64,000 nt of DNA from Hymenobacter jeollabukensis (GTDB taxonomy: Bacteria > Bacteroidota > Bacteroidia > Cytophagales > Hymenobacteraceae), in contig NZ_VAJM01000002.1 in assembly GCF_005771675.1 (NCBI RefSeq), forward strand, positions 620,001 to 684,000, given 5' to 3'. The position numbers and the translations under genes are program-made. The number at the start of each line of letters is the position of its first letter. Position 1 is the first letter of the stretch. Shown piece after piece: positions 1 through 64,000 of the stretch. Under the pieces are notes generated by a model. That model did not search any database. It saw nothing but the letters and a program-made list of their open reading frames with translations, and was not told where the DNA came from.

Positions 1-2
1 CT

Positions 3-254
3 TTAGAAAGCGTCATGTCGTTTGCGGAAATGCTGGCGGAACGCGCGGACAAATCTAATTAATCCGTACAGGATGAAGAGGCCGCCCACCACGCGGCGGG
101 TGGTCAGCGTGAGGTGAAATATGCCGGGCGGCGCGGCAATCAGAAAGGCGCCCAGCCCCACGTACACCACGGCCATCAGCATGGTGAAGTAGCGCGAAGT
201 CGAATGTTGGCCCCGGCGGCTGTTGATACGCTCGTCAGCGTTGGTGTTCAGCAT
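3..254 (-). CDS. Small two-helix membrane protein, function unknown
   Basis: I do not recognise the family. The 83-residue product has a polar N-terminus of about 25 residues, a hydrophobic segment (about 27-45), a second one around residues 57-68, and a basic tail rich in Arg, His and Lys, so it is probably an inner-membrane protein with two helices. ATG at 254 is preferred over the upstream in-frame TTG at 263. The gene is complete, with TAA at 3-5. It is separated from the tonB gene on its right by a strong hairpin at 367-401, so it probably has its own promoter, but none is obvious in 255-366. Confidence 0.55.
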   Translation of the reverse strand: MLNTNADERINSRRGQHSTSRYFTMLMAVVYVGLGAFLIAAPPGIFHLTLTTRRVVGGLFILYGLIRFVRAFRQHFRKRHDAF

Positions 255-366
255 GGCTGTCAATGTTGAGGCAGCCGCACGGGCTGCTACGTCCTAACGC
301 GTAAAAGTAGAAGGTTTGTTCGCTGTATTACGGTGCCGCAATGTTTTCGGGTAAGGAATAAAGCTA

Positions 367-401
367 AAAGCCCGTTTGAGCGCAACGCTCAAACGGGCTT
401 T
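367..401 (-). terminator. Intrinsic terminator after the second tonB gene
   Basis: A perfect 16-bp stem (367-382 with 386-401) and a three-base loop lie about 35 bp past the stop codon of the leftward tonB gene. On the minus strand the stem closes with a short T run (TTTT). Confidence 0.8.
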
Positions 402-434
402 CTAGTGTGTAGAGTGCAACTAAAGCCGATTCGC

Positions 435-1268
435 CTAATTGCCGATCCGGAAGGTGATGGGCAGCGTGTAGCGCACTGCTACCGCGTGCCCGTTTTGGGT
501 GCCGGGCTCCCAGGCCGGCATCTTGCGCACCACCCGCAGCGCCTCTTCATCAGTGCCGTAGCCCAACCCTTTGAGCACCTGCACATCCACGATTTCACCG
601 CTCGTGCTGACGGTGAAGGACACGAATACTTTGCCTTCTACCTGTTCGCGCAGGGCCATAGCCGGGTAGCGCATGTTGCGTCGCAGAAAGTCCAGCATGG
701 CCGCATCACCACCCGCGAACTTGGGCATGAACTCGGCCGTCAGGAATACGCCCGTGGTGCCCGTACCGGCTGGAGCAGTCAGGTCCAACGGCTTTTTGCC
801 GTCACCTTCTCCGAGGCCGATAGCGCCATCCTTGGGTATTTCGGCGGGCCCAACGGCATTAACGGCGCCCGGCAGGGCATCAGCCGGCGGAGTAACGGAT
901 TCATCCCGGGGCTTAGCCTTGTCGTCTGGTACTACCTGGGTCGGTGTTGCCACCGTGGGCACTTTAGCACCAGCGGCACGCACTGGTGGCTCGATGGGCT
1001 TCGGCTCGTCGATAGGCTTGAATACGGTGGTGGGATTGGTCAATATTACTTCACTCACTACCGGTGGCTTGTAGGTGGCTTTGGGAGTGAGCAAGCGTAC
1101 AATTCCAGGCGCAGCGGCCAGCAATACAAACAGCAGCAGCGCCAGCCCAACGGCCCGGCGCACGTGCGTGGGATAGGTCTGGCGCAGGTCAAAGGCACCG
1201 TAGGCCTTGTTGCGGCCCTCGAAGACGATTTCGTCCAGCGTGCTGGGCCGAAGTTGTAGGGGAGTCAT
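435..1268 (-). CDS. tonB: Energy transducer TonB (paralogue 2)
   Basis: Links the ExbB/ExbD proton channel to outer-membrane TonB-dependent receptors. The N-terminus carries the motif IVFEGRNKAYGAF, followed by one transmembrane helix (about residues 37-58), a Pro-rich periplasmic linker (DEPKPIEPPV) and a C-terminal TonB domain ending PITFRIGN. The ATG at 1268 fits the family N-terminus; an in-frame extension to 1325 has no homologous look. It is a tandem paralogue of the gene at 1503-2330, sharing the N-terminal FEGRNKAYGA motif and the C-terminal domain. The hairpin at 1432-1470 separates the two, so this copy is likely transcribed by read-through or from an unrecognised promoter in 1269-1431. 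Confidence 0.9.
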   Translation of the reverse strand: MTPLQLRPSTLDEIVFEGRNKAYGAFDLRQTYPTHVRRAVGLALLLFVLLAAAPGIVRLLTPKATYKPPVVSEVILTNPTTVFKPIDEPKPIEPPVRAAGAKVPTVATPTQVVPDDKAKPRDESVTPPADALPGAVNAVGPAEIPKDGAIGLGEGDGKKPLDLTAPAGTGTTGVFLTAEFMPKFAGGDAAMLDFLRRNMRYPAMALREQVEGKVFVSFTVSTSGEIVDVQVLKGLGYGTDEEALRVVRKMPAWEPGTQNGHAVAVRYTLPITFRIGN

Positions 1269-1431
1269 GGCGGTGAATGAAGTGAGGTGAATGATAGAAC
1301 TGCTGCGCATCCAGTCTGACCTCAACCCCGCTCTAATTACTCCTCCGGCCTGACCTTCAGCCAGAAAACGGCGCAGATAAGGCGGTTGGTATATCGGCTA
1401 ACCAGAAAAATTCCAGATAGCCGGAAAAAGC

Positions 1432-1470
1432 AAAACCCCGAACCATGCCGGAGCCTGATTCGGGGTTTTT
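1432..1470 (-). terminator. Hairpin terminator between the two tonB genes
   Basis: Arms 1432-1442 and 1459-1469 pair perfectly (11 bp, ACCCCG core) and are followed on the minus strand by TTTTGCTTTTT. It would end or attenuate the exbB-exbD-exbD-tonB transcript before the second tonB. Confidence 0.75.
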
Positions 1471-1502
1471 AAGTTGGCTGACGTGGTCGTCAGGCCAGTC
1501 GC

Positions 1503-2330
1503 TTACTTGATGGTGAACGTCACCGGGACGGTGTACGACACGCTCACGGCGCGACCGTTCTGCTTACCAGGCGCCCAGGCCGGCATCTTGCTGATAACGC
1601 GTACTGCTTCTTCGTCGCAGCCGGCACCGATGCCTTTGGTTACCGTTACGTTCGAGATTTGCCCATCCGGGCCCACCACGAAGTTCACGAATACTTTGCC
1701 TTCCACCTGGTTGCGCAGGGCCAGGGCCGGATACTTGATGTTTTTACCGAGGTATTGCATCAGGCCTTCCATGCCACCGGGAGGGGTCGGCATCTGCTCC
1801 ACGTACGTGTAGACCTTTTGTTCTACGACGGCCGCTACCGCTTCGCCTTTGCCTTCGTCGAGGCCGCTCAGGTCGACTGCTGCCAAGTTGTTGGTGTTGC
1901 CTTCAACCGTTTTGGTAGCTACTACCTTGTCTTCGAGCTCCTTCTGATCGGGAATCTCTTCGACTTTGCGAACCTCTTCGTCCTTTTTCACCACGGGCGG
2001 GGTAAAGCGCACCGTCGAAAGCTTGGGAGGAGGGGGCGGGGGAGCCGTGGGGGGCGGCGGTGGGGGCGGGGGCTGGTTTTCCAGGGGCGGCGCCTCCAGC
2101 GTCACGTCGACCTCGATTTTGTCTTTGGTCGTGTCCTTCTTCGGCGTGAGCATGCTGGCGATAACCGGCCCGAAGATCAGCAGCGTGAAGAAGATGATGG
2201 CAACCAGAAAAGCGCGCGTGACGTGCTTGCCGTACAGCTTGCGCAGTACATAAGCACCGTAGGCTTTGTTACGGCCTTCAAAGATGATATCGTTGAAGGA
2301 CGCCCGGGCCAATTGAGCATTGTCCATCAT
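1503..2330 (-). CDS. tonB: Energy transducer TonB (paralogue 1)
   Basis: Periplasm-spanning arm of the TonB system. Residues 12-28 hold the motif NDIIFEGRNKAYGAYVL, followed by a membrane helix (about 38-58). Next comes a long polyproline stretch (two runs of eight and six Pro around residues 85-105), then a C-terminal TonB domain with the typical YPALALRNQVEGKVFVNF core and the ending VPVTFTIK. The ATG at 2330 overlaps the TGA of the upstream exbD (ATGA), so the two are translationally coupled. It is the last gene of a four-gene operon with one exbB and two exbD genes. The polyproline rod is unusually pure compared with the adjacent paralogue. Confidence 0.93.
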   Translation of the reverse strand: MMDNAQLARASFNDIIFEGRNKAYGAYVLRKLYGKHVTRAFLVAIIFFTLLIFGPVIASMLTPKKDTTKDKIEVDVTLEAPPLENQPPPPPPPPTAPPPPPPKLSTVRFTPPVVKKDEEVRKVEEIPDQKELEDKVVATKTVEGNTNNLAAVDLSGLDEGKGEAVAAVVEQKVYTYVEQMPTPPGGMEGLMQYLGKNIKYPALALRNQVEGKVFVNFVVGPDGQISNVTVTKGIGAGCDEEAVRVISKMPAWAPGKQNGRAVSVSYTVPVTFTIK

Positions 2331-2845
2331 AGGCCAGAGGTGGTTATAAGGTTCTCATCGTCCTTGGTGATGTCCACCAGCGCATATTTCTGCTGCCCGG
2401 TAATGGTCATCTCGTCCAGGATATCCACCATGTTCTTGTAGTTGGCTTTGTCGGCGGCCTTGATCAGCACCACCGTCGAGGGGCGCCGGGCGCGGCGGTT
2501 CACCAGAACCTGTCGGATACCATCAGCTGAGTAAGAGCTCAGCTGCAGCTGCGGTTTTTCGCTCACCAAGCCCTCGTAGTAGTAGAGCTTGTTGTTTTCG
2601 CCCAGCAGCACCGTGAAAGCGTCTGAGGCTTTCAGTTCTTGTTGTTCGTCTTCCGGCTTCGGCTTCACCGGCATCGAAATCTGCATCACCTTGGGCTTTG
2701 CAAACGTCGTGGTCAGCATGAAGAAGGTGAGCAGGAGGAAGGCCAAGTCCACCATCGGGGTCATGTCGATTTTGGTCGACATTTTCTTGGCCCGCTTCTT
2801 ACCACCTTTGCCTCCGCCGGAGTCTTTCTGTTGTATTTCGGCCAT
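2327..2845 (-). CDS. exbD: Biopolymer transport protein ExbD (copy 2)
   Basis: Membrane-anchored subunit of the proton-driven ExbB/ExbD motor that energises TonB. A basic, Gly/Lys-rich cytoplasmic N-terminus of about 20 residues precedes KIDMTPMVDLAFLLLTFFML, the single transmembrane helix with the proton-carrying Asp. A periplasmic domain follows (residues 50-172). The gene lies 6 bp after exbD copy 1 and overlaps tonB by 4 bp. The two ExbD paralogues differ strongly outside the helix, so a heteromeric ExbD pair is possible (inference). Confidence 0.93.
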   Translation of the reverse strand: MAEIQQKDSGGGKGGKKRAKKMSTKIDMTPMVDLAFLLLTFFMLTTTFAKPKVMQISMPVKPKPEDEQQELKASDAFTVLLGENNKLYYYEGLVSEKPQLQLSSYSADGIRQVLVNRRARRPSTVVLIKAADKANYKNMVDILDEMTITGQQKYALVDITKDDENLITTSGL

Positions 2846-2851
2846 GGCTAC

Positions 2852-3475
2852 TTAGTTGCTGGCAACCGGCTTGGTTTCCAGATCGGTGACGAGATAGAAA
2901 CGGTTGAGGTTCTTCTCCTGCAGAATCTTGATGACTTTCTTCACCGTCGGAACATCGGCCAGCCCGTCGCCTTTGATGGCAATGTAGGGGGCGGTGTTCA
3001 GCACGCTGATGTTGGCGCTCCGCGCCGCCATTACCCACTCGGCCAGCTGATTGTTCAGCGAATCGGTCGGGATGCCCGGCTGTTTGAAGGCTTTGCGCTG
3101 CTCGGCCGGCAGGTTCACGAAGCCCTTGATCTGCTGGGCTTCAAGACCGAAATCGGGCAGCAGCGAAAACTGCTTCTTCTCTTTGTCGGAGAAGCTCTGG
3201 CCATATTTAGCCCCGACGGTTTCAAGCGCCTTCAGCTTTACCGGCTGCGAGTCCGAGCTGAAGAATACGCGCTTGTCCTTATCGATGGTAATGGTCAGTA
3301 CGCCCTTGTCGGGCAGCGACTTTTCCGAAATCGAGGACGGAGTGTCCACCACCACGGCCGTGTCTTCCGTGGGCGTAGCGGTGAGCATGAAGAAGGTCAC
3401 CAGCAAGAAGGCCAAGTCTACCATCGGGGTCATGTCCAACGATGGTGACACTCGGTGAGGTTTTACTTTCGGCAT
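2852..3475 (-). CDS. exbD: Biopolymer transport protein ExbD (copy 1)
   Basis: ExbD-family subunit of the TonB-energising motor. The sequence SLDMTPMVDLAFLLVTFFML (about residues 12-31) is the transmembrane helix with the conserved Asp. The periplasmic part is longer than in the neighbouring copy (207 versus 172 residues) and has an insertion around residues 90-135. It lies 57 bp after exbB and 6 bp before exbD copy 2, in one operon. No membrane feature beyond the single helix is seen. Confidence 0.92.
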   Translation of the reverse strand: MPKVKPHRVSPSLDMTPMVDLAFLLVTFFMLTATPTEDTAVVVDTPSSISEKSLPDKGVLTITIDKDKRVFFSSDSQPVKLKALETVGAKYGQSFSDKEKKQFSLLPDFGLEAQQIKGFVNLPAEQRKAFKQPGIPTDSLNNQLAEWVMAARSANISVLNTAPYIAIKGDGLADVPTVKKVIKILQEKNLNRFYLVTDLETKPVASN

Positions 3476-3532
3476 TTCTGGCTAGTTCAGAAGGTTCTTT
3501 GATTCAGTAACGTACGAGGTGCAGCGTTTAGT

Positions 3533-4426
3533 TTACGCTACCGCACCGTTTTGTACGCCGTTGTCGCCGTGCTGAGCAGCGAAGGTCTGAATGATGGAGA
3601 ACCCGGCCTCGTCGATGCTGTAGGTCAGCTCGTCGATTTTGCTGGTGAAGAAGTTGTAGGCGATGATGGCAATGGCCGAGGTCAAGATACCCAGAGCCGT
3701 GTTGATCAGAGCTTCCGAGATACCGTTGGCCAGACCTACGGCGTCCGGAGCACCGGCGTTAGCCAGAGCGGCGAAGGCGTTGATCATACCGAATACGGTA
3801 CCGAGCAGACCAACCAGGGTAGCAACCGACGCCAGGGTCGAGATGATAACCAGGTTTTTCTCCAGCATCGGCAGCTCCAGGGCGGTCGATTCCTCGATTT
3901 CCTTCTGGATAGCCAGGATCTTCTGGTCTTTGTCCATGCCCCGCTCGCGGGCCATTTCCTGGTACTTCAGCAGGCCCGACTTCACTACGTTGGCTACCGA
4001 GCCCTTCTGCTGGTCGCAGGTGGCAATGGCGCCGGTGATGTCGTTCACGTTCAGCTTCTGGCGCACGGTACGTACGAAGCTCTCGATGCTCTTCGAACCT
4101 TTGGCGCGGCCGATGGTGAGGTAACGCTCAATCGAGAACGTAATCACAATCAGGAACATCGACATCAGGATCGGCACGATAACACCGCCCTTGTACACGA
4201 TGCCGAGGTAATCACCGGGCATGGGGTTGTTGTGGTTGTTGCCGCCCTGGAAGTGGCTACCGTCACCCATGACGAATTTCCACACCACGTAGCTAACGAC
4301 GAGAGCCAGCGGAATCACGATAGCGGCCAGTGCCGAACCGCCTTTGGCTTCGCCAGTCTTCGGCGCTGCGGGAGCGGCAGGCCGGGGAGCCGTAGCCGGC
4401 TTGTTCGGGACATTCTTTTGTTCCAT
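3533..4426 (-). CDS. exbB: MotA/TolQ/ExbB proton channel family protein
   Basis: Proton-channel subunit partnering the two downstream ExbD proteins. The 297-residue protein has a Pro/Ala-rich N-terminus and a helix around residues 36-56. It then has the ExbB core: a helix near 85-107, a cytoplasmic loop, and two C-terminal helices with the typical LATLVGLLGTVFGM-like stretch and a final TALGILTSAIAIIAYNFF helix. ATG at 4426 is chosen because the upstream in-frame extension lies in the 5' leader of a clear promoter at 4616-4647. First gene of exbB-exbD-exbD-tonB. Confidence 0.93.
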   Translation of the reverse strand: MEQKNVPNKPATAPRPAAPAAPKTGEAKGGSALAAIVIPLALVVSYVVWKFVMGDGSHFQGGNNHNNPMPGDYLGIVYKGGVIVPILMSMFLIVITFSIERYLTIGRAKGSKSIESFVRTVRQKLNVNDITGAIATCDQQKGSVANVVKSGLLKYQEMARERGMDKDQKILAIQKEIEESTALELPMLEKNLVIISTLASVATLVGLLGTVFGMINAFAALANAGAPDAVGLANGISEALINTALGILTSAIAIIAYNFFTSKIDELTYSIDEAGFSIIQTFAAQHGDNGVQNGAVA

Positions 4427-4615
4427 TGTTCCGGAGATTAAGAAAGGGTTGGTTGGTGAAAAAGGTTGACTTGTGGTTGGAAAGTGGTTTATAAAAACCG
4501 AAAGGCCTAAGACGGCGGAGCCCCGCTCACCCTCACAAATTGGCCAGGGAAAAGAAGCCAAATCTGTGGGTCTGCTCGTGTGCGGGGCCTTCGTCCGTAG
4601 TAGGTCTATCCTTGG

Positions 4616-4647
4616 CAAACCTAAACAAAAGGCTTGGCGCCGCCAAA
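4616..4647 (-). promoter_or_regulatory. Bacteroidetes-type promoter of the exbB operon
   Basis: On the minus strand TTTG (4644-4647) is followed after exactly 20 bp by TAGGTTTG (4616-4623), matching the -33 / -7 pattern of the Bacteroidetes primary sigma factor. Transcription would start near 4609, leaving a leader of roughly 180 nt before exbB. Apart from this promoter I see nothing else in 4427-4696. Confidence 0.75.
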
Positions 4648-4696
4648 TTAAAAGGAGGCCTAAAGCGTTTAAAACGGCATTAGCCCCGAAAAAAGG

Positions 4697-5530
4697 CTAT
4701 TTCGTGGAGTTTGATTCAGGGCCAGTTACGGGCAAGTGTTTGGCAGCGTTCCAGTATTGATCCATCTCGGCCAGCGTGAGGTCGGCGAGGGCCCGGCCGG
4801 AGCGGGTTACTTCGGTTTCCAGATACCGGAAGCGGTGGATAAACTTCCGGTTGGTTTGCTCCAGGGCTTCTTCGGGGTTGATGCCGGCAAAGCGGGCAAA
4901 ATTGACGAGCGAAAACAGCAGGTCGCCGAACTCGGCGGCGGCCCGGGCGGGGTCCACCACGTCGCCGTCGCGGAACTCGGCCCCGAACTCGGCCAGCTCT
5001 TCCTGCACTTTCGCCCACACCTGCGCCTTTTCCTCCCAATCGAAGCCGGCGCCGCGCGCTTTTTCCTGAATACGCATGGCCTTCACCAGAGCCGGCAGCG
5101 AAACTGGTACGCCACCCAGCACGGAATCGTTGCCCTTCTCCTTGAGTTTCAGCTGCTCCCAGTTGCGCTTGACGTCCTCTTCATCGGCTACCTGCACGTC
5201 GCCGTAGATGTGGGGGTGGCGGTGAATAAGCTTGTCGCACTGCGCGTTGAGCACGTCGGCAATGTCGAAGCGGCCCTGCTCGCTGGCAATTTTGGCGTAG
5301 AAGGTGAGGTGCAGCATCACGTCGCCCAGCTCCTTCTGCACGTCCGGCAGGTCCTCGCGCAGGATGGCGTCGGCCAGCTCGTAGGTTTCCTCGATGGTGA
5401 GGTGGCGCAGGGTCTGCATGGTCTGCTTCCGGTCCCAGGGACACTCGGCCCGCAGGCGGTCTAATACGTCGAGCAGACGGCCGAAGGCCGCGAGTTGGGC
5501 GGGGCGGCGACTGGGGGTGTTGTACTCCAT
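4697..5530 (-). CDS. mazG: Nucleoside triphosphate pyrophosphohydrolase MazG
   Basis: Hydrolyses (d)NTPs to monophosphates and pyrophosphate, a house-cleaning enzyme. The 277-residue protein has two MazG repeats. The first carries CPWDRKQTMQTLRHLTIEE and the metal-binding EExxE-type helices (TIEETYELADAI, ELGDVMLHLTFYAKI). The second has VQEELAEFGAEF and EFGDLLFSLVNFARF. The ATG at 5530 is fixed by the promoter box at 5536-5543, which is so close that the message is probably nearly leaderless. Divergent from glmM. Confidence 0.93.
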   Translation of the reverse strand: MEYNTPSRRPAQLAAFGRLLDVLDRLRAECPWDRKQTMQTLRHLTIEETYELADAILREDLPDVQKELGDVMLHLTFYAKIASEQGRFDIADVLNAQCDKLIHRHPHIYGDVQVADEEDVKRNWEQLKLKEKGNDSVLGGVPVSLPALVKAMRIQEKARGAGFDWEEKAQVWAKVQEELAEFGAEFRDGDVVDPARAAAEFGDLLFSLVNFARFAGINPEEALEQTNRKFIHRFRYLETEVTRSGRALADLTLAEMDQYWNAAKHLPVTGPESNSTK

Positions 5531-5535
5531 TGTCT

Positions 5536-5543
5536 CAAATATA
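5536..5543 (-). promoter_or_regulatory. mazG -7 promoter box (near-leaderless transcript)
   Basis: TATATTTG on the minus strand matches TAnnTTTG exactly. The mazG ATG begins 6 bp downstream, so the transcript would start at or within a few bases of the start codon. Confidence 0.6.
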
Positions 5544-5606
5544 CGGCGCAAGCTAAAAACGAACCGAGTGAGTAGTCACGTAGTAGGCGGGGCGGGGCGG
5601 ATTCGT

Positions 5607-5614
5607 TACTTTTG
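5607..5614 (+). promoter_or_regulatory. glmM -7 promoter box
   Basis: TACTTTTG matches TAnnTTTG. The start point would be near 5621, upstream of the GTG at 5639 and downstream of the more upstream in-frame TTG at 5612. This supports the GTG as the glmM start. Confidence 0.65.
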
Positions 5615-5638
5615 CCGCCTGAAAAACCGACATTTCTT

Positions 5639-7027
5639 GTGGCACTGATCAAATCCATCTCGGGCATCCGGGGCACCATCGGCGGCCGGGCGGGCGACGC
5701 TCTCACCCCCATCGACGTGGTCAAGTTCACGGCTGCCTTCGGCACCTGGGCGCTGGCCCATTCCCAACACCGCACCATCGTGGTCGGCCGCGACGCGCGC
5801 CTCTCCGGCGACATGGTTAACAAGCTGGTTATCGGCACGCTGCAGGGGCTGGGCATCGATGTCATCGACCTGGGCCTGTCGACCACGCCGACCGTGGAAA
5901 TGGCCGTGCCGGCGCGCAAAGCGGCGGGCGGTATCATCCTGACGGCCTCGCACAACCCCAAGCAGTGGAACGCGCTGAAGCTGCTCAACGAAAAGGGCGA
6001 ATTCATCTCCGACGCCGACGGCAAGCACGTGCTGGAGCTGGCCGAGCAGGAAGCCTTCGATTTCGCGCAGGTAACCAAGCTGGGGCAGGTAACGAACGAC
6101 AACTCGGCGCTGAAAAAGCACATAAAGGCCATTCTGGCGCTGCCGCTGGTGGACGTGGAAGCCATCAAGGCCAAAAACTTCCGGGTGGTGGTTGACGCCG
6201 TTAACTCCTCGGGCGGTTTTGCCGTGCCGCAGCTGCTGGAAGCCCTGGGCGTGACGACCATCGAGAAGCTGTACTGCGAGCCGACCGGCGACTTTGCCCA
6301 CAACCCCGAGCCGCTGCCCGAGAACCTGCGCGACATTGCCAAGGTGCTGGAAAAAGGCTCGTTTGACCTCGGTATCGTGGTGGACCCGGACGTGGACCGC
6401 CTGGCCCTCATCAACGAGGACGGCACCATGTTCGGCGAGGAGTACACGCTGGTGGCCGTGGCCGATTACGTGCTGGGGCAGTTGGGCGGCGGCAACACCG
6501 TGAGCAACCTGAGCAGCACCCGCGCCCTGCGCGACGTGACTGAGAAGCACGGCGGCTCGTACGCCGCCGCCGCGGTGGGCGAGGTGAACGTGGTGACCAA
6601 GATGAAGGAAACCAACACCGTTATCGGCGGCGAGGGCAACGGTGGTATCATCTACCCCGAGCTGCACTACGGTCGCGACGCCCTGGTGGGCATTGCGCTG
6701 TTTCTGACGCACCTGGCCAAGTCGGGCAAGACGATGACGCAGTTGCGGGCGTCGTACCCGAACTACTTCATCTCGAAAAACAAGATCGAGCTGACGCCGG
6801 ATATCGATACTGATAAAGTACTGGTGCAGATGGAGAAGCGCTATGCCAAGCAGCCGGTGAATACCATCGACGGGGTGAAAATCGAATTCGACAAGGAGTG
6901 GGTGCACCTGCGCAAGTCGAACACCGAGCCGATTATCCGCATCTACGCCGAGTCGGACTCCAACGCGACGGCCGACCATCTGGCGCAGAAAATCATCGGC
7001 GACATCAAGGAAATCATCAGCCGCTAA
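5639..7027 (+). CDS. glmM: Phosphoglucosamine mutase / phosphohexomutase
   Basis: Alpha-D-phosphohexomutase, probably converting glucosamine-6-P to glucosamine-1-P for peptidoglycan and lipopolysaccharide precursors. With GTG at 5639 the protein is 462 residues and begins MALIKSISGIRGTIGG, the standard family start. The phosphoserine loop is ILTASHNP (Ser about residue 104), the metal loop is DPDVDRLAL, the sugar loop is GGEGNGGI, and the C-terminal phosphate-binding segment is KSNTEPIIRIYAES. Bacteroidetes enzymes of this clade are annotated either glmM or phosphomannomutase; substrate cannot be fixed from sequence. Confidence 0.9.
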   Translation: MALIKSISGIRGTIGGRAGDALTPIDVVKFTAAFGTWALAHSQHRTIVVGRDARLSGDMVNKLVIGTLQGLGIDVIDLGLSTTPTVEMAVPARKAAGGIILTASHNPKQWNALKLLNEKGEFISDADGKHVLELAEQEAFDFAQVTKLGQVTNDNSALKKHIKAILALPLVDVEAIKAKNFRVVVDAVNSSGGFAVPQLLEALGVTTIEKLYCEPTGDFAHNPEPLPENLRDIAKVLEKGSFDLGIVVDPDVDRLALINEDGTMFGEEYTLVAVADYVLGQLGGGNTVSNLSSTRALRDVTEKHGGSYAAAAVGEVNVVTKMKETNTVIGGEGNGGIIYPELHYGRDALVGIALFLTHLAKSGKTMTQLRASYPNYFISKNKIELTPDIDTDKVLVQMEKRYAKQPVNTIDGVKIEFDKEWVHLRKSNTEPIIRIYAESDSNATADHLAQKIIGDIKEIISR

Positions 7028-7322
7028 TCACGGATTACGGCGGATTAGCTCCGCTGAACCTCGTTTCGTCCGGATTTCACGGATTTGATGGACGATTGAA
7101 CGCAGTGGTGCCACGACTCCAAAGTCGTGGCACCACTGCGTTTACCCGGGTTCAGCCGGTGAAAATTACTCGTGGTTTCAAGGTAGTGGTGCCACGACTT
7201 CGAGCCTTGGCACCACACGGGTTTCTTGCTTTTGGCCAATATTATTCTTCTGTAAAGTGGGGTGGTTGGCCGATAATACCAGCCCGATGGGCGGTAGAAA
7301 TGCGCGGCAATATTGAATCCGT
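7028..7322. repeat. Two palindromic hairpins downstream of glmM
   Basis: The gap between glmM and the next gene holds a perfect 20-bp stem (7099-7118 with 7123-7142) built around GTGGTGCCACGACT. A second, imperfect copy of the same word pair lies at 7184-7215. Together they could end glmM transcription. Nothing coding is seen here. Confidence 0.7.
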
Positions 7323-7330
7323 TATTTTTG
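7323..7330 (+). promoter_or_regulatory. -7 promoter box of the cysteine desulfurase gene
   Basis: TATTTTTG matches TAnnTTTG; the ATG at 7357 is 26 bp downstream, which suits the usual start distance. No clear -33 TTG at the usual spacing. Confidence 0.55.
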
Positions 7331-7356
7331 CAGTCCACCCCTGAAAGTGTCTGTGC

Positions 7357-8520
7357 ATGACGCCCAACCACGCTACGCCTTCGGTTTACTTCGATAACGC
7401 CGCCACCACCCCGCTCGATCCGGAAGTACTGGACGCCATGATGCCCTTTCTGACGGAGCATTTCGGCAACCCCAGCAGCATCCACGGCCACGGCCGCAAG
7501 GTGCGCGCGGCCATCGAAAACGCCCGCAAGACCATTGCTCACCTGATTGGGGCCGCGCCGGCCGAAATCAGCTTTACCTCGGGCGGTACCGAAGCCGACA
7601 ACTACGCCGCGTTTGGCTCGATCCGGACGCTGGGGCTGAAGCACGCCATTACCTCCAGGCTGGAGCACCACGCGGTGCTGCACACGCTGGAGGCGCTGCA
7701 GAAGGCGGGCGAGATTGAGCTGAGCTTCGTGCGCTTCGACGAGCAGGGCAAGCTGGACCTGGCCCACCTCGACGAGCTGCTGGGCACGCACACGCGCTCC
7801 TTCGTGAGCCTGATGCACGCCAACAACGAAATCGGCAACCTGAACGACATCGAGGCCATCGGGCAGCTTTGTCGGACGCACGGGGCCATCTTCCACACCG
7901 ACACGGTGCAGACGATGGGCCACTACTGCCACAACGTGCAGCAGTTGCAGAACCACTTTCTGGTGGGCTCGGCGCACAAGTTTCACGGGCCGAAGGGCTC
8001 GGGCTTCCTCTACACGCAGTCGGGCCTGCAGGTGCAGCCGCTGATTCATGGCGGGGCGCAGGAGCGCAACGTGCGCGCCGGCACCGAAAACGTGTACGGC
8101 ATCGTGGGCTTGGCCAAGGCCCTGGAAATTGCCTACCGCGACATGGACCAGCACCACCGCCACATTCAAGGGCTGAAAGACCGGTTCATCGAAAAGCTGC
8201 GGGCCGAAATCGACGACGTGCAGTTTAACGGGCTTTCGGCCGACGCCGACCAGAGCCTGTACACGGTGCTCAACGTGAGCCTGCCGCCCTCGGAGCTGAA
8301 CGAGATGCTGCTGTTCAACCTCGACATCAACCACGTGTCGGCCTCGGGCGGCTCGGCCTGCACCAGCGGCTCCAACATCGGCTCGCACGTGCTCACGGCC
8401 CTGGGCTGCGACCCGCAGCGCGGCGCGGTGCGCTTTTCGATGAGCAAGTACAACACGGCCGACGAGGTGGACTACGCCGTGGAGCAGCTGGCCAAGATGT
8501 ACCGCAAGGTGCCGGCGTAG
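7357..8520 (+). CDS. Cysteine desulfurase (IscS/NifS family)
   Basis: PLP enzyme that removes sulfur from cysteine as a persulfide for Fe-S clusters and thio-modifications. The 387 residues start with YFDNAATTPLDPEVLDAM. A SGGTEADN motif and the PLP-binding HTDTVQTMGH segment follow. The Schiff-base Lys is in GSAHKFHGPKG (Lys208), and the mobile catalytic loop SGGSACTSGSN carries Cys335. The long loop and full length suit an IscS-like rather than SufS-like enzyme. It stands alone without iscU or other Fe-S assembly genes, so the exact role is open. A terminator follows at 8541. Confidence 0.92.
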   Translation: MTPNHATPSVYFDNAATTPLDPEVLDAMMPFLTEHFGNPSSIHGHGRKVRAAIENARKTIAHLIGAAPAEISFTSGGTEADNYAAFGSIRTLGLKHAITSRLEHHAVLHTLEALQKAGEIELSFVRFDEQGKLDLAHLDELLGTHTRSFVSLMHANNEIGNLNDIEAIGQLCRTHGAIFHTDTVQTMGHYCHNVQQLQNHFLVGSAHKFHGPKGSGFLYTQSGLQVQPLIHGGAQERNVRAGTENVYGIVGLAKALEIAYRDMDQHHRHIQGLKDRFIEKLRAEIDDVQFNGLSADADQSLYTVLNVSLPPSELNEMLLFNLDINHVSASGGSACTSGSNIGSHVLTALGCDPQRGAVRFSMSKYNTADEVDYAVEQLAKMYRKVPA

Positions 8521-8540
8521 ACTGAAAGCGTAAAAATTAT

Positions 8541-8577
8541 AAAAGCCCCGGTGTGCAGCTCGTACACCGGGGCTTTT
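8541..8577. terminator. Bidirectional terminator
   Basis: Arms 8541-8554 and 8564-8577 pair perfectly (14 bp) with A and T runs on either side, between the rightward desulfurase gene and the leftward gene ending at 8616. It can serve both. Confidence 0.85.
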
Positions 8578-8615
8578 GCTTGGTAGGCGGGCCGAAAGCT
8601 GGGCCGCGCCATTAT

Positions 8616-9821
8616 TCAATAGGCACCGGTGGCGCCGCCGCCGCCGGAGTGGCCGCCGCCGAACTGCACGCCCGCCGTGGCCGCGGCCGGGGCGGAGTGG
8701 GCCGTCTGGGCCACTACCAAGGATTCCAGGTCGAGCTGCGGGTCCTCGGCGTCGTCGGGGGCGGAGGTGAGGCCGTGGCGGGCCGAGTGCAGGTAGCGCG
8801 TGGCCCACACGGCCAAGGCCACGAAAAAGGCGCCGGCCAGGGTGGCGGCGGTTTCGGCGGGCAGCAGGCTGCGGTAGTAGCGCAGGGTGAAAACGGAAAA
8901 CGCGGCCGTCAGCAAACCCAGCCACAGCCAGGTGCGGTCGGGGCGGCGCAGGCCCTGGACGAGGTAGAATAGCGGAATGGTAGCCGTGAGCAGGCAAAAC
9001 AGCCACGCCAGCGGAATCTGGGGCGCCACAAACGCGTAGCTATGGTATTCAGGCGCCATCAGCGCCATATTTCCTTCGCGCACGGCCCAGTAGTTGACGG
9101 CCAGATAAGCGGTTCCCAGCGCCAGGCCGCGCAGCAGCCCGAGGCAACGGTGGTAGTACAGGCGCTCAGGCCGTTGGAGCTGTCGGGTAAACCATAGGTA
9201 GGCTGCGGCCGACGCAGCGCACAGTGCGAAGGGCAGCAGCAGCGTGCCGTGGGGCAGCAGCAGTAGCACGTTGCCGAGCAGCAGCAGGCCATTCAGGTAA
9301 GCGGCCACGGCGACGAGGCGGTCGGCGTAGCGCAGGGTGGCCAGCAGCAGCACCGCCTGGGTGAGCAGCAGGGCGACGGTCAGGCGGGCGGTGCCGGGTG
9401 TGGGGTCGGGGGAAGGGTAGCTGCTCAGCGTTTCGTAGGTGAAATAGAAAATGAGCACGACCAGACCCAGCAGTTCCAGGTACAGCAGGGCGTTGTCGGC
9501 GCCGGAGTGGTAGAGCCGTTTGCCGCGAATGGCCATTTCCAGCACCACCGCGCCGATAATCAGGCTGACGATGAGCGTGCCGAGAAAATTGAATTGGAAC
9601 ATCATGCCCACGAAACCCGCGCCGGCCAGGGCCCCCAGCGTGGTAAACAGAAACAGGCCGATGCGCAGAAACAGGTGCGGCCGGTAGAAGTCGAGCGGAA
9701 AGCGGGCCTGCGCGGCGGCCAGCTGCCCGGCCGTCAGCAAACCGCGCCGCTGCCAGCGGGTGGCTTGCTCCTGAATGGCTTCGTGATGCGGCCAGTCGGG
9801 GTGGTAGGCGTAGAAGCTCAT
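8616..9821 (-). CDS. Polytopic membrane protein, partner of DUF2157 protein
   Basis: No confident family. The 401-residue protein starts MSFYAYHPDWPHHEAI with a soluble N-terminus of about 50 residues that resembles the start of DUF2157-type proteins (WQRRGLLTAGQL). About ten hydrophobic helices fill residues 50-345. The tail has acidic residues and a Gly-rich end (GGGHSGGGGATGAY) like those of some secreted or membrane TPM-domain proteins. Its ATG at 9821 overlaps the TGA of the upstream DUF2157 gene (ATGA), so both are one translational unit. Probably an inner-membrane complex with its neighbour (inference). Confidence 0.75.
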   Translation of the reverse strand: MSFYAYHPDWPHHEAIQEQATRWQRRGLLTAGQLAAAQARFPLDFYRPHLFLRIGLFLFTTLGALAGAGFVGMMFQFNFLGTLIVSLIIGAVVLEMAIRGKRLYHSGADNALLYLELLGLVVLIFYFTYETLSSYPSPDPTPGTARLTVALLLTQAVLLLATLRYADRLVAVAAYLNGLLLLGNVLLLLPHGTLLLPFALCAASAAAYLWFTRQLQRPERLYYHRCLGLLRGLALGTAYLAVNYWAVREGNMALMAPEYHSYAFVAPQIPLAWLFCLLTATIPLFYLVQGLRRPDRTWLWLGLLTAAFSVFTLRYYRSLLPAETAATLAGAFFVALAVWATRYLHSARHGLTSAPDDAEDPQLDLESLVVAQTAHSAPAAATAGVQFGGGHSGGGGATGAY

Positions 9822-10813
9822 CGGAGACGCAGGATTTTCTTGATGTTCAGAAACAACCAGACCACGCCGGCAGCCGACAGCGGCACGTACAGCAGCAGGA
9901 GCGTAAAGCCCGCTTCGCCGGAATCGGTGGCCGCGATGAAGCGCACCAGCGTGTAGGTCACGGCCATGTAGGCGTAGCCCACGCCCATCAGCAGCAGCAG
10001 GTAGGAATGCGTGCGGCGGGCGTACCACACCAGCGCGGCGCACACCAGCAGAATCAGCGGCACCAGCAGCACGGGCGGAAAGCTGCCGTAGCCGGGCGTG
10101 AAATCCAGCAGCGTGACGGTGGCCGCAATCAGCAGCAGGTTGCTGCCCAGCGAAATGTAGGTGAAGGCGAAGTGCGCCTTGCGGCCGTAGCGCTCCGAGA
10201 GCAGCCCGGCCAGCATCAGCCCCAGGCCCAGCAGCATGGCGGCCGTGCTCAGGCGGGAGTGCCAGAAGTCATTGGTAGTGAAGGCCGACAGCGGCTGAAT
10301 GGTGACACCCACCCAGGCCGCCAGCGCCGTGATGCCCATGGCCAGCACGCCGCGGTGGTCGAAGCGGTAGGCCAGGGGCAGAAATACCAAGGCTGGCAGC
10401 AAGGTGGCCAGCCCGTAGCGCGTGCCGAAGAGGCCGTACTGCACCTGCAGGTAGGTTTCGAGGGTGACGAAGAGCAGGCAGCCGAGCAGCAGGGCGTAGT
10501 CGGGCAGAAAGCCGGCTTTGGCGGCCTCGCCCCAGCTGAAGGGCTGCCGGTGCCGCGCCGCGTAGCCCAGGCTAAGGAGCATCAGCAGGGCAATGGCGGC
10601 CACCACCACGCCGTGGCCAATATCATCGAGGTGCTGGTAGATAAGCACGCCCAGCCCGCCGCTGAGCAACACGATGCCCACGTACAGCAGCAGGCGCAGC
10701 TCGTGGTGCAAGGAGAAGGGGCGCTGGGCCTCGTCGGTGCGGATCAGGGCAGCCTGCTCGGGCGGCAGCAGCTGCTGATCCAGCAGTGCGCGCAGCACGG
10801 ATTCGGGGGACAT
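9818..10813 (-). CDS. DUF2157 domain-containing membrane protein
   Basis: The 331-residue protein begins MSPESVLRALLDQQLLPPEQAALI, a short soluble helix-rich region, and then has about ten transmembrane segments (from about residue 40 to 320). The N-terminal soluble part plus first helix pair match the DUF2157 layout known from many Bacteroidetes and Proteobacteria, where function is unknown. It is first in a two-gene unit with the 4-bp overlapping gene at 8616-9821 and is divergent from the gene at 10972. Codon use is normal for the window. Confidence 0.75.
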   Translation of the reverse strand: MSPESVLRALLDQQLLPPEQAALIRTDEAQRPFSLHHELRLLLYVGIVLLSGGLGVLIYQHLDDIGHGVVVAAIALLMLLSLGYAARHRQPFSWGEAAKAGFLPDYALLLGCLLFVTLETYLQVQYGLFGTRYGLATLLPALVFLPLAYRFDHRGVLAMGITALAAWVGVTIQPLSAFTTNDFWHSRLSTAAMLLGLGLMLAGLLSERYGRKAHFAFTYISLGSNLLLIAATVTLLDFTPGYGSFPPVLLVPLILLVCAALVWYARRTHSYLLLLMGVGYAYMAVTYTLVRFIAATDSGEAGFTLLLLYVPLSAAGVVWLFLNIKKILRLR

Positions 10814-10971
10814 AGGCGGCGGGTAGGGGTGAAGCGGTAAGTACGGCGTTCGGCGGCAGAATCCGCGCTACCGGTGGCGTCTGGTTGGCCGGCTATGTCG
10901 CCGACGCTATCTATTTTGCCCCGGCTGCGTATGGCAAGCCCGTAGCCCTCCTCTTTCCGCAACCTGGCTTT

Positions 10972-11643
10972 ATGGCTGAAATCAACATTCAACGAAAGAA
11001 AAAACGGGTAAGTCCGTGGCCCCTGCTGATTGCCGTGCTGGTGGTGCTGGCGCTGGGCGTGTGGTACCTCGTGAGCCGCGACAAGGATGAGGCCCCAGCG
11101 GCCACGCCCGCCGTACCCGCCGCCACGCCCGCCGATACCGTGAGCGTGCCCAGCGGCGACGCGGCCACGGCCACCGACCCTGATGCGCCCACCGGCGACC
11201 CGTCGGTGGGGGCCATGGCCGGCGAAGTGGACGCGGACAACGCTGCGCCGGCCGACTTCTACGCCTTCGTGGCCGACGACCCGACCAGCACCACCTACGC
11301 CCGCCGCGGCCTGAGCCTTCTCAGCAGCGTGCTGGTGAACCTGGCCGACCGCAACGACCTGCGCAACCCGGCGGTGGAAGAAAAGCGCAACGACCTGACC
11401 AGCGCCACCAGCCGCGTGGCCGACGGCGGCTCGCTGCGCCCGGGCCTGGTGGCGGCGGCCGAGCTGATGCAGGAAATGCAGCGCCGCGGCTACGCCACCC
11501 TGGAGCGCGACGTGAGCAAGCTGGTGGAGCAGGCCGGCCAGCTCAGCGGCCGCACCGCCACCGCCGCCGAACAACAGGCCACCCAGGAGTTTTTTCAGCA
11601 GGCCGCCAACGTGCTGCGCGTGCTGGAAAAGCCCGCCGCCTAG
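10972..11643 (+). CDS. Membrane-anchored protein with Ala/Pro-rich linker, unknown
   Basis: The 223-residue product starts MAEINIQRKKKR, a short basic cytoplasmic segment. A single hydrophobic helix (about residues 18-36) and a low-complexity Ala/Pro/Thr linker (about 40-85) follow. A helical domain of about 130 residues beginning around NAAPADFYAFV completes it. ATG at 10972 is preferred over an in-frame start at 10885, which would add a non-homologous stretch. It is followed after 32 bp by the PRC-barrel gene, so they are likely co-transcribed. The C-terminal domain may face the periplasm; function not recognised. Confidence 0.7.
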   Translation: MAEINIQRKKKRVSPWPLLIAVLVVLALGVWYLVSRDKDEAPAATPAVPAATPADTVSVPSGDAATATDPDAPTGDPSVGAMAGEVDADNAAPADFYAFVADDPTSTTYARRGLSLLSSVLVNLADRNDLRNPAVEEKRNDLTSATSRVADGGSLRPGLVAAAELMQEMQRRGYATLERDVSKLVEQAGQLSGRTATAAEQQATQEFFQQAANVLRVLEKPAA

Positions 11644-11675
11644 CCCCGATTAGCAACGCCGACCTGGCAACCCCC

Positions 11676-12221
11676 ATGGAAACCACACCCGTCCCCAGCG
11701 CCGAGGGCATGCACCTGACGCGCCTGCGCGACCTGCGCGATTTTGAAGTAGCCGATGGCAGCCCCGACGTGCGCGGCTGGGCCGTGCGCGGCGCCGATGG
11801 CAAGCGTTTCGGCGACGTGTACGAGCTGATTGTGGAGCGCGACGCGCTGAAAGTGCGCTACCTCGACGTGGAGCTGGACGCCGGGCTGAACATCAACCAA
11901 CACGAGCGGCACATTTTGGTGCCCATCGGCGCCGCCGCGCTTGACGACGACGGCGACAACGTATTCGTGCCCGCCCTCACCGCCGATTCGGTGCTGAACT
12001 ACCCGCCCTACCAGGAAATCAGCATCAGCCGCGACTACGAGGAAGCCATGCTGCGCGCCCTGAGCCTGCCCGTGCCCAGCCGCGACAGTCACTCGCCCTT
12101 CTACGAGCAGCCCAGCTACGACGAGCAGCACTTCTACCACAACCGCCGCCCCGCCGAGCTGCCCAGCAGCTTCCGCCGCCGCCCCGACGTGAACGTGCCG
12201 CCGCGCGGGGAGCTGAATTAA
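11676..12221 (+). CDS. PRC-barrel domain protein
   Basis: The 181-residue soluble protein has a PRC-barrel-like core (about residues 16-100): DFEVADGSPDVRGWAVRGADGKRFGDVYELIVE, then KVRYLDVELD and HILVPIGAA. This is the pattern of photosystem reaction-centre H-like barrels found in stress or envelope proteins of non-photosynthetic bacteria. A disordered tail rich in Pro, Tyr, His and Arg follows (about residues 125-181). It is probably in an operon with the membrane protein just upstream. Ligand and role are unknown. Confidence 0.75.
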   Translation: METTPVPSAEGMHLTRLRDLRDFEVADGSPDVRGWAVRGADGKRFGDVYELIVERDALKVRYLDVELDAGLNINQHERHILVPIGAAALDDDGDNVFVPALTADSVLNYPPYQEISISRDYEEAMLRALSLPVPSRDSHSPFYEQPSYDEQHFYHNRRPAELPSSFRRRPDVNVPPRGELN

Positions 12222-12251
12222 GGCTGGAGCGGAGAGCAGAACGACGCAAAA

Positions 12252-12380
12252 AGAACGTCATTCTGAGCGAAGTCGAGGAATCTCGCGTGCTGAATCCAGA
12301 TAGCATTCTTCTCGTTCAACGAGGATTTTACTGTCCCACATCAGCACGCGAGATTCCTCGACAAGCTCGGAATGACGTTT
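12252..12380. repeat. Dispersed inverted-repeat element, copy 1
   Basis: Outer arms carry AACGTCATTCTGAGC and its complement, inner arms TCGCGTGCTGA and TCAGCACGCGA. Class I arms, in which ATTCT/AGGAAT words within each arm can pair locally. It fills the convergent gap between the PRC-barrel gene and the siroheme/TSUP gene. Related copies: 21013, 25763, 32975, 37607, 48367, 60597. Confidence 0.85.
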
Positions 12381-12429
12381 TTGTTTTCTGTCGTTCTGGT
12401 TCCTGTTGTTCTGCTTTCGTAGGTAGAAT

Positions 12430-13941
12430 CTAGAAAAACACCTTCCGCAGCGCCCAGAGGCTCCAGACGATAACCATCAGCCCCACGCCCACGAACATAA
12501 AGCGGGTGGACACGCGGCCGGCCAGCCGGGCGGCAAAGGGCGCGGCGGCCACCCCACCCACAATCAGGCCCAGCACCACCTGCCAGTGCGAAATGCCGAT
12601 GGTGGCGAAGAACGTAAGGGCGCTGGCGAAGGTGACGAAGAACTCCGTCAGACTCACCGAGCCGATGACGTACTGCGGGGTGCGGCCCTGCGAAATCAGT
12701 GTGCTGGTGACCAAAGGGCCCCAGCCGCCGCCGCCGAACGAATCGAGGAAGCCGCCGGCGCCGGCCAGCCAGCCTACATGCTTCACTTTGCGCTTGCGCA
12801 GGTCGGGCTTCGTGAAGGCCTTGCTGATGAGGCGCACGCCCAGCAGCAGCAGGTAAGCGGCCAGCACGGGCTTCACGTAGCTGCCGTACTGCTCGCCGAA
12901 TTTCGACAGCAGCAACGCCCCGCTCACCGAGCCCAGGATGCCCGGAATCAGCAGGGCCTTGAACAGCCGCCGGTTCACGTTGCCGAAGCGGTAGTGGTTG
13001 TAGCCCGAGGCGCCGCTGGCAAACATTTCGGCCGTGTGGATGCTGGCGCTGACCGCCGCCGGATTCAGCCCCAACGACATCAGGCTGATGGCCGTGACCA
13101 CCCCGTAGCCCATGCCCAGCAGCCCGTCGACGAGCTGGGCGGCGAAGCCCACGGCCACGAAGAGGTAGAAGGTGCGGGCGGTGGTGATGGTGTCCCAGAC
13201 TTGTGGCCAGGTGTAGTAAATCGACAGCACGTTGAGGCCCAGCAGCAGTGCAAAGCCGAAAAGCGAAAACGTGGCAATGCGCCGCCACATCGTCGTTTCC
13301 GGCGACTCGGCCAGCTCCGCCGTCACCTCGTTCAGCGACTTTACCTTCTGCGTGAAGTCGCCCGCCAGGCGGCGGCGGATGACGCCCAGGTTTTGCAGCA
13401 CCGCGTTCAGCTCGTCGGGCAGCGCTTCACTGAGCACCTCTCGCAGGCGCTGGGCCACCGTCGGCGACTTGCCATTGGTGCTGATGGCCACTTTCAGGTC
13501 GCCCTTCTGCACGATGGCGCCGAGGTAAAAGTCGCACTCCTCGGGCGTGTCGGCCACGTTGGCCAGCAGGCCGTGGCCGGCGGCTTCCTGCTTGATGCGG
13601 CTGTTCAGGGCCCGGTCGTTGGTGGCAATGAGCACCAGGTCGTGGCCCAGCAGGTCGGTGAGCTGGTAGGGCCGCTCGTGCAGCTGCACCGCCGGGTGCT
13701 GTGCGGCCAGCGTGCGGATTTCGGGGGAAATAACGTCGCTGACCACCGTGATGCTGGCGGCGGGGCTGTTGCGCAGCAGGGCCGTGATTTGTTCGAGGCC
13801 CACGGCGCCGCCGCCCACCAGCAGCACCCGCAGGTGCTCCAGCTTCAGAAACACCGGAAACAGCGTGTTGCCGGCCCGGGGCGCGGGGTTTTCAGCGGGT
13901 GGACCGGTAGCCAGGTGCAGCGGCAGGGCGGTTGAATTCAT
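12430..13941 (-). CDS. Fusion: siroheme synthase N-domain plus TSUP (TauE/SafE) permease
   Basis: Bifunctional 503-residue protein. Residues about 27-220 are a precorrin-2 dehydrogenase / sirohydrochlorin ferrochelatase domain (CysG N-half type): LRVLLVGGGAVGLEQ is the NAD site, then ANVADTPEECDFYLGAIV and LKVAISTNGKSPTVAQRLRE. Residues about 220-503 are an eight-helix TauE/SafE sulfite-exporter-type permease with the duplicated motifs GFAAQLVDGLLGMGYG and GAGGFLDSFGGGGWGP. Siroheme is the cofactor of sulfite reductase and TSUP proteins move sulfite or organosulfonates, so both halves serve sulfur assimilation. It is the last gene of the leftward cluster, 367 bp after the DUF2490 gene. Confidence 0.88.
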   Translation of the reverse strand: MNSTALPLHLATGPPAENPAPRAGNTLFPVFLKLEHLRVLLVGGGAVGLEQITALLRNSPAASITVVSDVISPEIRTLAAQHPAVQLHERPYQLTDLLGHDLVLIATNDRALNSRIKQEAAGHGLLANVADTPEECDFYLGAIVQKGDLKVAISTNGKSPTVAQRLREVLSEALPDELNAVLQNLGVIRRRLAGDFTQKVKSLNEVTAELAESPETTMWRRIATFSLFGFALLLGLNVLSIYYTWPQVWDTITTARTFYLFVAVGFAAQLVDGLLGMGYGVVTAISLMSLGLNPAAVSASIHTAEMFASGASGYNHYRFGNVNRRLFKALLIPGILGSVSGALLLSKFGEQYGSYVKPVLAAYLLLLGVRLISKAFTKPDLRKRKVKHVGWLAGAGGFLDSFGGGGWGPLVTSTLISQGRTPQYVIGSVSLTEFFVTFASALTFFATIGISHWQVVLGLIVGGVAAAPFAARLAGRVSTRFMFVGVGLMVIVWSLWALRKVFF

Positions 13942-14308
13942 GCGGGGCGTAGGTTTTGGCCGTGAAGCGCTGCCGGCACTGGGCCGGCGGTTGGGTAGTG
14001 GCCGCCGCAGCCAGTGGAGCTGACGTGGCGGGGCGGCGGAGCAGGAACCGACTTGTCAAACCTCAGCGGGGGCCGCGTGTCTGGCCGAGGGCTACACCGC
14101 CGGACCCTGCAGCGTGGCAGCAAAGGGGCCCTCCGGGTTGATTTTGCCGGTGAAGAGGCAAATCAGGCGGCTTTTGCTGGGCGGGGTAAGTACCCCGTCA
14201 GTAGCATGGTCGGGTTCAAGTGGTTGGTTAATATAGCGTTCTGCTGCGTAAAAACCAGCCTGAGCGCGGTGTGTTCCACCTCCTTTACCGCGGCAACGCT
14301 GGGTTGGG
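13942..14308. other. Gap with an unexplained open stretch
   Basis: No start-bearing gene is seen. On the minus strand the frame of the DUF2490 gene stays open for 71 codons after its TGA (to TAG at 14092-14094). Its distal half has protein-like composition and high GC at third positions (for example LICLFTGKINPEGPF), but it has no ATG or usable GTG. A small stem (14265-14270 with 14287-14292) lies just after the DUF2490 stop. It may be a gene remnant or spacer. Confidence 0.3.
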
Positions 14309-15085
14309 TCAGGTGCCGCTGGGGTTGAGGGGCGTAGCGGGCGGCGTTGCCGCTGTGGGACGGAAATTCAGATTGTGGAAGTAGAAGACGCGGATGGTAT
14401 GCTGATTTCGGTAGGTGCTGCCGGCGGGCAACTGCTGAAACAGGTGCATGTAGCCCGCTTGCAGCTGGGCCTGCCTACTCACTTGGAACACCACCCCGGC
14501 AAAGGCGCGGTTCTGGTCGAAATAGTTGTAGCGCACCTCCTTGCCGAAATTGACCATCAGCTCGTTGTTTAGGAGAACCTGCCAGCTGCCGGGCTCAAAC
14601 CGGCGTCGGGTCAGCGGCAGGAACAGGGCCAGGTTGTAGCGGGTGCGCCAGTTAAAATCGAACTCAGCCGTCCGCTCATTGCCCACGATGTGGCGCCGAA
14701 ACCGCTCCTCCAGCCGCACCCACTGCATCAGCCGGGCCTGCGGGAACCTGCTGAACCACTGCACCTGCTGCCAGGGCCGGTGCTCGGCCTGCCCGATGGT
14801 GCGGGCACCGTCGGGGAAGTGGTGGACGTAGGCGTAGCCGCCGGTCAGGCGCACGTCGTCGGTGAGGTAGTAGGTTAGCCCGAGGCGGGTCACCGTCTGG
14901 AATTTCGCCTGGACGAAGTGGTCGTGCAGGCGCAGGTGCAGGTCGGTCCAGGTGCCCCAGTGCTGGGAGAAGCGGGTTTGGTTGAATACGCCCAGCCAGG
15001 TTTGCTGCTCGCGTACGTACTGCTTCTGAGCCCGCACGGCCAGTGCCGCGAGCAGCAGGACAAAGGAAAGCAAGGTCCGTTTCAT
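14309..15085 (-). CDS. DUF2490 family outer-membrane protein
   Basis: The 258-residue protein has a cleavable signal peptide (MKRTLLSFVLLLAALAVRAQ) followed by alternating beta-strands typical of the DUF2490 barrel, e.g. EQQTWLGVFNQTRFSQHWGTW, LTYYLTDDVRLTGGYAYVHH and a terminal strand VFYFHNLNF. DUF2490 proteins are predicted outer-membrane barrels of unknown function. The gene starts 21 bp after the TonB-dependent receptor and is co-directional, so the two are probably co-expressed within the sulfur cluster and may form one uptake unit (inference). Confidence 0.85.
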   Translation of the reverse strand: MKRTLLSFVLLLAALAVRAQKQYVREQQTWLGVFNQTRFSQHWGTWTDLHLRLHDHFVQAKFQTVTRLGLTYYLTDDVRLTGGYAYVHHFPDGARTIGQAEHRPWQQVQWFSRFPQARLMQWVRLEERFRRHIVGNERTAEFDFNWRTRYNLALFLPLTRRRFEPGSWQVLLNNELMVNFGKEVRYNYFDQNRAFAGVVFQVSRQAQLQAGYMHLFQQLPAGSTYRNQHTIRVFYFHNLNFRPTAATPPATPLNPSGT

Positions 15086-15106
15086 AGCAAGCCAGGAGCC
15101 AGGAAG

Positions 15107-18016
15107 TTAGCGCAGCACCGTCCCGTCGAAGGTGACGGCCAGGTAGTACAGCCCGCCGATGGTCGGGCCGGCAGCGTACTGGATGTAGCGGTTGTTGAGC
15201 AGGTTCGCCCCGCCGAGCTTGATGGTCGACTTCAGGTTCGGAATCCGCACGCTCACCTGCGCATCGACGGTCTGGTAGCTGGGCACCCGGCCGTTGGCCA
15301 GCGGGCTTTCCCAGTTGAAGCTGCTCTGCCGCCGCCACACCACGTTGAAGCCCACATTGTGCACCACCTCCCGGTTGCCGAAAGTCAGGTTGGTCACCCA
15401 CTTCGGGGTATTGAAGCCCGTCACGAAGATGTCGGCCTGCTCGTTGTCCGACAGCGCGTTGTAGCTCACGTTGCCGCCGAGGGTATACTTCTGCACCACG
15501 TTGTAAGTCAGCCCCAGCGTGGAGCCGTAGCTGTGGTAGTCGTTGCGGGCGTTGGTGTACACGCGGTAGCGGTCCTGCCGGGCGGCGCGGTTGGCGTTCA
15601 GCGCGGCCAGCACGGCATCATCGGAGCCCACCGGCACCTGCTGGCCGTTGGCGTTTTTGGGCACGCTCACCTCCACCTGGCCCAGGAAGCCGGAGTACAC
15701 GTTGTAGTACGCGTCCACGTCAACGGACAGGCGGTTATCGAGCAGCACGCTGCGGTAGCCCACCTCGTAGGCGTTGATCTGCTCGGGCTGCTCGGTGGGC
15801 AGGTTCCCCACTTGCAGCAGCTGGCGGATTTCGGGGCGCAACGCGGCTTGGCTAGCGGTAGTGCCCGCGTTGGCCGACACGTAGGCGTTAACGGCGGCGT
15901 TGAACTGCGTAATCGAGGCCAGCGTGTAGGAGTTGTCGAGGTAGTTCAGGCCCTCGTTCACCCGGGCCAGGCCGCCCACCCGGCGCACGTTGCCGTTGTT
16001 CACGAACGAGAGGGCCTCAAACAGCGAGGGGAAACGCCAGCCGTTCTGGTAGGAGGCGCGGAAGTTGTGGTTCTGGTTCGTGCCGGCTGAGTACACGGCG
16101 GCCACCCGAGGGTTCAGCTTGGGGTTGAATTCCGGGTTGTAATCGAGGCGGAGGGAGCCGGTGAGCTTGAGCCGGTCGTGGAAGAGCAGCCTGGTCACCT
16201 GCGCGAAGCCCCCGACTTTGCGGTAGTACTGGTTGGCGCCGCCGGGCTGGGTGCGGTCGGCCAGCGGGCGGCCGAAGTCCACGAAGTTATTGCCATCGGG
16301 AATGACGGCGTACACCCGCGCGTCGGCACCGAGCACCACGTCCACGAACCTGATGCGCGGGCCCAGGTTCCAGAGCGCGTCGGCGTGGTAGGTGTGGCTG
16401 CGCTGGGTGAGGGCAGCGCCGCCGGGGATGGGGGCGCCGGGCACGTTCACGCCACTGTCCCAGTTGTTGGTGCCGGTAATCTGCTTTTTCAGCGCGTCGA
16501 ATTCCGGCGTGCCGGGCTGGGCGCGGCCGGCATCGGCCGCCACGCGGGCGGCGCGCATGGCCTCGGCCAGGCCCACGCCGCCGGCCAGCTGGCTTTGCAG
16601 CTCGGTGCGGAACCTGCCGCCCCACACCGCGTTGGAGCCGTTCTGCAAGTCCAGGTTCAGCGCCAGCGGGTTCAGGTTGTAGGAGTCGCCGGTATTCTCG
16701 ACCAGCATGTAGCCGCGCAGGGTGAAGTCCTGGCCGCGCAGCTCCACTTTGTGGTTCTGCACCGTCACCCCGTCGAGCTGAATCTTGTTGCCGCGCTGAA
16801 ACACCCCGTCCATCAGCCCGAACCGGTAGCCGTAGCTCAGCTCCAGCTTATCCGTCAGCTTGTAGTGCAGGCTGGCGTCGGCCTTGATGTTGCGCACGAC
16901 GGGGTTGGTGAGGTCCCGCTCGTAGTAGCCGGTGCGGCGCACGTTGAAGGTTTCGTTGCGGCCCTGGTAGGGAATGGTGATGCTCACGTTGCCCGCGTTG
17001 TCGTCGCCGTAGCGGTTCCAAAGGTCGGCGGCGGGGTTGTCGGCGCCGCTCAGCTCGGGGAAGCGCGGGTTGGCCGAGCTGAGCTGCTGCGGGTTCTGGT
17101 CGGTCTGGGTGTTGGCCAGCCAGTCGGTGCCGCGCAAATAGCTCAGGTTCACCTTGTAGGCGAAGCGCTGCGCCGGCCCCACCGCCTGCGCCCAGCGCAC
17201 CGCCGTTTCGGTCAGCACGCTCGGGTCCCGGTCCCGGCCGTCGACGTGGTTGACGCCCACTTTCTGGTACACGCTCAGGCCCTGGTAGGTGAAGGGGCTC
17301 CGGGTGGCCAGGTTGGCCATGCCGTTGATGGCATTCATGCCGTACAGCGCCGAGGCCGCGCCGGGCGTAATTTCCACCGAGGCCACGTCCAGCTCCGTCG
17401 GGCCGATGGCGTTGCCCAAAGGCACCCCGAGCGTGGCCGCCTGCATGTCCACGCCATCCACCAGCTGCATGAAGCGGAAGTTGTTCGGGATGTTGAAGCC
17501 GCGGGTATTGGGCACTTTGAACGTCAGGCTCGACGTGGTCATCTGCACGCCCTTCACGTTTTCCAGCGCGTCGTAGAAGCTCGGCGCCGCCGTTTCCTTG
17601 ATGGCGCGGATATCCAGCTTCTCAATGGCCACCGGCGACTTCAGCCGGCTTTCCTCCACCCGCGACGCCGACACCACCACCTCGTTGGTCAGCACCGCCT
17701 TCGACTCCAGCCCCACCGAAATCGGCGTCTTCGCGTCCAGAATGCTGATTTCCTTGGGCTCGTAGCCAATCATGTTGAACACCAGCACGAAGGGGAACGG
17801 CAGCCGGTCGCGCAGCTGAAACTGCCCGCTGGCGTCGCTGACGGTGCCCGTGGTGCCGCCCTTCACGCTCACGCTCACGCCCGGCAGCGGCTGCTGCGTG
17901 CCGGCCTCGCGCACGGTGCCTTTGATGGCAATAAGCTGCTGCTGCGCCACGGCGGCGGGCGCAGCGGTCAGCACGGCGGCCAGGGCCAGCCAGGATGAAG
18001 CGTAATGCTTCTTCAT
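15107..18016 (-). CDS. TonB-dependent receptor of the sulfur-assimilation cluster
   Basis: Outer-membrane active importer of 969 residues. A signal peptide (1-24) is followed by a carboxypeptidase-regulatory-like beta-sandwich (about 28-110; IKGTVREAGTQQPLPGVSVSVKG). A TonB-box-like stretch, a plug domain (about 120-240; VVVSASRVEESRL, LVDGVDMQ, ALYGMNAINGM) and a 22-strand barrel ending GLYYLAVTFDGTVLR complete it. It lies between a CysJ-like fragment and a DUF2490 gene, downstream of cysH-cysD-cysN, so its substrate may be a sulfur compound (inference from context only). No SusD-like partner is adjacent. Confidence 0.92.
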   Translation of the reverse strand: MKKHYASSWLALAAVLTAAPAAVAQQQLIAIKGTVREAGTQQPLPGVSVSVKGGTTGTVSDASGQFQLRDRLPFPFVLVFNMIGYEPKEISILDAKTPISVGLESKAVLTNEVVVSASRVEESRLKSPVAIEKLDIRAIKETAAPSFYDALENVKGVQMTTSSLTFKVPNTRGFNIPNNFRFMQLVDGVDMQAATLGVPLGNAIGPTELDVASVEITPGAASALYGMNAINGMANLATRSPFTYQGLSVYQKVGVNHVDGRDRDPSVLTETAVRWAQAVGPAQRFAYKVNLSYLRGTDWLANTQTDQNPQQLSSANPRFPELSGADNPAADLWNRYGDDNAGNVSITIPYQGRNETFNVRRTGYYERDLTNPVVRNIKADASLHYKLTDKLELSYGYRFGLMDGVFQRGNKIQLDGVTVQNHKVELRGQDFTLRGYMLVENTGDSYNLNPLALNLDLQNGSNAVWGGRFRTELQSQLAGGVGLAEAMRAARVAADAGRAQPGTPEFDALKKQITGTNNWDSGVNVPGAPIPGGAALTQRSHTYHADALWNLGPRIRFVDVVLGADARVYAVIPDGNNFVDFGRPLADRTQPGGANQYYRKVGGFAQVTRLLFHDRLKLTGSLRLDYNPEFNPKLNPRVAAVYSAGTNQNHNFRASYQNGWRFPSLFEALSFVNNGNVRRVGGLARVNEGLNYLDNSYTLASITQFNAAVNAYVSANAGTTASQAALRPEIRQLLQVGNLPTEQPEQINAYEVGYRSVLLDNRLSVDVDAYYNVYSGFLGQVEVSVPKNANGQQVPVGSDDAVLAALNANRAARQDRYRVYTNARNDYHSYGSTLGLTYNVVQKYTLGGNVSYNALSDNEQADIFVTGFNTPKWVTNLTFGNREVVHNVGFNVVWRRQSSFNWESPLANGRVPSYQTVDAQVSVRIPNLKSTIKLGGANLLNNRYIQYAAGPTIGGLYYLAVTFDGTVLR

Positions 18017-18059
18017 AGTCAGTAGTTTGGAGTAGGAGAATAGGGTGGGGGCCGGCGCG

Positions 18060-18278
18060 TCAGAACGCCTCTTCGAGCTGGGGCTGCGGCTGATGCAGGC
18101 CGCGCACGTAGGCTTCGGCTTCTTCCAGGGAGGCGCCGCTTTGCTGCTGCACCACGCTCACCAGGGCTTTATGAATGGCCGCGCTCAGGCGGGCCTTGTC
18201 GTCGCAGACGTAGCGGTAGGCGCCGCTTTCAAGCCAGCCATACACGTCGCGGACGTATTCCAGGAGTTGGTCGTACAT
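18060..18278 (-). CDS. Small protein resembling the C-terminus of CysJ
   Basis: The 72-residue product MYDQLLEYVRDVYGWLESGA aligns by eye with the last part of the NADPH-sulfite reductase flavoprotein CysJ. In that region the family reads roughly Wxx(D/E)GAxxYVCGDAxRMAxDVxxAL...EAxxYVxxL. Here it reads WLESGAYRYVCDDKARLSAAIHKAL and then SLEEAEAYVRGL. The Gly of YVCGD is Asp and the terminal R-D-V-Y tail is missing. No FMN, FAD or main NADPH domains are present upstream (18279-18583). It is either a relic of a lost cysJ or a stand-alone domain kept in frame. ATG at 18278; 43 bp before the receptor gene. Confidence 0.6.
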   Translation of the reverse strand: MYDQLLEYVRDVYGWLESGAYRYVCDDKARLSAAIHKALVSVVQQQSGASLEEAEAYVRGLHQPQPQLEEAF

Positions 18279-18583
18279 ATCGATTTTCTGCGTTGAGCCG
18301 CGCCAAAGCGCGGCGTGGAAGGGTGGACAGCGTACCGCGCCGGAAGTGCTGCCACTCCCGTCTGGCACAGGAAATCAGGGGTAGATGCGGGCGGCCCAAA
18401 TCAGCCGGCCAGGCCCGCCGGCGCGGGCTGTCAGGTAAGCGGGAAGGAGGTTCTACAGTCAGCCAAGGGGAAGAATGGTTTAGAAATTGGAGACAACCGG
18501 ACCGGGGCGAGGCGCACCCCGCATCGGCAGGTGGATGATTGTTGGCCGCGAGACAATCCTCGCGGCGTCAGGATAAAGGGCCG
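18279..18583. other. Spacer downstream of cysN
   Basis: It holds a 7-bp perfect hairpin, 18545-18551 with 18558-18564 (CCGCGAG/CTCGCGG), 20 bp after the cysN stop. The hairpin lacks a T run, so termination is uncertain. I see no gene, riboswitch or clear promoter in the remainder. Confidence 0.4.
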
Positions 18584-19855
18584 TTACAGCACCAACTCCG
18601 GCGCGGGCAGTGTCGTCTGCTCAATCAGGCCGGCAGCCAGGGTGGCGCCGGTTTGCTCGTCGAGCAGGATAAAGGCGCCGGTGGTGCGGTTCTGCAGGTA
18701 GGTGTCGGCCACCAGGGGCAGGGCCGTCTTCAGCCGCACCCGCACGATGTCGTTGAGCTGGGCCTCGGCGGCCGGCTGCTGCTCCAGCGTCTGAATATTG
18801 GTCTTCGCCACGATGGCCTGCACCACGGCCCGGGTTTTGGCGGCGTGGTGCTGCACCAGCAGCTTGCGGCCGGGGCGCAGGGGCTGCTCCACCATCCAGC
18901 ACAGCGTAGCTTCCAGCTCCCGCGTGGGCTCCGGGGCCTGGGCCAAGGGCACGATGGTGTCGCCCCGGCTCACATCCACGTCGTCGGTGAGGCGGAGTAC
19001 CACGCCCTGCGGCGCCACGGCCACCGGCACCGCCTGCTGGTTGATTTCGATGGCCGCCAGCGTGGTTTCGAGGCCGGCGGGCAGCACCAGCACCCGGTCG
19101 CCGGGGCGGTACACCCCGCTCTGGATGCGGCCGGCGTAGCCCCGGTAGTCAGGCAGCTCCGCGGTCTGCGGGCGGATGACGTACTGCACCTGCAAGCGGG
19201 CCGCGTCGGTGGTGGCTTCCCGGCTCACGTCCACGGTTTCCAAGTGCTCCAGCAGGTTCGGACCCTGGTACCAGGGCAGGTGGGCCGAGGCCCGCACCAC
19301 GTTGTCGCCATTGAGGGCGCTGAGCGGGATGCTCACCACCTGCCGGATGCCCAACTGCGCGGCCACGGCGGCGTAGTCGGCCACGATGTCGCGGAACGTC
19401 TGCTCGGAGTAGTCCACCAGGTCAATCTTGTTGACGGCCAGCACGAAGCGCCGGATGCCCAGCAGCGCCGCCACGATGCTGTGCCGCCGCGTCTGCTCCA
19501 CCACGCCCTGCCGCGCATCCACCAGCACGATGGCCAGGTCGGCGTTGGAGGCGCCCGTCACCATGTTGCGGGTGTACTGCACGTGGCCGGGCGTATCGGT
19601 GATGATAAACTTGCGCCGCGGCGTAGTAAAGTACTTGTGCGCCACGTCGATGGTGATGCCCTGTTCCCGCTCGGCCCGCAGCCCGTCGGTAAGCAAGGCC
19701 AGGTCCACGGTGCCGGCCGCCGAGGTGCGGTTCTGCGCCTCCAGCGCCGCCAGCACGTCCAGCGAAACGGCGTCCGAATCGTACAGTAATCGGCCAATCA
19801 GCGTGCTCTTGCCGTCGTCGACGCTGCCGCAGGTGATAAATTGAAGAAGGTCCAC
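18584..19855 (-). CDS. cysN: Sulfate adenylyltransferase subunit 1 (GTPase)
   Basis: GTP-hydrolysing subunit that drives formation of adenosine 5'-phosphosulfate (APS) by CysD. The 423 residues begin (GTG at 19855) with DLLQFITCGSVDDGKSTLIG, containing the P-loop. Switch II is DTPGHVQYTRNM, base recognition is NKIDLVDY, and two beta-barrel domains follow, with no C-terminal APS kinase (CysC) fusion. The GTG start is preferred because the in-frame upstream stretch is the junction palindrome at 19861-19984. Downstream of cysD in the same leftward unit. Confidence 0.93.
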   Translation of the reverse strand: MDLLQFITCGSVDDGKSTLIGRLLYDSDAVSLDVLAALEAQNRTSAAGTVDLALLTDGLRAEREQGITIDVAHKYFTTPRRKFIITDTPGHVQYTRNMVTGASNADLAIVLVDARQGVVEQTRRHSIVAALLGIRRFVLAVNKIDLVDYSEQTFRDIVADYAAVAAQLGIRQVVSIPLSALNGDNVVRASAHLPWYQGPNLLEHLETVDVSREATTDAARLQVQYVIRPQTAELPDYRGYAGRIQSGVYRPGDRVLVLPAGLETTLAAIEINQQAVPVAVAPQGVVLRLTDDVDVSRGDTIVPLAQAPEPTRELEATLCWMVEQPLRPGRKLLVQHHAAKTRAVVQAIVAKTNIQTLEQQPAAEAQLNDIVRVRLKTALPLVADTYLQNRTTGAFILLDEQTGATLAAGLIEQTTLPAPELVL

Positions 19856-19860
19856 TTGTT

Positions 19861-19984
19861 GAATGTGGTTAATGTGGAGAATGTGAGAAATGTGGAGAAT
19901 GAGTTGAGTGAAGCGGGGTGAGCTATGCGACGAAGAAGCCATCATTCCGCACATTTCCACATTCACCACACTTCGCACATTAAA
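19861..19984. repeat. Word-palindrome filling the cysD-cysN junction
   Basis: The left arm is made of loosely tandem AATGTGG / GAATGTGAG words (19861-19910); the right arm (19941-19983) carries their complements (CCACATT, TTCACCACA). It spans the whole spacer between cysD and cysN. Confidence 0.75.
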
Positions 19985-20899
19985 TCAGAAGTAGCCGTTG
20001 CGCTTCCGGTCTTCCATGCCGGTTTCCGAAATCCGGTCGTCGAGGCGGGTGGCGCCCCGCTCGCTGACTTTGGCCTGCAGGATGTCATCGATGATGGCCT
20101 CCAGCGTGGCGGCGTCACTTTCCACGGCGGCGGTGCAGGTGGAGTCGCCCACGGTGCGGAAGCGCACCTGCCGGGTGGTCAGCTCGTCGGTGGCGTCAAG
20201 GCTGAGGTGCTCGGTCAGGGCCAGCAGCTGGCCCGAGGGCAGCACCACGCAGCGCCGCTCGTGGGCGAAGTAGATGCTGGGCAGCTCGATCTGCTCCCGC
20301 TGGATGTAGTTCCACACGTCCAGCTCCGTCCAGTTCGATATCGGGAACACCCGCACGTTCTCGCCGGGCTGAATCTGCCCGTTGTAGATGTTCCACAGCT
20401 CGGGCCGCTGCCGGCGCGGGTCCCACTGCCCAAACTCGTCGCGCACCGAGAAAATCCGCTCCTTGGCCCGGGCTTTTTCCTCGTCGCGCCGCGCCCCGCC
20501 GATGCAGGCGTCGAAGCCAAACTCCTCGATGGTGTCGAGCAGGGTGTAGGTCTGCAGGGCGTTGCGGCTCGGAAACTTGCCGCCCGGCTCCCGTAGCCCG
20601 CGCTGCCGGATGGTGTCTTCCACCCGCCGCACAATCAGCTGCTCGCCCAATTCGGCCGCCAGTTGGTCGCGAAACTGCAGTACCTCGGGGAAGTTGTGGC
20701 CGGTATCGATGTGGACCAGCGGGAAGGGAAACCGGCCGGGCCGGAAGGCTTTCTGGGCGAGGCGCACCAGCGCAATGGAGTCCTTGCCGCCCGAAAACAG
20801 CAGGGCGGGGCGCTGAAACTGCCCGGCCACTTCGCGCAGGATGTGGATGGCTTCGGCTTCGAGCCGGTCGAGGTAATCTAATCTGGGCAGCGTCGGCAT
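19985..20899 (-). CDS. cysD: Sulfate adenylyltransferase subunit 2
   Basis: Catalytic adenylyltransferase that makes APS from ATP and sulfate, with CysN as GTPase partner. The 304 residues have the PP-loop motif LLFSGGKDSIALVRLAQKAF (about residues 33-52), the HIDTGHNFPEVLQFRD segment, GGARRDEEKARAKERIFS, and WNIYNGQIQPGENVRVFPISNWTELDVW. The length and C-terminus (DRISETGMEDRKRNGYF) are standard. It is separated from cysH by a dispersed repeat element (21013-21127) and from cysN by a word-palindrome, both apparently inside the operon. Confidence 0.95.
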   Translation of the reverse strand: MPTLPRLDYLDRLEAEAIHILREVAGQFQRPALLFSGGKDSIALVRLAQKAFRPGRFPFPLVHIDTGHNFPEVLQFRDQLAAELGEQLIVRRVEDTIRQRGLREPGGKFPSRNALQTYTLLDTIEEFGFDACIGGARRDEEKARAKERIFSVRDEFGQWDPRRQRPELWNIYNGQIQPGENVRVFPISNWTELDVWNYIQREQIELPSIYFAHERRCVVLPSGQLLALTEHLSLDATDELTTRQVRFRTVGDSTCTAAVESDAATLEAIIDDILQAKVSERGATRLDDRISETGMEDRKRNGYF

Positions 20900-21012
20900 A
20901 CGGCAATAAGGTGCCTGTTCGACCCGGAAAGGCCGATTTTGAGAAGTCAGGAAATGCGGGAATGCAGTAGGGCGCGGGAGCGGGAGGAGCCGTTGGAACG
21001 GCTGAATCAGGC

Positions 21013-21127
21013 CGTCATGTCGAGCGAAGTCGAGACATCTCGCTCGGATACTAATCTTCTCGTTGAACGAACAGAATGCTATCCGGCATCAGCACGCGAG
21101 ATGTCTCGACTTCGCTCGACATGACGT
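21013..21127. repeat. Dispersed inverted-repeat element, copy 2
   Basis: Class II copy: outer words CGTCATGTCGAGC, with ATGTC/GACAT pairing within each arm, and inner words TCTCGC...GCGAGA. It fills the spacer between cysH and cysD inside the sulfur transcript. Confidence 0.85.
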
Positions 21128-21128
21128 T

Positions 21129-21872
21129 CTAGTGAGTTTCGGCAGCAGCGGTAGATTCGGCCGTGGCGTGCAGGCCGCACTCCTTGGCCGATTGGTCTTC
21201 CCACCACCAGCGGCCGGCGCGGAAGTCTTCGCCCGGCTTCACGGCCCGGGTACACGGCGCGCAGCCGATGCTCACGAAGCCCTGCAGGTGCAGCGGGTTG
21301 TGCGGAATGCCGTATTCGCGGACGAAGGCCCAGGTTTGCTCCCAAGTCCAGTCCAGCAGCGGATTTACCTTGAACAGCTGGTAAGCGTCATCCCAGTCCA
21401 CCAGCTGCATCCCGGTGCGGTTGGCCGACTGCTCGGCGCGGATGCCCGTTATCCAGGCAGCTTTACCGGCCAGGGCGCGGTTCAGGGGCTCCACCTTGCG
21501 CACCTGGCAGCAGGCCTTGCGGGCGTCCACGCTTTCGTAAAAACCGTTCGGGCCCTGCCGCTCCACCAGGGCCGCGGCTTCTTCCTGATTGGGGTAATAC
21601 GCCTTGATGGTTTTGCCGTATTTCAGCACGGTTTTGCTCCAGGTCGAATACGTTTCCTGGAAATTCCGCCCGGTGTCGAGCGTGAATATTTCAATGGGTA
21701 AATCATGGGCGAAAATCAGGTGGGTAATTACCTGGTCTTCGAGCCCAAAAGAGGTGGAAAAAGCGGCCTTGCCAGCAAATTCGGCAGCTACGGCGCGCAG
21801 AATATCCAGCGGGTCGGCGCCGGCAAACTGCTGCCGGAGTTGCGCCACCTGAGCATCGATAAGCGTCGACAT
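21129..21872 (-). CDS. cysH: Phosphosulfate reductase of the iron-sulfur (APS reductase) type
   Basis: Reduces activated sulfate to sulfite. The 247-residue protein has FSTSFGLEDQVITHL and LDTGRNFQETY (PP-loop-like fold), KACCQVRKVEPLNRAL, the second cysteine pair SIGCAPCTRAV and the C-terminal catalytic ECGLH. The CC and CxxC pairs are the ligands of a [4Fe-4S] cluster in assimilatory APS reductases and are absent from cluster-free PAPS reductases. The substrate is therefore probably APS, consistent with no cysC in the cluster. ATG at 21872. The long leader upstream carries a SAM-I riboswitch and a Cys-rich short ORF. Confidence 0.93.
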   Translation of the reverse strand: MSTLIDAQVAQLRQQFAGADPLDILRAVAAEFAGKAAFSTSFGLEDQVITHLIFAHDLPIEIFTLDTGRNFQETYSTWSKTVLKYGKTIKAYYPNQEEAAALVERQGPNGFYESVDARKACCQVRKVEPLNRALAGKAAWITGIRAEQSANRTGMQLVDWDDAYQLFKVNPLLDWTWEQTWAFVREYGIPHNPLHLQGFVSIGCAPCTRAVKPGEDFRAGRWWWEDQSAKECGLHATAESTAAAETH

Positions 21873-21957
21873 GCGCAGTATGTCTGGGACGCCCTGCGCC
21901 CTGCAAAAAGGCGGCTGGCGTCGGAAAAGAAGAGGGGAGGGGGCTGGAAGGCTAGGC

Positions 21958-21984
21958 GGCGCGGCAGACTCAGGCGGCCGCGCC
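21958..21984 (-). other. GC-rich hairpin in the cysH leader
   Basis: Arms 21958-21965 and 21977-21984 (GGCGCGGC/GCCGCGCC) pair perfectly; on the minus strand a pyrimidine-rich tract follows but no clean T run. A further small stem pairs 21994-21999 with 22016-22021. They could be part of the expression platform of the leader; this is inference. Confidence 0.35.
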
Positions 21985-22067
21985 GGACACGGCTAAGCGG
22001 CGCACGGAGGCCAGGCGCTTAGTTGTCGGTCGATCCAGAAAAACGGGAAAGGAGGTCGTGGGGAGCC

Positions 22068-22187
22068 TCAACAACACGCGCGGCGCATCGGCATGCAACA
22101 GCAACAGCAGCCGTTGAAGCCGAAGGGGCGCAGCTGCGAGGCAGCGGCACCAGCCAGATTAGCGCGAGAGTTGAGGTCGGTGTTCAC
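22068..22187 (-). CDS. Cys-run leader peptide ORF upstream of cysH
   Basis: A 39-codon ORF with GTG start (22187-22185) and TGA stop (22070-22068). Near its end the codons TGC TGT TGC TGT TGC encode five consecutive Cys (residues 27-31), and the last two residues are also Cys. The central part reads SQLRPFGFNG. Third positions are GC-rich as in real genes here. It starts 10 nt after the 3' strand of the SAM-I aptamer and precedes cysH by about 195 bp. A Cys run ahead of sulfate-reduction genes suggests a regulatory peptide that stalls ribosomes when charged tRNA-Cys is scarce (inference). Whether it is translated is unproven. Confidence 0.55.
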   Translation of the reverse strand: MNTDLNSRANLAGAAASQLRPFGFNGCCCCCMPMRRACC

Positions 22188-22196
22188 GACGTCGGT

Positions 22197-22290
22197 GTTT
22201 TTATATCACCAGGACTTGGCACCGTTTCGGACTGTCCGCTGGTTGCCGGCGCTTCACGGAGCCTGTCTCTCCACGCCTCTGTATAAAAAC
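22197..22290 (-). promoter_or_regulatory. SAM-I (S-box) riboswitch aptamer
   Basis: Read on the minus strand, P1 pairs 22282-22290 (GTTTTTATA) with 22197-22205 (TATAAAAAC). Between them lie the conserved SAM-I blocks in order: AGAGGCGTGGAGAGACAGGC, then TGAAGCGCCGGCAACC, and finally GGTGCCAAGTCCTG. It begins about 18 nt after the predicted transcription start and controls the cysH-cysD-cysN unit; SAM binding would lower expression of sulfate assimilation. The identification rests on the signature blocks and P1. Confidence 0.92.
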
Positions 22291-22314
22291 AATCCTTCAG
22301 CAGAATTGCTACGG

Positions 22315-22347
22315 CAAAGGTAGCGACACAATTTTCGGAATTGCAAA
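22315..22347 (-). promoter_or_regulatory. Promoter of the sulfur-assimilation transcript
   Basis: TTTG (22344-22347) and TACCTTTG (22315-22322) on the minus strand are spaced by 21 bp. Transcription would start near 22308, immediately before the SAM-I aptamer, giving a leader of about 435 nt to cysH. Confidence 0.75.
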
Positions 22348-22502
22348 CTCCTTTTTGCGGGAGCTGAAAACTCGCAAATAATTATGCCGGGCCGTTGCCG
22401 ATGCGGGTTCTACAAATAACGCGCCCGAAATGTTTTCGCCCCGCCGGAAAATGAATTCCAGCGGGGCGAGAACGGGGCTGCGGAAGCAACAGACGCCGGA
22501 AA

Positions 22503-23549
22503 TTAATTCCGCCGGATCATGTCGGCTACAGCCTGCACCCACTGCGGGTGCGAGTTCAGGGAGGGCACCAGCTGCCAGTGCCCGCCGCCGGCTTGCTCAA
22601 ACATTTCCTTGAATTCCTCGCCCACTTCGATGGTGGTTTCCAGGCAGTCGGCCACGAAGGCGGGGCTGAAGGCCAGCACGTTCTTGATGCCCTTGCCCGG
22701 CAGCGTCTTGAGCACTTCGTCGGTGTAGGGCTGCAGCCACGGGTCGCGCAGGCGGCTTTGCAGGCGGCTCTGGAAGGTGGTAGTGTACTGCTCGGGGCCG
22801 AGGCCCAGGGCGGCGGCCAGCTGCCGGGAGGTTTCGAAGCACTGCGCCCGGTAGCAGTAGCGGTTGTTCTTGTTGTAGCTGTTGCAGCAGTTGCCCAGCT
22901 TGCAGTAGCCCTTGTGGCTGCCCTTCAGCACGTGCCGCTCCGGGATGCCGTGGTAGCTGAACACCACGTGGTCGTAGTCATGCTTGGCCATTTCGGCCTT
23001 ACCCAGGGTGGCGAAGGTGCCGATAAAGCCGGGGTCCTCGACGAAGGTGCTGATAAAGCTGATGCTGGGCACCACCCACCAGTCCTTCACGATGTCCATC
23101 ACCTTTTCCTGCACCGAGCCGGTGCTGGCCGCCGCGTACTGCGGAAACAGGGGCAGCACGATGATGCGGTCCACGGCCGCGTCGCGCAGCTCCTGCAGGG
23201 CCGATTCGATGCTGGGGTTCTGGTAGCGCATCCCGAAGGCCACGAGGTAGTCCTTACCCAGCTTCTCCTGCACCAGCTTCTGTAGATCGAGGCCGTGGTA
23301 GAGCAGGGGGGAGCCGCGCTCATCCCAGAGCTGCTGGTAGATCTTGGCCGACTTGGGGGCGCGCAGCGGCACTACGATGCCCCGAAACAGCGGGTAGCGC
23401 ACGGCCGCGGGCATGTCGATGACGCGGGCGTCGGTCAGAAATTCGTTGAGGTAGCGGCGCACGTCGGAGGTGCTCGGCGAGTCGGGCGTGCCGAGGTTGA
23501 CGAGCAGCACGCCGGTGCGGCCTTTGGTAGATGCGGGAGAAGCGGGCAT
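22503..23549 (-). CDS. hemH: Ferrochelatase
   Basis: Inserts ferrous iron into protoporphyrin IX (or coproporphyrin III) in heme synthesis. The 348-residue protein has GVLLVNLGTPDSPS near the start, FGMRYQNPSI, the metal-site His in VVFSYHGIPERH, and FSPAFVADCLETTIEV. A Cys cluster (KGYCKLGNCC, then RYCYRAQC) sits after the active-site His. Such clusters hold a [2Fe-2S] centre in some bacterial ferrochelatases, but here that is only a possibility. ATG at 23549 is fixed by the promoter box at 23610-23617. Confidence 0.94.
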   Translation of the reverse strand: MPASPASTKGRTGVLLVNLGTPDSPSTSDVRRYLNEFLTDARVIDMPAAVRYPLFRGIVVPLRAPKSAKIYQQLWDERGSPLLYHGLDLQKLVQEKLGKDYLVAFGMRYQNPSIESALQELRDAAVDRIIVLPLFPQYAAASTGSVQEKVMDIVKDWWVVPSISFISTFVEDPGFIGTFATLGKAEMAKHDYDHVVFSYHGIPERHVLKGSHKGYCKLGNCCNSYNKNNRYCYRAQCFETSRQLAAALGLGPEQYTTTFQSRLQSRLRDPWLQPYTDEVLKTLPGKGIKNVLAFSPAFVADCLETTIEVGEEFKEMFEQAGGGHWQLVPSLNSHPQWVQAVADMIRRN

Positions 23550-23609
23550 AAGCGGGAAAGCAGCGCGCCGGATAGGACGAAGTCGGGCCGACGCGTTGGA
23601 TTGCAGATA

Positions 23610-23617
23610 CAAAGGTA
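23610..23617 (-). promoter_or_regulatory. hemH -7 promoter box
   Basis: TACCTTTG on the minus strand matches TAnnTTTG exactly. The start point near 23603 excludes the in-frame start at 23612 and supports ATG 23549. Confidence 0.65.
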
Positions 23618-23692
23618 GGTCCGCTAATGTTTGGGCTTAGCACCCATTTGCTGGCCGCACCAGCTGATTTTCGTCAGGCTCAGCCCGGCCGC

Positions 23693-24406
23693 CTACTCCC
23701 CGGCTCCGATAATCAGCGGCAGCACCTGCGCCAGCGGCTCGAAGCCGGTAATGGTTGTCACACCCGCCTCCGGGCACTCGGCACCGAAGCGGTTCAGCCA
23801 CACCGGCCGGATACCCGCGGCCCGGGCGCCCAGCACGTCGGCCGTCCAGTTGTCACCGACGAGCACCGTTTCTTCGGGCCGGGCCCCGAGTTGCGCCAGC
23901 GCCACTCGGAAGATGCGCGGGTCGGGTTTGGTCACGCCCACGGCCTCGGAGGTAATCAGCGCGTCGACCAGATGCGTCAGGCCCAGAAACGCCAGCTTGT
24001 CCACCTGCTCCTCGGTGCGGTTATTGGTCACGATGCCGATGCGGTAGGTGGGTTTCAGGGCCTCCAGCAGGGGGGCGGCCCCGGCTACTGGCCGGCGCAG
24101 GCGGCGGTAGTGCCCGTAGTGAAAGGCGGCAAACGCGTCAGCCTCGGCATCGTCGGCAAAGGCCTGGTAGGGGGCCAGCAGCCGCTGAAAACGCAGGCGC
24201 CGCGCTTCCTCGTAGCCGAACTCGCCGGCCAGCACCCGCGGGTGCATTTCCTCCAGAATGTCGCTGTAGCGCTGGTACAGCTCGTTCAATTCCACCGTTT
24301 CGGCCCAGGCAAACGGCGCCGTGCTGGCCTCAAGGGCCGCCCGGGCGGTGCCGGCGTGGTCGAACAGCGTGTCGTCGAGGTCGAAGAGGACGGTGGTCAG
24401 GGGCAT
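23693..24406 (-). CDS. HAD-family hydrolase, YjjG-like (pyrimidine 5'-nucleotidase type)
   Basis: Haloacid-dehalogenase superfamily phosphatase of 237 residues. Motif I is FDLDDTLFDH, motif II TNNRTEEQ, motif III the Lys in VGVTKPDPRIF, and motif IV GDNWTADVLGARAAG. A helical cap lies between motifs I and II (about residues 20-105). The set TSEAVGVTKPDPRIF plus VGDNWTADVLGA is typical of the YjjG noncanonical-pyrimidine nucleotidase group. Substrate cannot be confirmed from sequence. A weak promoter box TACTTTTA lies at 24414-24421. Confidence 0.85.
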   Translation of the reverse strand: MPLTTVLFDLDDTLFDHAGTARAALEASTAPFAWAETVELNELYQRYSDILEEMHPRVLAGEFGYEEARRLRFQRLLAPYQAFADDAEADAFAAFHYGHYRRLRRPVAGAAPLLEALKPTYRIGIVTNNRTEEQVDKLAFLGLTHLVDALITSEAVGVTKPDPRIFRVALAQLGARPEETVLVGDNWTADVLGARAAGIRPVWLNRFGAECPEAGVTTITGFEPLAQVLPLIIGAGE

Positions 24407-24454
24407 AGCGCCGTAAAAGTAAGCCGCCAGCCCTGGCCCGAAGCCCGGCAGGCT

Positions 24455-24745
24455 CCTGAGCGGCGGTAGCAGCCGGAGTGGCTGCGGTGGCTACCTGGGA
24501 AGCCGCTGCGGCTACCAGGAAAGCCAGCGCAGCCACTCGGGTGGCTGCATTGGCAGCCGGAGTGCCCATCAAAACGAACTGGGTAGCCACGAATGCCACC
24601 CGAGTACCTTCGCCGGGTACCCGAGTGACCCGAGAGGCCGCCCGAGTACCTTCGCCGGGTACCCGAGTGGGGTCAGACCCCACTCGGGTACCCGCCCACA
24701 TAACCGGTAACCGGCTTACGGCCCGGGCTACGGCGGCCATCCGTA
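24455..24745. repeat. Dense block of nested palindromes and direct repeats
   Basis: The gap between the HAD gene and era is filled with low-complexity palindromic words. A 29-bp unit built around CCGAGTACCTTCGCCGGGTA occurs twice (24599-24627 and 24641-24669). Arms 24657-24674 and 24676-24693 form a perfect 18-bp palindrome. A GTGGCTGC/GCAGCCAC word recurs at 24478-24560, and a GGGCTACGG/CCGTAGCCC pair lies near 24725-24752. A frame open through the block gives only Ala/Thr/Arg/Val-rich filler and is not a gene. Confidence 0.8.
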
Positions 24746-24813
24746 GCCCGGGCCCGGCCAGCTTCGTAAGCCCCTATTATTCAGCTCATGCTGCCGATGC
24801 GGCCCGAAAGCCG

Positions 24814-24821
24814 TACCTTTG
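24814..24821 (+). promoter_or_regulatory. era -7 promoter box
   Basis: TACCTTTG matches TAnnTTTG; the start point would be near 24828. It lies inside the longer open frame that begins at 24788 and so points to the downstream GTG at 24845 as the era start. Confidence 0.7.
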
Positions 24822-24844
24822 TGCCCCTTAACGCATTACCTCCC

Positions 24845-25744
24845 GTGACTACCGACCCCAAACCGCACCGCGCCGGCTTCGTGAGCATCATCGGCAAGCC
24901 CAACGTGGGCAAGTCCACGCTGATGAACGTGCTGGTCGGTGAACGGCTCAGCATCATCACCAGCAAGGCCCAGACCACGCGCCACCGCATCCTGGGCATC
25001 CTGAACGGCCCCGATTTTCAGCTCGTCTACTCCGATACGCCCGGCATCATCCAGCCCAAGTACGAGCTGCAGTCGGCCATGATGTCGTTCGTGTACTCCT
25101 CGCTGGAGGACGCCGACGTTATCCTGTTCGTGACGGACATCTACGAGAAGCACGACGAGGAGCCCGTGGTAGAGCGCCTGCGCCGCTCCGAGGTGCCCAT
25201 CCTGCTGCTGGTCAACAAAATCGACCAGGCTACCCAGGAGGAAGTGGAGGCCAAGCTGGCCTACTGGCGCGAGCAGATGCCCAACGCCGCCGCGATTATG
25301 CCGATTTCGGCCCTGAATGCCTTCAACACCGAAAGCGTGTTCCAGGCCATCATGGACCGCCTGCCCATTCACGAGCCGTTCTACCCCAAGGACGAGCTGA
25401 CCGACAAGCCCGAACGATTCTTCGCCTCGGAGATGATCCGCGAGAAAATCTTCAAGCTCTACAAGAAAGAGGTGCCCTACAGCACCGAAGTGGTCATCGA
25501 GGAATTCAAGGAAGACGAAACCATCATCCGCATCCGCGGCATCATCTACACCGAGCGGGCCTCCCAGAAGGGCATCATCATCGGCCAGGGCGGCGCGGCT
25601 TTGAAGAAAGTGGGCACCTGGGCGCGGGAGGAAATGGAGAAGTTTTTCCAGAAAAAGGTGTTCCTGGAGCTGCACGTCAAAGTCAACGAGAACTGGCGCG
25701 CCGACCCGAAAATGCTCAACCGCTTCGGCTACCGGCCGGAGTAG
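24845..25744 (+). CDS. era: GTPase Era (16S rRNA maturation)
   Basis: Essential Ras-like GTPase that binds the 3' end of 16S rRNA and helps 30S assembly. The 299-residue form (GTG at 24845) begins TTDPKPHRAGFVSIIGKPNVGKST with the P-loop, then TTRHRILGI, DTPGII and NKID. The C-terminal KH RNA-binding domain covers about residues 205-290 (VIVERASQKGIIIG-type core seen as IYTERASQKGIIIGQGG). The GTG is preferred because the promoter box at 24814-24821 lies within the longer open frame. It is 248 bp upstream of the related GTPase gene der. Confidence 0.95.
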   Translation: MTTDPKPHRAGFVSIIGKPNVGKSTLMNVLVGERLSIITSKAQTTRHRILGILNGPDFQLVYSDTPGIIQPKYELQSAMMSFVYSSLEDADVILFVTDIYEKHDEEPVVERLRRSEVPILLLVNKIDQATQEEVEAKLAYWREQMPNAAAIMPISALNAFNTESVFQAIMDRLPIHEPFYPKDELTDKPERFFASEMIREKIFKLYKKEVPYSTEVVIEEFKEDETIIRIRGIIYTERASQKGIIIGQGGAALKKVGTWAREEMEKFFQKKVFLELHVKVNENWRADPKMLNRFGYRPE

Positions 25745-25762
25745 CGCGTTGGCGGGAGCAAA

Positions 25763-25918
25763 AGAACGTCATCCTGAGCGCAGCGAAGGACCTTCCTCGA
25801 ACCCCGCACCAACCGATAATCAAAGCCACCAAGGCTCTGCCTCGAACGAAAGTCAGAGCCAAGATTTAACCGTCGTGCAAAGCTGAGGAGGGTCCTTCGC
25901 TGCGCTCAGGATGACGGT
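25763..25918. repeat. Dispersed inverted-repeat element, copy 3 (class III)
   Basis: Outer words AACGTCATCCTGAGCGCAGC, with TCCT/AGGA pairing within each arm, complement at 25887-25918. The centre (25800-25885) differs from the other classes. It lies between era and der. Confidence 0.8.
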
Positions 25919-25992
25919 TTGCCGACCCACCATCAACTTAACTACCCCGGGCACTGCCGCACATGGTCGGAGCGGCGGCTGGGGTCAGCACC

Positions 25993-27315
25993 ATGCAGAA
26001 TACCATTGCAATTGTGGGCCGCCCCAACGTGGGCAAGTCCACCCTGTTCAACCGCCTCGTGGGCGAACGGAAAGCCATCATGGACAACCAGTCCGGCGTC
26101 ACGCGTGACCGGCACTACGGCTACGGCGACTGGACCGGCAAGTACTTCACCGTCATCGACACCGGCGGCTACGTGGTCGGCTCCGACGACGTGTTCGAGG
26201 AAGGCATCCGCAAGCAGGTGAAGCTGGCCATCGACGAGGCCCAGGTGGTCCTGTTCATGGTCGACGTGGACGCCGGCCTGCACCCCTTGGACGAGGAGTT
26301 TGCCAACGTGCTGCGCCGCTACCAGGACAAGAAACCCATCTACCTAGTGGTCAATAAAGTCGACTCGACGCAGCGCTTCCAGGCCGCCGGCGAGTTCTAC
26401 GCCCTGGGCATCGGCACCGGCGACCTGTTCCCCATCAGCTCCCAGTCGGGCTCCGGCACCGGCGAGCTGCTCGACGCGGTCATCAGCCACTTCGAGGAAG
26501 AAGGCGTGGAAGACCCCGACGCGGGCATTCCGCGCATCTCGGTGATGGGCCGCCCGAACGTGGGCAAGTCCAGCCTCGTGAACGTGCTGCTGGGCGAGGA
26601 GCGCAGCATCGTGACGGACATTGCCGGCACCACCCGCGACGCCATTCACACCCGCTACAACGCCTTCGGCAACGAGTTCATCCTCATCGACACGGCCGGC
26701 CTGCGCCGCAAAGCCAAGGTTGACGAGGACATCGAATTCTACTCCAACCTTCGCTCCCTGCGGGCCATGGAGGAGTCCGACGTGGTCATCGTGATGCTCG
26801 ACGCCACCCGCGGCATTGAGTCGCAGGACGTGAACATCATCGGCCTGGCCGACCGCAACCGCAAGGGCATCGTCATCCTGGTCAACAAGTGGGACCTGAT
26901 CGAGAACAAGGAATCGAACACCGCCAAGGAGTTCGAGGACAAGATCTACGACATGATCAAGCCCATCAAGTACCCGCCCATCATCTTCACCTCGGCCCTC
27001 ACCAAGCAGCGCGTGCACAAGGCCATCGAGACGGTGATGGAGGTGTATGAGAACAAGCGCAAGAAAGTGCCGACCTCGGAGCTGAACGAGGTGATGCTGC
27101 GCGAAATCGAGGCTTACCCGCCCCCCTCCACCAAGGGCAAGATGGTGCGCATCAAGTACGTGACGCAGCTGCCCACGCACAACCCGGTCTTCGCCTTCTT
27201 CTGCAACCTGCCGCAGTACGTGAAGGAGTCGTACACCCGCTACCTCGAAAACCGCTTGCGCGAGCATTTCGACTTCACCGGCGTGCCCATCGGCATTGTG
27301 TACCGCAAAAAATAA
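25993..27315 (+). CDS. der: Ribosome-associated GTPase Der (EngA)
   Basis: Double-Era-like GTPase for 50S subunit assembly. The 440 residues contain G-domain 1 (IVGRPNVGKSTLFNRL; DTGGY; NKVD), G-domain 2 (VMGRPNVGKSSLVNVLL; DTAGLRRKAKV; NKWD) and a C-terminal KH-like domain (about 355-440). ATG at 25993 is chosen because the product then begins MQNTIAIVGRPNVGKS; an in-frame start at 25963 adds ten residues. A strong terminator follows at 27331. Confidence 0.95.
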   Translation: MQNTIAIVGRPNVGKSTLFNRLVGERKAIMDNQSGVTRDRHYGYGDWTGKYFTVIDTGGYVVGSDDVFEEGIRKQVKLAIDEAQVVLFMVDVDAGLHPLDEEFANVLRRYQDKKPIYLVVNKVDSTQRFQAAGEFYALGIGTGDLFPISSQSGSGTGELLDAVISHFEEEGVEDPDAGIPRISVMGRPNVGKSSLVNVLLGEERSIVTDIAGTTRDAIHTRYNAFGNEFILIDTAGLRRKAKVDEDIEFYSNLRSLRAMEESDVVIVMLDATRGIESQDVNIIGLADRNRKGIVILVNKWDLIENKESNTAKEFEDKIYDMIKPIKYPPIIFTSALTKQRVHKAIETVMEVYENKRKKVPTSELNEVMLREIEAYPPPSTKGKMVRIKYVTQLPTHNPVFAFFCNLPQYVKESYTRYLENRLREHFDFTGVPIGIVYRKK

Positions 27316-27330
27316 TCTGCTCTGGCAGCG

Positions 27331-27368
27331 TCGGGCGGGCCTTTTTCAGGGTCCGTCCGATTTTTTTT
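27331..27368 (+). terminator. Intrinsic terminator of der
   Basis: Arms 27331-27341 and 27350-27360 pair with two G-T wobbles (TCGGGCGGGCC) and are followed by eight T at 27361-27368. Confidence 0.85.
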
Positions 27369-27486
27369 GGGGGGTACGGGTTACCTGGCTGCTCGTCAGG
27401 TATAAAGGAGCAGATTTCGCTGCCGCAAGGCGGGGGAAGCTGAAAAAAGAAAACTCAACTCCATTTTTTCTCCACACCCAATTACC

Positions 27487-27741
27487 ATGAAAAAGGTTCT
27501 GTTCCTCGCCCTGGCCGCTGCTTCGTTCACCTTCGCTTCGTGCGACAGCCAGAAAGAAAACAACCAAGAGCAAGCTGCTGAGAACGTAGAAGCCGCTGGC
27601 GAGCAGAAAGCTGACGCTATGGAAGAGCAGGCTGATGCCGTACGTGACTCGGCCGATGCCAAAGCTGACGCTATGGAAGATGCTGCTGATGCCAACCCGA
27701 GCCAGGCTACCCCGGCTCCCGCTACGACCCCGGCTCAGTAA
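27487..27741 (+). CDS. Small Ala/Glu-rich lipoprotein
   Basis: The 84-residue product has a lipoprotein signal (MKKVLFLALAAASFTFASC) with the acylated Cys at residue 19. A charged helical region follows with two copies of the motif KADAMEEQADA / KADAMEDAADA (about residues 38-68), which is likely coiled coil, and a Pro/Thr/Ala tail. It is probably exposed in the periplasm or on the outer membrane. No close family is recognised beyond small Bacteroidetes lipoproteins of this type. Lower GC at its start than the neighbours, strong terminator after it. Confidence 0.75.
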   Translation: MKKVLFLALAAASFTFASCDSQKENNQEQAAENVEAAGEQKADAMEEQADAVRDSADAKADAMEDAADANPSQATPAPATTPAQ

Positions 27742-27777
27742 TTATAGCCGGCTCCGGACTTCGGTCCTGGCAGCCAG

Positions 27778-27812
27778 AAAGGGCGCCCCGCAGCTGCGGG
27801 GCGCCCTTTTTT
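27778..27812 (+). terminator. Intrinsic terminator of the small lipoprotein gene
   Basis: A near-continuous palindrome, 27778-27792 with 27795-27809 (AAAGGGCGCCCCGCA), followed by a T run to 27812. Confidence 0.88.
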
Positions 27813-27907
27813 ATTTGTCAAACTTCTGCAGTGAGCCGTCTGCCAGCATCAAACCAGCCGACGGTTTCGAGCTGAAAAACGAACAACCAAAAACGAATAA
27901 CGCCAGC

Positions 27908-28477
27908 TCAGGCGCCCAGCCGCCGCTGCAGCAGCCCGTCGACGACGTGGACGAGCTTCTTGGGCGGGTAGGTGCGCCAGGGCAACTCGTCCAGCTGCCC
28001 GCCGAAGTTCACGTACGAGTCGATGTTGTACTGGCGCATTTCGCGGGCTACGTGCTCCTGGAAGTTGACGGCCGCAATCCAGCCGTCCTCCGCGTCCTCA
28101 AACCACTCTTCGTAGTAGGAGTCGTCGGAACCGTGGAAGTTGAACACGTTTTCGCCGATGAGGATGAACTTGCGGATGCCCTCGTGCACCATCGGGTCGA
28201 TGATCTGCCGCTTGAGCTGCATGATGTCGTTTTCGATGGCGTCGTTCCACTCCCCGATAAACTCGATGACGGCCACGTGCTCATCGTAATCCACGAAGAG
28301 AATCTTCAGGAACAGCGTGTCGGACTCCATGTCGTCCCACTGCGGGTGAATGAAGTAGCCGTAGATGGTATTGACGTAGCTGTCGAGGTTGTTTTCGGCC
28401 CCGTAGAGCGGGGAACGTTCGTCCTCGGAAGCCTGGTACTGCTCCAGCCAGGCGTAGTGGGGTTCGATGGTGTGCAT
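27908..28477 (-). CDS. Conserved hypothetical cytosolic protein
   Basis: I do not recognise a named family. The 189-residue protein is acidic and soluble, without signal peptide or helices spanning the membrane. Notable stretches are NTIYGYFIHPQWDDMESDTLFLKILFVDYDEHVAVIEFI (beta-rich core) and RKFILIGENVFNFHGSDDSYYEEWFED, ending with GQLDELPWRTYPPKKL. Start ATG at 28477; a near-match promoter box TACCTTTC lies at 28502-28509 on the minus strand. It lies alone between the small lipoprotein and murQ. Its evenly distributed aromatic and acidic residues suggest a folded enzyme-like or binding domain. Confidence 0.7.
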   Translation of the reverse strand: MHTIEPHYAWLEQYQASEDERSPLYGAENNLDSYVNTIYGYFIHPQWDDMESDTLFLKILFVDYDEHVAVIEFIGEWNDAIENDIMQLKRQIIDPMVHEGIRKFILIGENVFNFHGSDDSYYEEWFEDAEDGWIAAVNFQEHVAREMRQYNIDSYVNFGGQLDELPWRTYPPKKLVHVVDGLLQRRLGA

Positions 28478-28572
28478 AGCTCGGGCATTGGCGGCTGGAT
28501 AGAAAGGTAGCCACGCCTCTTGAGTAACGCACGGGTTCGGGCAGCGTTCCGGTGGTGAGCAGGAAATTGAGC

Positions 28573-28603
28573 AAAAAAAGAACGCACCAATGCGGCGCGT
28601 TCT
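28573..28603 (-). terminator. Intrinsic terminator of murQ
   Basis: AGAACGC (28579-28585) pairs with GCGTTCT (28597-28603); on the minus strand the stem is followed by a run of seven T (28573-28579). Confidence 0.75.
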
Positions 28604-28628
28604 GATGTAAGCCGGTATCGAAGCTGAT

Positions 28629-29435
28629 TTACTGCCCGTTGTGTGCCGCCAGCGCCGCCCGCACCGAGCCGTGCTTGGCCAGCAGCTCCGCCGCCTTGCC
28701 CTGGGCGATGCCCAGCTCGTCCATGAGCATCCGCTCCCCGCGGTCCACCAGCTTGGCGTTGGTGAGCTGCATGTCCACCATCTTGTTGCCCTTCACCCGG
28801 CCCAGTCGAATCATGGTGGCGGTGCTGAGCATGTTCAGGGCCAGCTTCTGCGCGGTGCCGGCCTTCATGCGGGTGCTGCCGGTCACGAACTCCGGCCCGG
28901 TCACCACTTCCACCGGAAACTCGGCCGCCGCCGCCACCTTCGAGCCCGCGTTGCACACGATGCAGCCGGTGGTCAGGCCGTGCTGCCGGGCCTGCTCCAA
29001 GCCGCCGATGACGTAGGGCGTGCGGCCCGAGGCGGCAATGCCCACTACCACGTCTTTGTCATTGATATCGTAGGCCGACAGGTCGCGCCAGGCCTGCTCG
29101 GCGTCGTCCTCGGCATTTTCCACGGCTTTGCGGATGGCCGAGTCGCCGCCGGCAATGAGCCCCACTACCAAGCCCTGCGGCACCCCGAACGTGGGCGGAC
29201 ACTCCGAGGCATCCAGAATACCCAGCCGTCCGCTGGTGCCCGCGCCGATGTAGAACAGCCGGCCACCCTCGCGCATACGGGCCACGGTAGCTTCGACCAG
29301 CTTCTCCAGCTGCGGCAGGGCTTTCTGCACGGCCAGCGGCACGGTCTGATCGAGCTCATTCATGCCGGCCAGAAGCTCGGCGGTGGGCAGGGTTTCGAGG
29401 TTGTCGAAGAGCGAGGCAGTTTCGGTGGTGCTCAT
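28629..29435 (-). CDS. murQ: N-acetylmuramic acid 6-phosphate etherase
   Basis: Cleaves the lactyl ether of MurNAc-6-P during cell-wall recycling. The 268-residue protein has an SIS sugar-isomerase fold: RLFYIGAGTSGRLGILDASECPPTFG (about residues 55-80), VVGIAASGRTPYVIGGL, and EVVTGPEFVTGSTRMKAGTAQKLALNMLSTATM. These are the MurQ signatures. ATG at 29435 is preferred; the upstream in-frame stretch lies in the junction palindrome at 29441-29552. No murein sugar importer or kinase gene adjoins it. Confidence 0.94.
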   Translation of the reverse strand: MSTTETASLFDNLETLPTAELLAGMNELDQTVPLAVQKALPQLEKLVEATVARMREGGRLFYIGAGTSGRLGILDASECPPTFGVPQGLVVGLIAGGDSAIRKAVENAEDDAEQAWRDLSAYDINDKDVVVGIAASGRTPYVIGGLEQARQHGLTTGCIVCNAGSKVAAAAEFPVEVVTGPEFVTGSTRMKAGTAQKLALNMLSTATMIRLGRVKGNKMVDMQLTNAKLVDRGERMLMDELGIAQGKAAELLAKHGSVRAALAAHNGQ

Positions 29436-29440
29436 GGTTT

Positions 29441-29552
29441 TGAGGTGACAAGTGACACGTAACGGGTGACACGTGACAAGTAACACGTGACAGGTTTTGA
29501 ACGTCCACGCGGAGCGACTGACCTGTCACGTGTTACCTGTTACGTGTCACCC
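29441..29552. repeat. Word-palindrome between murQ and the cytochrome b5-like gene
   Basis: Left arm 29441-29495 is built of GTGACACGT / GTAACACGTGACA words; right arm 29521-29552 carries CCTGTCACGTGTTAC. The right arm includes the TGA stop of the neighbouring gene (29547-29549). Confidence 0.75.
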
Positions 29553-29846
29553 AATTTTCAGCCGCCCGACGACGTAGAACTTGTCGAGGACATTCACGGT
29601 GTGGGGGGCGTCTTTTTCCAGCTCGGCGGTTAGGTCCTGGCCGGCCCAGTGTTCGTAGTGGTTGCCGCGGCGCCAGAGGCGGGACTTGGTCACGTCGTAA
29701 ATCAGCCCGCGGTAGGCAAACCAGATTTCGTCGCGGTCCTGCCCGTTGCGCAGGGCCAGCTGGTGCCTGGAATACTCCGGCATGGCCTCGACGGGCTGCC
29801 CGTCGGCGGTGCTCGGCTCGTGCGGAATCCCGGAGTCTTCGGCCAT
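29547..29846 (-). CDS. Cytochrome b5-like heme/steroid-binding domain protein
   Basis: A 99-residue soluble protein made of one small b5-like domain after a 22-residue polar lead: EYSRHQLALRNGQDRDEIWFAYRGLIYDV, then RLWRRGNHYEHWAGQDLT and APHTVNVLDKFYVVGRL. This matches the order of b5-type elements: WxxxxGxxYDV, a His followed by a GxDLT segment, then a second His near the end. The candidate axial His lie in NHYEHWAG and APHTVN. It is probably a redox or heme-carrier partner, but no reductase adjoins it. The upstream arginase-like gene is co-directional. Confidence 0.8.
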   Translation of the reverse strand: MAEDSGIPHEPSTADGQPVEAMPEYSRHQLALRNGQDRDEIWFAYRGLIYDVTKSRLWRRGNHYEHWAGQDLTAELEKDAPHTVNVLDKFYVVGRLKIG

Positions 29847-29873
29847 TATTAATTACTAATTCTCAATTATTAA

Positions 29874-31016
29874 TTACCCCAGCAGCGCCTGCGTCAGAAT
29901 CCAGCGGTTGGGCAGGTCGCCCTGGGCGGCGCGCAGGTAGTCCTGGTAGCTGCAGGGCACGATGCGGCGCACGGAGTGGTCGGCCATGCTTTCCACTTCC
30001 ATCCACCACTTCTCGGTGCGCTTGGCCTTGTAGAACACCAGCTTGGCCGGGTTGCCGGGCAGGCCCACGGCGTAGCGGATAAAGCGGCGGCTCTGGAAAT
30101 CGGTTTCGTAGCGGCGGTGATAGTAGCCCTCCACGAAGTACCAGAGCATGGTAGCGGCCGTAGAGGCAGCCAGGCCCAGCAGGTCGTGGTCGGGGCGGTA
30201 GCCGTAGAGGCCGATGCTGGTGAGCTGGTCGTTGTGGCCGGCGTACCAGCACAGCTGGGAGGCTTCCTCGGCGGTGAGGCCGAAAGGGGAGGCGGGCAGG
30301 TAGCCCGGAAACTCGGGCCAGCGCAGGGCCATCAAGTCGAAGCTGATCAGGTCGGCTTGGCGCAGCAGCGGCTCGGCCTGGCGCACGTCGTCCCGGATCT
30401 GGCCCAGGCGCAACGTCTCGAAGTGCAGCTTTTCCAGCGCGGCCAGTACGCTGGTCGGCACTAAGTACTGCTGGTGCGCCAGCTGGCCGAAGTTGAACAG
30501 GAAGTTCGGCTCGTGCATCAGGATGCGGCGCAGGTGGCTGTCCTCGGCCGGCACGCCGGCTTCCTCCACCATGTCCACCCGCGCGTCGATGCAGGTCAGG
30601 CTCACGGCCCGGTCCAGAGTTTCGTAGGCCAGAAACTGCCCGATGTCGAGGTCGTGGGAGCCGCCGAGCAGGATGGGCACCGTTTTTTCTTCCAGCAAAG
30701 CCGCCACGATTTCGCGCAGGCGCAGGTAGGTGTCTTCCAGCGTCAGGCCGTTGCGCAGGTTGCCCAGATCCACCAAGCGGCAGGGGCCGGTGCCGCGCTG
30801 CAGCTGGTAGAAGCGCGGCCGGATGGCGTCGGGGGCTGAGGCCGCGGGCGTGCCGGCGGCGCTGCCCCGCCACTCGTTCAGGCCGATAATGGCCAGATCG
30901 GCCCCGCGCCAGTCGGGAAACGTATCCACGAAGCGCGCGACGTGGGCGCCCAAGGTCGTACCGGAGCCGGCGGGCACATCGTCGGTGAGCGGGTCGAAGA
31001 ACAGGGCCAGATTCAT
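29874..31016 (-). CDS. Arginase/formimidoylglutamase-fold protein with altered metal site
   Basis: Ureohydrolase fold of 380 residues (ATG at 31016). Six metal ligands are expected in the family. Here His121 (LLGGSHDLD), Asp144 and Asp148 (CIDARVD) and Asp227 (LISFDLMAL) are kept. The His of the DAHxD motif is Arg146 and the second Asp of the FDxD motif is Met229. An intact dinuclear manganese site is therefore unlikely, and the protein may be a pseudoenzyme or have a different activity. The C-terminal region (about 300-380) is an extension with Trp/Tyr-rich segments. A promoter box TAGTTTTG lies at 31062-31069. Confidence 0.8.
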   Translation of the reverse strand: MNLALFFDPLTDDVPAGSGTTLGAHVARFVDTFPDWRGADLAIIGLNEWRGSAAGTPAASAPDAIRPRFYQLQRGTGPCRLVDLGNLRNGLTLEDTYLRLREIVAALLEEKTVPILLGGSHDLDIGQFLAYETLDRAVSLTCIDARVDMVEEAGVPAEDSHLRRILMHEPNFLFNFGQLAHQQYLVPTSVLAALEKLHFETLRLGQIRDDVRQAEPLLRQADLISFDLMALRWPEFPGYLPASPFGLTAEEASQLCWYAGHNDQLTSIGLYGYRPDHDLLGLAASTAATMLWYFVEGYYHRRYETDFQSRRFIRYAVGLPGNPAKLVFYKAKRTEKWWMEVESMADHSVRRIVPCSYQDYLRAAQGDLPNRWILTQALLG

Positions 31017-31061
31017 AGCGGAGGTAGCTGCCGCGGCGCAGGTGCCCGCGGAGGCGTAGGT

Positions 31062-31069
31062 CAAAACTA
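31062..31069 (-). promoter_or_regulatory. -7 promoter box of the arginase-like gene
   Basis: TAGTTTTG on the minus strand matches TAnnTTTG; start near 31055, 39 bp before the ATG at 31016. Confidence 0.5.
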
Positions 31070-31172
31070 CTCAAAAAGCCCGCCCTACGTATGAGCCTTA
31101 AAGCGCCTTAATAGGCTTTGCGCCGAAAAATCCATTTATTTCACCAGCTTTTCCCTCCCGAATTCCGCACTC

Positions 31173-32957
31173 ATGCAAGCTCCCCGCCGCGCTTTTGATA
31201 TTCTGCCGTACCAGTTGGCCACCGCTCCGAAGGCCGACTGCCTTGCCGCCAAGCGCAACGGCGAGTGGCAGAAATGGAGCACCCAGCAGGTGCTGGACTC
31301 CGTGAACCTCGTTAGCCTGGGCCTGCGCCAAGTCGGTATCGGCAAGGACGACAAGGTGGCCATCATCTCGATGAACCGCCCCGAGTGGATGTACGCCGAC
31401 TTCGGCATCTCCCAGCTCGGCGCCGTGACGGTGCCCATGTACCCCACCATCACCACCGAAGACTACAAGTACATTTTCGCCGATGCGGGCGTAAAAGCCG
31501 TATTTGTGGCCAACCAGGAGCTGTACGACAAGGTGAAGGAGGCTACGGCCAGCCTGAACCTTCCCGACGACCACATCTTCACCTTCGACAAAATCAACGG
31601 CGGCCGGCATTTCGACGACCTGCTGGCCCTGGGCAAGAATGGCAACGTGGCCGACCTGGAGCCCCTGCGCGCCGCCGTGCAGCCCGACGACTTGCTCACG
31701 CTGATTTACACCTCCGGCACCACCGGCTCGCCCAAGGGCGTGATGCTCAGCCACGACAACATCCTGAGCAACTGCCGCAGCTCCCAGTCCTTCGTGCCCG
31801 TCACCAAGGACGACTCGGCCCTGAGCTTCCTGCCGCTCTGCCACATCTTCGAGCGGATGGTGACTTACCTCTACATGATCAACGGCGTGAGCATTTACTA
31901 CGCCGAGAGCATGGAAACCATTGCCGACAACCTGCGCGAGGTACACCCCAATATCTTCACCACCGTCCCGCGCCTGCTCGAAAAGGTGTACGACAAGATT
32001 GTGGCGAAGGGCCACGAGCTGACCGGCGTGAAAAAGCAGCTGTTTTTCTGGGCCCTGAACCTGGGCCTGGAGTACGACACGCAGGAAGACAAGGGTTTCT
32101 TCTACAACACCCAGCTTAACCTGGCCCGCAAGCTCATCTTCTCGAAGTGGCAGGAGGCCCTGGGCGGCAACATCCGCGTCATCGTCTCGGGCGGCGGGGC
32201 CCTGCAGCCGCGCCTGGCCCGGGTGTTCTGGGCCGCCGGCATCCGCGTGATGGAGGGCTACGGCCTCACCGAAACCTCCCCGGTTATTGCCGTGGGCGGC
32301 TTCGAGCCGGAGAATAACCTCATCGGCACCGTGGGCCCGCTCATCGACAACATGGAAGTCAAGATTGCCGCCGACGGCGAAATCCTGACCAAGTCGGCCT
32401 CGGTGATGAAGGGCTACTACAACAAGCCCGAACTGACGGCCGAGGCCATCGACAAGGACGGCTGGTTCCACACCGGCGACATTGGCGAGTTCGTGAACGG
32501 CCGCTTCCTCAAAATTACCGACCGCAAAAAGGAGATGTTCAAGACCTCCGGCGGCAAGTACGTGGCCCCGCAGGTCATCGAAGGCAAGCTCAAGGAGTCG
32601 CCGCTCATCGAGCAGGCCATGGTGGTCGGCGACGGGCAGAAATTCCCCGCCGTGCTGCTGGTTCCTGCTTTTGACGAGCTAAAATCGTGGTGCAAGCGCA
32701 ACAACGTGCCCGTCAACGGCTCCAACGAGGAGCTAGTGCGCAACGAGCAGGTACAGAAGATGTTCCACGAGCTGGTGGGCAAGTACAACCAGAGCTTCGC
32801 GCAGTGGGAGCAGGTGAAGAAGGAAGCCATCCTGCCCAAGCAGTGGACCGTGGAATCGGGCGAAATGACGCCGACCATGAAGGTCAAGCGCAAAGTCATC
32901 AGCGAGAACAACAAGGCCGTTATCGACAGCCTGTACAACTCGGATTCGCAGCGGTAG
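31173..32957 (+). CDS. Long-chain fatty-acid--CoA ligase (AMP-forming)
   Basis: Activates fatty acids to acyl-CoA for beta-oxidation or lipid synthesis. The 594-residue ANL-family enzyme has the P-loop LIYTSGTTGSPKGVMLSH (about residues 178-195), the gate-region FLPLCHIFERM, GYGLTETSPV, the ATP-binding TGDIG with DRKKEMFKTSGGKYVAP, and a C-terminal Lys in TPTMKVKRK. It resembles FadD15-type ligases. Start ATG at 31173; a weak box TAGGCTTTG with one extra base lies upstream near 31112. It is the likely entry step for the fad genes 300 bp downstream. Confidence 0.93.
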   Translation: MQAPRRAFDILPYQLATAPKADCLAAKRNGEWQKWSTQQVLDSVNLVSLGLRQVGIGKDDKVAIISMNRPEWMYADFGISQLGAVTVPMYPTITTEDYKYIFADAGVKAVFVANQELYDKVKEATASLNLPDDHIFTFDKINGGRHFDDLLALGKNGNVADLEPLRAAVQPDDLLTLIYTSGTTGSPKGVMLSHDNILSNCRSSQSFVPVTKDDSALSFLPLCHIFERMVTYLYMINGVSIYYAESMETIADNLREVHPNIFTTVPRLLEKVYDKIVAKGHELTGVKKQLFFWALNLGLEYDTQEDKGFFYNTQLNLARKLIFSKWQEALGGNIRVIVSGGGALQPRLARVFWAAGIRVMEGYGLTETSPVIAVGGFEPENNLIGTVGPLIDNMEVKIAADGEILTKSASVMKGYYNKPELTAEAIDKDGWFHTGDIGEFVNGRFLKITDRKKEMFKTSGGKYVAPQVIEGKLKESPLIEQAMVVGDGQKFPAVLLVPAFDELKSWCKRNNVPVNGSNEELVRNEQVQKMFHELVGKYNQSFAQWEQVKKEAILPKQWTVESGEMTPTMKVKRKVISENNKAVIDSLYNSDSQR

Positions 32958-32974
32958 GCAGGCGGTTAGGTTTT

Positions 32975-33105
32975 CAGAACGTCATTCCGAGCTTGTCGAG
33001 GAATCTCGCGTGCTGACTTCAGGTAGTAAAATCCTCGTTGAACGAGAAAAATGCTATTCGACATCAGCACGCGAGATTCCTCGACTTCGCTCGGAATGAC
33101 GGTCT
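32975..33105. repeat. Dispersed inverted-repeat element, copy 4
   Basis: Class I copy: GTCATTCCGAGC and CGAGGAATCTCGCGTGCTGA on the left, complement on the right to 33105. Internal words CCTCGTTGAACGAG are shared with copies 1 and 5. Confidence 0.85.
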
Positions 33106-33181
33106 TATTTGTTTCCCGTTACATCGGGGTGAGTGCTCCATCACTCGCCGGCGGAACGCATCCGATAATTTTTTCGTAAAC

Positions 33182-33199
33182 TAGTATGCAAGCATAACA
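33182..33199. promoter_or_regulatory. Candidate MarR operator, site 1
   Basis: TAGTATGCAAGCATAACA contains the perfect palindrome TATGC-AA-GCATA. It abuts a near-match promoter box CATATTTG (33198-33205) 30 bp before the MarR gene, suggesting autoregulation. The same TAGTnnGCAnGCnnAACA pattern recurs twice before the acyl-CoA dehydrogenase gene. Confidence 0.65.
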
Positions 33200-33233
33200 T
33201 ATTTGCGTACGTTTACCGGACATCGACCCCGAG

Positions 33234-33710
33234 ATGAGACCCGAAGAAACCGTTGACTACAACATCAAAGTGGCCTGGCACGCCATTTCGCGCATGTACA
33301 ATGTGCAGGCCGCCAAGCACGACATCACCACCAGCATCGGCTTCGTGCTGCTGAACATCGACCAGGAAAACGGCACGCCCGCGACCAAAATCGCGCCGCT
33401 GCTGGGTCTGGAAACCCGCTCTTTGACGCGCATTCTGCGGTCGATGGAGGAGAAGGGCCTGATCTACAAGCAGGCCGACCAGCAGGACAAACGCTCGGTG
33501 CGCATCTTCCTGACCGAAGAAGGGCTGAAGAAGAAGGAGGTGTCGCGGCAGACGGTGCGGCAGTTCAACCAGAAGATCCGGGAGAAAGTACCCGCCGACC
33601 AGCTGGAGGTGTTTTTCCGGGTCGTCGGCCAGATCAACGGGCTGATCGACAGCAAGAGCATTTTCGAGGGCTTCAAGGTGAAACCGCTGAAGCCGGCAGA
33701 GAAAAGATGA
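33234..33710 (+). CDS. MarR-family transcriptional regulator
   Basis: Winged-helix regulator of 158 residues: dimerisation helices at both ends, and a wHTH (about residues 48-100) with GTPATKIAPLLGLETRSLTRILRSMEEKGLIYKQADQQDKRSVRIFLT, including the wing DQQDKRS. It heads the fatty-acid oxidation genes, 111 bp before the fadN-like gene, so acyl-CoA or fatty acid is the likely effector (inference). A palindromic candidate operator sits on its own promoter at 33182-33199. The TGA stop lies within the word-palindrome at 33706-33776. Confidence 0.9.
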   Translation: MRPEETVDYNIKVAWHAISRMYNVQAAKHDITTSIGFVLLNIDQENGTPATKIAPLLGLETRSLTRILRSMEEKGLIYKQADQQDKRSVRIFLTEEGLKKKEVSRQTVRQFNQKIREKVPADQLEVFFRVVGQINGLIDSKSIFEGFKVKPLKPAEKR

Positions 33711-33776
33711 GTGGATTAGCGGCTGAGTAGATGAGCGGATAACCCCACATCTACTCAGCCGCTAATCCACTCATTT
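33706..33776. repeat. Word-palindrome after the MarR gene
   Basis: Arms 33706-33733 and 33747-33774 pair over 27 of 28 positions (GATGAGTGGATTAGCGGCTG with its complement). The left arm includes the TGA stop of the MarR gene. It could end or attenuate transcription before the fadN-like gene. Confidence 0.8.
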
Positions 33777-33821
33777 ACTCATCACAAAACAACCTTTCCC
33801 ACTCATTCACTTTTCCAGAGA

Positions 33822-36227
33822 ATGAATCGCACCATCAAGAAAGTAGCCGTACTCGGCTCCGGGGTAATGGGCTCGCGCATCGCGGCGCACTTTGCCAACA
33901 TCGGAGTGCAGGTGCTGCTGCTCGACATCGCGCCGAAGGAGCTGCTGCCCGCGGAAGAAGCCAAGGGCCTGAAGCTGGACTCGCCGGCGGTGAAAAACCG
34001 CATCGTCAATGCCTCGCTCGACGCGGCGGTGAAGGCCAACCCGTCGCCGCTGTACCGCAAAGCCGACGTGAGCCGCATCAAAACCGGCAACTTCGACGAC
34101 AACCTCAAGGACATTGCCGGCTGCGACTGGACGATTGAGGTGGTGGTGGAGCGGCTCGACATCAAGAAGAGCCTGTTTGAGCGGGTGGAGCAGTACCGCA
34201 AGCCCGGCACGCTTATCACCTCGAACACCAGTGGAATACCGATTCACCTGATGACGGAAGGCCGCTCGGAGGACTTCAGGAAGCACTTCTGCGGCACGCA
34301 CTTCTTCAACCCGCCGCGCTACCTGAAGCTGCTGGAAATCATTCCGACGCCGGATACGGACCCGGCAGTGGTGGGTTTTCTGATGCACTACGGCGACCTG
34401 TACCTGGGCAAGACCACCGTGCTGGCCAAGGACACGCCAGCGTTTATTGCCAACCGGGTGGGCGTTTTCGCCATCATGGACGTGCTGCAGGTGATGCAGC
34501 AGCTGGGCATGACGGTGGAGGAAGTCGACAAGCTGACCGGCCCGGTTATCGGCCACGCCAAGTCGGCCACCTTCCGCACCTCCGACGTGGTGGGCCTCGA
34601 CACACTGATGAACGTGGCCAACGGCCTGGCCCAGAACCTGCCCCACGACGAAGCCCGGGACGCCTTCCAGCTGCCCGAGTTTCTCAAGAAAATGGGTGAG
34701 AACAAGTGGCTGGGCGACAAAACCGGCCAGGGCTTCTACAAGAAGGTGAAAGGGGAGGGCGGCAAGTCGGAAATCCAGGCGCTGGACCTCACCACGCTGG
34801 AATACAAGCCCAGCCAGAAGGTGAAGTTCGCCACCCTGGAAACTACCAAGGCCATCGAGAAGCTGGCCGACCGCTTCAAGGTGCTGGTGGCCGGCAAGGA
34901 CAAGGCCGGGGACTTTTACCGCAAGACTTTCGCCGGGCTGTTCGCCTACGTGTCGAACCGCATTCCGGAAATCACCGACGCGCTCTACAAAATCGACGAC
35001 GCGCTGCGCGCCGGCTTCGGCTGGGACATGGGCCCGTTTGAGACCTGGGACGCGCTGGGCGTGCAGAAAGGACTAGAGCTAGCTCAGGCTGAGGGCAAAA
35101 CCGTGGCCCCCTGGGTGCAGGAAATGCTGGCCGCCGGCAACGCCTCCTTCTACAAAGTGGAAGGCGGCGTGAAGAAGTTCTACGACATCGAAACCAAAGC
35201 CTACAAAGCCATTCCGGGCGTTGAGAACTTCGTTATTCTCGACAACCTGCGCGCTTCGGGCAAGGTGGTATGGAAAAACTCGGGCGCGTCCGTTATCGAC
35301 CTCGGCGACGGAATCCTGAACGTGGAGTTCCACTCGAAGATGAACGCGCTGGGCTCCGACGTTATCCAGGGTCTGCTGAAAGGCGTGGAGCTGGCCGAAA
35401 AGGACTTCCGCGGCCTCGTGGTGGGTAACGACGCGCCGAACTTCTCGGCCGGCGCCAACCTGGGCCTCGTGTACATGTTCGCGCTGGAGCAGGACTACGA
35501 CGAGCTGAACATGATGATTGCGCAGTTCCAGCAGGCCATGATGCGGATGCGCTACAGCAGCATCCCGGTGGTGGGCGCCCCGCACGGCCTCACCCTGGGC
35601 GGCGGCTGCGAGCTGAACCTGCACTGCGACAAAGTGGTAGCGGCGGCCGAAAGCTACATCGGCCTGGTGGAGTTCGGCGTGGGCCTGATTCCGGGCGGCG
35701 GCGGCTCCAAGGAAATGACGTTGCGCACCGCCCTCAAGTACGAGGAAGGGGAGCCGGAATACAACCTGCTGCGCAACGCGTTCATGACCATTGCCACCGC
35801 CAAGGTGTCGACCTCCGCCCACGAAGCCTTCGACCTGGGCTTCCTGCGCCGCGGCGACGAAGTGGTGGTCAACAGCAACCGCGTCATTGCCCAGGCCAAA
35901 GCCGCCGCCATCGAGCTGGCCGAGGATGGCTACACGATGCCGGTGCAACGCACCAACATCAAGGTGCACGGCCGCGGCGCCCTGGGCATGTTCATGACCG
36001 GCGTGCACGCCATGCGCGTGGGAAACTACATCTCCGACCACGACCTGAAAATTGCCAACAAGCTGGCCTACATCATGTGCGGCGGCGACCTGTCGGCGCC
36101 CACGGAAGTATCGGAGCAGTACCTGCTGGATCTGGAGCGCGAAGCCTTCCTCTCGCTCTGCGGTGAGCGGAAGACCCTGGAGCGTATCCAAAGCATCCTC
36201 ACGACTGGTAAGCCGCTGCGCAATTAA
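33822..36227 (+). CDS. 3-hydroxyacyl-CoA dehydrogenase / enoyl-CoA hydratase (FadN-like)
   Basis: Bifunctional beta-oxidation enzyme of 801 residues. Domain order is dehydrogenase first, hydratase last, the reverse of E. coli FadB/FadJ and like Bacillus FadN. The NAD site is VAVLGSGVMGSRIAAHFANIG (about residues 7-27), the catalytic His is in FCGTHFFNPPRYLKLLEIIP (about 160), and two dehydrogenase C-domain segments follow. The crotonase part (about 495-760) has the oxyanion loop NFSAGANLG and ALGGGCE-type LGGGCELNLHCDKVVAA with IGLVEFGVGLIPGGGGSKEM. It sits between the MarR gene and fadA. Confidence 0.93.
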   Translation: MNRTIKKVAVLGSGVMGSRIAAHFANIGVQVLLLDIAPKELLPAEEAKGLKLDSPAVKNRIVNASLDAAVKANPSPLYRKADVSRIKTGNFDDNLKDIAGCDWTIEVVVERLDIKKSLFERVEQYRKPGTLITSNTSGIPIHLMTEGRSEDFRKHFCGTHFFNPPRYLKLLEIIPTPDTDPAVVGFLMHYGDLYLGKTTVLAKDTPAFIANRVGVFAIMDVLQVMQQLGMTVEEVDKLTGPVIGHAKSATFRTSDVVGLDTLMNVANGLAQNLPHDEARDAFQLPEFLKKMGENKWLGDKTGQGFYKKVKGEGGKSEIQALDLTTLEYKPSQKVKFATLETTKAIEKLADRFKVLVAGKDKAGDFYRKTFAGLFAYVSNRIPEITDALYKIDDALRAGFGWDMGPFETWDALGVQKGLELAQAEGKTVAPWVQEMLAAGNASFYKVEGGVKKFYDIETKAYKAIPGVENFVILDNLRASGKVVWKNSGASVIDLGDGILNVEFHSKMNALGSDVIQGLLKGVELAEKDFRGLVVGNDAPNFSAGANLGLVYMFALEQDYDELNMMIAQFQQAMMRMRYSSIPVVGAPHGLTLGGGCELNLHCDKVVAAAESYIGLVEFGVGLIPGGGGSKEMTLRTALKYEEGEPEYNLLRNAFMTIATAKVSTSAHEAFDLGFLRRGDEVVVNSNRVIAQAKAAAIELAEDGYTMPVQRTNIKVHGRGALGMFMTGVHAMRVGNYISDHDLKIANKLAYIMCGGDLSAPTEVSEQYLLDLEREAFLSLCGERKTLERIQSILTTGKPLRN

Positions 36228-36401
36228 ACCTCACCCCCTAGCCCCCTCTCCTTAGGGAGAGGGGGGACTAGCTTCTAGCTTTAGAACTAGTTGGGTGCCT
36301 GAAGTCATCGAAAGAACTCATCCTTGCCCGAACCAGCTAAAAACTAGTCTAAAGTCTAGTTCCCCCTCTCCCTAAGGAGAGGGGGCTAGGGGGTGAGGTT
36401 T
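36227..36401. repeat. Long inverted repeat between fadN-like and fadA
   Basis: Left arm 36227-36290 and right arm 36343-36401 carry CCTCACCCCCTAGCCCCCTC and its complement. Each arm also contains its own hairpin (CCTCTCC-TTA-GGGAGAGG). It differs in sequence from the seven-copy family and lies inside an apparent operon. Confidence 0.8.
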
Positions 36402-36418
36402 CTAAAGACTAACCGAAC

Positions 36419-37597
36419 ATGGAAGCATACATCGTAGCTGGTTACCGCACGGCCGTGGGCAAAGCGCCCCGCGGTGGTTTCCGCTTCACCCGCCCCGACG
36501 ACCTGGCCGCCGAGGTCATCAAGCACCTGCTGAAAGAGGTGCCGCAGCTCGACCCGACCCGCGTCGACGACGTCATCGTCGGTAACGCCGTGCCGGAAGC
36601 CGAGCAGGGCCTGCAGATGGGCCGGCTGATTTCGTTGCTGGCCCTGCCCATCAACGTGTCGGGCCTCATCGTGAACCGCTACTGCGGCTCGGGCGTGGAA
36701 ACCATTGCCATGGCCGTGGGCAAAATCAAGGCCGGCATGGCCGACTGCATCATCGCGGGCGGCACCGAAAGCATGAGCCTGGTGCCCACCGTCGGCTGGA
36801 AGACCGTACCGAACTACAAGCTTGCCCAGCAGCACCCCGACTACTACCTCGGCATGGGCCTGACCGCCGAAGCCGTGGCTCAGGACTACAAAATCAGCCG
36901 GCAGGACCAGGACGAGTTCAGCTACCAGTCGCACCAGAAAGCCATCAAGGCCATTGCCGCGGGCCGCTTCAAGGAGCAGATTGTGCCGATTACCGTCGAG
37001 GAAACCTACCTCGACCAGGCCACCGGCAAGAAGAAAACCCGCTCCTACGTGGTCGATACCGACGAAGGCCCCCGCGCCGATACTTCGGTGGAGGCTCTGG
37101 GTAAGTTGCGCCCGGTCTTCTCCGCCACCGGCTCGGTTACGGCCGGCAACTCCTCCCAGACCTCCGACGGCGCGGCTTTCGTGGTCGTTATGTCGGAGCG
37201 GATGGTAAAAGAGCTGAACCTGGAGCCGATTGCCCGCATGGTGAACTACGCCACCGAGGGCGTCGACCCGCGCATCATGGGTATGGGCCCGATCAAGGCC
37301 GTGCCGAAAGTGCTCAAGCAGGCCGGCATGAAGCTGGAGGACATCGACCTGTTCGAGCTGAACGAAGCCTTTGCCTCCCAGTCAATTGCCGTGGTGAAAG
37401 AGCTGGGCATCGACCCCGAGAAGCTGAACGTGAACGGCGGCGCCATTGCCCTGGGCCACCCGCTGGGCTGCTCCGGCGCCAAGCTCTCGATTCAGCTGTT
37501 CCACGAGTTGCGCGCCCGCGGTCAGAAGTACGGCATGGTCACGGCCTGCGTGGGCGGCGGCCAGGGCGTAGCCGGCATCTACGAGCTGCTGAAGTAA
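36419..37597 (+). CDS. fadA: Acetyl-CoA acyltransferase (3-ketoacyl-CoA thiolase)
   Basis: Last step of beta-oxidation: cleaves 3-ketoacyl-CoA to acetyl-CoA and a shortened acyl-CoA. The 392 residues have the nucleophile Cys89 in [14 protein letters not shown], the motif [17 protein letters not shown] with the active His, and the second active Cys in [14 protein letters not shown] near residue 379. Length and motifs match degradative thiolases. It follows the fadN-like gene after 191 bp of inverted repeat and precedes the acyl-CoA dehydrogenase gene. Confidence 0.95.
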
Positions 37598-37606
37598 CGG
37601 CCCGCT

Positions 37607-37724
37607 AGAACGTCATGTCGAGCTTGTCGAGACATCTCGCTGGATGGTAAAATCCTCGTTGAACAGAATTTACTATCTGGCGTCAGCACGCGAGATGTCT
37701 CGACTTCGTTCGACATGACGTTCT
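37607..37724. repeat. Dispersed inverted-repeat element, copy 5
   Basis: Class II copy: AGAACGTCATGTCGAGC and GAGACATCTCGC on the left, GCGAGATGTCTCGAC...GACATGACGTTCT on the right; internal CCTCGTTGAACAGAA. Confidence 0.85.
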
Positions 37725-37826
37725 TGTAGAAACCCGCCCATCATCAGAACCCCCGCCGATATACCGGTGTTCTGATATTGCCAACTACCAGAAGCCCCGT
37801 CTCTTCGGGGTTTCTTTTTCAAAAAG

Positions 37827-37844
37827 TAGTCGGCACGCCTAACA
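37827..37844. promoter_or_regulatory. Candidate MarR operator, site 2
   Basis: TAGTCGGCACGCCTAACA matches TAGTnnGCAnGCnnAACA. It ends 8 bp before the box TACCTTTC (37853-37860), so a bound repressor would cover the -33 region. Confidence 0.6.
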
Positions 37845-37896
37845 TTTTTTCTTACCTTTCGGTATCCACTGCCAGCCGGCGCTTGTCGGCCCCAGA

Positions 37897-37914
37897 TAGT
37901 CGGCAAGCCGAACA
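37897..37914. promoter_or_regulatory. Candidate MarR operator, site 3
   Basis: TAGTCGGCAAGCCGAACA contains the perfect palindrome TCGGC-AA-GCCGA. It lies 70 bp downstream of site 2 and about 30 bp before the ATG at 37945, a roadblock-type position or a site for looping. Confidence 0.6.
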
Positions 37915-37944
37915 GTTTCCCACATCAACATTCCCACCACGGCC

Positions 37945-39732
37945 ATGGAAGTAAGCAACAAACTTGTCAAAGGCGGCGAGTTCATCATCAAGCCGACCGA
38001 AGCCCACGACGTATTCACGCCCGCCGACTTTTCGGAGGAGCAAAACATGATGCACCAGACCGCCCTGGACTTCGTGGAGAAAGAAGTACAGCCCCTGCTG
38101 GAGCGCCTCGACAACCACGAGGAAGGCCTGATGCGCGGTCTGATGGAAAAGGCCGGGGAGCTGGGTTTGTTCGGCGTGAGCATCCCCGAGGAGTTTGGCG
38201 GGCTGAACATGGACTTCCCCACGTCCTTGCGCGTGACGGAGGGCGTGGGCGGCGGCCACTCGTTCCCGGTGGCCTTCGCGGCCCACACCGGCATTGCCAT
38301 GCTGCCCATTCTGTACTTCGGTACCGAGGAGCAGAAGCAGAAATACCTGCCCGGCCTGACCTCCGGCGAGCTGATGGGCGCCTACTGCCTCACCGAGCCC
38401 GGCTCAGGTTCCGACGCGCTGGGCGCCAAGACCAAGGCCGTGCTGACCGAGGACGGGGAGCATTACGTGCTCAACGGCCAGAAAATGTGGATTACCAACG
38501 GCGGTTTTGCCGACGTGTTCGTGGTCTTCGCCAAGATTGACGGGGAGCAGTTCACCGGCTTTATCGTGGAGAAAACCAACCCCGGCCTGAGCCTCGGCAA
38601 CGAGGAGCACAAGATGGGAATCAAGGGCTCCTCCACGCGCCAGGTATTCCTGTCCGACTGCAAAGTGCCGAAATCGGCCGTGCTGGGCGAAATCGGCAAG
38701 GGCCACCTGATTGCCTTCAACATCCTGAACATCGGCCGCATCAAGCTGGCTGCGGCCTGCCTGGGCGCCTCCAAGATGGCCGCCACGCTGAGCGTGAAAT
38801 ACGCTAACGAGCGGGTGCAGTTCAAGCTGCCGATCAGCAAGTTCGGCGCCATCAAGTACAAGCTGGCCGAGCAGGCTATCCGCATCTACGCCGTGGAATC
38901 GGCCATTTACCGGGCGGGTATGGACATTGCCCGCATGGAGCAGGAGCTGCTCGGCAAGGGCCAGAGCCACAACGAGGCTTTGCTGGGCGCCGCCCGCGAG
39001 TTTGCCGTGGAGTGCGCCATCCTGAAAGTGGAAGGCTCCGAAGTGCTCGACTATGTGGTGGACGAAGGCGTGCAGATTTACGGCGGCTACGGCTTCTCGG
39101 CCGACTACCCGATGGACCGCGCCTACCGCGACTCGCGCATCAACCGCATCTTCGAGGGTACCAACGAAATCAACCGCATGCTGGCCGTCGACATGATCCT
39201 GAAAAAGGGTCTGAAAGGCGAGCTGGATTTGATGGGCCCGGCCCAGGCCGTGCAGCAGGAGCTGATGGCCATTCCGGACTTCGGCGGCGACGAGGACAAC
39301 AGCCTGTTCGCGGCCGAGCTGCGCACTATTGCCAAGCTGAAAAAGGCCATCCTGATGGTGGCTGGCACGGCCGTGCAGAAGTACATGAACTCCCTGGCCA
39401 AGGAGCAGGAAGTGCTGATGAACATTGCCGACATGGCCATCAAAGTCTACACCGCCGAAAGCACCATTCTGCGCGTGCAGAAGGAAGCCGGCGTGAAAGG
39501 CGAAGAAGCCGTGGCCCAGCAAATCGACATTGCCCGCGTGTACCTCTCCGACACGGTGGACAACGTAAACAAGTTCGGCAAAGAGGCCATTGCTTCCATG
39601 ACCGAAGGCGACGAGCAGCGCCTGCTGGCCCTGGGCCTGAAGCGCTTCACCAAAGCCGACCTCTACAACGCCAAGGACGCCCGTCGCCGCATCGCCGACG
39701 TGCTGATCCAGGCCAACGAATACGCGTTCTAA
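37945..39732 (+). CDS. Acyl-CoA dehydrogenase (FadE-like)
   Basis: FAD enzyme for the first oxidation of beta-oxidation. The 595 residues are longer than the usual 380 because of a C-terminal helical extension (about 430-595), as in Bacillus FadE. Motifs: GAYCLTEPGSGSDALG, MWITNGGFADVFVVFAK, GIKGSSTRQV, and the active-site segment SRINRIFEGTNEINRM. It completes the set fadN-like, fadA, fadE-like under the MarR protein. Two candidate operators lie in front of it, so it is probably regulated as a separate unit. Confidence 0.94.
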   Translation: MEVSNKLVKGGEFIIKPTEAHDVFTPADFSEEQNMMHQTALDFVEKEVQPLLERLDNHEEGLMRGLMEKAGELGLFGVSIPEEFGGLNMDFPTSLRVTEGVGGGHSFPVAFAAHTGIAMLPILYFGTEEQKQKYLPGLTSGELMGAYCLTEPGSGSDALGAKTKAVLTEDGEHYVLNGQKMWITNGGFADVFVVFAKIDGEQFTGFIVEKTNPGLSLGNEEHKMGIKGSSTRQVFLSDCKVPKSAVLGEIGKGHLIAFNILNIGRIKLAAACLGASKMAATLSVKYANERVQFKLPISKFGAIKYKLAEQAIRIYAVESAIYRAGMDIARMEQELLGKGQSHNEALLGAAREFAVECAILKVEGSEVLDYVVDEGVQIYGGYGFSADYPMDRAYRDSRINRIFEGTNEINRMLAVDMILKKGLKGELDLMGPAQAVQQELMAIPDFGGDEDNSLFAAELRTIAKLKKAILMVAGTAVQKYMNSLAKEQEVLMNIADMAIKVYTAESTILRVQKEAGVKGEEAVAQQIDIARVYLSDTVDNVNKFGKEAIASMTEGDEQRLLALGLKRFTKADLYNAKDARRRIADVLIQANEYAF

Positions 39733-39802
39733 CCCGGAACGCAGCAGAACAACTGGCCGCGGGGAAACGGCCGGTTGTGTATTTCCCGATGGGGGAAAAC
39801 TT

Positions 39803-39837
39803 AAAAGGGCCGCTCCGGTATCGGGGCGGCCCTTTTT
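39803..39837. terminator. Bidirectional terminator after the fad genes
   Basis: Arms 39803-39817 and 39822-39836 pair (AAAAGGGCCGCTCCG, one wobble) with T run on the plus and A run on the minus side. It serves the acyl-CoA dehydrogenase gene and the leftward pair beginning at 41625. Confidence 0.85.
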
Positions 39838-39855
39838 GTGCGTTGGTTCTAGGTG

Positions 39856-40170
39856 CTAATCGGCAATGGCCAACAAGCCCTGGTCAGCAGCGGAGGCATT
39901 TAGCAGCAGCACAAACAGCCGTTGCTCGGGCGTGCTCACGTCGTTGGGCCGCAGCTGGGGGTGGCGGTGCAGCAGCAGTTGCAGCTTCATCTGCGCCACA
40001 CCGTTGCTCCAGCGGAAGTCCTGGTCGTAGTCCAGCCGGCCTTCGATGATGCGCTGCGCCTGCAGCTCCGCAAAGTCCTCGGCCGACAGCTCGCCGGCTT
40101 TAGGCAATTCGTCGAGCCGCATCCGGCTGGGCCGGGGCGCTTCGTCCGGCAACAGGTAGAAGGTCAGCAC
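39856..40170 (-). CDS. Hypothetical small protein
   Basis: The 104-residue soluble product has no recognisable family. It reads MLTFYLLPDEAPRPSRMRLD, then a helical acidic part (ELSAEDFAELQAQRIIEGRLDYDQDFRWSNG) and a C-terminal half with LQLLLHRHPQLRPNDVSTPEQRLFVLLLNASAADQGLLAIAD. It begins 3 bp after the stop of the secreted protein gene at 40174-41625, so the two are co-transcribed and possibly coupled. No signal peptide or membrane segment. Confidence 0.6.
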   Translation of the reverse strand: MLTFYLLPDEAPRPSRMRLDELPKAGELSAEDFAELQAQRIIEGRLDYDQDFRWSNGVAQMKLQLLLHRHPQLRPNDVSTPEQRLFVLLLNASAADQGLLAIAD

Positions 40171-40173
40171 GGC

Positions 40174-41625
40174 TTATTTGAATACCAGCTTGTTGAGCTG
40201 CAGCGCGGCCGACTTCTTGCTGGGCCGGGTCACCACAATCATCGTCTTGCCGTCGAGCCAGGCGGTGAAGTCCTTCACGTAGGCCACCTGCTGGTCGTTG
40301 GCCACGTTCAGGCCCAGGGCCTTGGGCTCGGTCACGGTGCCCGCCAGCCCGCCGATTTTGCGCAGGTACAGGTCGGTTTTCTCCTTGAGCTTTTCCAGCG
40401 TCACCACCTGCACGTCGTTGCCGATGGGCGCGGCCCGGTAGCCGATGCCGGTGAAGCTTTCGGTGATGGGCGCCGCCTGGTTTTTGGCAATGATCTGGTG
40501 CCAGGTCGGCGACTGGAACTCGTTGTAGCCAAACACGTGCAGCTCCCGGGCCCGCACCGGGGCGTCGGGGCCTTCCTCTGCCTTGTGCTCGGCAATGACC
40601 ACCACGTTCTGGTCCTCCGTGCGCACCACGTCCGACAGGTAAATGTCGTCGAGGCGCTTGTAGCTGGCGCCGGTGAGCTTGTTGGTCTCGGCCAGGTATT
40701 CAGGCGTGAACTTGAACTCGGGTGCGAACTTCATGTCGGCCGCGGCGAAGTCGAACTTCACCAGCTTCAGGCTGTGGTACTCGCCCGAGGCGTAATCGGC
40801 GCAGATGGTGGCCGCGTAGAGCGTCTGCCCGTCGAGCAGGCGCCACTGCGAGTCGCGCACGGTCACCTTCTTACCGCCAAAGACGCCGCCCACCGTCACC
40901 GCCATGACTTTGATGTCGGCTTCCTGGTCGCGGTAGCGGCGCACCGTGAGCTTCTGGTTGTCGTCGCCGATGAGGGCCACGTACTGGGTGCCGTCGTTGG
41001 CCACGTGCACGCTGGGGGAGAAGAACGAGCCCAGGTCGCGGAAGTCGTAGGTGCGGTCTTTGAGCTTGCTCAGCTGCCGGTCGTAGTGCGCCGCCGTCAG
41101 CGACTTGATCTGCGCGTCGCGCGTCACGTAGCGCCACGCCACCAGCTGCGTCCCGTCGGGCGAGATGCTAATGCCCGGGCGGCGCTCCTGGGTGCCTCCT
41201 TCGGCCACTTTCTTAGCACTCAGCTTCTGGCCCGTCTTCAGATCGACGGGCTGAATGAGCAGGTGCTGGCCGGTTTCGTCGCTGTGGTGCAGCACCACCA
41301 GCGCCTGCTGGTCGTTCCGGGCAAAAGCCTCCATACTTTCTCCAGGCGCCACTGGCACCGTTGCCGTCCAGAGCTTTTTCAGATCAGCGTCGTAACGCTC
41401 CACGGCGTACTCGCTGGCCGAGCGGTGACTCAGGATGATGAAATCCTGGCTGCCGGGTAGTGTCAGGGTTTTTATATGAACCCGCTGATTGTAAGGGTCT
41501 TCGCTGTGCTCGGGTACGTAGGCAAAGGGCGTAGAGCGTACGCGCTGGGCCTTTGCCGGCGGCGCCTGTAGCAGCGCTACGGCCAATAGGCCGGCCGGCA
41601 AAATTTTTAAAATTGTAAAGCGCAA
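40174..41625 (-). CDS. Secreted protein, probably beta-propeller-like, unknown function
   Basis: The 483-residue protein has a signal peptide (about residues 1-26, ending PPAKAQ). A beta-rich body follows with repeated short segments such as GSQDFIILSHRSASEYAVERYD, GISISPDGTQLVAWRYV, SVHVANDGTQYVALIGDDNQKLTVRRY and LDGQTLYAATICADY. The repeats suggest a periplasmic WD40-like or Kelch-like propeller, but no specific family is recognised. The start codon is TTG at 41625, the only start that gives a good signal peptide. It is likely exported to the periplasm or surface together with a small downstream gene. Confidence 0.7.
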   Translation of the reverse strand: MRFTILKILPAGLLAVALLQAPPAKAQRVRSTPFAYVPEHSEDPYNQRVHIKTLTLPGSQDFIILSHRSASEYAVERYDADLKKLWTATVPVAPGESMEAFARNDQQALVVLHHSDETGQHLLIQPVDLKTGQKLSAKKVAEGGTQERRPGISISPDGTQLVAWRYVTRDAQIKSLTAAHYDRQLSKLKDRTYDFRDLGSFFSPSVHVANDGTQYVALIGDDNQKLTVRRYRDQEADIKVMAVTVGGVFGGKKVTVRDSQWRLLDGQTLYAATICADYASGEYHSLKLVKFDFAAADMKFAPEFKFTPEYLAETNKLTGASYKRLDDIYLSDVVRTEDQNVVVIAEHKAEEGPDAPVRARELHVFGYNEFQSPTWHQIIAKNQAAPITESFTGIGYRAAPIGNDVQVVTLEKLKEKTDLYLRKIGGLAGTVTEPKALGLNVANDQQVAYVKDFTAWLDGKTMIVVTRPSKKSAALQLNKLVFK

Positions 41626-42019
41626 GTCGTTAGGTGGTTAACGGAGCGAGAGTCGTCCAAAGGAGAAAAATGTACTCCCCAAAGGTATCATTCAGTCGAC
41701 CATTCCCGTAAAGGCCCCGCCGGGGGACGCCTGAAATGAAATATTCATGCTTTCATAACTTCCGGAGCGTCACCTAATGCAACCGTTGCCGTTTCCTTTG
41801 TAAAGCTGACTAATACAGATTCAACGGGCAAAAAGCTTGTTAATTTGTATATAATTAATAAATTTGTGCACAGATTGGGCTTTTCAGCTGCGCCACGCTG
41901 ATTTCTGTGCTTGAAGACCACGCCACTGGTCTTCACTGACCGCGCCAACCGGGCTCGGCAGAAATCCAGGCTTCCGTCGTATACGGCGGGCCGCTCCCTC
42001 CACCGAACGTTTCCTTCAC
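41626..42019. other. AT-rich divergent intergenic region
   Basis: A low-GC island compared with the rest of the window, especially 41830-41870. It holds the promoter at 41838-41867 for the rightward small gene. A 67-codon leftward open frame (41745-41948) has no family resemblance and is not called. A near-match box TACATTTT at 41667-41674 on the minus strand may serve the leftward gene. Confidence 0.5.
41838..41867 (+). promoter_or_regulatory. Promoter of the small secreted-protein gene
   Basis: TTG (41838-41840), 19 bp spacer, then TAAATTTG (41860-41867): a full match to the Bacteroidetes -33/-7 pattern. Start near 41874, about 146 bp before the ATG at 42020. Confidence 0.7.
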
Positions 42020-42250
42020 ATGAAGTCTTTATTACAGTTTTTTTTACTGATTGCCCTTGTCCTCGTCGGTAAACAGGTAAAGCAACAGTCGCAGGCGGCC
42101 CCGTCGCAAGCCACCACGCCGCCGACCGTTCAGCAGCATGCCGAATCCATCCAATCGTTTTTCGTGCAGCATGTTAGCTACCAGCATGTACCGGCGCAGG
42201 CGGTTGGCGTAGAGTATGGGCGAAAGAACAACTCTGTAACTCTCAACTAG
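42020..42250 (+). CDS. Small signal-anchored protein, unknown
   Basis: A 76-residue product: hydrophobic N-terminus (MKSLLQFFLLIALVLVGKQV) acting as signal peptide or anchor, then a Gln/Ala/Pro/Thr-rich polar part and a His/Gln-containing centre (QHVSYQHVPAQAV). No family recognised. It is supported by a good promoter (41838-41867) and a terminator 7 bp after the stop, so it is a one-gene transcript. Base composition is lower in GC than that of neighbouring genes, as often seen for small secreted proteins. Confidence 0.6.
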   Translation: MKSLLQFFLLIALVLVGKQVKQQSQAAPSQATTPPTVQQHAESIQSFFVQHVSYQHVPAQAVGVEYGRKNNSVTLN

Positions 42251-42257
42251 ATTACAG

Positions 42258-42280
42258 AACGGCTACAAGGCCGTTTTTTT
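42258..42280 (+). terminator. Intrinsic terminator
   Basis: AACGGC (42258-42263) pairs with GCCGTT (42270-42275), then a T run to 42280. Confidence 0.8.
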
Positions 42281-42308
42281 ATGCCTGTATCGTTAATAAT
42301 CAGCAAGG

Positions 42309-44405
42309 TTAGCTGATCCGGCTCCAGTTTACCGCCGTAGCCGGCAACGACTCGATATGCCGCCGGATGTTCTGGTTCTCCGGCTTACTCAGCGTCGGGT
42401 CCTCGTTGAGTATTTCCTGCGCCGCCGCCCGCGACTCGGCCAGGATCTTCCCATCCTTGGCCAGGTCGGCCACCAGCAAATCCAGCACGCCGCTCTGCTG
42501 GGTGCCCATCAGGTCGCCGGGGCCGCGCAGCTTCAGGTCGATGTCGGCAATTTCAAAGCCGTTGTTGGTCCTGACCATCGTTTCCAGCCGCGTGCGGGTG
42601 TCCTTGCTCAGCTTGTAGCCCGACATCAGCACGCAGTAGCTCTGGTCGGCGCCGCGGCCCACGCGCCCGCGCAGCTGGTGCAGCTGCGAGAGGCCAAACC
42701 GCTCCGACGACTCAATGACCATCACCGAGGCATTGGGCACGTTCACGCCCACCTCAATAACGGTGGTAGCCACCATGATCTGGGTCTGGCGCTGCACGAA
42801 GCGCTGCATTTCCGCGTCCTTCTCGCCGGCCGTCATGCGCCCGTGCACGATGCTGACCTGGTACTCCGGAAACGCCCGCGTCACGCTCTCGAAGCCGTCC
42901 ATCAGGTCCTTGTAGTCGGCCATGGCTTCGCTTTCCTCGATGAGCGGGTACACCACGTAGCACTGCCGGCCCTTGCGGATTTCCTGGCGCATAAACTCAA
43001 ACACCTTCAGGCGGTTGGCGTCGAAGCGGTGCACCGTCACGATGGGCTTGCGGCCCGCCGGCAGCTCGTCGATGACCGACACGTCCAGGTCGCCGTAAAG
43101 CGTCATGGCCAAAGTGCGCGGGATGGGCGTAGCCGTCATGACCAGCACGTGCGGAATCACGTTCGGGTTTTTCTGCCAGAGCTTGGAGCGCTGCGCCACC
43201 CCGAAGCGGTGCTGCTCGTCCATGATGGTCAGGCCCAGGTTCTTGAACTGCACCACGTCCTCCAGCAGCGCGTGGGTGCCCACCAGCATGTGCATCTCGC
43301 CGGAGCGCAGCTGCTCGTGCAGCACCCGGCGCGCGGCCGTGCGCGTGGAGCCCGTCAGCAGCCCGATTTTGAGGCCCAGCATATCGGCAAACTTCTTCAG
43401 GCCCTCGTAGTGCTGGTCGGCCAGGATTTCCGTGGGCGCCATCAGGCAGGACTGCGCCCCGTTGTCGGCCGCGATGAGCATGCTGATGAAGGCCACTATC
43501 GTCTTCCCAGAGCCCACGTCGCCTTGCAACAGGCGGTTCATCTGCTTGCCGGCCGTGAAGTCCTTGTAGATGTCGTGAATGACCCGCTTCTGCGCCATCG
43601 TCAGGTCGAAGGGCAGCACGTTCTTGTAGAAGTGCGTGAGTGTGGGCACCTTGTCGAAAATCTGCCCGGCCAGCTCCACCTTGCGCACCTCGCGCTGCCG
43701 CAGCAGCTTGAGCTGCACGTAGAACAGCTCCTCGAACTTCAGCCGAAAACGGGCCGCTTGTAGCAAATCGGCGCTCTGCGGGAAGTGAATCTGCTGCATG
43801 GCCTCCGCCTTGGGCATCAGCGCGTAGCGCTGAATCAGCTCCGGCGAGAGGGTTTCGTGAAAGTGCGGCGCGCAAAGCTTGAGCACCTGCGCCGTGAGCC
43901 GCGAAATACCCTTGCTGTCGAGGTTGAAATTGCGCAGCTTGTCGGTGCTGGAGTACACCGGCTGCAGAAACGAGGTGCCCGGCTTCTGCTCCGACACTTC
44001 CTCCAGCTCCGGGTGCGCCATCTGCGGCTTGCCGTTGAACATGGCCGGCTTGCCGAAGATGATGTACTCCTGGTGGTTCTTGATGAATTTCTCGAACCAC
44101 TTCACGCCCTTAAACCACACCAGCTCCAGCTGCCCGCTCTCGTCCTGGGCATGGGCCACCAGCCGCTGCTTACGGCCTTCGCCCAGCACTTCCTTGCTGC
44201 GGATAGTGGCCTTCACCTGCACCATCGGCAGGTCGTCGTGCAAATCGACTACGTTGTAAAACTGCGTGCGGTCGAGGTAGCGGAACGGGTAGAACTGCAC
44301 CAAATCACCGTAGGTGAACAGGTTCAGCTCCTTGGCCAGCACGTCGGCCCGCCGCGTGTCCATGCCGCGCAGCAGGGAAATCTTGGTGGTGAAAAAGCTA
44401 CTCAA
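42309..44405 (-). CDS. recG: ATP-dependent DNA helicase RecG
   Basis: Branch-migrating helicase that regresses stalled forks and processes recombination intermediates. The 698 residues have an N-terminal wedge OB-fold domain (about 60-160), Walker A MNRLLQGDVGSGKTIVAF, the DEQH box in LTIMDEQHRFGVAQR, motif III VMTATPIPRTLAMTLYGDLDVSVIDELPAGR, and C-terminal motifs ATTVIEVGVNVPNASVMVIE and QLHQLRGRVGRG. All catalytic motifs are intact and length is normal. It is followed upstream by the junction palindrome at 44403-44502. Confidence 0.96.
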   Translation of the reverse strand: MSSFFTTKISLLRGMDTRRADVLAKELNLFTYGDLVQFYPFRYLDRTQFYNVVDLHDDLPMVQVKATIRSKEVLGEGRKQRLVAHAQDESGQLELVWFKGVKWFEKFIKNHQEYIIFGKPAMFNGKPQMAHPELEEVSEQKPGTSFLQPVYSSTDKLRNFNLDSKGISRLTAQVLKLCAPHFHETLSPELIQRYALMPKAEAMQQIHFPQSADLLQAARFRLKFEELFYVQLKLLRQREVRKVELAGQIFDKVPTLTHFYKNVLPFDLTMAQKRVIHDIYKDFTAGKQMNRLLQGDVGSGKTIVAFISMLIAADNGAQSCLMAPTEILADQHYEGLKKFADMLGLKIGLLTGSTRTAARRVLHEQLRSGEMHMLVGTHALLEDVVQFKNLGLTIMDEQHRFGVAQRSKLWQKNPNVIPHVLVMTATPIPRTLAMTLYGDLDVSVIDELPAGRKPIVTVHRFDANRLKVFEFMRQEIRKGRQCYVVYPLIEESEAMADYKDLMDGFESVTRAFPEYQVSIVHGRMTAGEKDAEMQRFVQRQTQIMVATTVIEVGVNVPNASVMVIESSERFGLSQLHQLRGRVGRGADQSYCVLMSGYKLSKDTRTRLETMVRTNNGFEIADIDLKLRGPGDLMGTQQSGVLDLLVADLAKDGKILAESRAAAQEILNEDPTLSKPENQNIRRHIESLPATAVNWSRIS

Positions 44406-44502
44406 GGGTTAGATTGTTAAATGGTTAAATTGCTGAATTGTTGATTGTTCCGAATAAATCTGAACGACCAGCCATTTAACATTTGACCATTTAGCCATCA
44501 AG
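44403..44502. repeat. Word-palindrome between recG and gldD
   Basis: Left arm 44407-44450 is made of TTAAATGG / TTAAATTG words, the right arm 44470-44500 of their complements (CCATTTAACATTTGACCATT). AT-rich compared with flanking genes. Confidence 0.75.
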
Positions 44503-44504
44503 GC

Positions 44505-45086
44505 CTATTGATATTTCAGGGTGTTGACGAGGTGCACGATGTCCGCCTTCACGTAGTCGATGACCGGCTGCAGCGAATCGTTGGCCACCGCCGTGCGGAA
44601 GTACAGCGCCCCGCGGAAGAAGTGCTTGGTGGAGTCCGTGGTGTAGAACTGAAACTGGCTCGGCACGTCGCCGCTCAGCTCAAATACGGCCACTTTCTTC
44701 CCGTCGGGCGTCTTCAGCGTGTTTTCCTCGATGGCCGTAGCCTTGATCTGGTGCTTGCCGGTGAGCTTGCGGGCATCCTCCATCATCTTGGCGAAGAGCT
44801 TGGGGTTGCCGTTGAGGTCGGTGTAGGTAATCTGCACGTTGGCGTGCAGCTTGGGGTAATTTACGTTGATCCAGTGCGGCTGCGCCAGGTACGAGGAGTC
44901 CCGCAGTATCCGCGCCGACTTCGAGTACTCAAACTGATACGGGTGCCCCGGCGCCAGCCGCTGGTAGGCGTGCGGCGGCAGGTCGATGCGGTTGTAGCCT
45001 TTGGGTTTGGGCGTGTAGTCCGGCGCGGAACTGCAGCTGGTTAGCAGCAGCCCGGCAGCCAGCAACGCGCAGCAGGAGCGAAGCAC
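44505..45086 (-). CDS. gldD: Gliding-motility lipoprotein GldD
   Basis: Lipoprotein required for gliding and type IX secretion in Bacteroidetes. With GTG at 45086 the 193-residue precursor starts [18 protein letters not shown], an ideal lipoprotein signal with Cys18 acylated. A longer frame with TTG at 45113 is rejected because that codon lies inside a perfect promoter box (45111-45118). The mature part has the GldD hallmark [17 protein letters not shown], then [17 protein letters not shown] and [25 protein letters not shown]. Downstream of ssb; the usual neighbour gldE is not present here. Confidence 0.93.
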
Positions 45087-45110
45087 AGGCAGAACGTGAG
45101 GATGATAATC

Positions 45111-45118
45111 CAAAATTA
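45111..45118 (-). promoter_or_regulatory. gldD -7 promoter box
   Basis: TAATTTTG matches TAnnTTTG exactly on the minus strand; start near 45104, 18 bp before the GTG at 45086. Confidence 0.6.
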
Positions 45119-45218
45119 ACCGGAAATCGGCGCGCCACGGTGCCAGCGACGGGCAGATAAAGCAAAACCGCCCCGGCCAGCGCGTGACCGAGGCGGCAGT
45201 TGCCGATTAACAGCTGAA

Positions 45219-45656
45219 TTAGAACGGCAGTTCGTTCAGCTCAGCTTCCTGACGGAAGGTCTTCTGCTCGGCCGGCGCTGCCTGTGCACCGCCCTGCTGG
45301 CCGCCCGCTTGCTCGTTATGAGCACGGCCGCCACCCAGCATGGTGATTTCGTCGGCTACGATTTCGGTTACGTAGCGGGTCTGCTGGTCCTTGTCCTGGT
45401 ACTGACGCGTGCGAATCTTGCCCTCCACGTAGATGGACTGGCCCTTCTTCACGTACTTCTCGACCATTTCGGCCAGCCCGCGCCAGGCCACGATGTTGTG
45501 CCATTCGGTGCGCTCCACGCGGTTGCCCTGCTTGTCCTTGTAAAACTCGTTGGTGGCCAAACGGAATTGCGCCACGGCCGCGCCGCTTTCCAGGTGCCGT
45601 ACTTCCGGGTCAGTGCCCAGATTGCCGATAAGGATTACTTTGTTTACGCTCGACAT
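45219..45656 (-). CDS. ssb: Single-stranded DNA-binding protein
   Basis: Homotetrameric SSB protecting single-stranded DNA in replication and repair. The 145-residue form (ATG at 45656) begins SSVNKVILIGNLGTDPEVRH, has the OB-fold core TEWHNIVAWRGLAEMVEKYVKKGQSIYVEGKI, a Gly/Gln-rich linker and the acidic tip ELNELPF, the protein-interaction tail in its common Bacteroidetes form. It lies between mutY and gldD, an arrangement typical for this phylum. Confidence 0.96.
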   Translation of the reverse strand: MSSVNKVILIGNLGTDPEVRHLESGAAVAQFRLATNEFYKDKQGNRVERTEWHNIVAWRGLAEMVEKYVKKGQSIYVEGKIRTRQYQDKDQQTRYVTEIVADEITMLGGGRAHNEQAGGQQGGAQAAPAEQKTFRQEAELNELPF

Positions 45657-45752
45657 GGTGTCTTCTTGTGTGTGGTTGAAGATGAGGTATAAAGCATTGA
45701 ATTGCTTATACAATAACTAAATAAATTTGCTTAATTCCAAATATGTTAGTAA

Positions 45753-46847
45753 TTAAATTATTGATTTCTGTTCCAGGTAGTTGGTGATGATAACCGGCTT
45801 GGGTAACTCATCCAACTGGGCCGCAGCATAAGCCTCTAAGCCAGATGATTGTAGCGCCTGAGCCGGCAGCGGAGCATCCAGCCACAGCTCGTGAAACCGG
45901 GCTTCTACCTTCTGATGGCTCAGCGTATGCCGCATCAGCGCTGCCGGCTCACTTACCCGATCCGTCGCTACCCGCGCCCCAAGCTGCTCCAGTTCCGCCA
46001 GCAAAGCCTTGGCCGGCAGTTCGGCCTCCGGCGTTTCCAGCAGGTGAAAGTCGAAGAGGCCGTGCCAGATGTCCTTGCCGCCGCGCCGCCGCAGGTATAC
46101 CTGCTCCCCGTGCCGCAGCACGAAGTAGTGGAAGTAGCGCGTGCGGGCCGCCTTGGCCTTCGACTTCACCGGCAACTGCTGCACCATGCCGTGCTGAAAC
46201 GCGAAGCACTGCTCCCGCACCGGGCAAAACAGGCAGTCGGGGTTCACCGGCGTGCACTGAATGGCCCCAAACTCCATGATGGCCTGGTTGTAGTCGGCCG
46301 GATTTTCGTAGGAAATCAGCTGGTCCGCCAGCTGCTGAAACTCCTTGCGCGCCGCCGGCAGGGCAATGTCGGTGGTAATGCCGAACACCCGGCTCAGCAC
46401 CCGGTACACGTTGCCATCAAGCACCGCCACCCGCTCCCCGAAGGCGAAGGAGGCAATGGCCGCCGCCGTGTACGGACCCACGCCGCGCAGCTTCAGCAGC
46501 TCGGCGTAGGTGCCGGGAAACTGCCCGCCGTACTCGTTCACGACCTGCTGGGCAGTGAGCCGCAGGTTGCGGGCGCGGGAGTAGTAACCCAGGCCCTGCC
46601 AGAGCCTTAGAACCTCTTGCTCGGGGGCGTTGGCCAGGTCCTGCACGGTGGGATAAGCGGCCAAGAACCGTTCGTAATAGGGGAGACCCTGCTGCACGCG
46701 CGTCTGCTGCAGAATGATTTCCGATAGCCAGATGGCGTACGGATTTTGAGTGTGGCGCCAGGGCAGGTCGCGGCGGTGGCGCGGGTACCAGTCCAATAAG
46801 GCCTGGGCAAAGAAAGGCTGGGCCGGTTGGGTACGAAAGTTGCTCAA
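45753..46847 (-). CDS. mutY: A/G-specific adenine glycosylase MutY
   Basis: Removes adenine mispaired with 8-oxoguanine. The 364 residues have catalytic Glu in WLSEIILQQTRVQQG, the helix-hairpin-helix LLKLRGVGPYTAAAIASFAFG, catalytic Asp in VLDGNVYRVLSR, the [4Fe-4S] loop CTPVNPDCLFCPVREQC (Cys spaced 6, 2, 5), and a C-terminal NUDIX-like 8-oxoG-recognition domain (about 235-355). The start is TTG at 46847 (MSNFRTQ), the only start near the expected N-terminus. Divergent from the HU gene. Confidence 0.94.
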   Translation of the reverse strand: MSNFRTQPAQPFFAQALLDWYPRHRRDLPWRHTQNPYAIWLSEIILQQTRVQQGLPYYERFLAAYPTVQDLANAPEQEVLRLWQGLGYYSRARNLRLTAQQVVNEYGGQFPGTYAELLKLRGVGPYTAAAIASFAFGERVAVLDGNVYRVLSRVFGITTDIALPAARKEFQQLADQLISYENPADYNQAIMEFGAIQCTPVNPDCLFCPVREQCFAFQHGMVQQLPVKSKAKAARTRYFHYFVLRHGEQVYLRRRGGKDIWHGLFDFHLLETPEAELPAKALLAELEQLGARVATDRVSEPAALMRHTLSHQKVEARFHELWLDAPLPAQALQSSGLEAYAAAQLDELPKPVIITNYLEQKSII

Positions 46848-46904
46848 CTTGTTGATTGTGAATATATTGCTTTGTAATTGCTTTCCGTCATGGTATTTGG
46901 CAAT

Positions 46905-46939
46905 TACATTTGTAAAACCAAAAAACGGGGCTACCTTTG
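46905..46939 (+). promoter_or_regulatory. HU gene promoter(s)
   Basis: TACCTTTG (46932-46939) has TTTG 19 bp upstream (46909-46912). That TTTG is itself the end of a second full-match box TACATTTG (46905-46912), so two tandem promoters are possible. The leader to the GTG at 47028 is about 80 nt. Confidence 0.7.
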
Positions 46940-47027
46940 TGCCCCGAAATGCCTACCGGGCAAGGGCTTACGGGAATTTGAAAGCTTTTTGCCCATTCTT
47001 TTTTTCACTTTTCAGGTTCCTAATACA

Positions 47028-47336
47028 GTGACCAAAGCAGAAGTAATTGCCGAGATTGCCGAGAAGACCGGCATTGAAAAGACCGACGTGTCCGCTACCG
47101 TTGAGGCTTTTTTCAAAGTGGTGAAGGATTCGATGGCCAACGGCAGCAACATCTACGTGCGTGGCTTCGGTAGCTTCGTAAACAAGAAACGCGCCCGGAA
47201 AGTAGCCCGTAACATCTCGAAAAACACGTCGATTATCATCGACGAGCACTTCATCCCGAGCTTCAAACCCTCGAAAACCTTCATCAGCAAGATCAAAAAC
47301 AGCAAGAAGGTAAAAGAGCAGCCGGTACAAGCCTAA
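47028..47336 (+). CDS. HU-family DNA-binding protein
   Basis: Nucleoid-associated histone-like protein of 102 residues: TKAEVIAEIAEKTGIEKTDV (dimerisation helices), VKDSMANGSNIYVRGFGSFVNKKRARKVARNI (DNA-binding arm with the GFGSF motif), and a basic tail. GTG at 47028 gives the standard HU N-terminus; an upstream in-frame ATG at 46878 lies before the promoters and is not used. The tail is slightly longer than E. coli HU (90 residues). Confidence 0.94.
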   Translation: MTKAEVIAEIAEKTGIEKTDVSATVEAFFKVVKDSMANGSNIYVRGFGSFVNKKRARKVARNISKNTSIIIDEHFIPSFKPSKTFISKIKNSKKVKEQPVQA

Positions 47337-47443
47337 GCTCCGGCTAGGCCCAAAACCGCTCGGTTCTTCGTAAACTTGCCGGCCGCCGCCGTGCTGGTCT
47401 GCCCCGAAAGCAGCAGCCCGGCGGCAGCCTTTTTCTTCCACGT

Positions 47444-48355
47444 ATGGCTGCCAGCCGCTCCGTCGCTTCCCCCCAACTGTTCATTCTCATCCTTGCCGCC
47501 GCCGTGGTGGTCGGGCTGTTTTTGCTGCCGAAAGGGGTGATGAAGCCGAAGGAAGGCAAAGGCGAAGCTGCCCGCGACGCCGCCAAAACGGCCAACCGCG
47601 ACGGGGGCGGACCCACTACCAGCGGCTCCAAAGCCGAAGCTTCCTCGGGCCCGGTTTCGGCCAGCGCCGGCACTACGCCGGAGCAGCCGCACACCATGGC
47701 CTCGGCCGAGCAGCGCAAGGAACTCAGCACGCTGGTAGCCCGCTACCGGACGGCCGATGGCCCTAGCAAGCTGCGCGTGGCCAACGACCTGGCGGCGCAG
47801 TACCAGAAGGTGCAGCGTTTCGACAGCGCCGGCTACTACTACGAGCAGGTGGCTATGGCCAAGCCCGGGGAGCAGGCGTGGAAGCGCGCCGCCGATCAGT
47901 ACTTCGAGGCCTATAGCTTCGCGGCGACTGAGGAGCGCGCCAAAATGCTGAGCGCCAAGACGCGGGAGCTGTACGAGAAAGTGCTCAAGCAGAACCCACA
48001 GAACCTGGACGCCAAAACCAACATGGGTATGGCCCTGATGGCCAGCGAAAACCCCGTGTCCGGCATCATGATGCTGCGCGAGGTGCTGGCCGCCGACCCC
48101 AAAAACGAAAAGGCACTCTACAATCTGGGCATCCTGGCGCTGCAAAGCAACCAGGCAGACAAGGCAGTGGAGCGTTTTCAGGAGTTGGTGAAGGTCAACC
48201 CCAAGAACGTGAACGGTCAGTTCTACTTGGGTGTCGCCCTGGCGCAGGACGGCAAGAAAGAGCAGGCAAAACAGGCTTTCCTGAAGACCAAAAGTCTCAG
48301 CGCGGATCCTGGCTTGCTGACCTCCGTAAACGAAGAACTCAAAAAGCTTCAATGA
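47444..48355 (+). CDS. Membrane-anchored tetratricopeptide-repeat protein
   Basis: The 303 residues begin with a helix (about residues 12-30; LFILILAAAVVVGLFLLP) facing the periplasm or cytoplasm, then a low-complexity Ala/Gly/Ser/Lys linker (about 33-85). TPR units fill about residues 90-300: SAGYYYEQVAMAKPGEQAW, KVLKQNPQNLDAKTNMGMALM, EVLAADPKNEKALYNLGILALQ, ELVKVNPKNVNGQFYLGVAL. It probably scaffolds envelope proteins. It follows the HU gene after 107 bp and precedes a dispersed repeat. Confidence 0.85.
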   Translation: MAASRSVASPQLFILILAAAVVVGLFLLPKGVMKPKEGKGEAARDAAKTANRDGGGPTTSGSKAEASSGPVSASAGTTPEQPHTMASAEQRKELSTLVARYRTADGPSKLRVANDLAAQYQKVQRFDSAGYYYEQVAMAKPGEQAWKRAADQYFEAYSFAATEERAKMLSAKTRELYEKVLKQNPQNLDAKTNMGMALMASENPVSGIMMLREVLAADPKNEKALYNLGILALQSNQADKAVERFQELVKVNPKNVNGQFYLGVALAQDGKKEQAKQAFLKTKSLSADPGLLTSVNEELKKLQ

Positions 48356-48366
48356 GGTACAACATC

Positions 48367-48470
48367 AGAACGTCATTCCGAGCGTAGCCGAGGAATCTCG
48401 CGTGCTGATGTCGGATAGTAATTGCTATCTGACGAAGCGGTAGAGATGCTTCGACAAGCTCAGCATGACG
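48367..48470. repeat. Dispersed inverted-repeat element, copy 6 (degenerate)
   Basis: Left arm AGAACGTCATTCCGAGC and GAGGAATCTCGCGTGCTGA is intact; the right arm is diverged (GAGATGCTTCGACAAGCTCA then CATGACG). Located between the TPR gene and the 29-residue ORF. Confidence 0.7.
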
Positions 48471-48520
48471 CGCTGGGTACCTAGAAAATCAATCAACCCA
48501 ACCCTTAACCACTCTAACTC

Positions 48521-48610
48521 ATGCCCTGCGGTAAAAAGAGAAAGCGCCACAAGATTGCCACCCACAAGCGGAAGAAGCGTCTGCGCAAAAACCGTCACAA
48601 GAAGAAGTAA
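48521..48610 (+). CDS. 29-residue basic protein, bS22/AURKAIP1-COX24-like
   Basis: The whole product is 29 residues, MPCGKKRKRHKIATHKRKKR followed by nine more basic residues (LRKNRHKKK). It consists of Lys, Arg and His at more than two-thirds of positions. The pattern KxxKHKxxxHKRKKRLRxxRxK is that of the COX24/AURKAIP1 C-terminal family, whose mycobacterial member is ribosomal protein bS22. It probably binds the small ribosomal subunit. Start ATG and stop TAA are unambiguous. It lies just before the RNase G gene, which would suit a role in RNA or translation. Confidence 0.85.
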   Translation: MPCGKKRKRHKIATHKRKKRLRKNRHKKK

Positions 48611-48837
48611 GCCCGCGGGGGTTTGCTGGGCGCTAACCGGCTGGCTATGAGCCACCGCGCGCCCTATGTTTCACCCCGCCGACTCCCGGGCGTGGCTTTG
48701 TGGTTACGTTCTCCCCGTGGAACAGAAAAGGGGGAAGCTGGTGCCTCGGCGCTGGCTTCCCTTCTTGGCTTATGCGAGGCGGAAGGTATTGACTAACAAG
48801 AATCTGCGTCCGGACAGCCGGCTAACCCCGAACTCCA

Positions 48838-50445
48838 TTGAGTAACGAGTTAATCATTAATTCGACTCAGGAAGGCGAGCGGATTGCCCTGCTTCAGGAC
48901 AAGCGGCTGATCGAGTATCACTTCGACCGCAACGACACCAACTACGCGGTAGGCGACATCTTCCTTGGCACCGTCAAGAAAGTTATGCCCGGCCTGAACG
49001 CCGCGTTTATTGATATCGGGTATCAGAAGGACGCCTTCCTGCATTACGGCGACCTGGGCGAGCAATTCCAGACCCTGGCCAAGTGGACGCGCCTCGTCCA
49101 CGGCGGCAAGGCGCCGGTGGCGCACCTGAAGGGCTTCCCGCGCGACGCGGCCCTGGAGAAAGTCGGCAAGATGGCCGACATCGTCAAGAAGGGCCAGCAG
49201 CTGCTGGTTCAGATTGTCAAGGAGCCGATTTCCACCAAAGGCCCGCGCCTGTCCTCGGACCTGTCGATGGCCGGCCGCTACCTCGTGCTCATTCCGTTTT
49301 CCGATACCATTTCGGTGTCGAAGAAAATCGTGAGCCGCAACGAGCGGGAACGGCTCAAGCGCCTGATTGCGTCGATTAAGCCTGACGGCTTCGGCGTGAT
49401 TATCCGCACCGTGGCCGAGGGCCGCGACGTGGCCGAGCTGGACCGCGACATGACCAACATGGTGAGCATGTGGGAGCAGCTCTACCAGAACCTGCGCACG
49501 GCCAAGCCGAACGACAAGGTGCTGGGCGAGCTGGGCCGCACCTCCTCCATGCTGCGCGACATGCTCAGCGACTCGTTCGACGCCATCCACGTCGACTCGC
49601 AGCCCATGTACGAGGAGCTGCGCAGCTACCTGCAGCAGATTGCGCCCGACCGGCTGGATTTGCTGAAGCTGTACACCGGCAAGACGAAGATTTTTGAGCA
49701 GTTCGACATCGAAAAGCAGCTCAAAACCCTCTTCGGCAAAACCGTGACCGTGCCCGGCGGCGGCTACCTCGTCGTCGAGCACACCGAGGCGCTGCACGTC
49801 ATCGACGTCAACTCGGGCAACAAGAGCAACCAGCAGAGCGACCAGGAAGCCACCGCGCTGATGGTCAACCTGGCGGCGGCCAAGGAAGTGGCCCGGCAGC
49901 TGCGGCTGCGCGACATGGGCGGCATCGTGGTGGTCGACTTCATCGACATGCGCTCTGGCGACAGTCGGAAGAAGGTGGAAGACACGGTGCAGCAGATCAT
50001 GGCCCGCGACCGGGCCAAGTTCACCATCCTGCCGATTACCAAGTTCGGGCTCCTGCAAATCACGCGGCAGCGCGTGCGGCCCGAGCAGAACATCATTACC
50101 ACCGAGGTGTGCCCCACCTGCGGCGGTACCGGCAAGATTACCGCCTCCATCCTGGTCACCGACGAAATCGACTTCAGCATCGATGAGCTGCTGGTGAACC
50201 AAAACCACGCGGGCCTGACCCTGCACGTGCACCCCTTCCTGCACGCTTACTATACCAAAGGCCTGGTAAGCAAGCAGATGAAGTGGTACATGAAGTACTA
50301 CAAGTGGGTGAAAGTGGTGAAGGATACCTCGCTGGGCCTCACCGACTACCGCATCCACGACGAGCGGGGCGAAGAAATCGAGCTGCACAGCCGGGCAGCC
50401 GAAATCAATAGCCTGCAGGACCGCGACGACGAATCGGACGACTAA
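48838..50445 (+). CDS. rng: Ribonuclease G/E family endoribonuclease
   Basis: Cleaves AU-rich single-stranded RNA in rRNA maturation and mRNA decay. The 535 residues start with TTG (48838), giving the family N-terminus MSNELIIN. An S1 domain (about 38-125) is followed by RNase-H-like and catalytic parts with metal-binding Asp in LHVIDVNSGNK and VVVDFIDMR. The Zn-link motif is CPTCGGTG. It has no long C-terminal scaffold as in E. coli RNase E, so it is RNase G-like. The upstream gap 48611-48837 has a GGGAAGC/GCTTCCC hairpin near 48735-48762. Confidence 0.93.
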   Translation: MSNELIINSTQEGERIALLQDKRLIEYHFDRNDTNYAVGDIFLGTVKKVMPGLNAAFIDIGYQKDAFLHYGDLGEQFQTLAKWTRLVHGGKAPVAHLKGFPRDAALEKVGKMADIVKKGQQLLVQIVKEPISTKGPRLSSDLSMAGRYLVLIPFSDTISVSKKIVSRNERERLKRLIASIKPDGFGVIIRTVAEGRDVAELDRDMTNMVSMWEQLYQNLRTAKPNDKVLGELGRTSSMLRDMLSDSFDAIHVDSQPMYEELRSYLQQIAPDRLDLLKLYTGKTKIFEQFDIEKQLKTLFGKTVTVPGGGYLVVEHTEALHVIDVNSGNKSNQQSDQEATALMVNLAAAKEVARQLRLRDMGGIVVVDFIDMRSGDSRKKVEDTVQQIMARDRAKFTILPITKFGLLQITRQRVRPEQNIITTEVCPTCGGTGKITASILVTDEIDFSIDELLVNQNHAGLTLHVHPFLHAYYTKGLVSKQMKWYMKYYKWVKVVKDTSLGLTDYRIHDERGEEIELHSRAAEINSLQDRDDESDD

Positions 50446-50475
50446 GCCGGCCGCTTCGTGCGCTGATTACAAACC

Positions 50476-50520
50476 ACGACGCCCCCACCGTTCACGCTTC
50501 TGGAACGGTGGGGGCGTCGT
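50476..50520. terminator. Hairpin between the RNase G gene and the barrel gene
   Basis: Arms 50476-50493 and 50503-50520 pair perfectly over 18 bp (GACGCCCCCACCGTTC core). No T run, so it is a symmetrical convergent-junction hairpin rather than a classic terminator. Confidence 0.7.
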
Positions 50521-50539
50521 CGGTTTCCGGGGCCTGACT

Positions 50540-51232
50540 TTAGAACTTCAGGCCGAGGTCGAGGGCAATTTCACGGTTCTTGATGCTCACGTCCTTATAC
50601 TTGCGCGTGTTGTCGAAGAACCGGTCGACGTTGAACAGGCCGTGGTGGTACGACACGCCGGCAAACACCTTGGTGCTCTGGCCAAGCTGGTACTCGACGC
50701 CGGTGCCGCCCAGCAGGCCGAAATCGGCGAACAGGAAGTGGCTGCGGGAGCGTTTCTGCTCGTTGCTGTTGGCCGGGTCGGTGAAGTACTTTTCGTCGTT
50801 GATGCGGCCGCCGGTGAGGCCGCTGACCACGCCACCAACCTGGAAGTACAGCTTCACGTCGGTAGCCACCTCGTTGGTGAACAGCTTCACCGTTACGGGC
50901 ACTTCCACGTACTGCAGCCGGACTTTCTGCTTTTGCGTGATGTTGTTGCCCACGCCAGTCAGCGAGGGGTCGTAGTAGGTGATGGTGCCGCCCTTGCCGG
51001 TCAGCTGCAGGCCGGTGCTGAAGGCGTAGTTCTGGCCGAAGAAGTAGTCGACCACCAGGCCGCCGCCGATGCTGGCCAGGCTGCCGTCCTTCTCGAAGTT
51101 GTACTGTGAGGGCGAGGTAGCGGCCAGGCTGCTGACGCTGGGCGACACTTTCAGACCGATTTCGACCTGGGCCGAGGCGGTGGTGACGGCGCCGCCCGTG
51201 AGCAGGGCCAGCGCGAGTAGGGCTTTTTTCAT
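50540..51232 (-). CDS. Outer-membrane beta-barrel protein (PorT-family-like)
   Basis: The 230-residue protein has a signal peptide (MKKALLALALLTGGAVTTASA) and about eight beta-strands: VEIGLKVSPSV, GLVVDYFFGQNYAFSTGLQLTGKGG, YVEVPVTVKLF, LYFQVGGVVSGL, GTGVEYQLGQSTKVFAGVSYHHGL, ending IALDLGLKF with a terminal aromatic. This is the outer-membrane protein beta-barrel family including PorT. Start ATG at 51232. A frame that stays open to 52441 on the same strand is antisense to gldB and is ignored. Ligand and partner unknown. Confidence 0.85.
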   Translation of the reverse strand: MKKALLALALLTGGAVTTASAQVEIGLKVSPSVSSLAATSPSQYNFEKDGSLASIGGGLVVDYFFGQNYAFSTGLQLTGKGGTITYYDPSLTGVGNNITQKQKVRLQYVEVPVTVKLFTNEVATDVKLYFQVGGVVSGLTGGRINDEKYFTDPANSNEQKRSRSHFLFADFGLLGGTGVEYQLGQSTKVFAGVSYHHGLFNVDRFFDNTRKYKDVSIKNREIALDLGLKF

Positions 51233-51346
51233 AGGAAGGATGACACGCTTAAGCCGCGCCGTGCGTTGCTGATGCCAGGCCGGATACGGGCGGGCCGGCG
51301 TTTTGGCTAATTTCGCCCTAAATATAGACGCCCCTTGCGACCAACC

Positions 51347-52366
51347 ATGCGTTTCCCGCGTTTGCACTCCTGGCTGAGCCTGCCGGCTCTGGCAACCCTG
51401 CTGCTCCTGCAAACCGCTTGCAGCCGCGACGAGAAGTCCTGTGAAATGCCCGCCGACGTGGCCGCCGTGCAGGCGCCCGTGCAATTGCAGCGCCTGGAGA
51501 AGCCCTTCTTCCAGATCCGCACGCCCGCCGACGCCAAGCAGTTTATGGATCGGGAGCCGCTGTTTGCCCGCTACTTCCTGCAGCGCCCGAAGTACCCTTC
51601 CGACGAAGTGCTGCAGCAGACGCTGGTGAAACTGGCTACCAATCCCGGTCTGCAGAAGCTGGGCCAGCAGGCCGACAGCACCTTCCAGAACGCCGAGCAG
51701 TGGCAGGGCAATCTGCAGCGCATGTTCCAGTACGTGCGCTACTATTTCCCCGATTTCAAGGTGCCGCAGGCCAAAACCTTCGTCAGCGGCCTGAGCCAGG
51801 ATATCTTCGTCAACGACAGCCTGCTGGTCATCAGCACCGATTTCTTTGTGGGTCCGAAGGCGGTGTACCTGCCCAACGTGCCGGCTTACATCCAGCGCCG
51901 CTACCGGCCCGAATACGTGCTGCCGACGGTGGCCCTGGCCGTGTCGAGCAAATACAACAAGAAGGCGCTGACCGCCACCACCACGCTGGCCGAGATGATT
52001 CAGAACGGCAAAGCGCTGTACTTCGCCGAAAAGGTGCTGCCCTGCGCCGACGACTCGCTGCTGATTGGCTTTTCGGCCAAGGACCTGGAGAACGTGCACT
52101 TCAACGAGGCCAAAATCTGGGGCCACTTCCTGCAGAAAAACCTGCTGTACGATACCAACCCCTTCCTGATCCAGAAGTATGTGGGCGAGCGGCCCAACGT
52201 GCCCGAAATCGACAAAACCTGCCCCGGCCGGGTGGGCCAGTGGGTGGGCTGGCAGATTGTGCGCAAGTACATGGCCGACAACCCCAAGGTGACCCTGGCC
52301 CAGCTCATGGCCACCAAGGACGCCCAGCGCATCCTGAGCGACTCGCACTACCGCCCCCGGAAGTAG
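51347..52366 (+). CDS. gldB: Gliding-motility lipoprotein GldB
   Basis: Lipoprotein essential for gliding motility and type IX secretion in Flavobacterium. The 339-residue precursor (ATG at 51347) has signal RFPRLHSWLSLPALATLLLL and lipobox QTAC. The mature part has GldB features: FFQIRTPADAKQFMDREPLFARYFLQ, LPNVPAYIQRRYRPEYVLPTVALAVS, NLLYDTNPFLIQKYVGERPNVPEI and GWQIVRKYMADNPKVTLAQLM. It is divergent from the barrel gene and not adjacent to gldC, its common partner. Confidence 0.9.
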   Translation: MRFPRLHSWLSLPALATLLLLQTACSRDEKSCEMPADVAAVQAPVQLQRLEKPFFQIRTPADAKQFMDREPLFARYFLQRPKYPSDEVLQQTLVKLATNPGLQKLGQQADSTFQNAEQWQGNLQRMFQYVRYYFPDFKVPQAKTFVSGLSQDIFVNDSLLVISTDFFVGPKAVYLPNVPAYIQRRYRPEYVLPTVALAVSSKYNKKALTATTTLAEMIQNGKALYFAEKVLPCADDSLLIGFSAKDLENVHFNEAKIWGHFLQKNLLYDTNPFLIQKYVGERPNVPEIDKTCPGRVGQWVGWQIVRKYMADNPKVTLAQLMATKDAQRILSDSHYRPRK

Positions 52367-52478
52367 TGAAATGGTGAGGCGGTGAACTGGTGAGTGACGT
52401 TCTGGCTGCGCAGGCTGCGCGGCTGTGCTGTAGCTTCCCAACCATCAAACTCATCAGTTCACCACCTCACCATTTCAC
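52365..52478. repeat. Word-palindrome after gldB
   Basis: Left arm 52365-52396 (GTGAAATGGTGAGGCGGTGA) and right arm 52442-52478 (complementary TCACCACCTCACCATTTCAC) include the gldB stop region. The same word appears again on the far side of the next two genes (54359-54440). Confidence 0.8.
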
Positions 52479-52484
52479 CTTCCC

Positions 52485-53684
52485 GTGCGCATTGCCGTTT
52501 TCAGCCAGTACCACACCAACCCCGACTGTCCGGCCACCAGCAGGCATTACAGCTTGCTGCAGCACATTGCCCGCCGGCACGAGGTAACGCTGATAACGAC
52601 TAACACCTGGGAGCGGCAGCGTCTGACACAGCAATACCCCTGGCTGCCCGAAGGCGTGCAGCTGCTGGCCGCCGATATTCCCTACCACAACCGCATGGGT
52701 GTGGCGGCGCGGGGCTGGGCCTTCGTGAAGTACATGGGCTATGCCTGGCGCCAGGGGCTGCGCATTCCGAAACCCGACGTTATCTGGGGCATCAGCACGC
52801 CCCTGTCGGCGGCCTGGGTGGCCGGGCAGGTGGCGCGGCAGCGGCGGGTGCCCTGGGTGTTCGAAGTGCAGGATCTGTGGCCGACGTTTCCCATTGAAAT
52901 GGGAGCGGTGCGCAACCCGCTGGCCCGGCAGCAGCTGTATGCGGCCGAGAGACGCCTTTACGAGCAGGCCCAGCACATTGTCACCCTCTCGCCGGGCATG
53001 ACGGATTACGTGCGCCAGCTGGGCATTGACGACGCCAAAATCAGCACCATCCTGAACGGCACGGACCTCGATCAGGCGGCCCGCGCCACGCCCGAAGCCG
53101 TGGCGGCGCTGCGGCACGAGCAGGGGCTGGAAGGCCGGCCGGTGGTGCTGTATGCCGGTACCTTCGGCCGCGCCAACGACATTTCCACGCTGGTGCAGGC
53201 CGCTGAAACCCTGTATCATCAGCGCCCTGAAGTAGTCTGGCTGTTTATGGGCCACGGCTACTACGAGCCCATGCTGCGCGAGGCGGCGGGCCGTTGCCCC
53301 GCTATCCGGCTGGTGCCGCCGCAGCCGCGGCACGCCGTATTCACCTGGCTGGCCGCGGCCGATGTATCGGTGGTGTCGTTCATCAGCAAGCCCGTGCTCG
53401 ACACCAACTCGCCGGCCAAGTTCTACGACAGCCTCGCCGTTGGCACACCCGTTGTCGTCACCAACCCGGGCTGGACCAGGCAGTTTGTCGAAGAGCACCG
53501 CTGCGGCTGGTACGTGCCCGCCGAGCAGCCGCAGCTACTGGCCGCGCAGTTGGGGCGCATCCTTGAGGCCCCGGCGGAAACGCGGGCCGCCGGGCAGCGC
53601 GGGCAGGCCGTAGCCCGGCAGTTGTTCGACCGGCAGCAGCTGGCAGCCCGGATGCAGTTGATTCTGGAGCAGGCGGCCGGCTAA
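52485..53684 (+). CDS. Glycosyltransferase family 4 (WcaI-like)
   Basis: GT-B fold transferase of 399 residues, start GTG at 52485 (MRIAVFSQYHTNPDCPATSR, the family N-terminus). The nucleotide-binding C-domain (about 200-390) has VVLYAGTFGRANDISTLVQAAETL and the EX7E-like segment FISKPVLDTNSPAKFYDSLAVGTPVVVTNPG. The N-domain carries WGISTPLSAAWVAG and WVFEVQDLWPTFPIEMG. It probably adds a sugar to exopolysaccharide, lipopolysaccharide or a glycoprotein glycan. Its TAA overlaps the converging nth stop by three bases. Confidence 0.88.
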   Translation: MRIAVFSQYHTNPDCPATSRHYSLLQHIARRHEVTLITTNTWERQRLTQQYPWLPEGVQLLAADIPYHNRMGVAARGWAFVKYMGYAWRQGLRIPKPDVIWGISTPLSAAWVAGQVARQRRVPWVFEVQDLWPTFPIEMGAVRNPLARQQLYAAERRLYEQAQHIVTLSPGMTDYVRQLGIDDAKISTILNGTDLDQAARATPEAVAALRHEQGLEGRPVVLYAGTFGRANDISTLVQAAETLYHQRPEVVWLFMGHGYYEPMLREAAGRCPAIRLVPPQPRHAVFTWLAAADVSVVSFISKPVLDTNSPAKFYDSLAVGTPVVVTNPGWTRQFVEEHRCGWYVPAEQPQLLAAQLGRILEAPAETRAAGQRGQAVARQLFDRQQLAARMQLILEQAAG

Positions 53685-54355
53685 ACCGGCGCAACTGCGG
53701 GCTCCAAAGTCGGCTTTACCGAGTTGTTATAGTACTTGCAGATATCCGTCAGCGGGCACTGCAGGCACTTGGGGCTGCGCGCCACGCAGATGTAGCGGCC
53801 GTGCAGAATCAGCCAGTGGTGGGCCTTCGGAATCAGCTCCTCCGGAATGTGCTTGACCAGTCCTTTCTCCACCGCCAGCGGCGTGGTGGCCGAACGCGGC
53901 ACCAAGCCCAGGCGGTGCGCTACCCGGAACACGTGCGTATCCACGGCCATGGCGGGCTGATTGTAGATAACCGACACGATGACGTTGGCCGTCTTGCGCC
54001 CCACGCCGGGCAGCAGCTGCAGGTCTTCGAGTCGGTCGGGCACTTCGCCATCGAACTTCTCTACCAGCATGCGGCCCAGCCCAGCCAGGTGCTTGGCCTT
54101 GTTGTTCGGGTACGACACGCTGCGGATAAATGGGAAGATGTCTTCCGCCGAAGCCGCTGCCAGCCGCTCCGCCGTCGGGAACTGCTCGAACAGCTTGGGT
54201 GTGACCAGGTTCACCCGCTTGTCGGTGCACTGGGCGCTGAGCACCACGGCCACCAGCAGCTCGTAGGGGCTGCCGTAGTGCAGCTCGGTTTCGGGCGCGG
54301 GAAAGTTTTCGGTGAAGTACCCTAGAAAGCGGCGAAACCGTTCGGCCAGGCGCAT
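53681..54355 (-). CDS. nth: Endonuclease III
   Basis: DNA glycosylase/AP lyase for oxidised pyrimidines. The 224 residues have LLVAVVLSAQCTDKRVN, the HhH motif LQLLPGVGRKTANVIVSV with the catalytic Lys, the catalytic Asp in AVDTHVFRVAHRLG, and the [4Fe-4S] loop CVARSPKCLQCPLTDIC (spacing 6, 2, 5). All catalytic residues are present. The TAG stop (53681-53683) overlaps the converging glycosyltransferase TAA (53682-53684) in the bases CTAA. Confidence 0.95.
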   Translation of the reverse strand: MRLAERFRRFLGYFTENFPAPETELHYGSPYELLVAVVLSAQCTDKRVNLVTPKLFEQFPTAERLAAASAEDIFPFIRSVSYPNNKAKHLAGLGRMLVEKFDGEVPDRLEDLQLLPGVGRKTANVIVSVIYNQPAMAVDTHVFRVAHRLGLVPRSATTPLAVEKGLVKHIPEELIPKAHHWLILHGRYICVARSPKCLQCPLTDICKYYNNSVKPTLEPAVAPV

Positions 54356-54358
54356 AAA

Positions 54359-54440
54359 AGGTGAAATGGTGAGGTGGTGAAATGGCGAGTCAGCCTTTCA
54401 ACAAAGCTACACTCCCTATTTCACCACCTCACCATTTCAT
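54359..54440. repeat. Word-palindrome between nth and the sigma-factor unit
   Basis: Left arm 54359-54390 (GGTGAAATGGTGAGGTGGTG) and right arm 54417-54440 (TTTCACCACCTCACCATTTC). It is built from the same word as the element at 52365-52478, so the pair brackets the glycosyltransferase/nth genes. Confidence 0.8.
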
Positions 54441-54442
54441 CG

Positions 54443-54673
54443 TTACTCCGCTCGCAGAAAGGTGCGGGAGTATTGCAGGATGTTCTGCACGGCGCGGTCG
54501 GAAGGGCCGGGCTGCAGCGCGTCGAGGTAGCGCTGGGCTTCGAGCAGGTCGGCGCACCGGGCGGCCAGGGCGGCGTCGTGCAGCAGGGCTTGCTCTACGT
54601 CGTGGTTCTCCTTAGCCGGCAATTCGTTGTACACATACCGGAGCAGGGTCTCGTGGGTAAAGGTTTTGATCAT
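54443..54673 (-). CDS. Small cytosolic protein overlapping the ECF sigma gene
   Basis: A 76-residue helical, acidic protein, MIKTFTHETLLRYVYNELPA, then HDVEQALLHDAALAARCADLLEAQRYLDALQPGPSDRAVQNIL. It resembles small partner proteins found after Bacteroidetes sigma factors and could modulate sigma activity (inference); it lacks a membrane helix and zinc ligands of classical anti-sigma factors. Its start overlaps the end of the sigma gene by 62 bp in another frame, so translation is coupled. Confidence 0.7.
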   Translation of the reverse strand: MIKTFTHETLLRYVYNELPAKENHDVEQALLHDAALAARCADLLEAQRYLDALQPGPSDRAVQNILQYSRTFLRAE

Positions 54674-55247
54674 AGAAAACTGGTTGGGCGGCCATTTTCT
54701 TCCGCAGGTTGATGAGCGCGTAGCGCATACGACCCAGCGCCGTATTGATGCTCACCCCCGTCGCGTCGGCAATTTCCTGGAAGCTCATGTCGCCGTAGTG
54801 ACGCATGATGAGCACTTCCTTTTGCGCGGCCGGCAACTCCTGGATTAACTCCCGAAGGCGCGCGTGGGTTTCCTCCCGCGAGAGAGTATGGTCCACGCTT
54901 TCTTCCGACAACGACAACGAGTTGAACGCGTGGCCGGTGGCGTCGAGGTTAAGCTGGGGGTTGCGCTTCTGGCGCCGGAAAAAGTCGATGGCTAAGTTGT
55001 GGGCAATGCGGCAAATCCACGACGAGAACTTTCCCTCTTCATTGTACCGGCCACTTTTCATCGTGTGAACCGCCTTGATAAACGCATCCTGCAGCAGGTC
55101 TTCGGCCACAACGGGGTCTTTCACAATCAGCATGATCGTGGTGAAGACCCGACGCTTATGGCGGGCGAGCAACAGGGCGAAGGCTTCTTCCTTGCCGGCA
55201 ATGTAGAGCGATATCAACGCGGAGTCGCTCGGCTGCATGGTTTCCAT
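54612..55247 (-). CDS. ECF-type RNA polymerase sigma factor
   Basis: Group 4 sigma factor of 211 residues. Region 2 (about 10-90) has VVAEDLLQDAFIKAVHTM and SWICRIAHNLAIDFFRRQKR; region 4 (about 130-185) has LIQELPAAQKEVLIMRHYGDMSFQEIADATGVSINTALGRMRYALINLRKKM. It has the ordinary ECF size; the C-terminal tail after region 4 is about 25 residues. A housekeeping-type promoter lies in front (55346-55376). The next gene overlaps its end. No receptor or Gly-rich anti-sigma (FecR) gene is adjacent, so it is not a FecI-like pair. Confidence 0.92.
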   Translation of the reverse strand: METMQPSDSALISLYIAGKEEAFALLLARHKRRVFTTIMLIVKDPVVAEDLLQDAFIKAVHTMKSGRYNEEGKFSSWICRIAHNLAIDFFRRQKRNPQLNLDATGHAFNSLSLSEESVDHTLSREETHARLRELIQELPAAQKEVLIMRHYGDMSFQEIADATGVSINTALGRMRYALINLRKKMAAQPVFYDQNLYPRDPAPVCVQRIAG

Positions 55248-55345
55248 AAAGGGCTACGGTTAGGGGAACGTAGAGCTTTAGGCCATATTGTGCAGGTTGC
55301 CGTGAAAAACAGGGAAGTGAAGAGCGAATGAATTATCGCAGTGAC

Positions 55346-55376
55346 CAAATGTATAATTCTGTTACATCGGATGCAA
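55346..55376 (-). promoter_or_regulatory. Promoter of the ECF sigma-factor gene
   Basis: TTG (55374-55376), 20 bp, TACATTTG (55346-55353) on the minus strand: full match. Start near 55339, 92 bp before the ATG at 55247. Confidence 0.75.
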
Positions 55377-55427
55377 CGGGTACTGCCCAGTTCACGACAA
55401 TATTTTTTCAGAGCTTCCGGCGGGCGT

Positions 55428-55454
55428 AAAAAAAGCCCGCTGAGGCAGCGGGCT
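55428..55454 (-). terminator. Intrinsic terminator of the DUF6799 gene
   Basis: AGCCCGCTG (55434-55442) pairs with CAGCGGGCT (55446-55454); on the minus strand a run of T follows (55428-55434). Confidence 0.85.
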
Positions 55455-55485
55455 GGGCACTAGCAAGAATCGAGCCCCGCGGGGT

Positions 55486-56022
55486 TCAACGCGGGCTGCC
55501 GAGGCCGCGCAACTGCTCATCGAGGGCCGCCGCGCCGGGGGCAGCGCCCACGGCCTGCGCGGTGCGGTCGGCGAGGCGGTCGGTGAGCTGCTGGAGCAGG
55601 GCCACGCGGCGCTCCAAGGCCTGCAGCTGCTGCACGGTGGCGGGCGAAACCGAGTTGGCGGGCAGGCCGGTAATCTGCGCTTCGCCGCGGCCACCGGCCA
55701 CGGCGCGGTTGCGCTGCTCGATGCTCTGGGCCGATTGCATATCATCGCGCAGATTCACTACCACGCCCTGCATGTTTACGGCCTGGCCGTTGGGCAGCAA
55801 CTGGCGGGTGCCGTCCTTCTTCACCAGAATGCCCGAGGGGTTGATAACGGAGCCGTCGTTGAGCGTCAGTGGGCCTTCGAGGCGGAAGGCCTGTCCGGCC
55901 TGCAGCTTCATCACCACGCCGTTTTCGCGGAAGGCGCCGTCTTTCAGGCTGTAAACGGGTTGCTGAGCCAGCGCCAGCAGGGTGAAGCAACTCAGGACGG
56001 CAGTCAGCAGCAATCGGCGCAT
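55486..56022 (-). CDS. DUF6799 domain protein (periplasmic, repeat-containing)
   Basis: The 178-residue protein has a signal peptide (MRRLLLTAVLSCFTLLALAQ) followed by two short repeats: SLKDGAFRENGVVMKLQAGQAFRLEGPLTLNDGSVINPSG and ILVKKDGTRQLLPNGQAVNMQGVVV. This is the DUF6799 pattern of repeated short beta-hairpins with D/N-G turns, usually secreted and sometimes metal-associated; function unknown. The C-terminal half is a helical part with a heptad-like stretch (VQQLQALERRVALLQQLTDRL), probably a coiled coil. A terminator follows. Confidence 0.75.
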   Translation of the reverse strand: MRRLLLTAVLSCFTLLALAQQPVYSLKDGAFRENGVVMKLQAGQAFRLEGPLTLNDGSVINPSGILVKKDGTRQLLPNGQAVNMQGVVVNLRDDMQSAQSIEQRNRAVAGGRGEAQITGLPANSVSPATVQQLQALERRVALLQQLTDRLADRTAQAVGAAPGAAALDEQLRGLGSPR

Positions 56023-56096
56023 GGGGGCGGGGCGCGGCGGGGTGTGGGCGCCGCGCGCTCAGCTTGCCAGTACGCAGGGCGGGCAGCGGCCGTTGC

Positions 56097-56522
56097 TCAG
56101 AGCACCGGGGTGGGGGCCGCTTCGGCGTGGCGGCAATGCTCCAGCCAGTGCAGGGCGGCCGCCTCGTCGGAGAACAGGGCTACCTCGTAGGCCTTGGGCG
56201 CGGCCGGCCGCGCCGTGGGCGCGAAGTCCGTCAGGTGCGAGGGGGAGAGCAGGTAGGCCAGGTAGACGGGCTGGGCAAAGTATTCGGCCAGGCGCGGCAG
56301 AAAGGTGTCTATAACCCAACGGGTGGCCGCGAGGCTGGCCGGGCCGCGGCGGCGCATATCCAGCAGCCAGTAGCGGGCGCCGTGCGGGGCCGCTACGGCC
56401 AGCGCGGCTTCGTAGCCGAGGCGTACTTCGGCATCGGAGGTGCTGCGCAGCCAGCGGCTGAACAGCAGGCCTAGGTCGGTGCGGAACGAGAGGTCGACGA
56501 AATCGGTGGGGGCGGTGCTCAT
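56097..56522 (-). CDS. Hypothetical protein, SpoIIAA/STAS-like fold possible
   Basis: The 141-residue soluble protein (ATG at 56522) has no confident family. It has an alternating alpha/beta pattern: VDLSFRTDLGLLFSRWLRSTSDAEVRLGYEAALAVAAPHGARYWLLDMRRRGPASLAATRWVIDTFLPRLAEYF, then VYLAYLLSPSHL and KAYEVALFSDEAAALHWLEH. The alternation and the LDMRRRG core recall STAS/SpoIIAA-like domains used in the bacteroidetal proteins of this length. No partner gene adjoins it; the next gene on this strand is the DUF6799 gene. Confidence 0.55.
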   Translation of the reverse strand: MSTAPTDFVDLSFRTDLGLLFSRWLRSTSDAEVRLGYEAALAVAAPHGARYWLLDMRRRGPASLAATRWVIDTFLPRLAEYFAQPVYLAYLLSPSHLTDFAPTARPAAPKAYEVALFSDEAAALHWLEHCRHAEAAPTPVL

Positions 56523-56904
56523 AGGGGTACGACGAAATGAGTAGCACCGCGCCGGTGGGGGCGCAGCCAGGCAACAAAGGAGCATCCCGCAGATCAGGCT
56601 GCGCGAGCTGCTAGCGGGAAAATCAAGCCAAAGGGTGGCGCTTTGGCACCGGGCAAGCGGGGCTGCCGGCCGGGAGCGGGCAACCAGCAATAGGTGAGAA
56701 ACGGAGCGCTGAAAAGCCGGGCCGGTGGAGCCGCAAGGGAAGCATCAGATGGGATGCCGCGCCGGGGCGTTGTATAACAATGGTACGAAAACCGCTGACC
56801 TTTTCCAAGTCTAACGGACGAGTTTCGCGCAGATTTGCACAATCGATAGTGCTGGCGCGGGGCGGACTACCTTTGCCGCTGCTATTCCGACCAGAGGCCT
56901 CCCG
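56523..56904. other. Divergent intergenic region before the MFS gene
   Basis: Contains a 7-bp inverted repeat GCCAAAG/CTTTGGC (56627-56633 with 56641-56647), a near-match minus-strand box TACCATTG (56778-56785) and the MFS promoter box at 56868-56875. No gene is seen. Confidence 0.5.
56868..56875 (+). promoter_or_regulatory. MFS exporter -7 promoter box
   Basis: TACCTTTG matches TAnnTTTG; start near 56882, 23 bp before the ATG at 56905. Confidence 0.65.
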
Positions 56905-58185
56905 ATGAGTACTGCCGATTTGCGCCCCCACGACCCCTACGCCGCCCTACGGCTGCCCGAGTTTCGCCGCCTGATTTCGGCCCGGGCGTGCTTTGTGCTG
57001 GCCACGCGCATTCAGGGGCTGGTGGTGAGCTGGCAGATTCTGCACCTGACCAACGACCCGCTGGCGCTGGGCTTCATCGGGCTGGCCGAGGCCGTGCCGA
57101 GCATCGGCGTGTCGCTCTACGCCGGGCACGTGGCCGATACGGTGCGGCGCAAGAATATCGTGGTGGCTATGGTGGCCCTGCTGCTGCTGTGCGCGGCCGC
57201 GCTCTGGGCGCTGGCCTCGCCGATGGGGCGGCCGCTGCTGGCCCGGGAGGTGTTTTACACCCTGCCGCTGTACGGCGTCATCTTCCTGAGCGGCATTGCC
57301 CGCGGCTTCCTGGGGCCGGCGCTGTTCGCCTTTATGCCGCAGCTGCTGCCCGACCGCAGCGTGCTGCCCAACGCCATTACCTGGAACAGTACCACCTGGC
57401 AGGCTTCGTCGGTGGTGGGGCCGGCCCTGGGGGGCTACCTCATCAAGTTTGTCGGCGTGACCAACTCCTACGCGGTGGCAACGGGCCTGCTCACGCTGGC
57501 TCTGCTGCAGTTCGTGAGCATCAAGGGGCGGCCGCTGCCCGAGCGCGTGGGCGAGCAGCTGAAGCTGGGCGCCAGCATCCTGAGCGGGCTGCGGTTTATC
57601 TTCAGCAACCAGCTGGTGCTGTCGGCGCTGGCGCTGGATATGTTTGCGGTGCTCTTCGGCGGGGCGGTGGCCCTGCTGCCGATTTACGCGGTGGATATCC
57701 TGAAAGTGGGCGCCGACGGGCTGGGCCACCTGGAGGCCGCGCCGGCCGTGGGCTCGGTGCTGATGGCCGTGGCGCTGACGTACTTCCCGCTGCGCCACAA
57801 AGCCGGGCAGAAGCTACTGTGGGCGGTAGCCGGGTTCGGGCTGGCGACCATCCTGTTTGCCGTGTCGACCAACTTCGTGCTGTCACTGTTTCTGCTGTTC
57901 ATGACCGGGGTGTTCGACTCGGTGTCGGTCATCGTGCGCTCCACGCTCATCCACACCTTCACGCCCGAGCACATGAAGGGGCGGGTGTCGGCGGTGAACA
58001 ACATCTTTATCGGCTCCTCCAACGAGCTGGGTGCCTTCGAATCGGGGGCCATGGCCCGGCTGCTGGGTACGGTGCGCTCGGTGGTATTCGGCGGCACGAT
58101 GACCATTCTGGTGGTGGGCATCACGGCGGCGCTGGCCCCGCGCCTGCGCCGCCTGCACGACGTGAAGGAGGAAGCTGCGGCGTAA
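56905..58185 (+). CDS. MFS transporter (EntS-like exporter)
   Basis: Major-facilitator exporter of 426 residues with 12 predicted helices between about 25 and 410. Features: LVVSWQILHLTNDPLALGFIGLAEAVPSIGVSLYAGHVADTVRRKN (motif A region with G-x-x-A-D-x-x-x-R-K) and a central cytoplasmic loop around residue 200-215. The QGLVVSWQ/WNSTTWQASSVVGPALGG elements are typical of enterobactin-exporter (EntS)-type or macrolide-efflux MFS proteins. Substrate unknown; no siderophore genes nearby. Confidence 0.9.
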   Translation: MSTADLRPHDPYAALRLPEFRRLISARACFVLATRIQGLVVSWQILHLTNDPLALGFIGLAEAVPSIGVSLYAGHVADTVRRKNIVVAMVALLLLCAAALWALASPMGRPLLAREVFYTLPLYGVIFLSGIARGFLGPALFAFMPQLLPDRSVLPNAITWNSTTWQASSVVGPALGGYLIKFVGVTNSYAVATGLLTLALLQFVSIKGRPLPERVGEQLKLGASILSGLRFIFSNQLVLSALALDMFAVLFGGAVALLPIYAVDILKVGADGLGHLEAAPAVGSVLMAVALTYFPLRHKAGQKLLWAVAGFGLATILFAVSTNFVLSLFLLFMTGVFDSVSVIVRSTLIHTFTPEHMKGRVSAVNNIFIGSSNELGAFESGAMARLLGTVRSVVFGGTMTILVVGITAALAPRLRRLHDVKEEAAA

Positions 58186-58261
58186 GGGCAGAGGCAGAAC
58201 CGGCGGGCGTATCACATACAATTCATCCTTCGATAAAGCCTAGCCGAAACGCTATGTTCCG

Positions 58262-58299
58262 TAGCTTTGCGGGGCCCGGCAGCCGAGCTGCCGGGCCCC
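58262..58299 (+). promoter_or_regulatory. Promoter box and 5' hairpin of the second ECF sigma gene
   Basis: TAGCTTTG (58262-58269) matches TAnnTTTG. A perfect 12-bp palindrome (58271-58282 with 58288-58299, GGGGCCCGGCAG) follows at once, so the predicted transcript begins in or at this hairpin. It could protect the 5' end or affect translation of the ATG at 58322 (inference). Confidence 0.55.
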
Positions 58300-58321
58300 G
58301 CGCTAGTCTTACGCCGTTGCT

Positions 58322-58909
58322 ATGCCCGAAGTCGACACGCTTGATGCTCTCGAAGTCCGCCTCGCGGAGCTGCAGCGTACCGGCGACGGGGAGGCGTTTA
58401 TGCAGGCCCTGTTCAAGGGCTACTACCGGCCGCTGGGCAACGTGATTTACCGGGTGGTGCAGGACCGCGCCGTGGCCGAGGACCTGCTGCAGGACGTGTT
58501 CCTGCGCATCTGGCACAACCGCGAAACCCTCGTCATCAGCACCACTTACAAGGCCTACCTCTACCGCGCCGCCATGAACGCGGCCCTGCGCCACGCCGAG
58601 CGCAGCAAGCGGCAGGTAGGTTGGGAAGAGGCCAGCTTCGTGGAGCCCGCCCGCGACACCACCGCCGAGCAGCTCGACGCCCAGGACGCGGAGCAGCTGG
58701 TGGCCGTGGCCCTGGAAGCGCTGCCGCCGCAGTGCCGGGCGGTGTTTTTGATGAGCCGCCAGGAGGGTCTGAGCTACCAGCAGATTGCCGAGGCCCTGGA
58801 CGTAGCGCCCAAAACCGTGGAAAACCAGATGGGCAAGGCCCTGCGCATCCTGCGCGACCGGCTCAGCGGCTTTCTGTCGGGGCTGCACTCCTGGCTGCTG
58901 ATGCTGTAG
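58322..58909 (+). CDS. ECF-type RNA polymerase sigma factor (DUF2807-linked)
   Basis: Group 4 sigma factor of 195 residues of the Bacteroidetes sigma-70 family-1 type. Region 2: AFMQALFKGYYRPLGNVIYRVVQDRAVAEDLLQDVFLRIWHN; region 4: ALEALPPQCRAVFLMSRQEGLSYQQIAEALDVAPKTVENQMGKALRILRDRL. The C-terminus is hydrophobic (FLSGLHSWLLML), common in this group. No anti-sigma (FecR) gene follows. Instead two DUF2807 genes with a shared promoter motif come next, 106 bp away, so it probably controls them. Confidence 0.93.
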   Translation: MPEVDTLDALEVRLAELQRTGDGEAFMQALFKGYYRPLGNVIYRVVQDRAVAEDLLQDVFLRIWHNRETLVISTTYKAYLYRAAMNAALRHAERSKRQVGWEEASFVEPARDTTAEQLDAQDAEQLVAVALEALPPQCRAVFLMSRQEGLSYQQIAEALDVAPKTVENQMGKALRILRDRLSGFLSGLHSWLLML

Positions 58910-58931
58910 CGCGGGGCTTTGGCCTGAGGCA

Positions 58932-58984
58932 GAAAAAAAAGTTTGGGGGGCGCGTGGGGGTAGCGGCGGGGAAGCGGGTCTTAT
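58932..58984 (+). promoter_or_regulatory. Candidate ECF promoter, DUF2807 gene 1
   Basis: A tract of eight A (58933-58940), then GCGTGGGGGTA (58952-58962), 14 bp, GGTCTTAT (58977-58984). The same layout precedes DUF2807 gene 2. It lies 106 bp after the sigma gene. Confidence 0.65.
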
Positions 58985-59015
58985 ACCCAAACAAGCTCCT
59001 TAACCAACCTCTGCT

Positions 59016-59744
59016 ATGAAAACCATCCTGCTCCCCGGCCTGCTGGCCGCCACCCTCCTGCTCACCGGCTGCGACAAAGGCGAGTTTGGCCCCTGGGTGC
59101 GCGGCACCGGCCCCGTCGAGACGGAAACGCGCACGGTCAACACCTTCAGCCGGCTCGAAGCCAAAGACCACATCGAAGTCGTGCTCAGCCAGGGCGCCGA
59201 GCCCGCGGTGCGCCTGGAAGCCCAGCGCAACATCCTCGACATCACCGAGGCCCGCCTCTACGGCAACCAGCTGGTGCTGCGCCTGACCAAGCCCACCATC
59301 GGCAAGGACACCAAGCGCGTGCGGGCCTACGTGACCGTGCCCAGCCTGACGGAAGTGGCCGTGGGCGACCACGCCGCCGTGCGCAGCTCCGCCACCTGGA
59401 GCGCCGGCAGCTTCCGGGTGCGGGTGAAAGACCACGGCGTGGCCGAGCTGACCCTGGGCCAGACCGACGAGCTGAAGGCCGACGTGAAGGACCACGGCAA
59501 CATCACGCTGGCCGGGGCGGCGCAGCGCCTGCAGGTCGATGCCACCGGCCACGGGCTGGTGCAGGCCTTCGAGCTGACGGCCCAGAACGGCCAGGTGACG
59601 GCCGACGACCACGGCCTGGCGAAAGTGCGGGTGACGGGGCAGCTCGACGCCTACGCCAAGGACCACGGCGCCATTACCTACCGGGGGCGGCCGGCCGTTT
59701 CGGTGCGCACCGCGGGCCACGGCCACGTGGGCGCCGAAGACTAA
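59016..59744 (+). CDS. DUF2807 beta-solenoid lipoprotein, Asp-His variant
   Basis: The 242-residue precursor has a lipoprotein signal with acylated Cys19 (LLLTGC). The mature part starts with GTGPVETETRTVNTFSRLEA and forms a right-handed beta-solenoid (DUF2807, head-GIN domain), about residues 45-240. Its seven solenoid turns read DHA, DHG, DHG, GHG, DHG, DHG, GHG, with His at 119, 140, 160, 179, 199, 217 and 235. In the adjacent paralogue the first Ser of each SGSG turn has exactly those positions. The stacked His/Asp could bind metal (inference). Likely under the upstream ECF sigma factor. Confidence 0.9.
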   Translation: MKTILLPGLLAATLLLTGCDKGEFGPWVRGTGPVETETRTVNTFSRLEAKDHIEVVLSQGAEPAVRLEAQRNILDITEARLYGNQLVLRLTKPTIGKDTKRVRAYVTVPSLTEVAVGDHAAVRSSATWSAGSFRVRVKDHGVAELTLGQTDELKADVKDHGNITLAGAAQRLQVDATGHGLVQAFELTAQNGQVTADDHGLAKVRVTGQLDAYAKDHGAITYRGRPAVSVRTAGHGHVGAED

Positions 59745-59756
59745 AAGCCCGGGCCG

Positions 59757-59808
59757 AAAAAAATATTTTCCAACGGCGTGGGGGTAAGCCGCCGGTTGCG
59801 AGTCCTAC
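59757..59808 (+). promoter_or_regulatory. Candidate ECF promoter, DUF2807 gene 2
   Basis: Tract of seven A (59757-59763), GCGTGGGGGTA (59776-59786), 14 bp, AGTCCTAC (59801-59808). It matches the element before gene 1 and sits just after the gene 1 stop. The longer in-frame start at 59778 falls within it and is therefore rejected. Confidence 0.65.
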
Positions 59809-59849
59809 TCTCAGAACCCCGAAAACAGATCCAACTCCAAACAACTGCT

Positions 59850-60584
59850 ATGAAAACCAACCTGCTTTCCGCCCTGCTCTTCCCGGCCCTGCTGCTCACC
59901 ACCGCCTGCTCGCACGAGGGCGACTCGTTCGGGCCCCGCGTGCGGGGCGTCGGGCCGACGGAAACCGAGAAGCGCACCGTCAACAGCTTCAGCCGCGTGG
60001 AGCTGAAGATTGACGCCGAAGTCATCCTGACCCAGGGGCCGCAGCGCGAGGTACACATCGAAGCCCAGCGCAACATCCTCGACGTGCTCGAAACCGAGCT
60101 GAGCGGCGACGAGCTGCAAATCGAGTACGGCCACGCCCGCGTGGTGGGCCACGACCCGATCAAGGTGTACATCACCGCGCCTTCCCTCTCGGAGGTCGAG
60201 GTGTCGGGCTCGGGCAAGCTGCGCACGGCCACGCCCTGGGCCGCCAACTCGTTTAAAGTGGGCGTGTCGGGCTCGGGCGACGCCGATATGGAGCTGGCCG
60301 GCGTCGACGGGCTGCGCGCCACCGTGTCGGGCTCGGGCGAGGTGAAGCTGCGCGGCACGGCCGCCACTAACAACATCAGCATCTCCGGCTCGGGCAAGGT
60401 ATCGGCCTACGACCTGAGCACCCAGGATACCTACGCCAGCATTTCGGGCTCGGGCAAGGCCTACGTGCGCGCTTCCCGCACCCTGTCGGCCGAAATCAGC
60501 GGCTCGGGCTCGGTGTACTACCGCGGCACGCCCACCGTCACCACCCGCATTTCCGGCTCGGGTAAAGTATTGACGGGCAATTAG
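59850..60584 (+). CDS. DUF2807 beta-solenoid lipoprotein, canonical SGSG form
   Basis: The 244-residue precursor (ATG at 59850) has a lipoprotein signal MKTNLLSALLFPALLLTTAC with Cys20. The domain head RGVGPTETEKRTVNSFSRVE is close to that of its neighbour. Seven SGSG turns begin at residues 119, 140, 160, 179, 199, 217 and 235, spaced 18-21, one per solenoid coil. Function of the family is unknown. It is a tandem duplicate of the preceding gene; both carry the same promoter motif. Confidence 0.9.
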   Translation: MKTNLLSALLFPALLLTTACSHEGDSFGPRVRGVGPTETEKRTVNSFSRVELKIDAEVILTQGPQREVHIEAQRNILDVLETELSGDELQIEYGHARVVGHDPIKVYITAPSLSEVEVSGSGKLRTATPWAANSFKVGVSGSGDADMELAGVDGLRATVSGSGEVKLRGTAATNNISISGSGKVSAYDLSTQDTYASISGSGKAYVRASRTLSAEISGSGSVYYRGTPTVTTRISGSGKVLTGN

Positions 60585-60596
60585 CGTCTGCGTCGT

Positions 60597-60709
60597 CAGA
60601 ACGTCATGTCGAGCTTGTCGAGACATCTCGCGTGCTGATGCTGGATAGTAACCTCAACGAATAGAATACTATCCAGCGAGATGTCTCGACAAGCTCGACA
60701 TGACGGGCT
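60597..60709. repeat. Dispersed inverted-repeat element, copy 7
   Basis: Class II copy: AGAACGTCATGTCGAGC on the left, GAGATGTCTCGAC...GACATGACGGGCT on the right, internal TCGCGTGCTGA then GGATAGTA. Between DUF2807 gene 2 and the TonB-dependent receptor. Confidence 0.85.
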
Positions 60710-60832
60710 AACGAAAACGTAACCCGTCCCGACCAACCATCCTGCCGCATTCCGCCCCTCTTATTCCAACCACCATCCGCTGGCTGCCGGTTTCTGCTCG
60801 TCGGCTGCCTGCGGGCTGCTCTGAAAACAAAC

Positions 60833-63202
60833 ATGAAAAACTCTACCTCCTGGGCGCTGACGGCCGGCTTGCTGCTGGCCGCCGGCCCCGCCTGGAGCCA
60901 AACCGTGCCCGCCGCGTCGGCCGCCCTCAGCGGCACCCTGCGCGACGCGGCCACCGGCGAAGCCCTCGTGGGCGCCAGCGTGTTCGTCAAGGCCCTCGGC
61001 CAGGGAACCAGCACCGACGAAAACGGCTTTTACCGCCTCGTGCTGCCCAAGGGCACCCACGTCGTCACCTACCAGATTCTGGGCTTTGAGCCCCAGCAGG
61101 TGACCCTCACCCTCGACGGGGATATGACCCGCTCCGTCAAGCTCGGCGCCCAGCGCCAGCAGACCAAGGAAGTGGTGGTGACGGGCCTGCGGGCCGAGGA
61201 CAACGTGAAAAAGCCCGAAATGAGCGTCAACCGCCTCGATATGAAGACGGTGAAGCTCATGCCCGCGCTGCTCGGCGAAGTCGATGTGGTGCGTAGCATT
61301 CAGCTGCTGCCCGGCGTGACGACGGTGGGGGAGGGCGCCTCGGGCTTCAACGTGCGCGGCGGCGGCATCGACCAGAACCTGATCCTGATGGACGAAATGC
61401 CAGTCTACAACGTGTCGCACCTGTTCGGCTTCTTCTCGGCCTTCAACCCCGACGCGGTGCAGGACATGACGCTCTACAAGGGCGCCATTCCGGCCCGCTA
61501 CGGTGGCCGCCTCTCCTCCCTGCTCGACGTGAAGATGCGCGACGGCCGCCAGGCCGAGCGCCTAACGGTGAACGGCGGCGTGGGCCTGATTTCCTCGCGT
61601 CTGGCCGTCGAAGCTCCGCTCATCAAGGACCGCACCTCAATTTCGCTGGCCGGGCGCCGCTCCTACGGCGACCTGTTCCTCAAGCTCATTCCCGAGCAGC
61701 GGAAAAACCAGGCCTACTTCTACGACCTGAACCTGAAGGTCAACCACCGCCTCAGCGCCAGGGACCAGCTGACCCTGACCGGCTACCGGGGCCGCGACGT
61801 GTTCAACTTCGCCGACGTGTTCAAGAACGACTGGGGCAACATGGGCGCCTCCGCCCGCTGGACGCACCAGTTCAGCCCGCGGCTGTTCGGCTCGGCTTCG
61901 GCCGTGGTGGCCCAGTACGACTACGGCCTCGGCGTGCCCAATGGCACCCAGGCCTTCGACTGGACCTCCAAAATCCGCAACTACACCGGCAAGGCCGACT
62001 TCAGCTACCAGCTGAACGATAACAACACCGTCAGCGCCGGCGTGAGCGGCACGCGCTACCAGTTCGAGCCGGCCACGGTGAAGTCGCTGAGCTCGGAGTC
62101 CATCTTCCGCGGGCTGAAAGTGGACGACCAGCAGGCCGGCGAGTACGCTGCCTACCTCGACAACGAGCAGACCCTGGGCCCGCGCCTGCAACTGCAGTAC
62201 GGCCTGCGCCTCTCGGCTTTCGACTTCCTGGGCTCGGGCACCGCCATTTCCGACTACGTGGGCGAAACCGGCCAGCGCAAAACGGCCGTCAACACCCGCA
62301 CTTACAAGGACGGGGAGCTGATCAAGCGCTACGCCAACCTGGAGCCCCGGGCCTCGCTGCGCTACACCGTGGACCTGAACAGCTCGGTGAAAGCCAGCTA
62401 CACCCGCACGGCCCAGTACGTGCACCTGATTTCGAACACCACCGCCGCCTCGCCGCTGGACGTGTGGAGCCCGAGTACCAATAACATCCGCCCCGAGCGC
62501 GGCAACCAGGTGGCGCTGGGCTACTTCCGCAACTTCCACGACAACGCCTACGAGGCCTCGGTGGAAGTCTTCGGCAAGACCATGGACAACCAGGTCGACT
62601 ACGTGAACGGGGCCAATACCCTGCTCAACAAGGACCTGGAGGGCGAGCTGCTCTACGGCCAGGGCCGGGCCTACGGCGCCGAGTTCTTCGTCAAGAAAAG
62701 CCAGGGCAAGCTCTCCGGCTGGGTGAGCTACACCTTGAGCCGCTCGGAGCGGCAGATTGACGGCATCAACCGCGACCAGTGGTACCCCAATAAGTACGAC
62801 AAGACGCACAGCCTCAACGTGGTGGGCATGTACCAGCTCGGCCCCCGGCTGACGGCTTCGGCCTCCTTCGCCTACGGCACCGGGGTGGCCACCACCTTCC
62901 CCAACGGCCGCTTCGTGTACGAGGGCCTGGTGGTGCCGGTGGTGAGCGGCGACGCCCGCAACAACTACCGCGTGCCCGCCTACCACCGCCTCGACCTCGG
63001 CGCCACGCTGAAGAACCGGCCGAAGCCCGACCGGCGCTGGCAGAGCGAGTGGGTGTTTTCGGTGTACAACGCCTACTCGCGCCGCAACCCCTACGGCATC
63101 TACTTCCGCCAGAACGCGGACAACCCGCGCAAAACCGAGGCCGTGCGCCTGGCCGTGTTCGGCTCGGTCATCCCCTCGGTCAGCTACAACTTCAACTTCT
63201 GA
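60833..63202 (+). CDS. TonB-dependent receptor with carboxypeptidase-regulatory-like domain
   Basis: Outer-membrane importer of 789 residues. Signal peptide about 1-22 (AAGPAWSQ), then a CarboxypepD_reg-like sandwich (about 28-105; LSGTLRDAATGEALVGASVFVKALGQGTSTDENGFYRL). A plug follows (about 115-230; VVVTGLRAEDNVKKPEMSVNRLD, LLPGVTTVGEGASGFNVRGGGIDQNLILMDEMPVYN), then a 22-strand barrel ending SVSYNFNF with terminal aromatic. Receptors of this class followed by a DUF4249 lipoprotein are a frequent Bacteroidetes pair, in which DUF4249 replaces SusD. Its TGA overlaps the next small ORF by one base. Confidence 0.94.
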   Translation: MKNSTSWALTAGLLLAAGPAWSQTVPAASAALSGTLRDAATGEALVGASVFVKALGQGTSTDENGFYRLVLPKGTHVVTYQILGFEPQQVTLTLDGDMTRSVKLGAQRQQTKEVVVTGLRAEDNVKKPEMSVNRLDMKTVKLMPALLGEVDVVRSIQLLPGVTTVGEGASGFNVRGGGIDQNLILMDEMPVYNVSHLFGFFSAFNPDAVQDMTLYKGAIPARYGGRLSSLLDVKMRDGRQAERLTVNGGVGLISSRLAVEAPLIKDRTSISLAGRRSYGDLFLKLIPEQRKNQAYFYDLNLKVNHRLSARDQLTLTGYRGRDVFNFADVFKNDWGNMGASARWTHQFSPRLFGSASAVVAQYDYGLGVPNGTQAFDWTSKIRNYTGKADFSYQLNDNNTVSAGVSGTRYQFEPATVKSLSSESIFRGLKVDDQQAGEYAAYLDNEQTLGPRLQLQYGLRLSAFDFLGSGTAISDYVGETGQRKTAVNTRTYKDGELIKRYANLEPRASLRYTVDLNSSVKASYTRTAQYVHLISNTTAASPLDVWSPSTNNIRPERGNQVALGYFRNFHDNAYEASVEVFGKTMDNQVDYVNGANTLLNKDLEGELLYGQGRAYGAEFFVKKSQGKLSGWVSYTLSRSERQIDGINRDQWYPNKYDKTHSLNVVGMYQLGPRLTASASFAYGTGVATTFPNGRFVYEGLVVPVVSGDARNNYRVPAYHRLDLGATLKNRPKPDRRWQSEWVFSVYNAYSRRNPYGIYFRQNADNPRKTEAVRLAVFGSVIPSVSYNFNF

Positions 63203-63468
63203 TGGCCCGCCCCGCTGCCCTTCGCCCCGCGGCCGTGCCGCAACCCGGCCTCGTTTCGCCGCCGGTGGAAACATACTACCCCACCATTGAGACGCGGCTG
63301 CACGTCGCGCCGACGGCGGCCGGATTGTCACTTTTCTACGAAGCTGGTTTCGGGGTGCGTCCGGAGTGCCTTCGCTGTGCCTATATCGAAACGGCTGCCT
63401 CCGGCCGGCGCGTGCTGACCATCGAAATAGAATATTCCCAAGAACTGCGCTGCCCCTCTGAGCTATGA
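63202..63468 (+). CDS. Small ORF coupled between the receptor and DUF4249 genes
   Basis: An 88-residue ORF whose ATG overlaps the receptor TGA (TGATG) and whose TGA overlaps the DUF4249 ATG (ATGA). No family is recognised. The product is basic/Pro-rich at the start (MARPAALRPAAVPQPGL), then VETYYPTIETRLHVAPTAAGLSLFYEAGFGVRPECLRCAYIETAASGRRVLTIEIEYSQELRC. Three Cys occur near the end. It could be a real coupled gene or a chance open frame used to pass ribosomes on. Codon use is less GC-biased near its end. Confidence 0.45.
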   Translation: MARPAALRPAAVPQPGLVSPPVETYYPTIETRLHVAPTAAGLSLFYEAGFGVRPECLRCAYIETAASGRRVLTIEIEYSQELRCPSEL

Positions 63469-64000
63469 AACGCTTCCCCTTTTTCCTGACCTTGCTCGCG
63501 GCCGGCCTCGGCCTGCTCAGCAGCTGCACCGACGTGGTCGACGTGGACCTGCCCGAGCCCGAGCCCCAGCTGGCCGTCGAGGGCAACATCACCGACCAGC
63601 CCGGCCCCTACACCATCCGCCTAACCAAAACCGGCCCCTACTTCAAAGACCAGGAGCCGCCCGCCGTGCGCGGCGCCGAGCTGGTGCTCAGCGACAACGA
63701 CGGCGTGACCGAAACCCTGCGCGAAACCGCCCCCGGCGTCTACCAGACCCGCCAGCTGCAGGGCAAAATCGGCAACCACTACCTGCTCAGCATACGGGCC
63801 GAGGGCCAGCAGTACCGCGCCGCTACCGAAATCAAGCGCGTGCCCGTTATCGACGGCCTCACGCAGCAGCTCAAGCAGAACGAGCCTGGCTGGGACGACG
63901 GCATCTACGCCTTCTACAACGGCCCCGAGCTGCCCGGCGTGGGCGACTACTACCGCTTCAAGATCTGGCTGAACGGCGAGCTGCAAAACGACCCCGGCGA
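63465..64000 (+). CDS. DUF4249 lipoprotein (partial, runs off the window)
   Basis: The 5' 178 codons of a DUF4249 family gene. Lipoprotein signal MKRFPFFLTLLAAGLGLLSSC with acylated Cys21; then VDVDLPEPEPQLAVEGNITDQPGPYTIRLTKTGPYF, the usual family start, and beta-rich sections such as GAELVLSDNDGVTETL and YLLSIRAEGQQYRAATEIKRVPVIDGL. It likely sits on the cell surface beside the TonB-dependent receptor upstream and acts as its substrate-binding or lid partner, as proposed for DUF4249 proteins. The 3' end lies beyond 64000. Confidence 0.9.
   Translation, partial: MKRFPFFLTLLAAGLGLLSSCTDVVDVDLPEPEPQLAVEGNITDQPGPYTIRLTKTGPYFKDQEPPAVRGAELVLSDNDGVTETLRETAPGVYQTRQLQGKIGNHYLLSIRAEGQQYRAATEIKRVPVIDGLTQQLKQNEPGWDDGIYAFYNGPELPGVGDYYRFKIWLNGELQNDPG

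Follow-up and report, generated by a model that had tools for sequence, protein, structure and literature searches.

Cysteine-run leader ORFs behind SAM-I riboswitches in Hymenobacteraceae: a candidate two-input control of sulfur assimilation genes

The cysH locus of Hymenobacter jeollabukensis

The window, i.e., the whole 64,000-nt stretch that was analysed, carries on its minus strand, in this order, a promoter-like site, a SAM-I aptamer, 10 nt of spacer, a leader ORF with Cys codons, a 195-nt gap, and the genes cysH, cysD and cysN. The promoter-like site (22315..22347), located by pattern search 25 nt 5' of the aptamer, has the form TTTG-N21-TACCTTTG, which we take to be the consensus of the Bacteroidota promoter type. 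The SAM-I (S-box) aptamer (22198..22289), whose P1 helix is of the A/U type, passes the gathering score of RF00162 (71.6 vs 44.4 bits) and is predicted to bind SAM; SAM is the sole Rfam match at gathering thresholds in the whole window, where T-box RNA gave no match. The 3' strand of P1, AUAUAAAAA (22198..22206), forms an A-rich stretch 11-19 nt 5' of the leader start codon, and the same position is A-rich in the start context of the 121 leaders described below. Bacteroidota ribosomes are thought to bind where this strand sits.

The leader ORF (22068..22187), taken from the ORF list, has 39 codons followed by TGA. It starts with GTG, as do the same-genus and aligned cysH leaders, and this is the sole ATG, GTG or TTG of the frame between a TGA inside the 3' end of the aptamer and the Cys run. 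The full product is MNTDLNSRANLAGAAASQLRPFGFNGCCCCCMPMRRACC, and its C-terminal end reads CCCCCMPMRRACC, with five Cys codons in tandem (TGC TGT TGC TGT TGC; 22095..22109) and a final Cys pair (TGT TGT; 22071..22076) that adjoins the stop. The earlier note, made from the sequence alone, had placed a Cys-run leader between a SAM-I riboswitch and cysH, ten nucleotides after the aptamer, and this arrangement was confirmed by the RF00162 match (71.6 bits), the ORF at 22187..22068 and the NF002537/TIGR02055 matches of the gene. Its description of the tail (five Cys, two Met, two Arg and two Cys) is right except that the Pro of Met-Pro-Met and the Ala of Arg-Arg-Ala were left out. Its two functional proposals, namely a second control layer sensing tRNA-Cys and a leader start hidden upon SAM binding, would both match the anatomy seen here.

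The gap between the leader and cysH contains a possible hairpin (CTAAGCG...CGCTTAG; 21993..22022), with no T run after it. It was recognized by eye in an alignment, in which a hairpin is found at a similar place in same-genus leaders, and the RNAalifold consensus did not single it out. The product of cysH (21129..21872) is a phosphoadenylyl/adenylyl-sulfate (APS/PAPS) reductase, based on matches to NF002537 and TIGR02055 over their cut-offs. It is followed by cysD (sulfate adenylyltransferase subunit 2; 19985..20899) and cysN (subunit 1; 18584..19978), the latter given as the longest ORF, the true start of which may be further in.

Recurrence of the aptamer/leader layout

The layout recurs across Hymenobacteraceae and, less regularly, across the order. 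SAM-I riboswitches as such are present in 8/8 genomes of the genus and 119/120 of the family, and in 28/37, 29/40 and 34/41 genomes of the order, class and phylum samples, respectively. Our aptamer set comprises 204 SAM-I loci from 77 genomes (30 from the own genus, 140 from the rest of the family, and 34 from other families of the order). For the genus, 30 of 35 aptamers were taken in; for the family, the best 30 loci from 120 genomes and then 123 of the 124 matches of 27 chosen genomes (one weak match being left out); and for the order sample, 34 of 49 matches from other families, to which one of five own-family matches in genome G016 was added. The aptamers were typed by the last nine bases of P1 as A/U (TATAA and the like) or G/C (GATAAG and the like, with ends GGATATAAATT not counted), and they fall into 139 A/U, 64 G/C-containing and one that is neither. 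We scored a Cys leader where an ORF starts at most 45 nt after the aptamer and has at least three Cys in its last 16 codons.

Defined in this way, Cys leaders follow 120 of the 139 A/U-P1 aptamers, 3 of the 64 G/C-P1 aptamers and the single aptamer of neither type (A/U vs G/C, Fisher p 7e-31 with kinship ignored). Most of the G/C-P1 aptamers (54/64) precede metH or metB. In two of the three G/C positives (L186 and L196), both metY leaders, P1 has a 5' strand of the A/U kind; the third (L018), which precedes metH, looks like an overlap with the metH coding sequence. By kinship, the A/U positives amount to 22/22 in the genus, 89/96 in the rest of the family and 9/21 in other families. A looser rule based on the last 25 codons raises these values to 22/22, 94/96 and 11/21, yet it also passes 8 of the 64 G/C types. 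Seven of the 96 A/U-P1 loci in the rest of the family fail the test, and several of the A/U-type failures retain scattered Cys (e.g., QHGCC...VCM...GMSC). Outside the family the pairing of aptamer and leader does not hold generally, with 12 of the 21 A/U-P1 aptamers lacking such a leader. Among 56 class and phylum loci, which stand outside the main counts, two have a Cys-run leader (L247 and L260), and the start codon of the L247 leader overlaps the final base of the aptamer match.

When the sequences downstream of 130 A/U-P1 aptamers were dinucleotide-shuffled, at least four Cys in the last 16 codons were found in 59 of 6500 shuffles; the real loci reach this number in 101 of the same 130, and in 109 of the full A/U set of 139. 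The strict promoter-like pattern lies at most 90 nt 5' of 80 of 203 aptamers, where 0.2 are expected from base shuffles.

Anatomy and codon usage of the leaders

Of the 121 positives that are not of the G/C type, 112 have the start codon 6-12 nt after the aptamer P1, 108 contain 3 to 10 Cys in a row, and 90 have Cys as the last codon; the median length is 38 codons. One hallmark of an attenuator, a short ORF with codons for the pathway amino acid near its end, is accordingly present. Cys has a share of 0.33 among the last 16 codons and of 0.018 before them, a difference that arises partly from selecting ORFs for Cys. The fraction of Met, for which the ORFs were not selected, is 0.073 near the Cys run and 0.012 elsewhere, and this enrichment suggests that methionine charging might be read as well.

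Own-genus leaders prefer the rare codon TGT (TGT 86, TGC 41; window ORFs of more than 250 codons, TGT 26, TGC 111). Own-genus metY runs have conserved third-position patterns (30 same codon, 0 synonymous), while in metY group g5 an ungapped comparison, counted from the stop, gives 35 same, 17 synonymous and 28 non-synonymous. Where run lengths differ within a group, many Cys positions differ.

Conservation among cysH leaders

A second set of loci was assembled around cysH by protein search of named genomes (the best 80 of 404 relatives), and appears to overlap the 204-locus set in part. A SAM-I aptamer over the cut-off occurs in 49 of the 80 loci, all of them among the 51 Hymenobacteraceae loci of the set, and is followed by a Cys leader in 48; within the last 25 codons, 47 of these leaders have at least four Cys and the other has three. 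The exception is L346 (Hymenobacter siberiensis; 933-1040), where an early stop cuts the leader frame and the aptamer and Cys codons are otherwise intact. Loss of the Cys run from behind a retained aptamer had been named in the earlier note as a finding that would speak against its proposal; it occurs in this one case of 49, by premature stop, and the other 48 keep the leader.

The alignment of cysH leaders that had also been suggested came out as predicted. Three columns of the 48-leader alignment hold Cys in 48/48, 47/48 and 47/47 sequences, with TGT and TGC interchanging and codon positions 1 and 2 almost invariant, and among the seven same-genus cysH leaders the Cys positions show 90 same codons, 31 synonymous and 16 non-synonymous changes. 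A Met column, one or two codons after the Cys clusters, is present in 43 of the 48, and GTG is the start codon in 48/48 aligned and 7/7 same-genus leaders. Mean entropies over all columns are 1.19, 1.02 and 1.09 for codon positions 1, 2 and 3. There is no codon periodicity outside the Cys and Met columns, and so it is not the whole peptide that is conserved, but only the Cys (and Met) codons.

A 12-member Hymenobacter cysH group (L309, L315 and L302 are among such leaders) has the almost invariant sequence TACAGCATGGNTGTTGT, which can fold into a hairpin, with the first pair of Cys codons as its 3' arm.

Genes behind the leaders

Target families were assigned by motif, with all P1 types taken together, and Pfam was run on one or two examples of each; it supports examples of cysH, permease, metY, ATP-grasp, antiporter, sulfite reductase, receptor and carboxypeptidase. 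Leaders recur in front of unrelated genes, at 22/23 cysH, 39/45 metY and 5/5 sulfite reductase loci. They also precede 18/18 ATP-grasp, 16/16 amino acid permease, 5/5 antiporter and 4/4 M14 carboxypeptidase genes, 7/9 genes for TonB-type receptors and 7/20 unassigned genes. At the low end are metH (1/50, the L018 case), metB (0/7) and asd/hom (0/2). Hence the split runs largely along the pathway, in that genes of sulfur uptake and fixation have the leader, whereas methionine synthase is without it.

Cys leaders without an intact aptamer

Two Hymenobacter cysH loci have a Cys leader without an intact aptamer. In L307, where the leader starts with ATG, there is no SAM match even at E 1, and in L331 the aptamer has decayed to 38.6 bits (cut-off 44.4). 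Survival of the leader in both cases suggests that it is probably kept for its own sake.

Outside Hymenobacteraceae the set contains 29 cysH loci (22 from Mucilaginibacter), five of which have a Cys-run leader with a terminator (L344, L345, L355, L357 and L366; three Saprospiraceae, one Chitinophagales and one unplaced Bacteroidetes MAG). None of these five gave a SAM riboswitch match at E 1. Their leaders contain 5-7 tandem Cys, followed by a hairpin with a T run (-16 to -28 kcal/mol) and then by cysH, and L345 has two such Cys-run/terminator units in tandem (about 760-1150). Directly after the Cys run comes CCGAAGCGG, or CCGAGGCGG in L366, which could pair, as judged by eye, with CTTCGG of the first arm of the terminator. 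From their sequences, the five loci likely represent a textbook cysteine attenuator in Bacteroidota, and our guess would be that the riboswitch-free leader is older than the riboswitch form.

Further short Cys-containing segments, not counted as leaders, occur in Mucilaginibacter (L348 and L352, with a CCC segment about 450-600 nt 5' of cysH) and in Pedobacter (L368, with the segment YCCTYCR).

Terminators, pairing and Rho

Intrinsic terminators are not enriched behind the riboswitch leaders, where they occur at -6 kcal/mol in 55/97 leaders and 227/388 shuffles, and at -12 kcal/mol in 32/97 and 94/388; as a general output for these 97 leaders the intrinsic terminator was dropped, since it does not stand above the shuffles. 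The attenuator hallmark of terminator plus antiterminator was thus not found in the 97 riboswitch leaders, and strong terminators are confined to the five riboswitch-free ones. Pairing of the Cys run as a general antiterminator is likewise a weak candidate in the 97 leaders (mean z -0.25 with upstream and -0.51 with downstream RNA), the downstream pairing being clearest in metY (mean z -1.04). Downstream of the stop, the RNA folds somewhat more strongly than its shuffles (mean z -1.46; below -2 in 10 of the 25 sampled), but a shared structure was hardly detectable by RNAalifold across 12 metY or 13 permease leaders. For cysH, RNAalifold gave 33 pairs with 6 changed on both sides in the 12-member Hymenobacter group, and 6 pairs with 3 changed on both sides in a 14-member group, covariation that is too little to be a basis for a shared structure.

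After the leader stop, C exceeds G in 92 of 97 leaders. This fits Rho sites but is unspecific, because the 5' UTRs of metH show the same bias in 34 of 43 cases. In the superattenuation model, too, an untranslated leader means OFF; since Rho and superattenuation models agree on this, the effects of SAM and cysteine would have the same sign under either.

A possible two-sensor mechanism and its alternatives

We consider it likely that the aptamer and the leader work as two sensors in series, with SAM gating the loading of ribosomes and charged tRNA-Cys setting the extent of stalling at the leader's end. Transcription would start just 5' of the aptamer, as the promoter-like site indicates. At low SAM, the anatomy suggests that P1 opens and that its A-rich 3' strand loads ribosomes, with the leader start about 9 nt further on; at high SAM, P1 would stay closed and the leader untranslated. 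When charged tRNA-Cys is scarce, the ribosome would stall at the Cys codons by the stop, and would otherwise terminate and be released. In what is the weakest step, a stalled ribosome would hold the downstream RNA in an ON state, most likely by blocking Rho or a downstream structure, and a leader that is untranslated or freely terminated would correspond to OFF. The expected logic is that sulfur-assimilation genes are ON only if SAM and cysteine are both low, and that metH responds to SAM alone. With somewhat less confidence, we favour the wider proposal of a riboswitch-gated attenuator with the logic "SAM low AND cysteine low", standing in front of several families of sulfur genes in Hymenobacteraceae and in some further families of the order. 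It may have been linked to a more ancient Cys-run attenuator of Bacteroidota, and it may read Met codons too.

These leaders might instead be translated spacers under SAM control that act on Rho or reinitiation, with the Cys codons incidental or part of a UGU-repeat RNA motif. Riboswitch-controlled uORFs are known in mycobacteria (PMC11260477, PMC12810186), the remainder of the ORF shows little selection on amino acids, the codon pattern is conserved in some runs, and a conserved hairpin may cover the first Cys codons in the 12-member Hymenobacter clade. However, the Cys columns are kept despite TGT/TGC interchange, Cys leaders survive without an intact aptamer (L307 and L331), and Cys runs occur with terminators and no aptamer in the five Saprospiraceae-type loci, and we regard a mere spacer as unlikely. 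Chance is a negligible explanation. In GC-rich genomes TGY repeats are frequent as a result of frequent CTG (Leu) runs, and the pattern TGYTGYTGYTGYTRR, which also admits a final TGG, occurs 45 times in the genome of the window; but start, frame and stop keep their place with respect to the aptamer, the shuffles produced such ORFs in 59/6500 cases against 101/130 loci, and the layout is also found in relatives whose leaders average 47% G+C (48 loci).

A nascent peptide rich in Cys could also sense the metal or redox state rather than charged tRNA-Cys, and the Met found one or two codons past the Cys cluster in 43/48 cysH leaders would suit such a role; PMC9426467 appears to deal with a copper-responsive uORF. 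On the other hand, Cys at the extreme end of the ORF would still lie inside the ribosome tunnel at stalling, run length and neighbouring residues vary, and the targets are largely sulfur genes, which together make a metal or redox sensor quite improbable.

Relation to known systems

Both parts of the proposed two-sensor leader are known, and within the open-access literature it is their coupling in series that appears new. That literature, which leaves most subscription papers outside, yielded no paper, in the parts available, that describes a Cys leader behind a SAM riboswitch, or Cys leaders in Bacteroidota. The earlier note's statement that no described system of S-box and Cys leader was known to it from Bacteroidetes agrees with this, although Cys-run leaders by themselves are known from Actinobacteria (PMC1262725, PMC4633059).

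The aptamer is a full-length match to SAM-I, and a ribosome binding site within the 3' side of P1 is a known SAM-I platform (PMC2258182). The difference is that the first item under control here appears to be a Cys-run leader ORF, and not a gene or an adjacent terminator. The leaders resemble those of actinobacterial and mycobacterial cys operons, which are short ORFs with Cys codons near the stop, but no riboswitch precedes the latter as far as the available text of PMC1262725 and PMC4633059 goes; the first of these also reports no conserved terminator hairpins and raises Rho. The title of Canestrari 2020, as cited in PMC13236596, describes actinobacterial Cys uORFs as leaderless, whereas the ORF here has an aptamer 5' of it and a promoter-like site further 5', so that its start would be more than 100 nt away from the predicted 5' end of the transcript. 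The riboswitch-controlled uORFs of Mycobacterium tuberculosis (B12, PMC11260477; Mbox, PMC12810186) likewise combine an aptamer with a small translated ORF that affects downstream expression, with Rho involved in the Mbox case, but the portions seen mention no run of pathway amino acid codons. The uORFC-8-2 motif before cysS of Rhodobacterales (PMC8632094) shares the tandem Cys codons and a proposed ribosome-mediated attenuation; in the part consulted it differs by an apparent intrinsic terminator, by having no riboswitch, and by gene and phylum. In clostridia one sulfur operon, ubiG (PMC2940859), is subject to SAM as well as to the charging of tRNA-Cys, through an S-box and a Cys T-box with an antisense RNA from the S-box-dependent promoter, whereas a leader peptide is not mentioned in the text available. 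Two further reports touch on the subject, as far as their available parts go: SAM-II controls translation at a distance (PMC9373788), and a Bacteroides transcriptome contains 5' UTR ORFs resembling leader peptides, with no mention of cysteine (PMC7366714).

If the two-sensor reading is true, the layout would be a natural two-input RNA gate, would give a reason for the A/U-type P1 helices of some SAM riboswitches in Hymenobacteraceae and relatives, and would place cysteine attenuation in Bacteroidota. More than 100 natural variants are at hand, including genomes that have the leader and lack the aptamer.

Compound loci

Four loci (L154, L160, L161 and L184) have a second open segment ending in MCCC after the first Cys leader. 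These double-segment loci precede genes for TonB-type receptors, the gene at L160 being unassigned by the motif rule. In one genome, two SAM-I aptamers (L148 and L222) are arranged back to back on opposite strands, about 290 nt apart, in front of divergent genes. Each is followed by a Cys-rich leader, and one of the two gene products starts like the M14 carboxypeptidase of L147.
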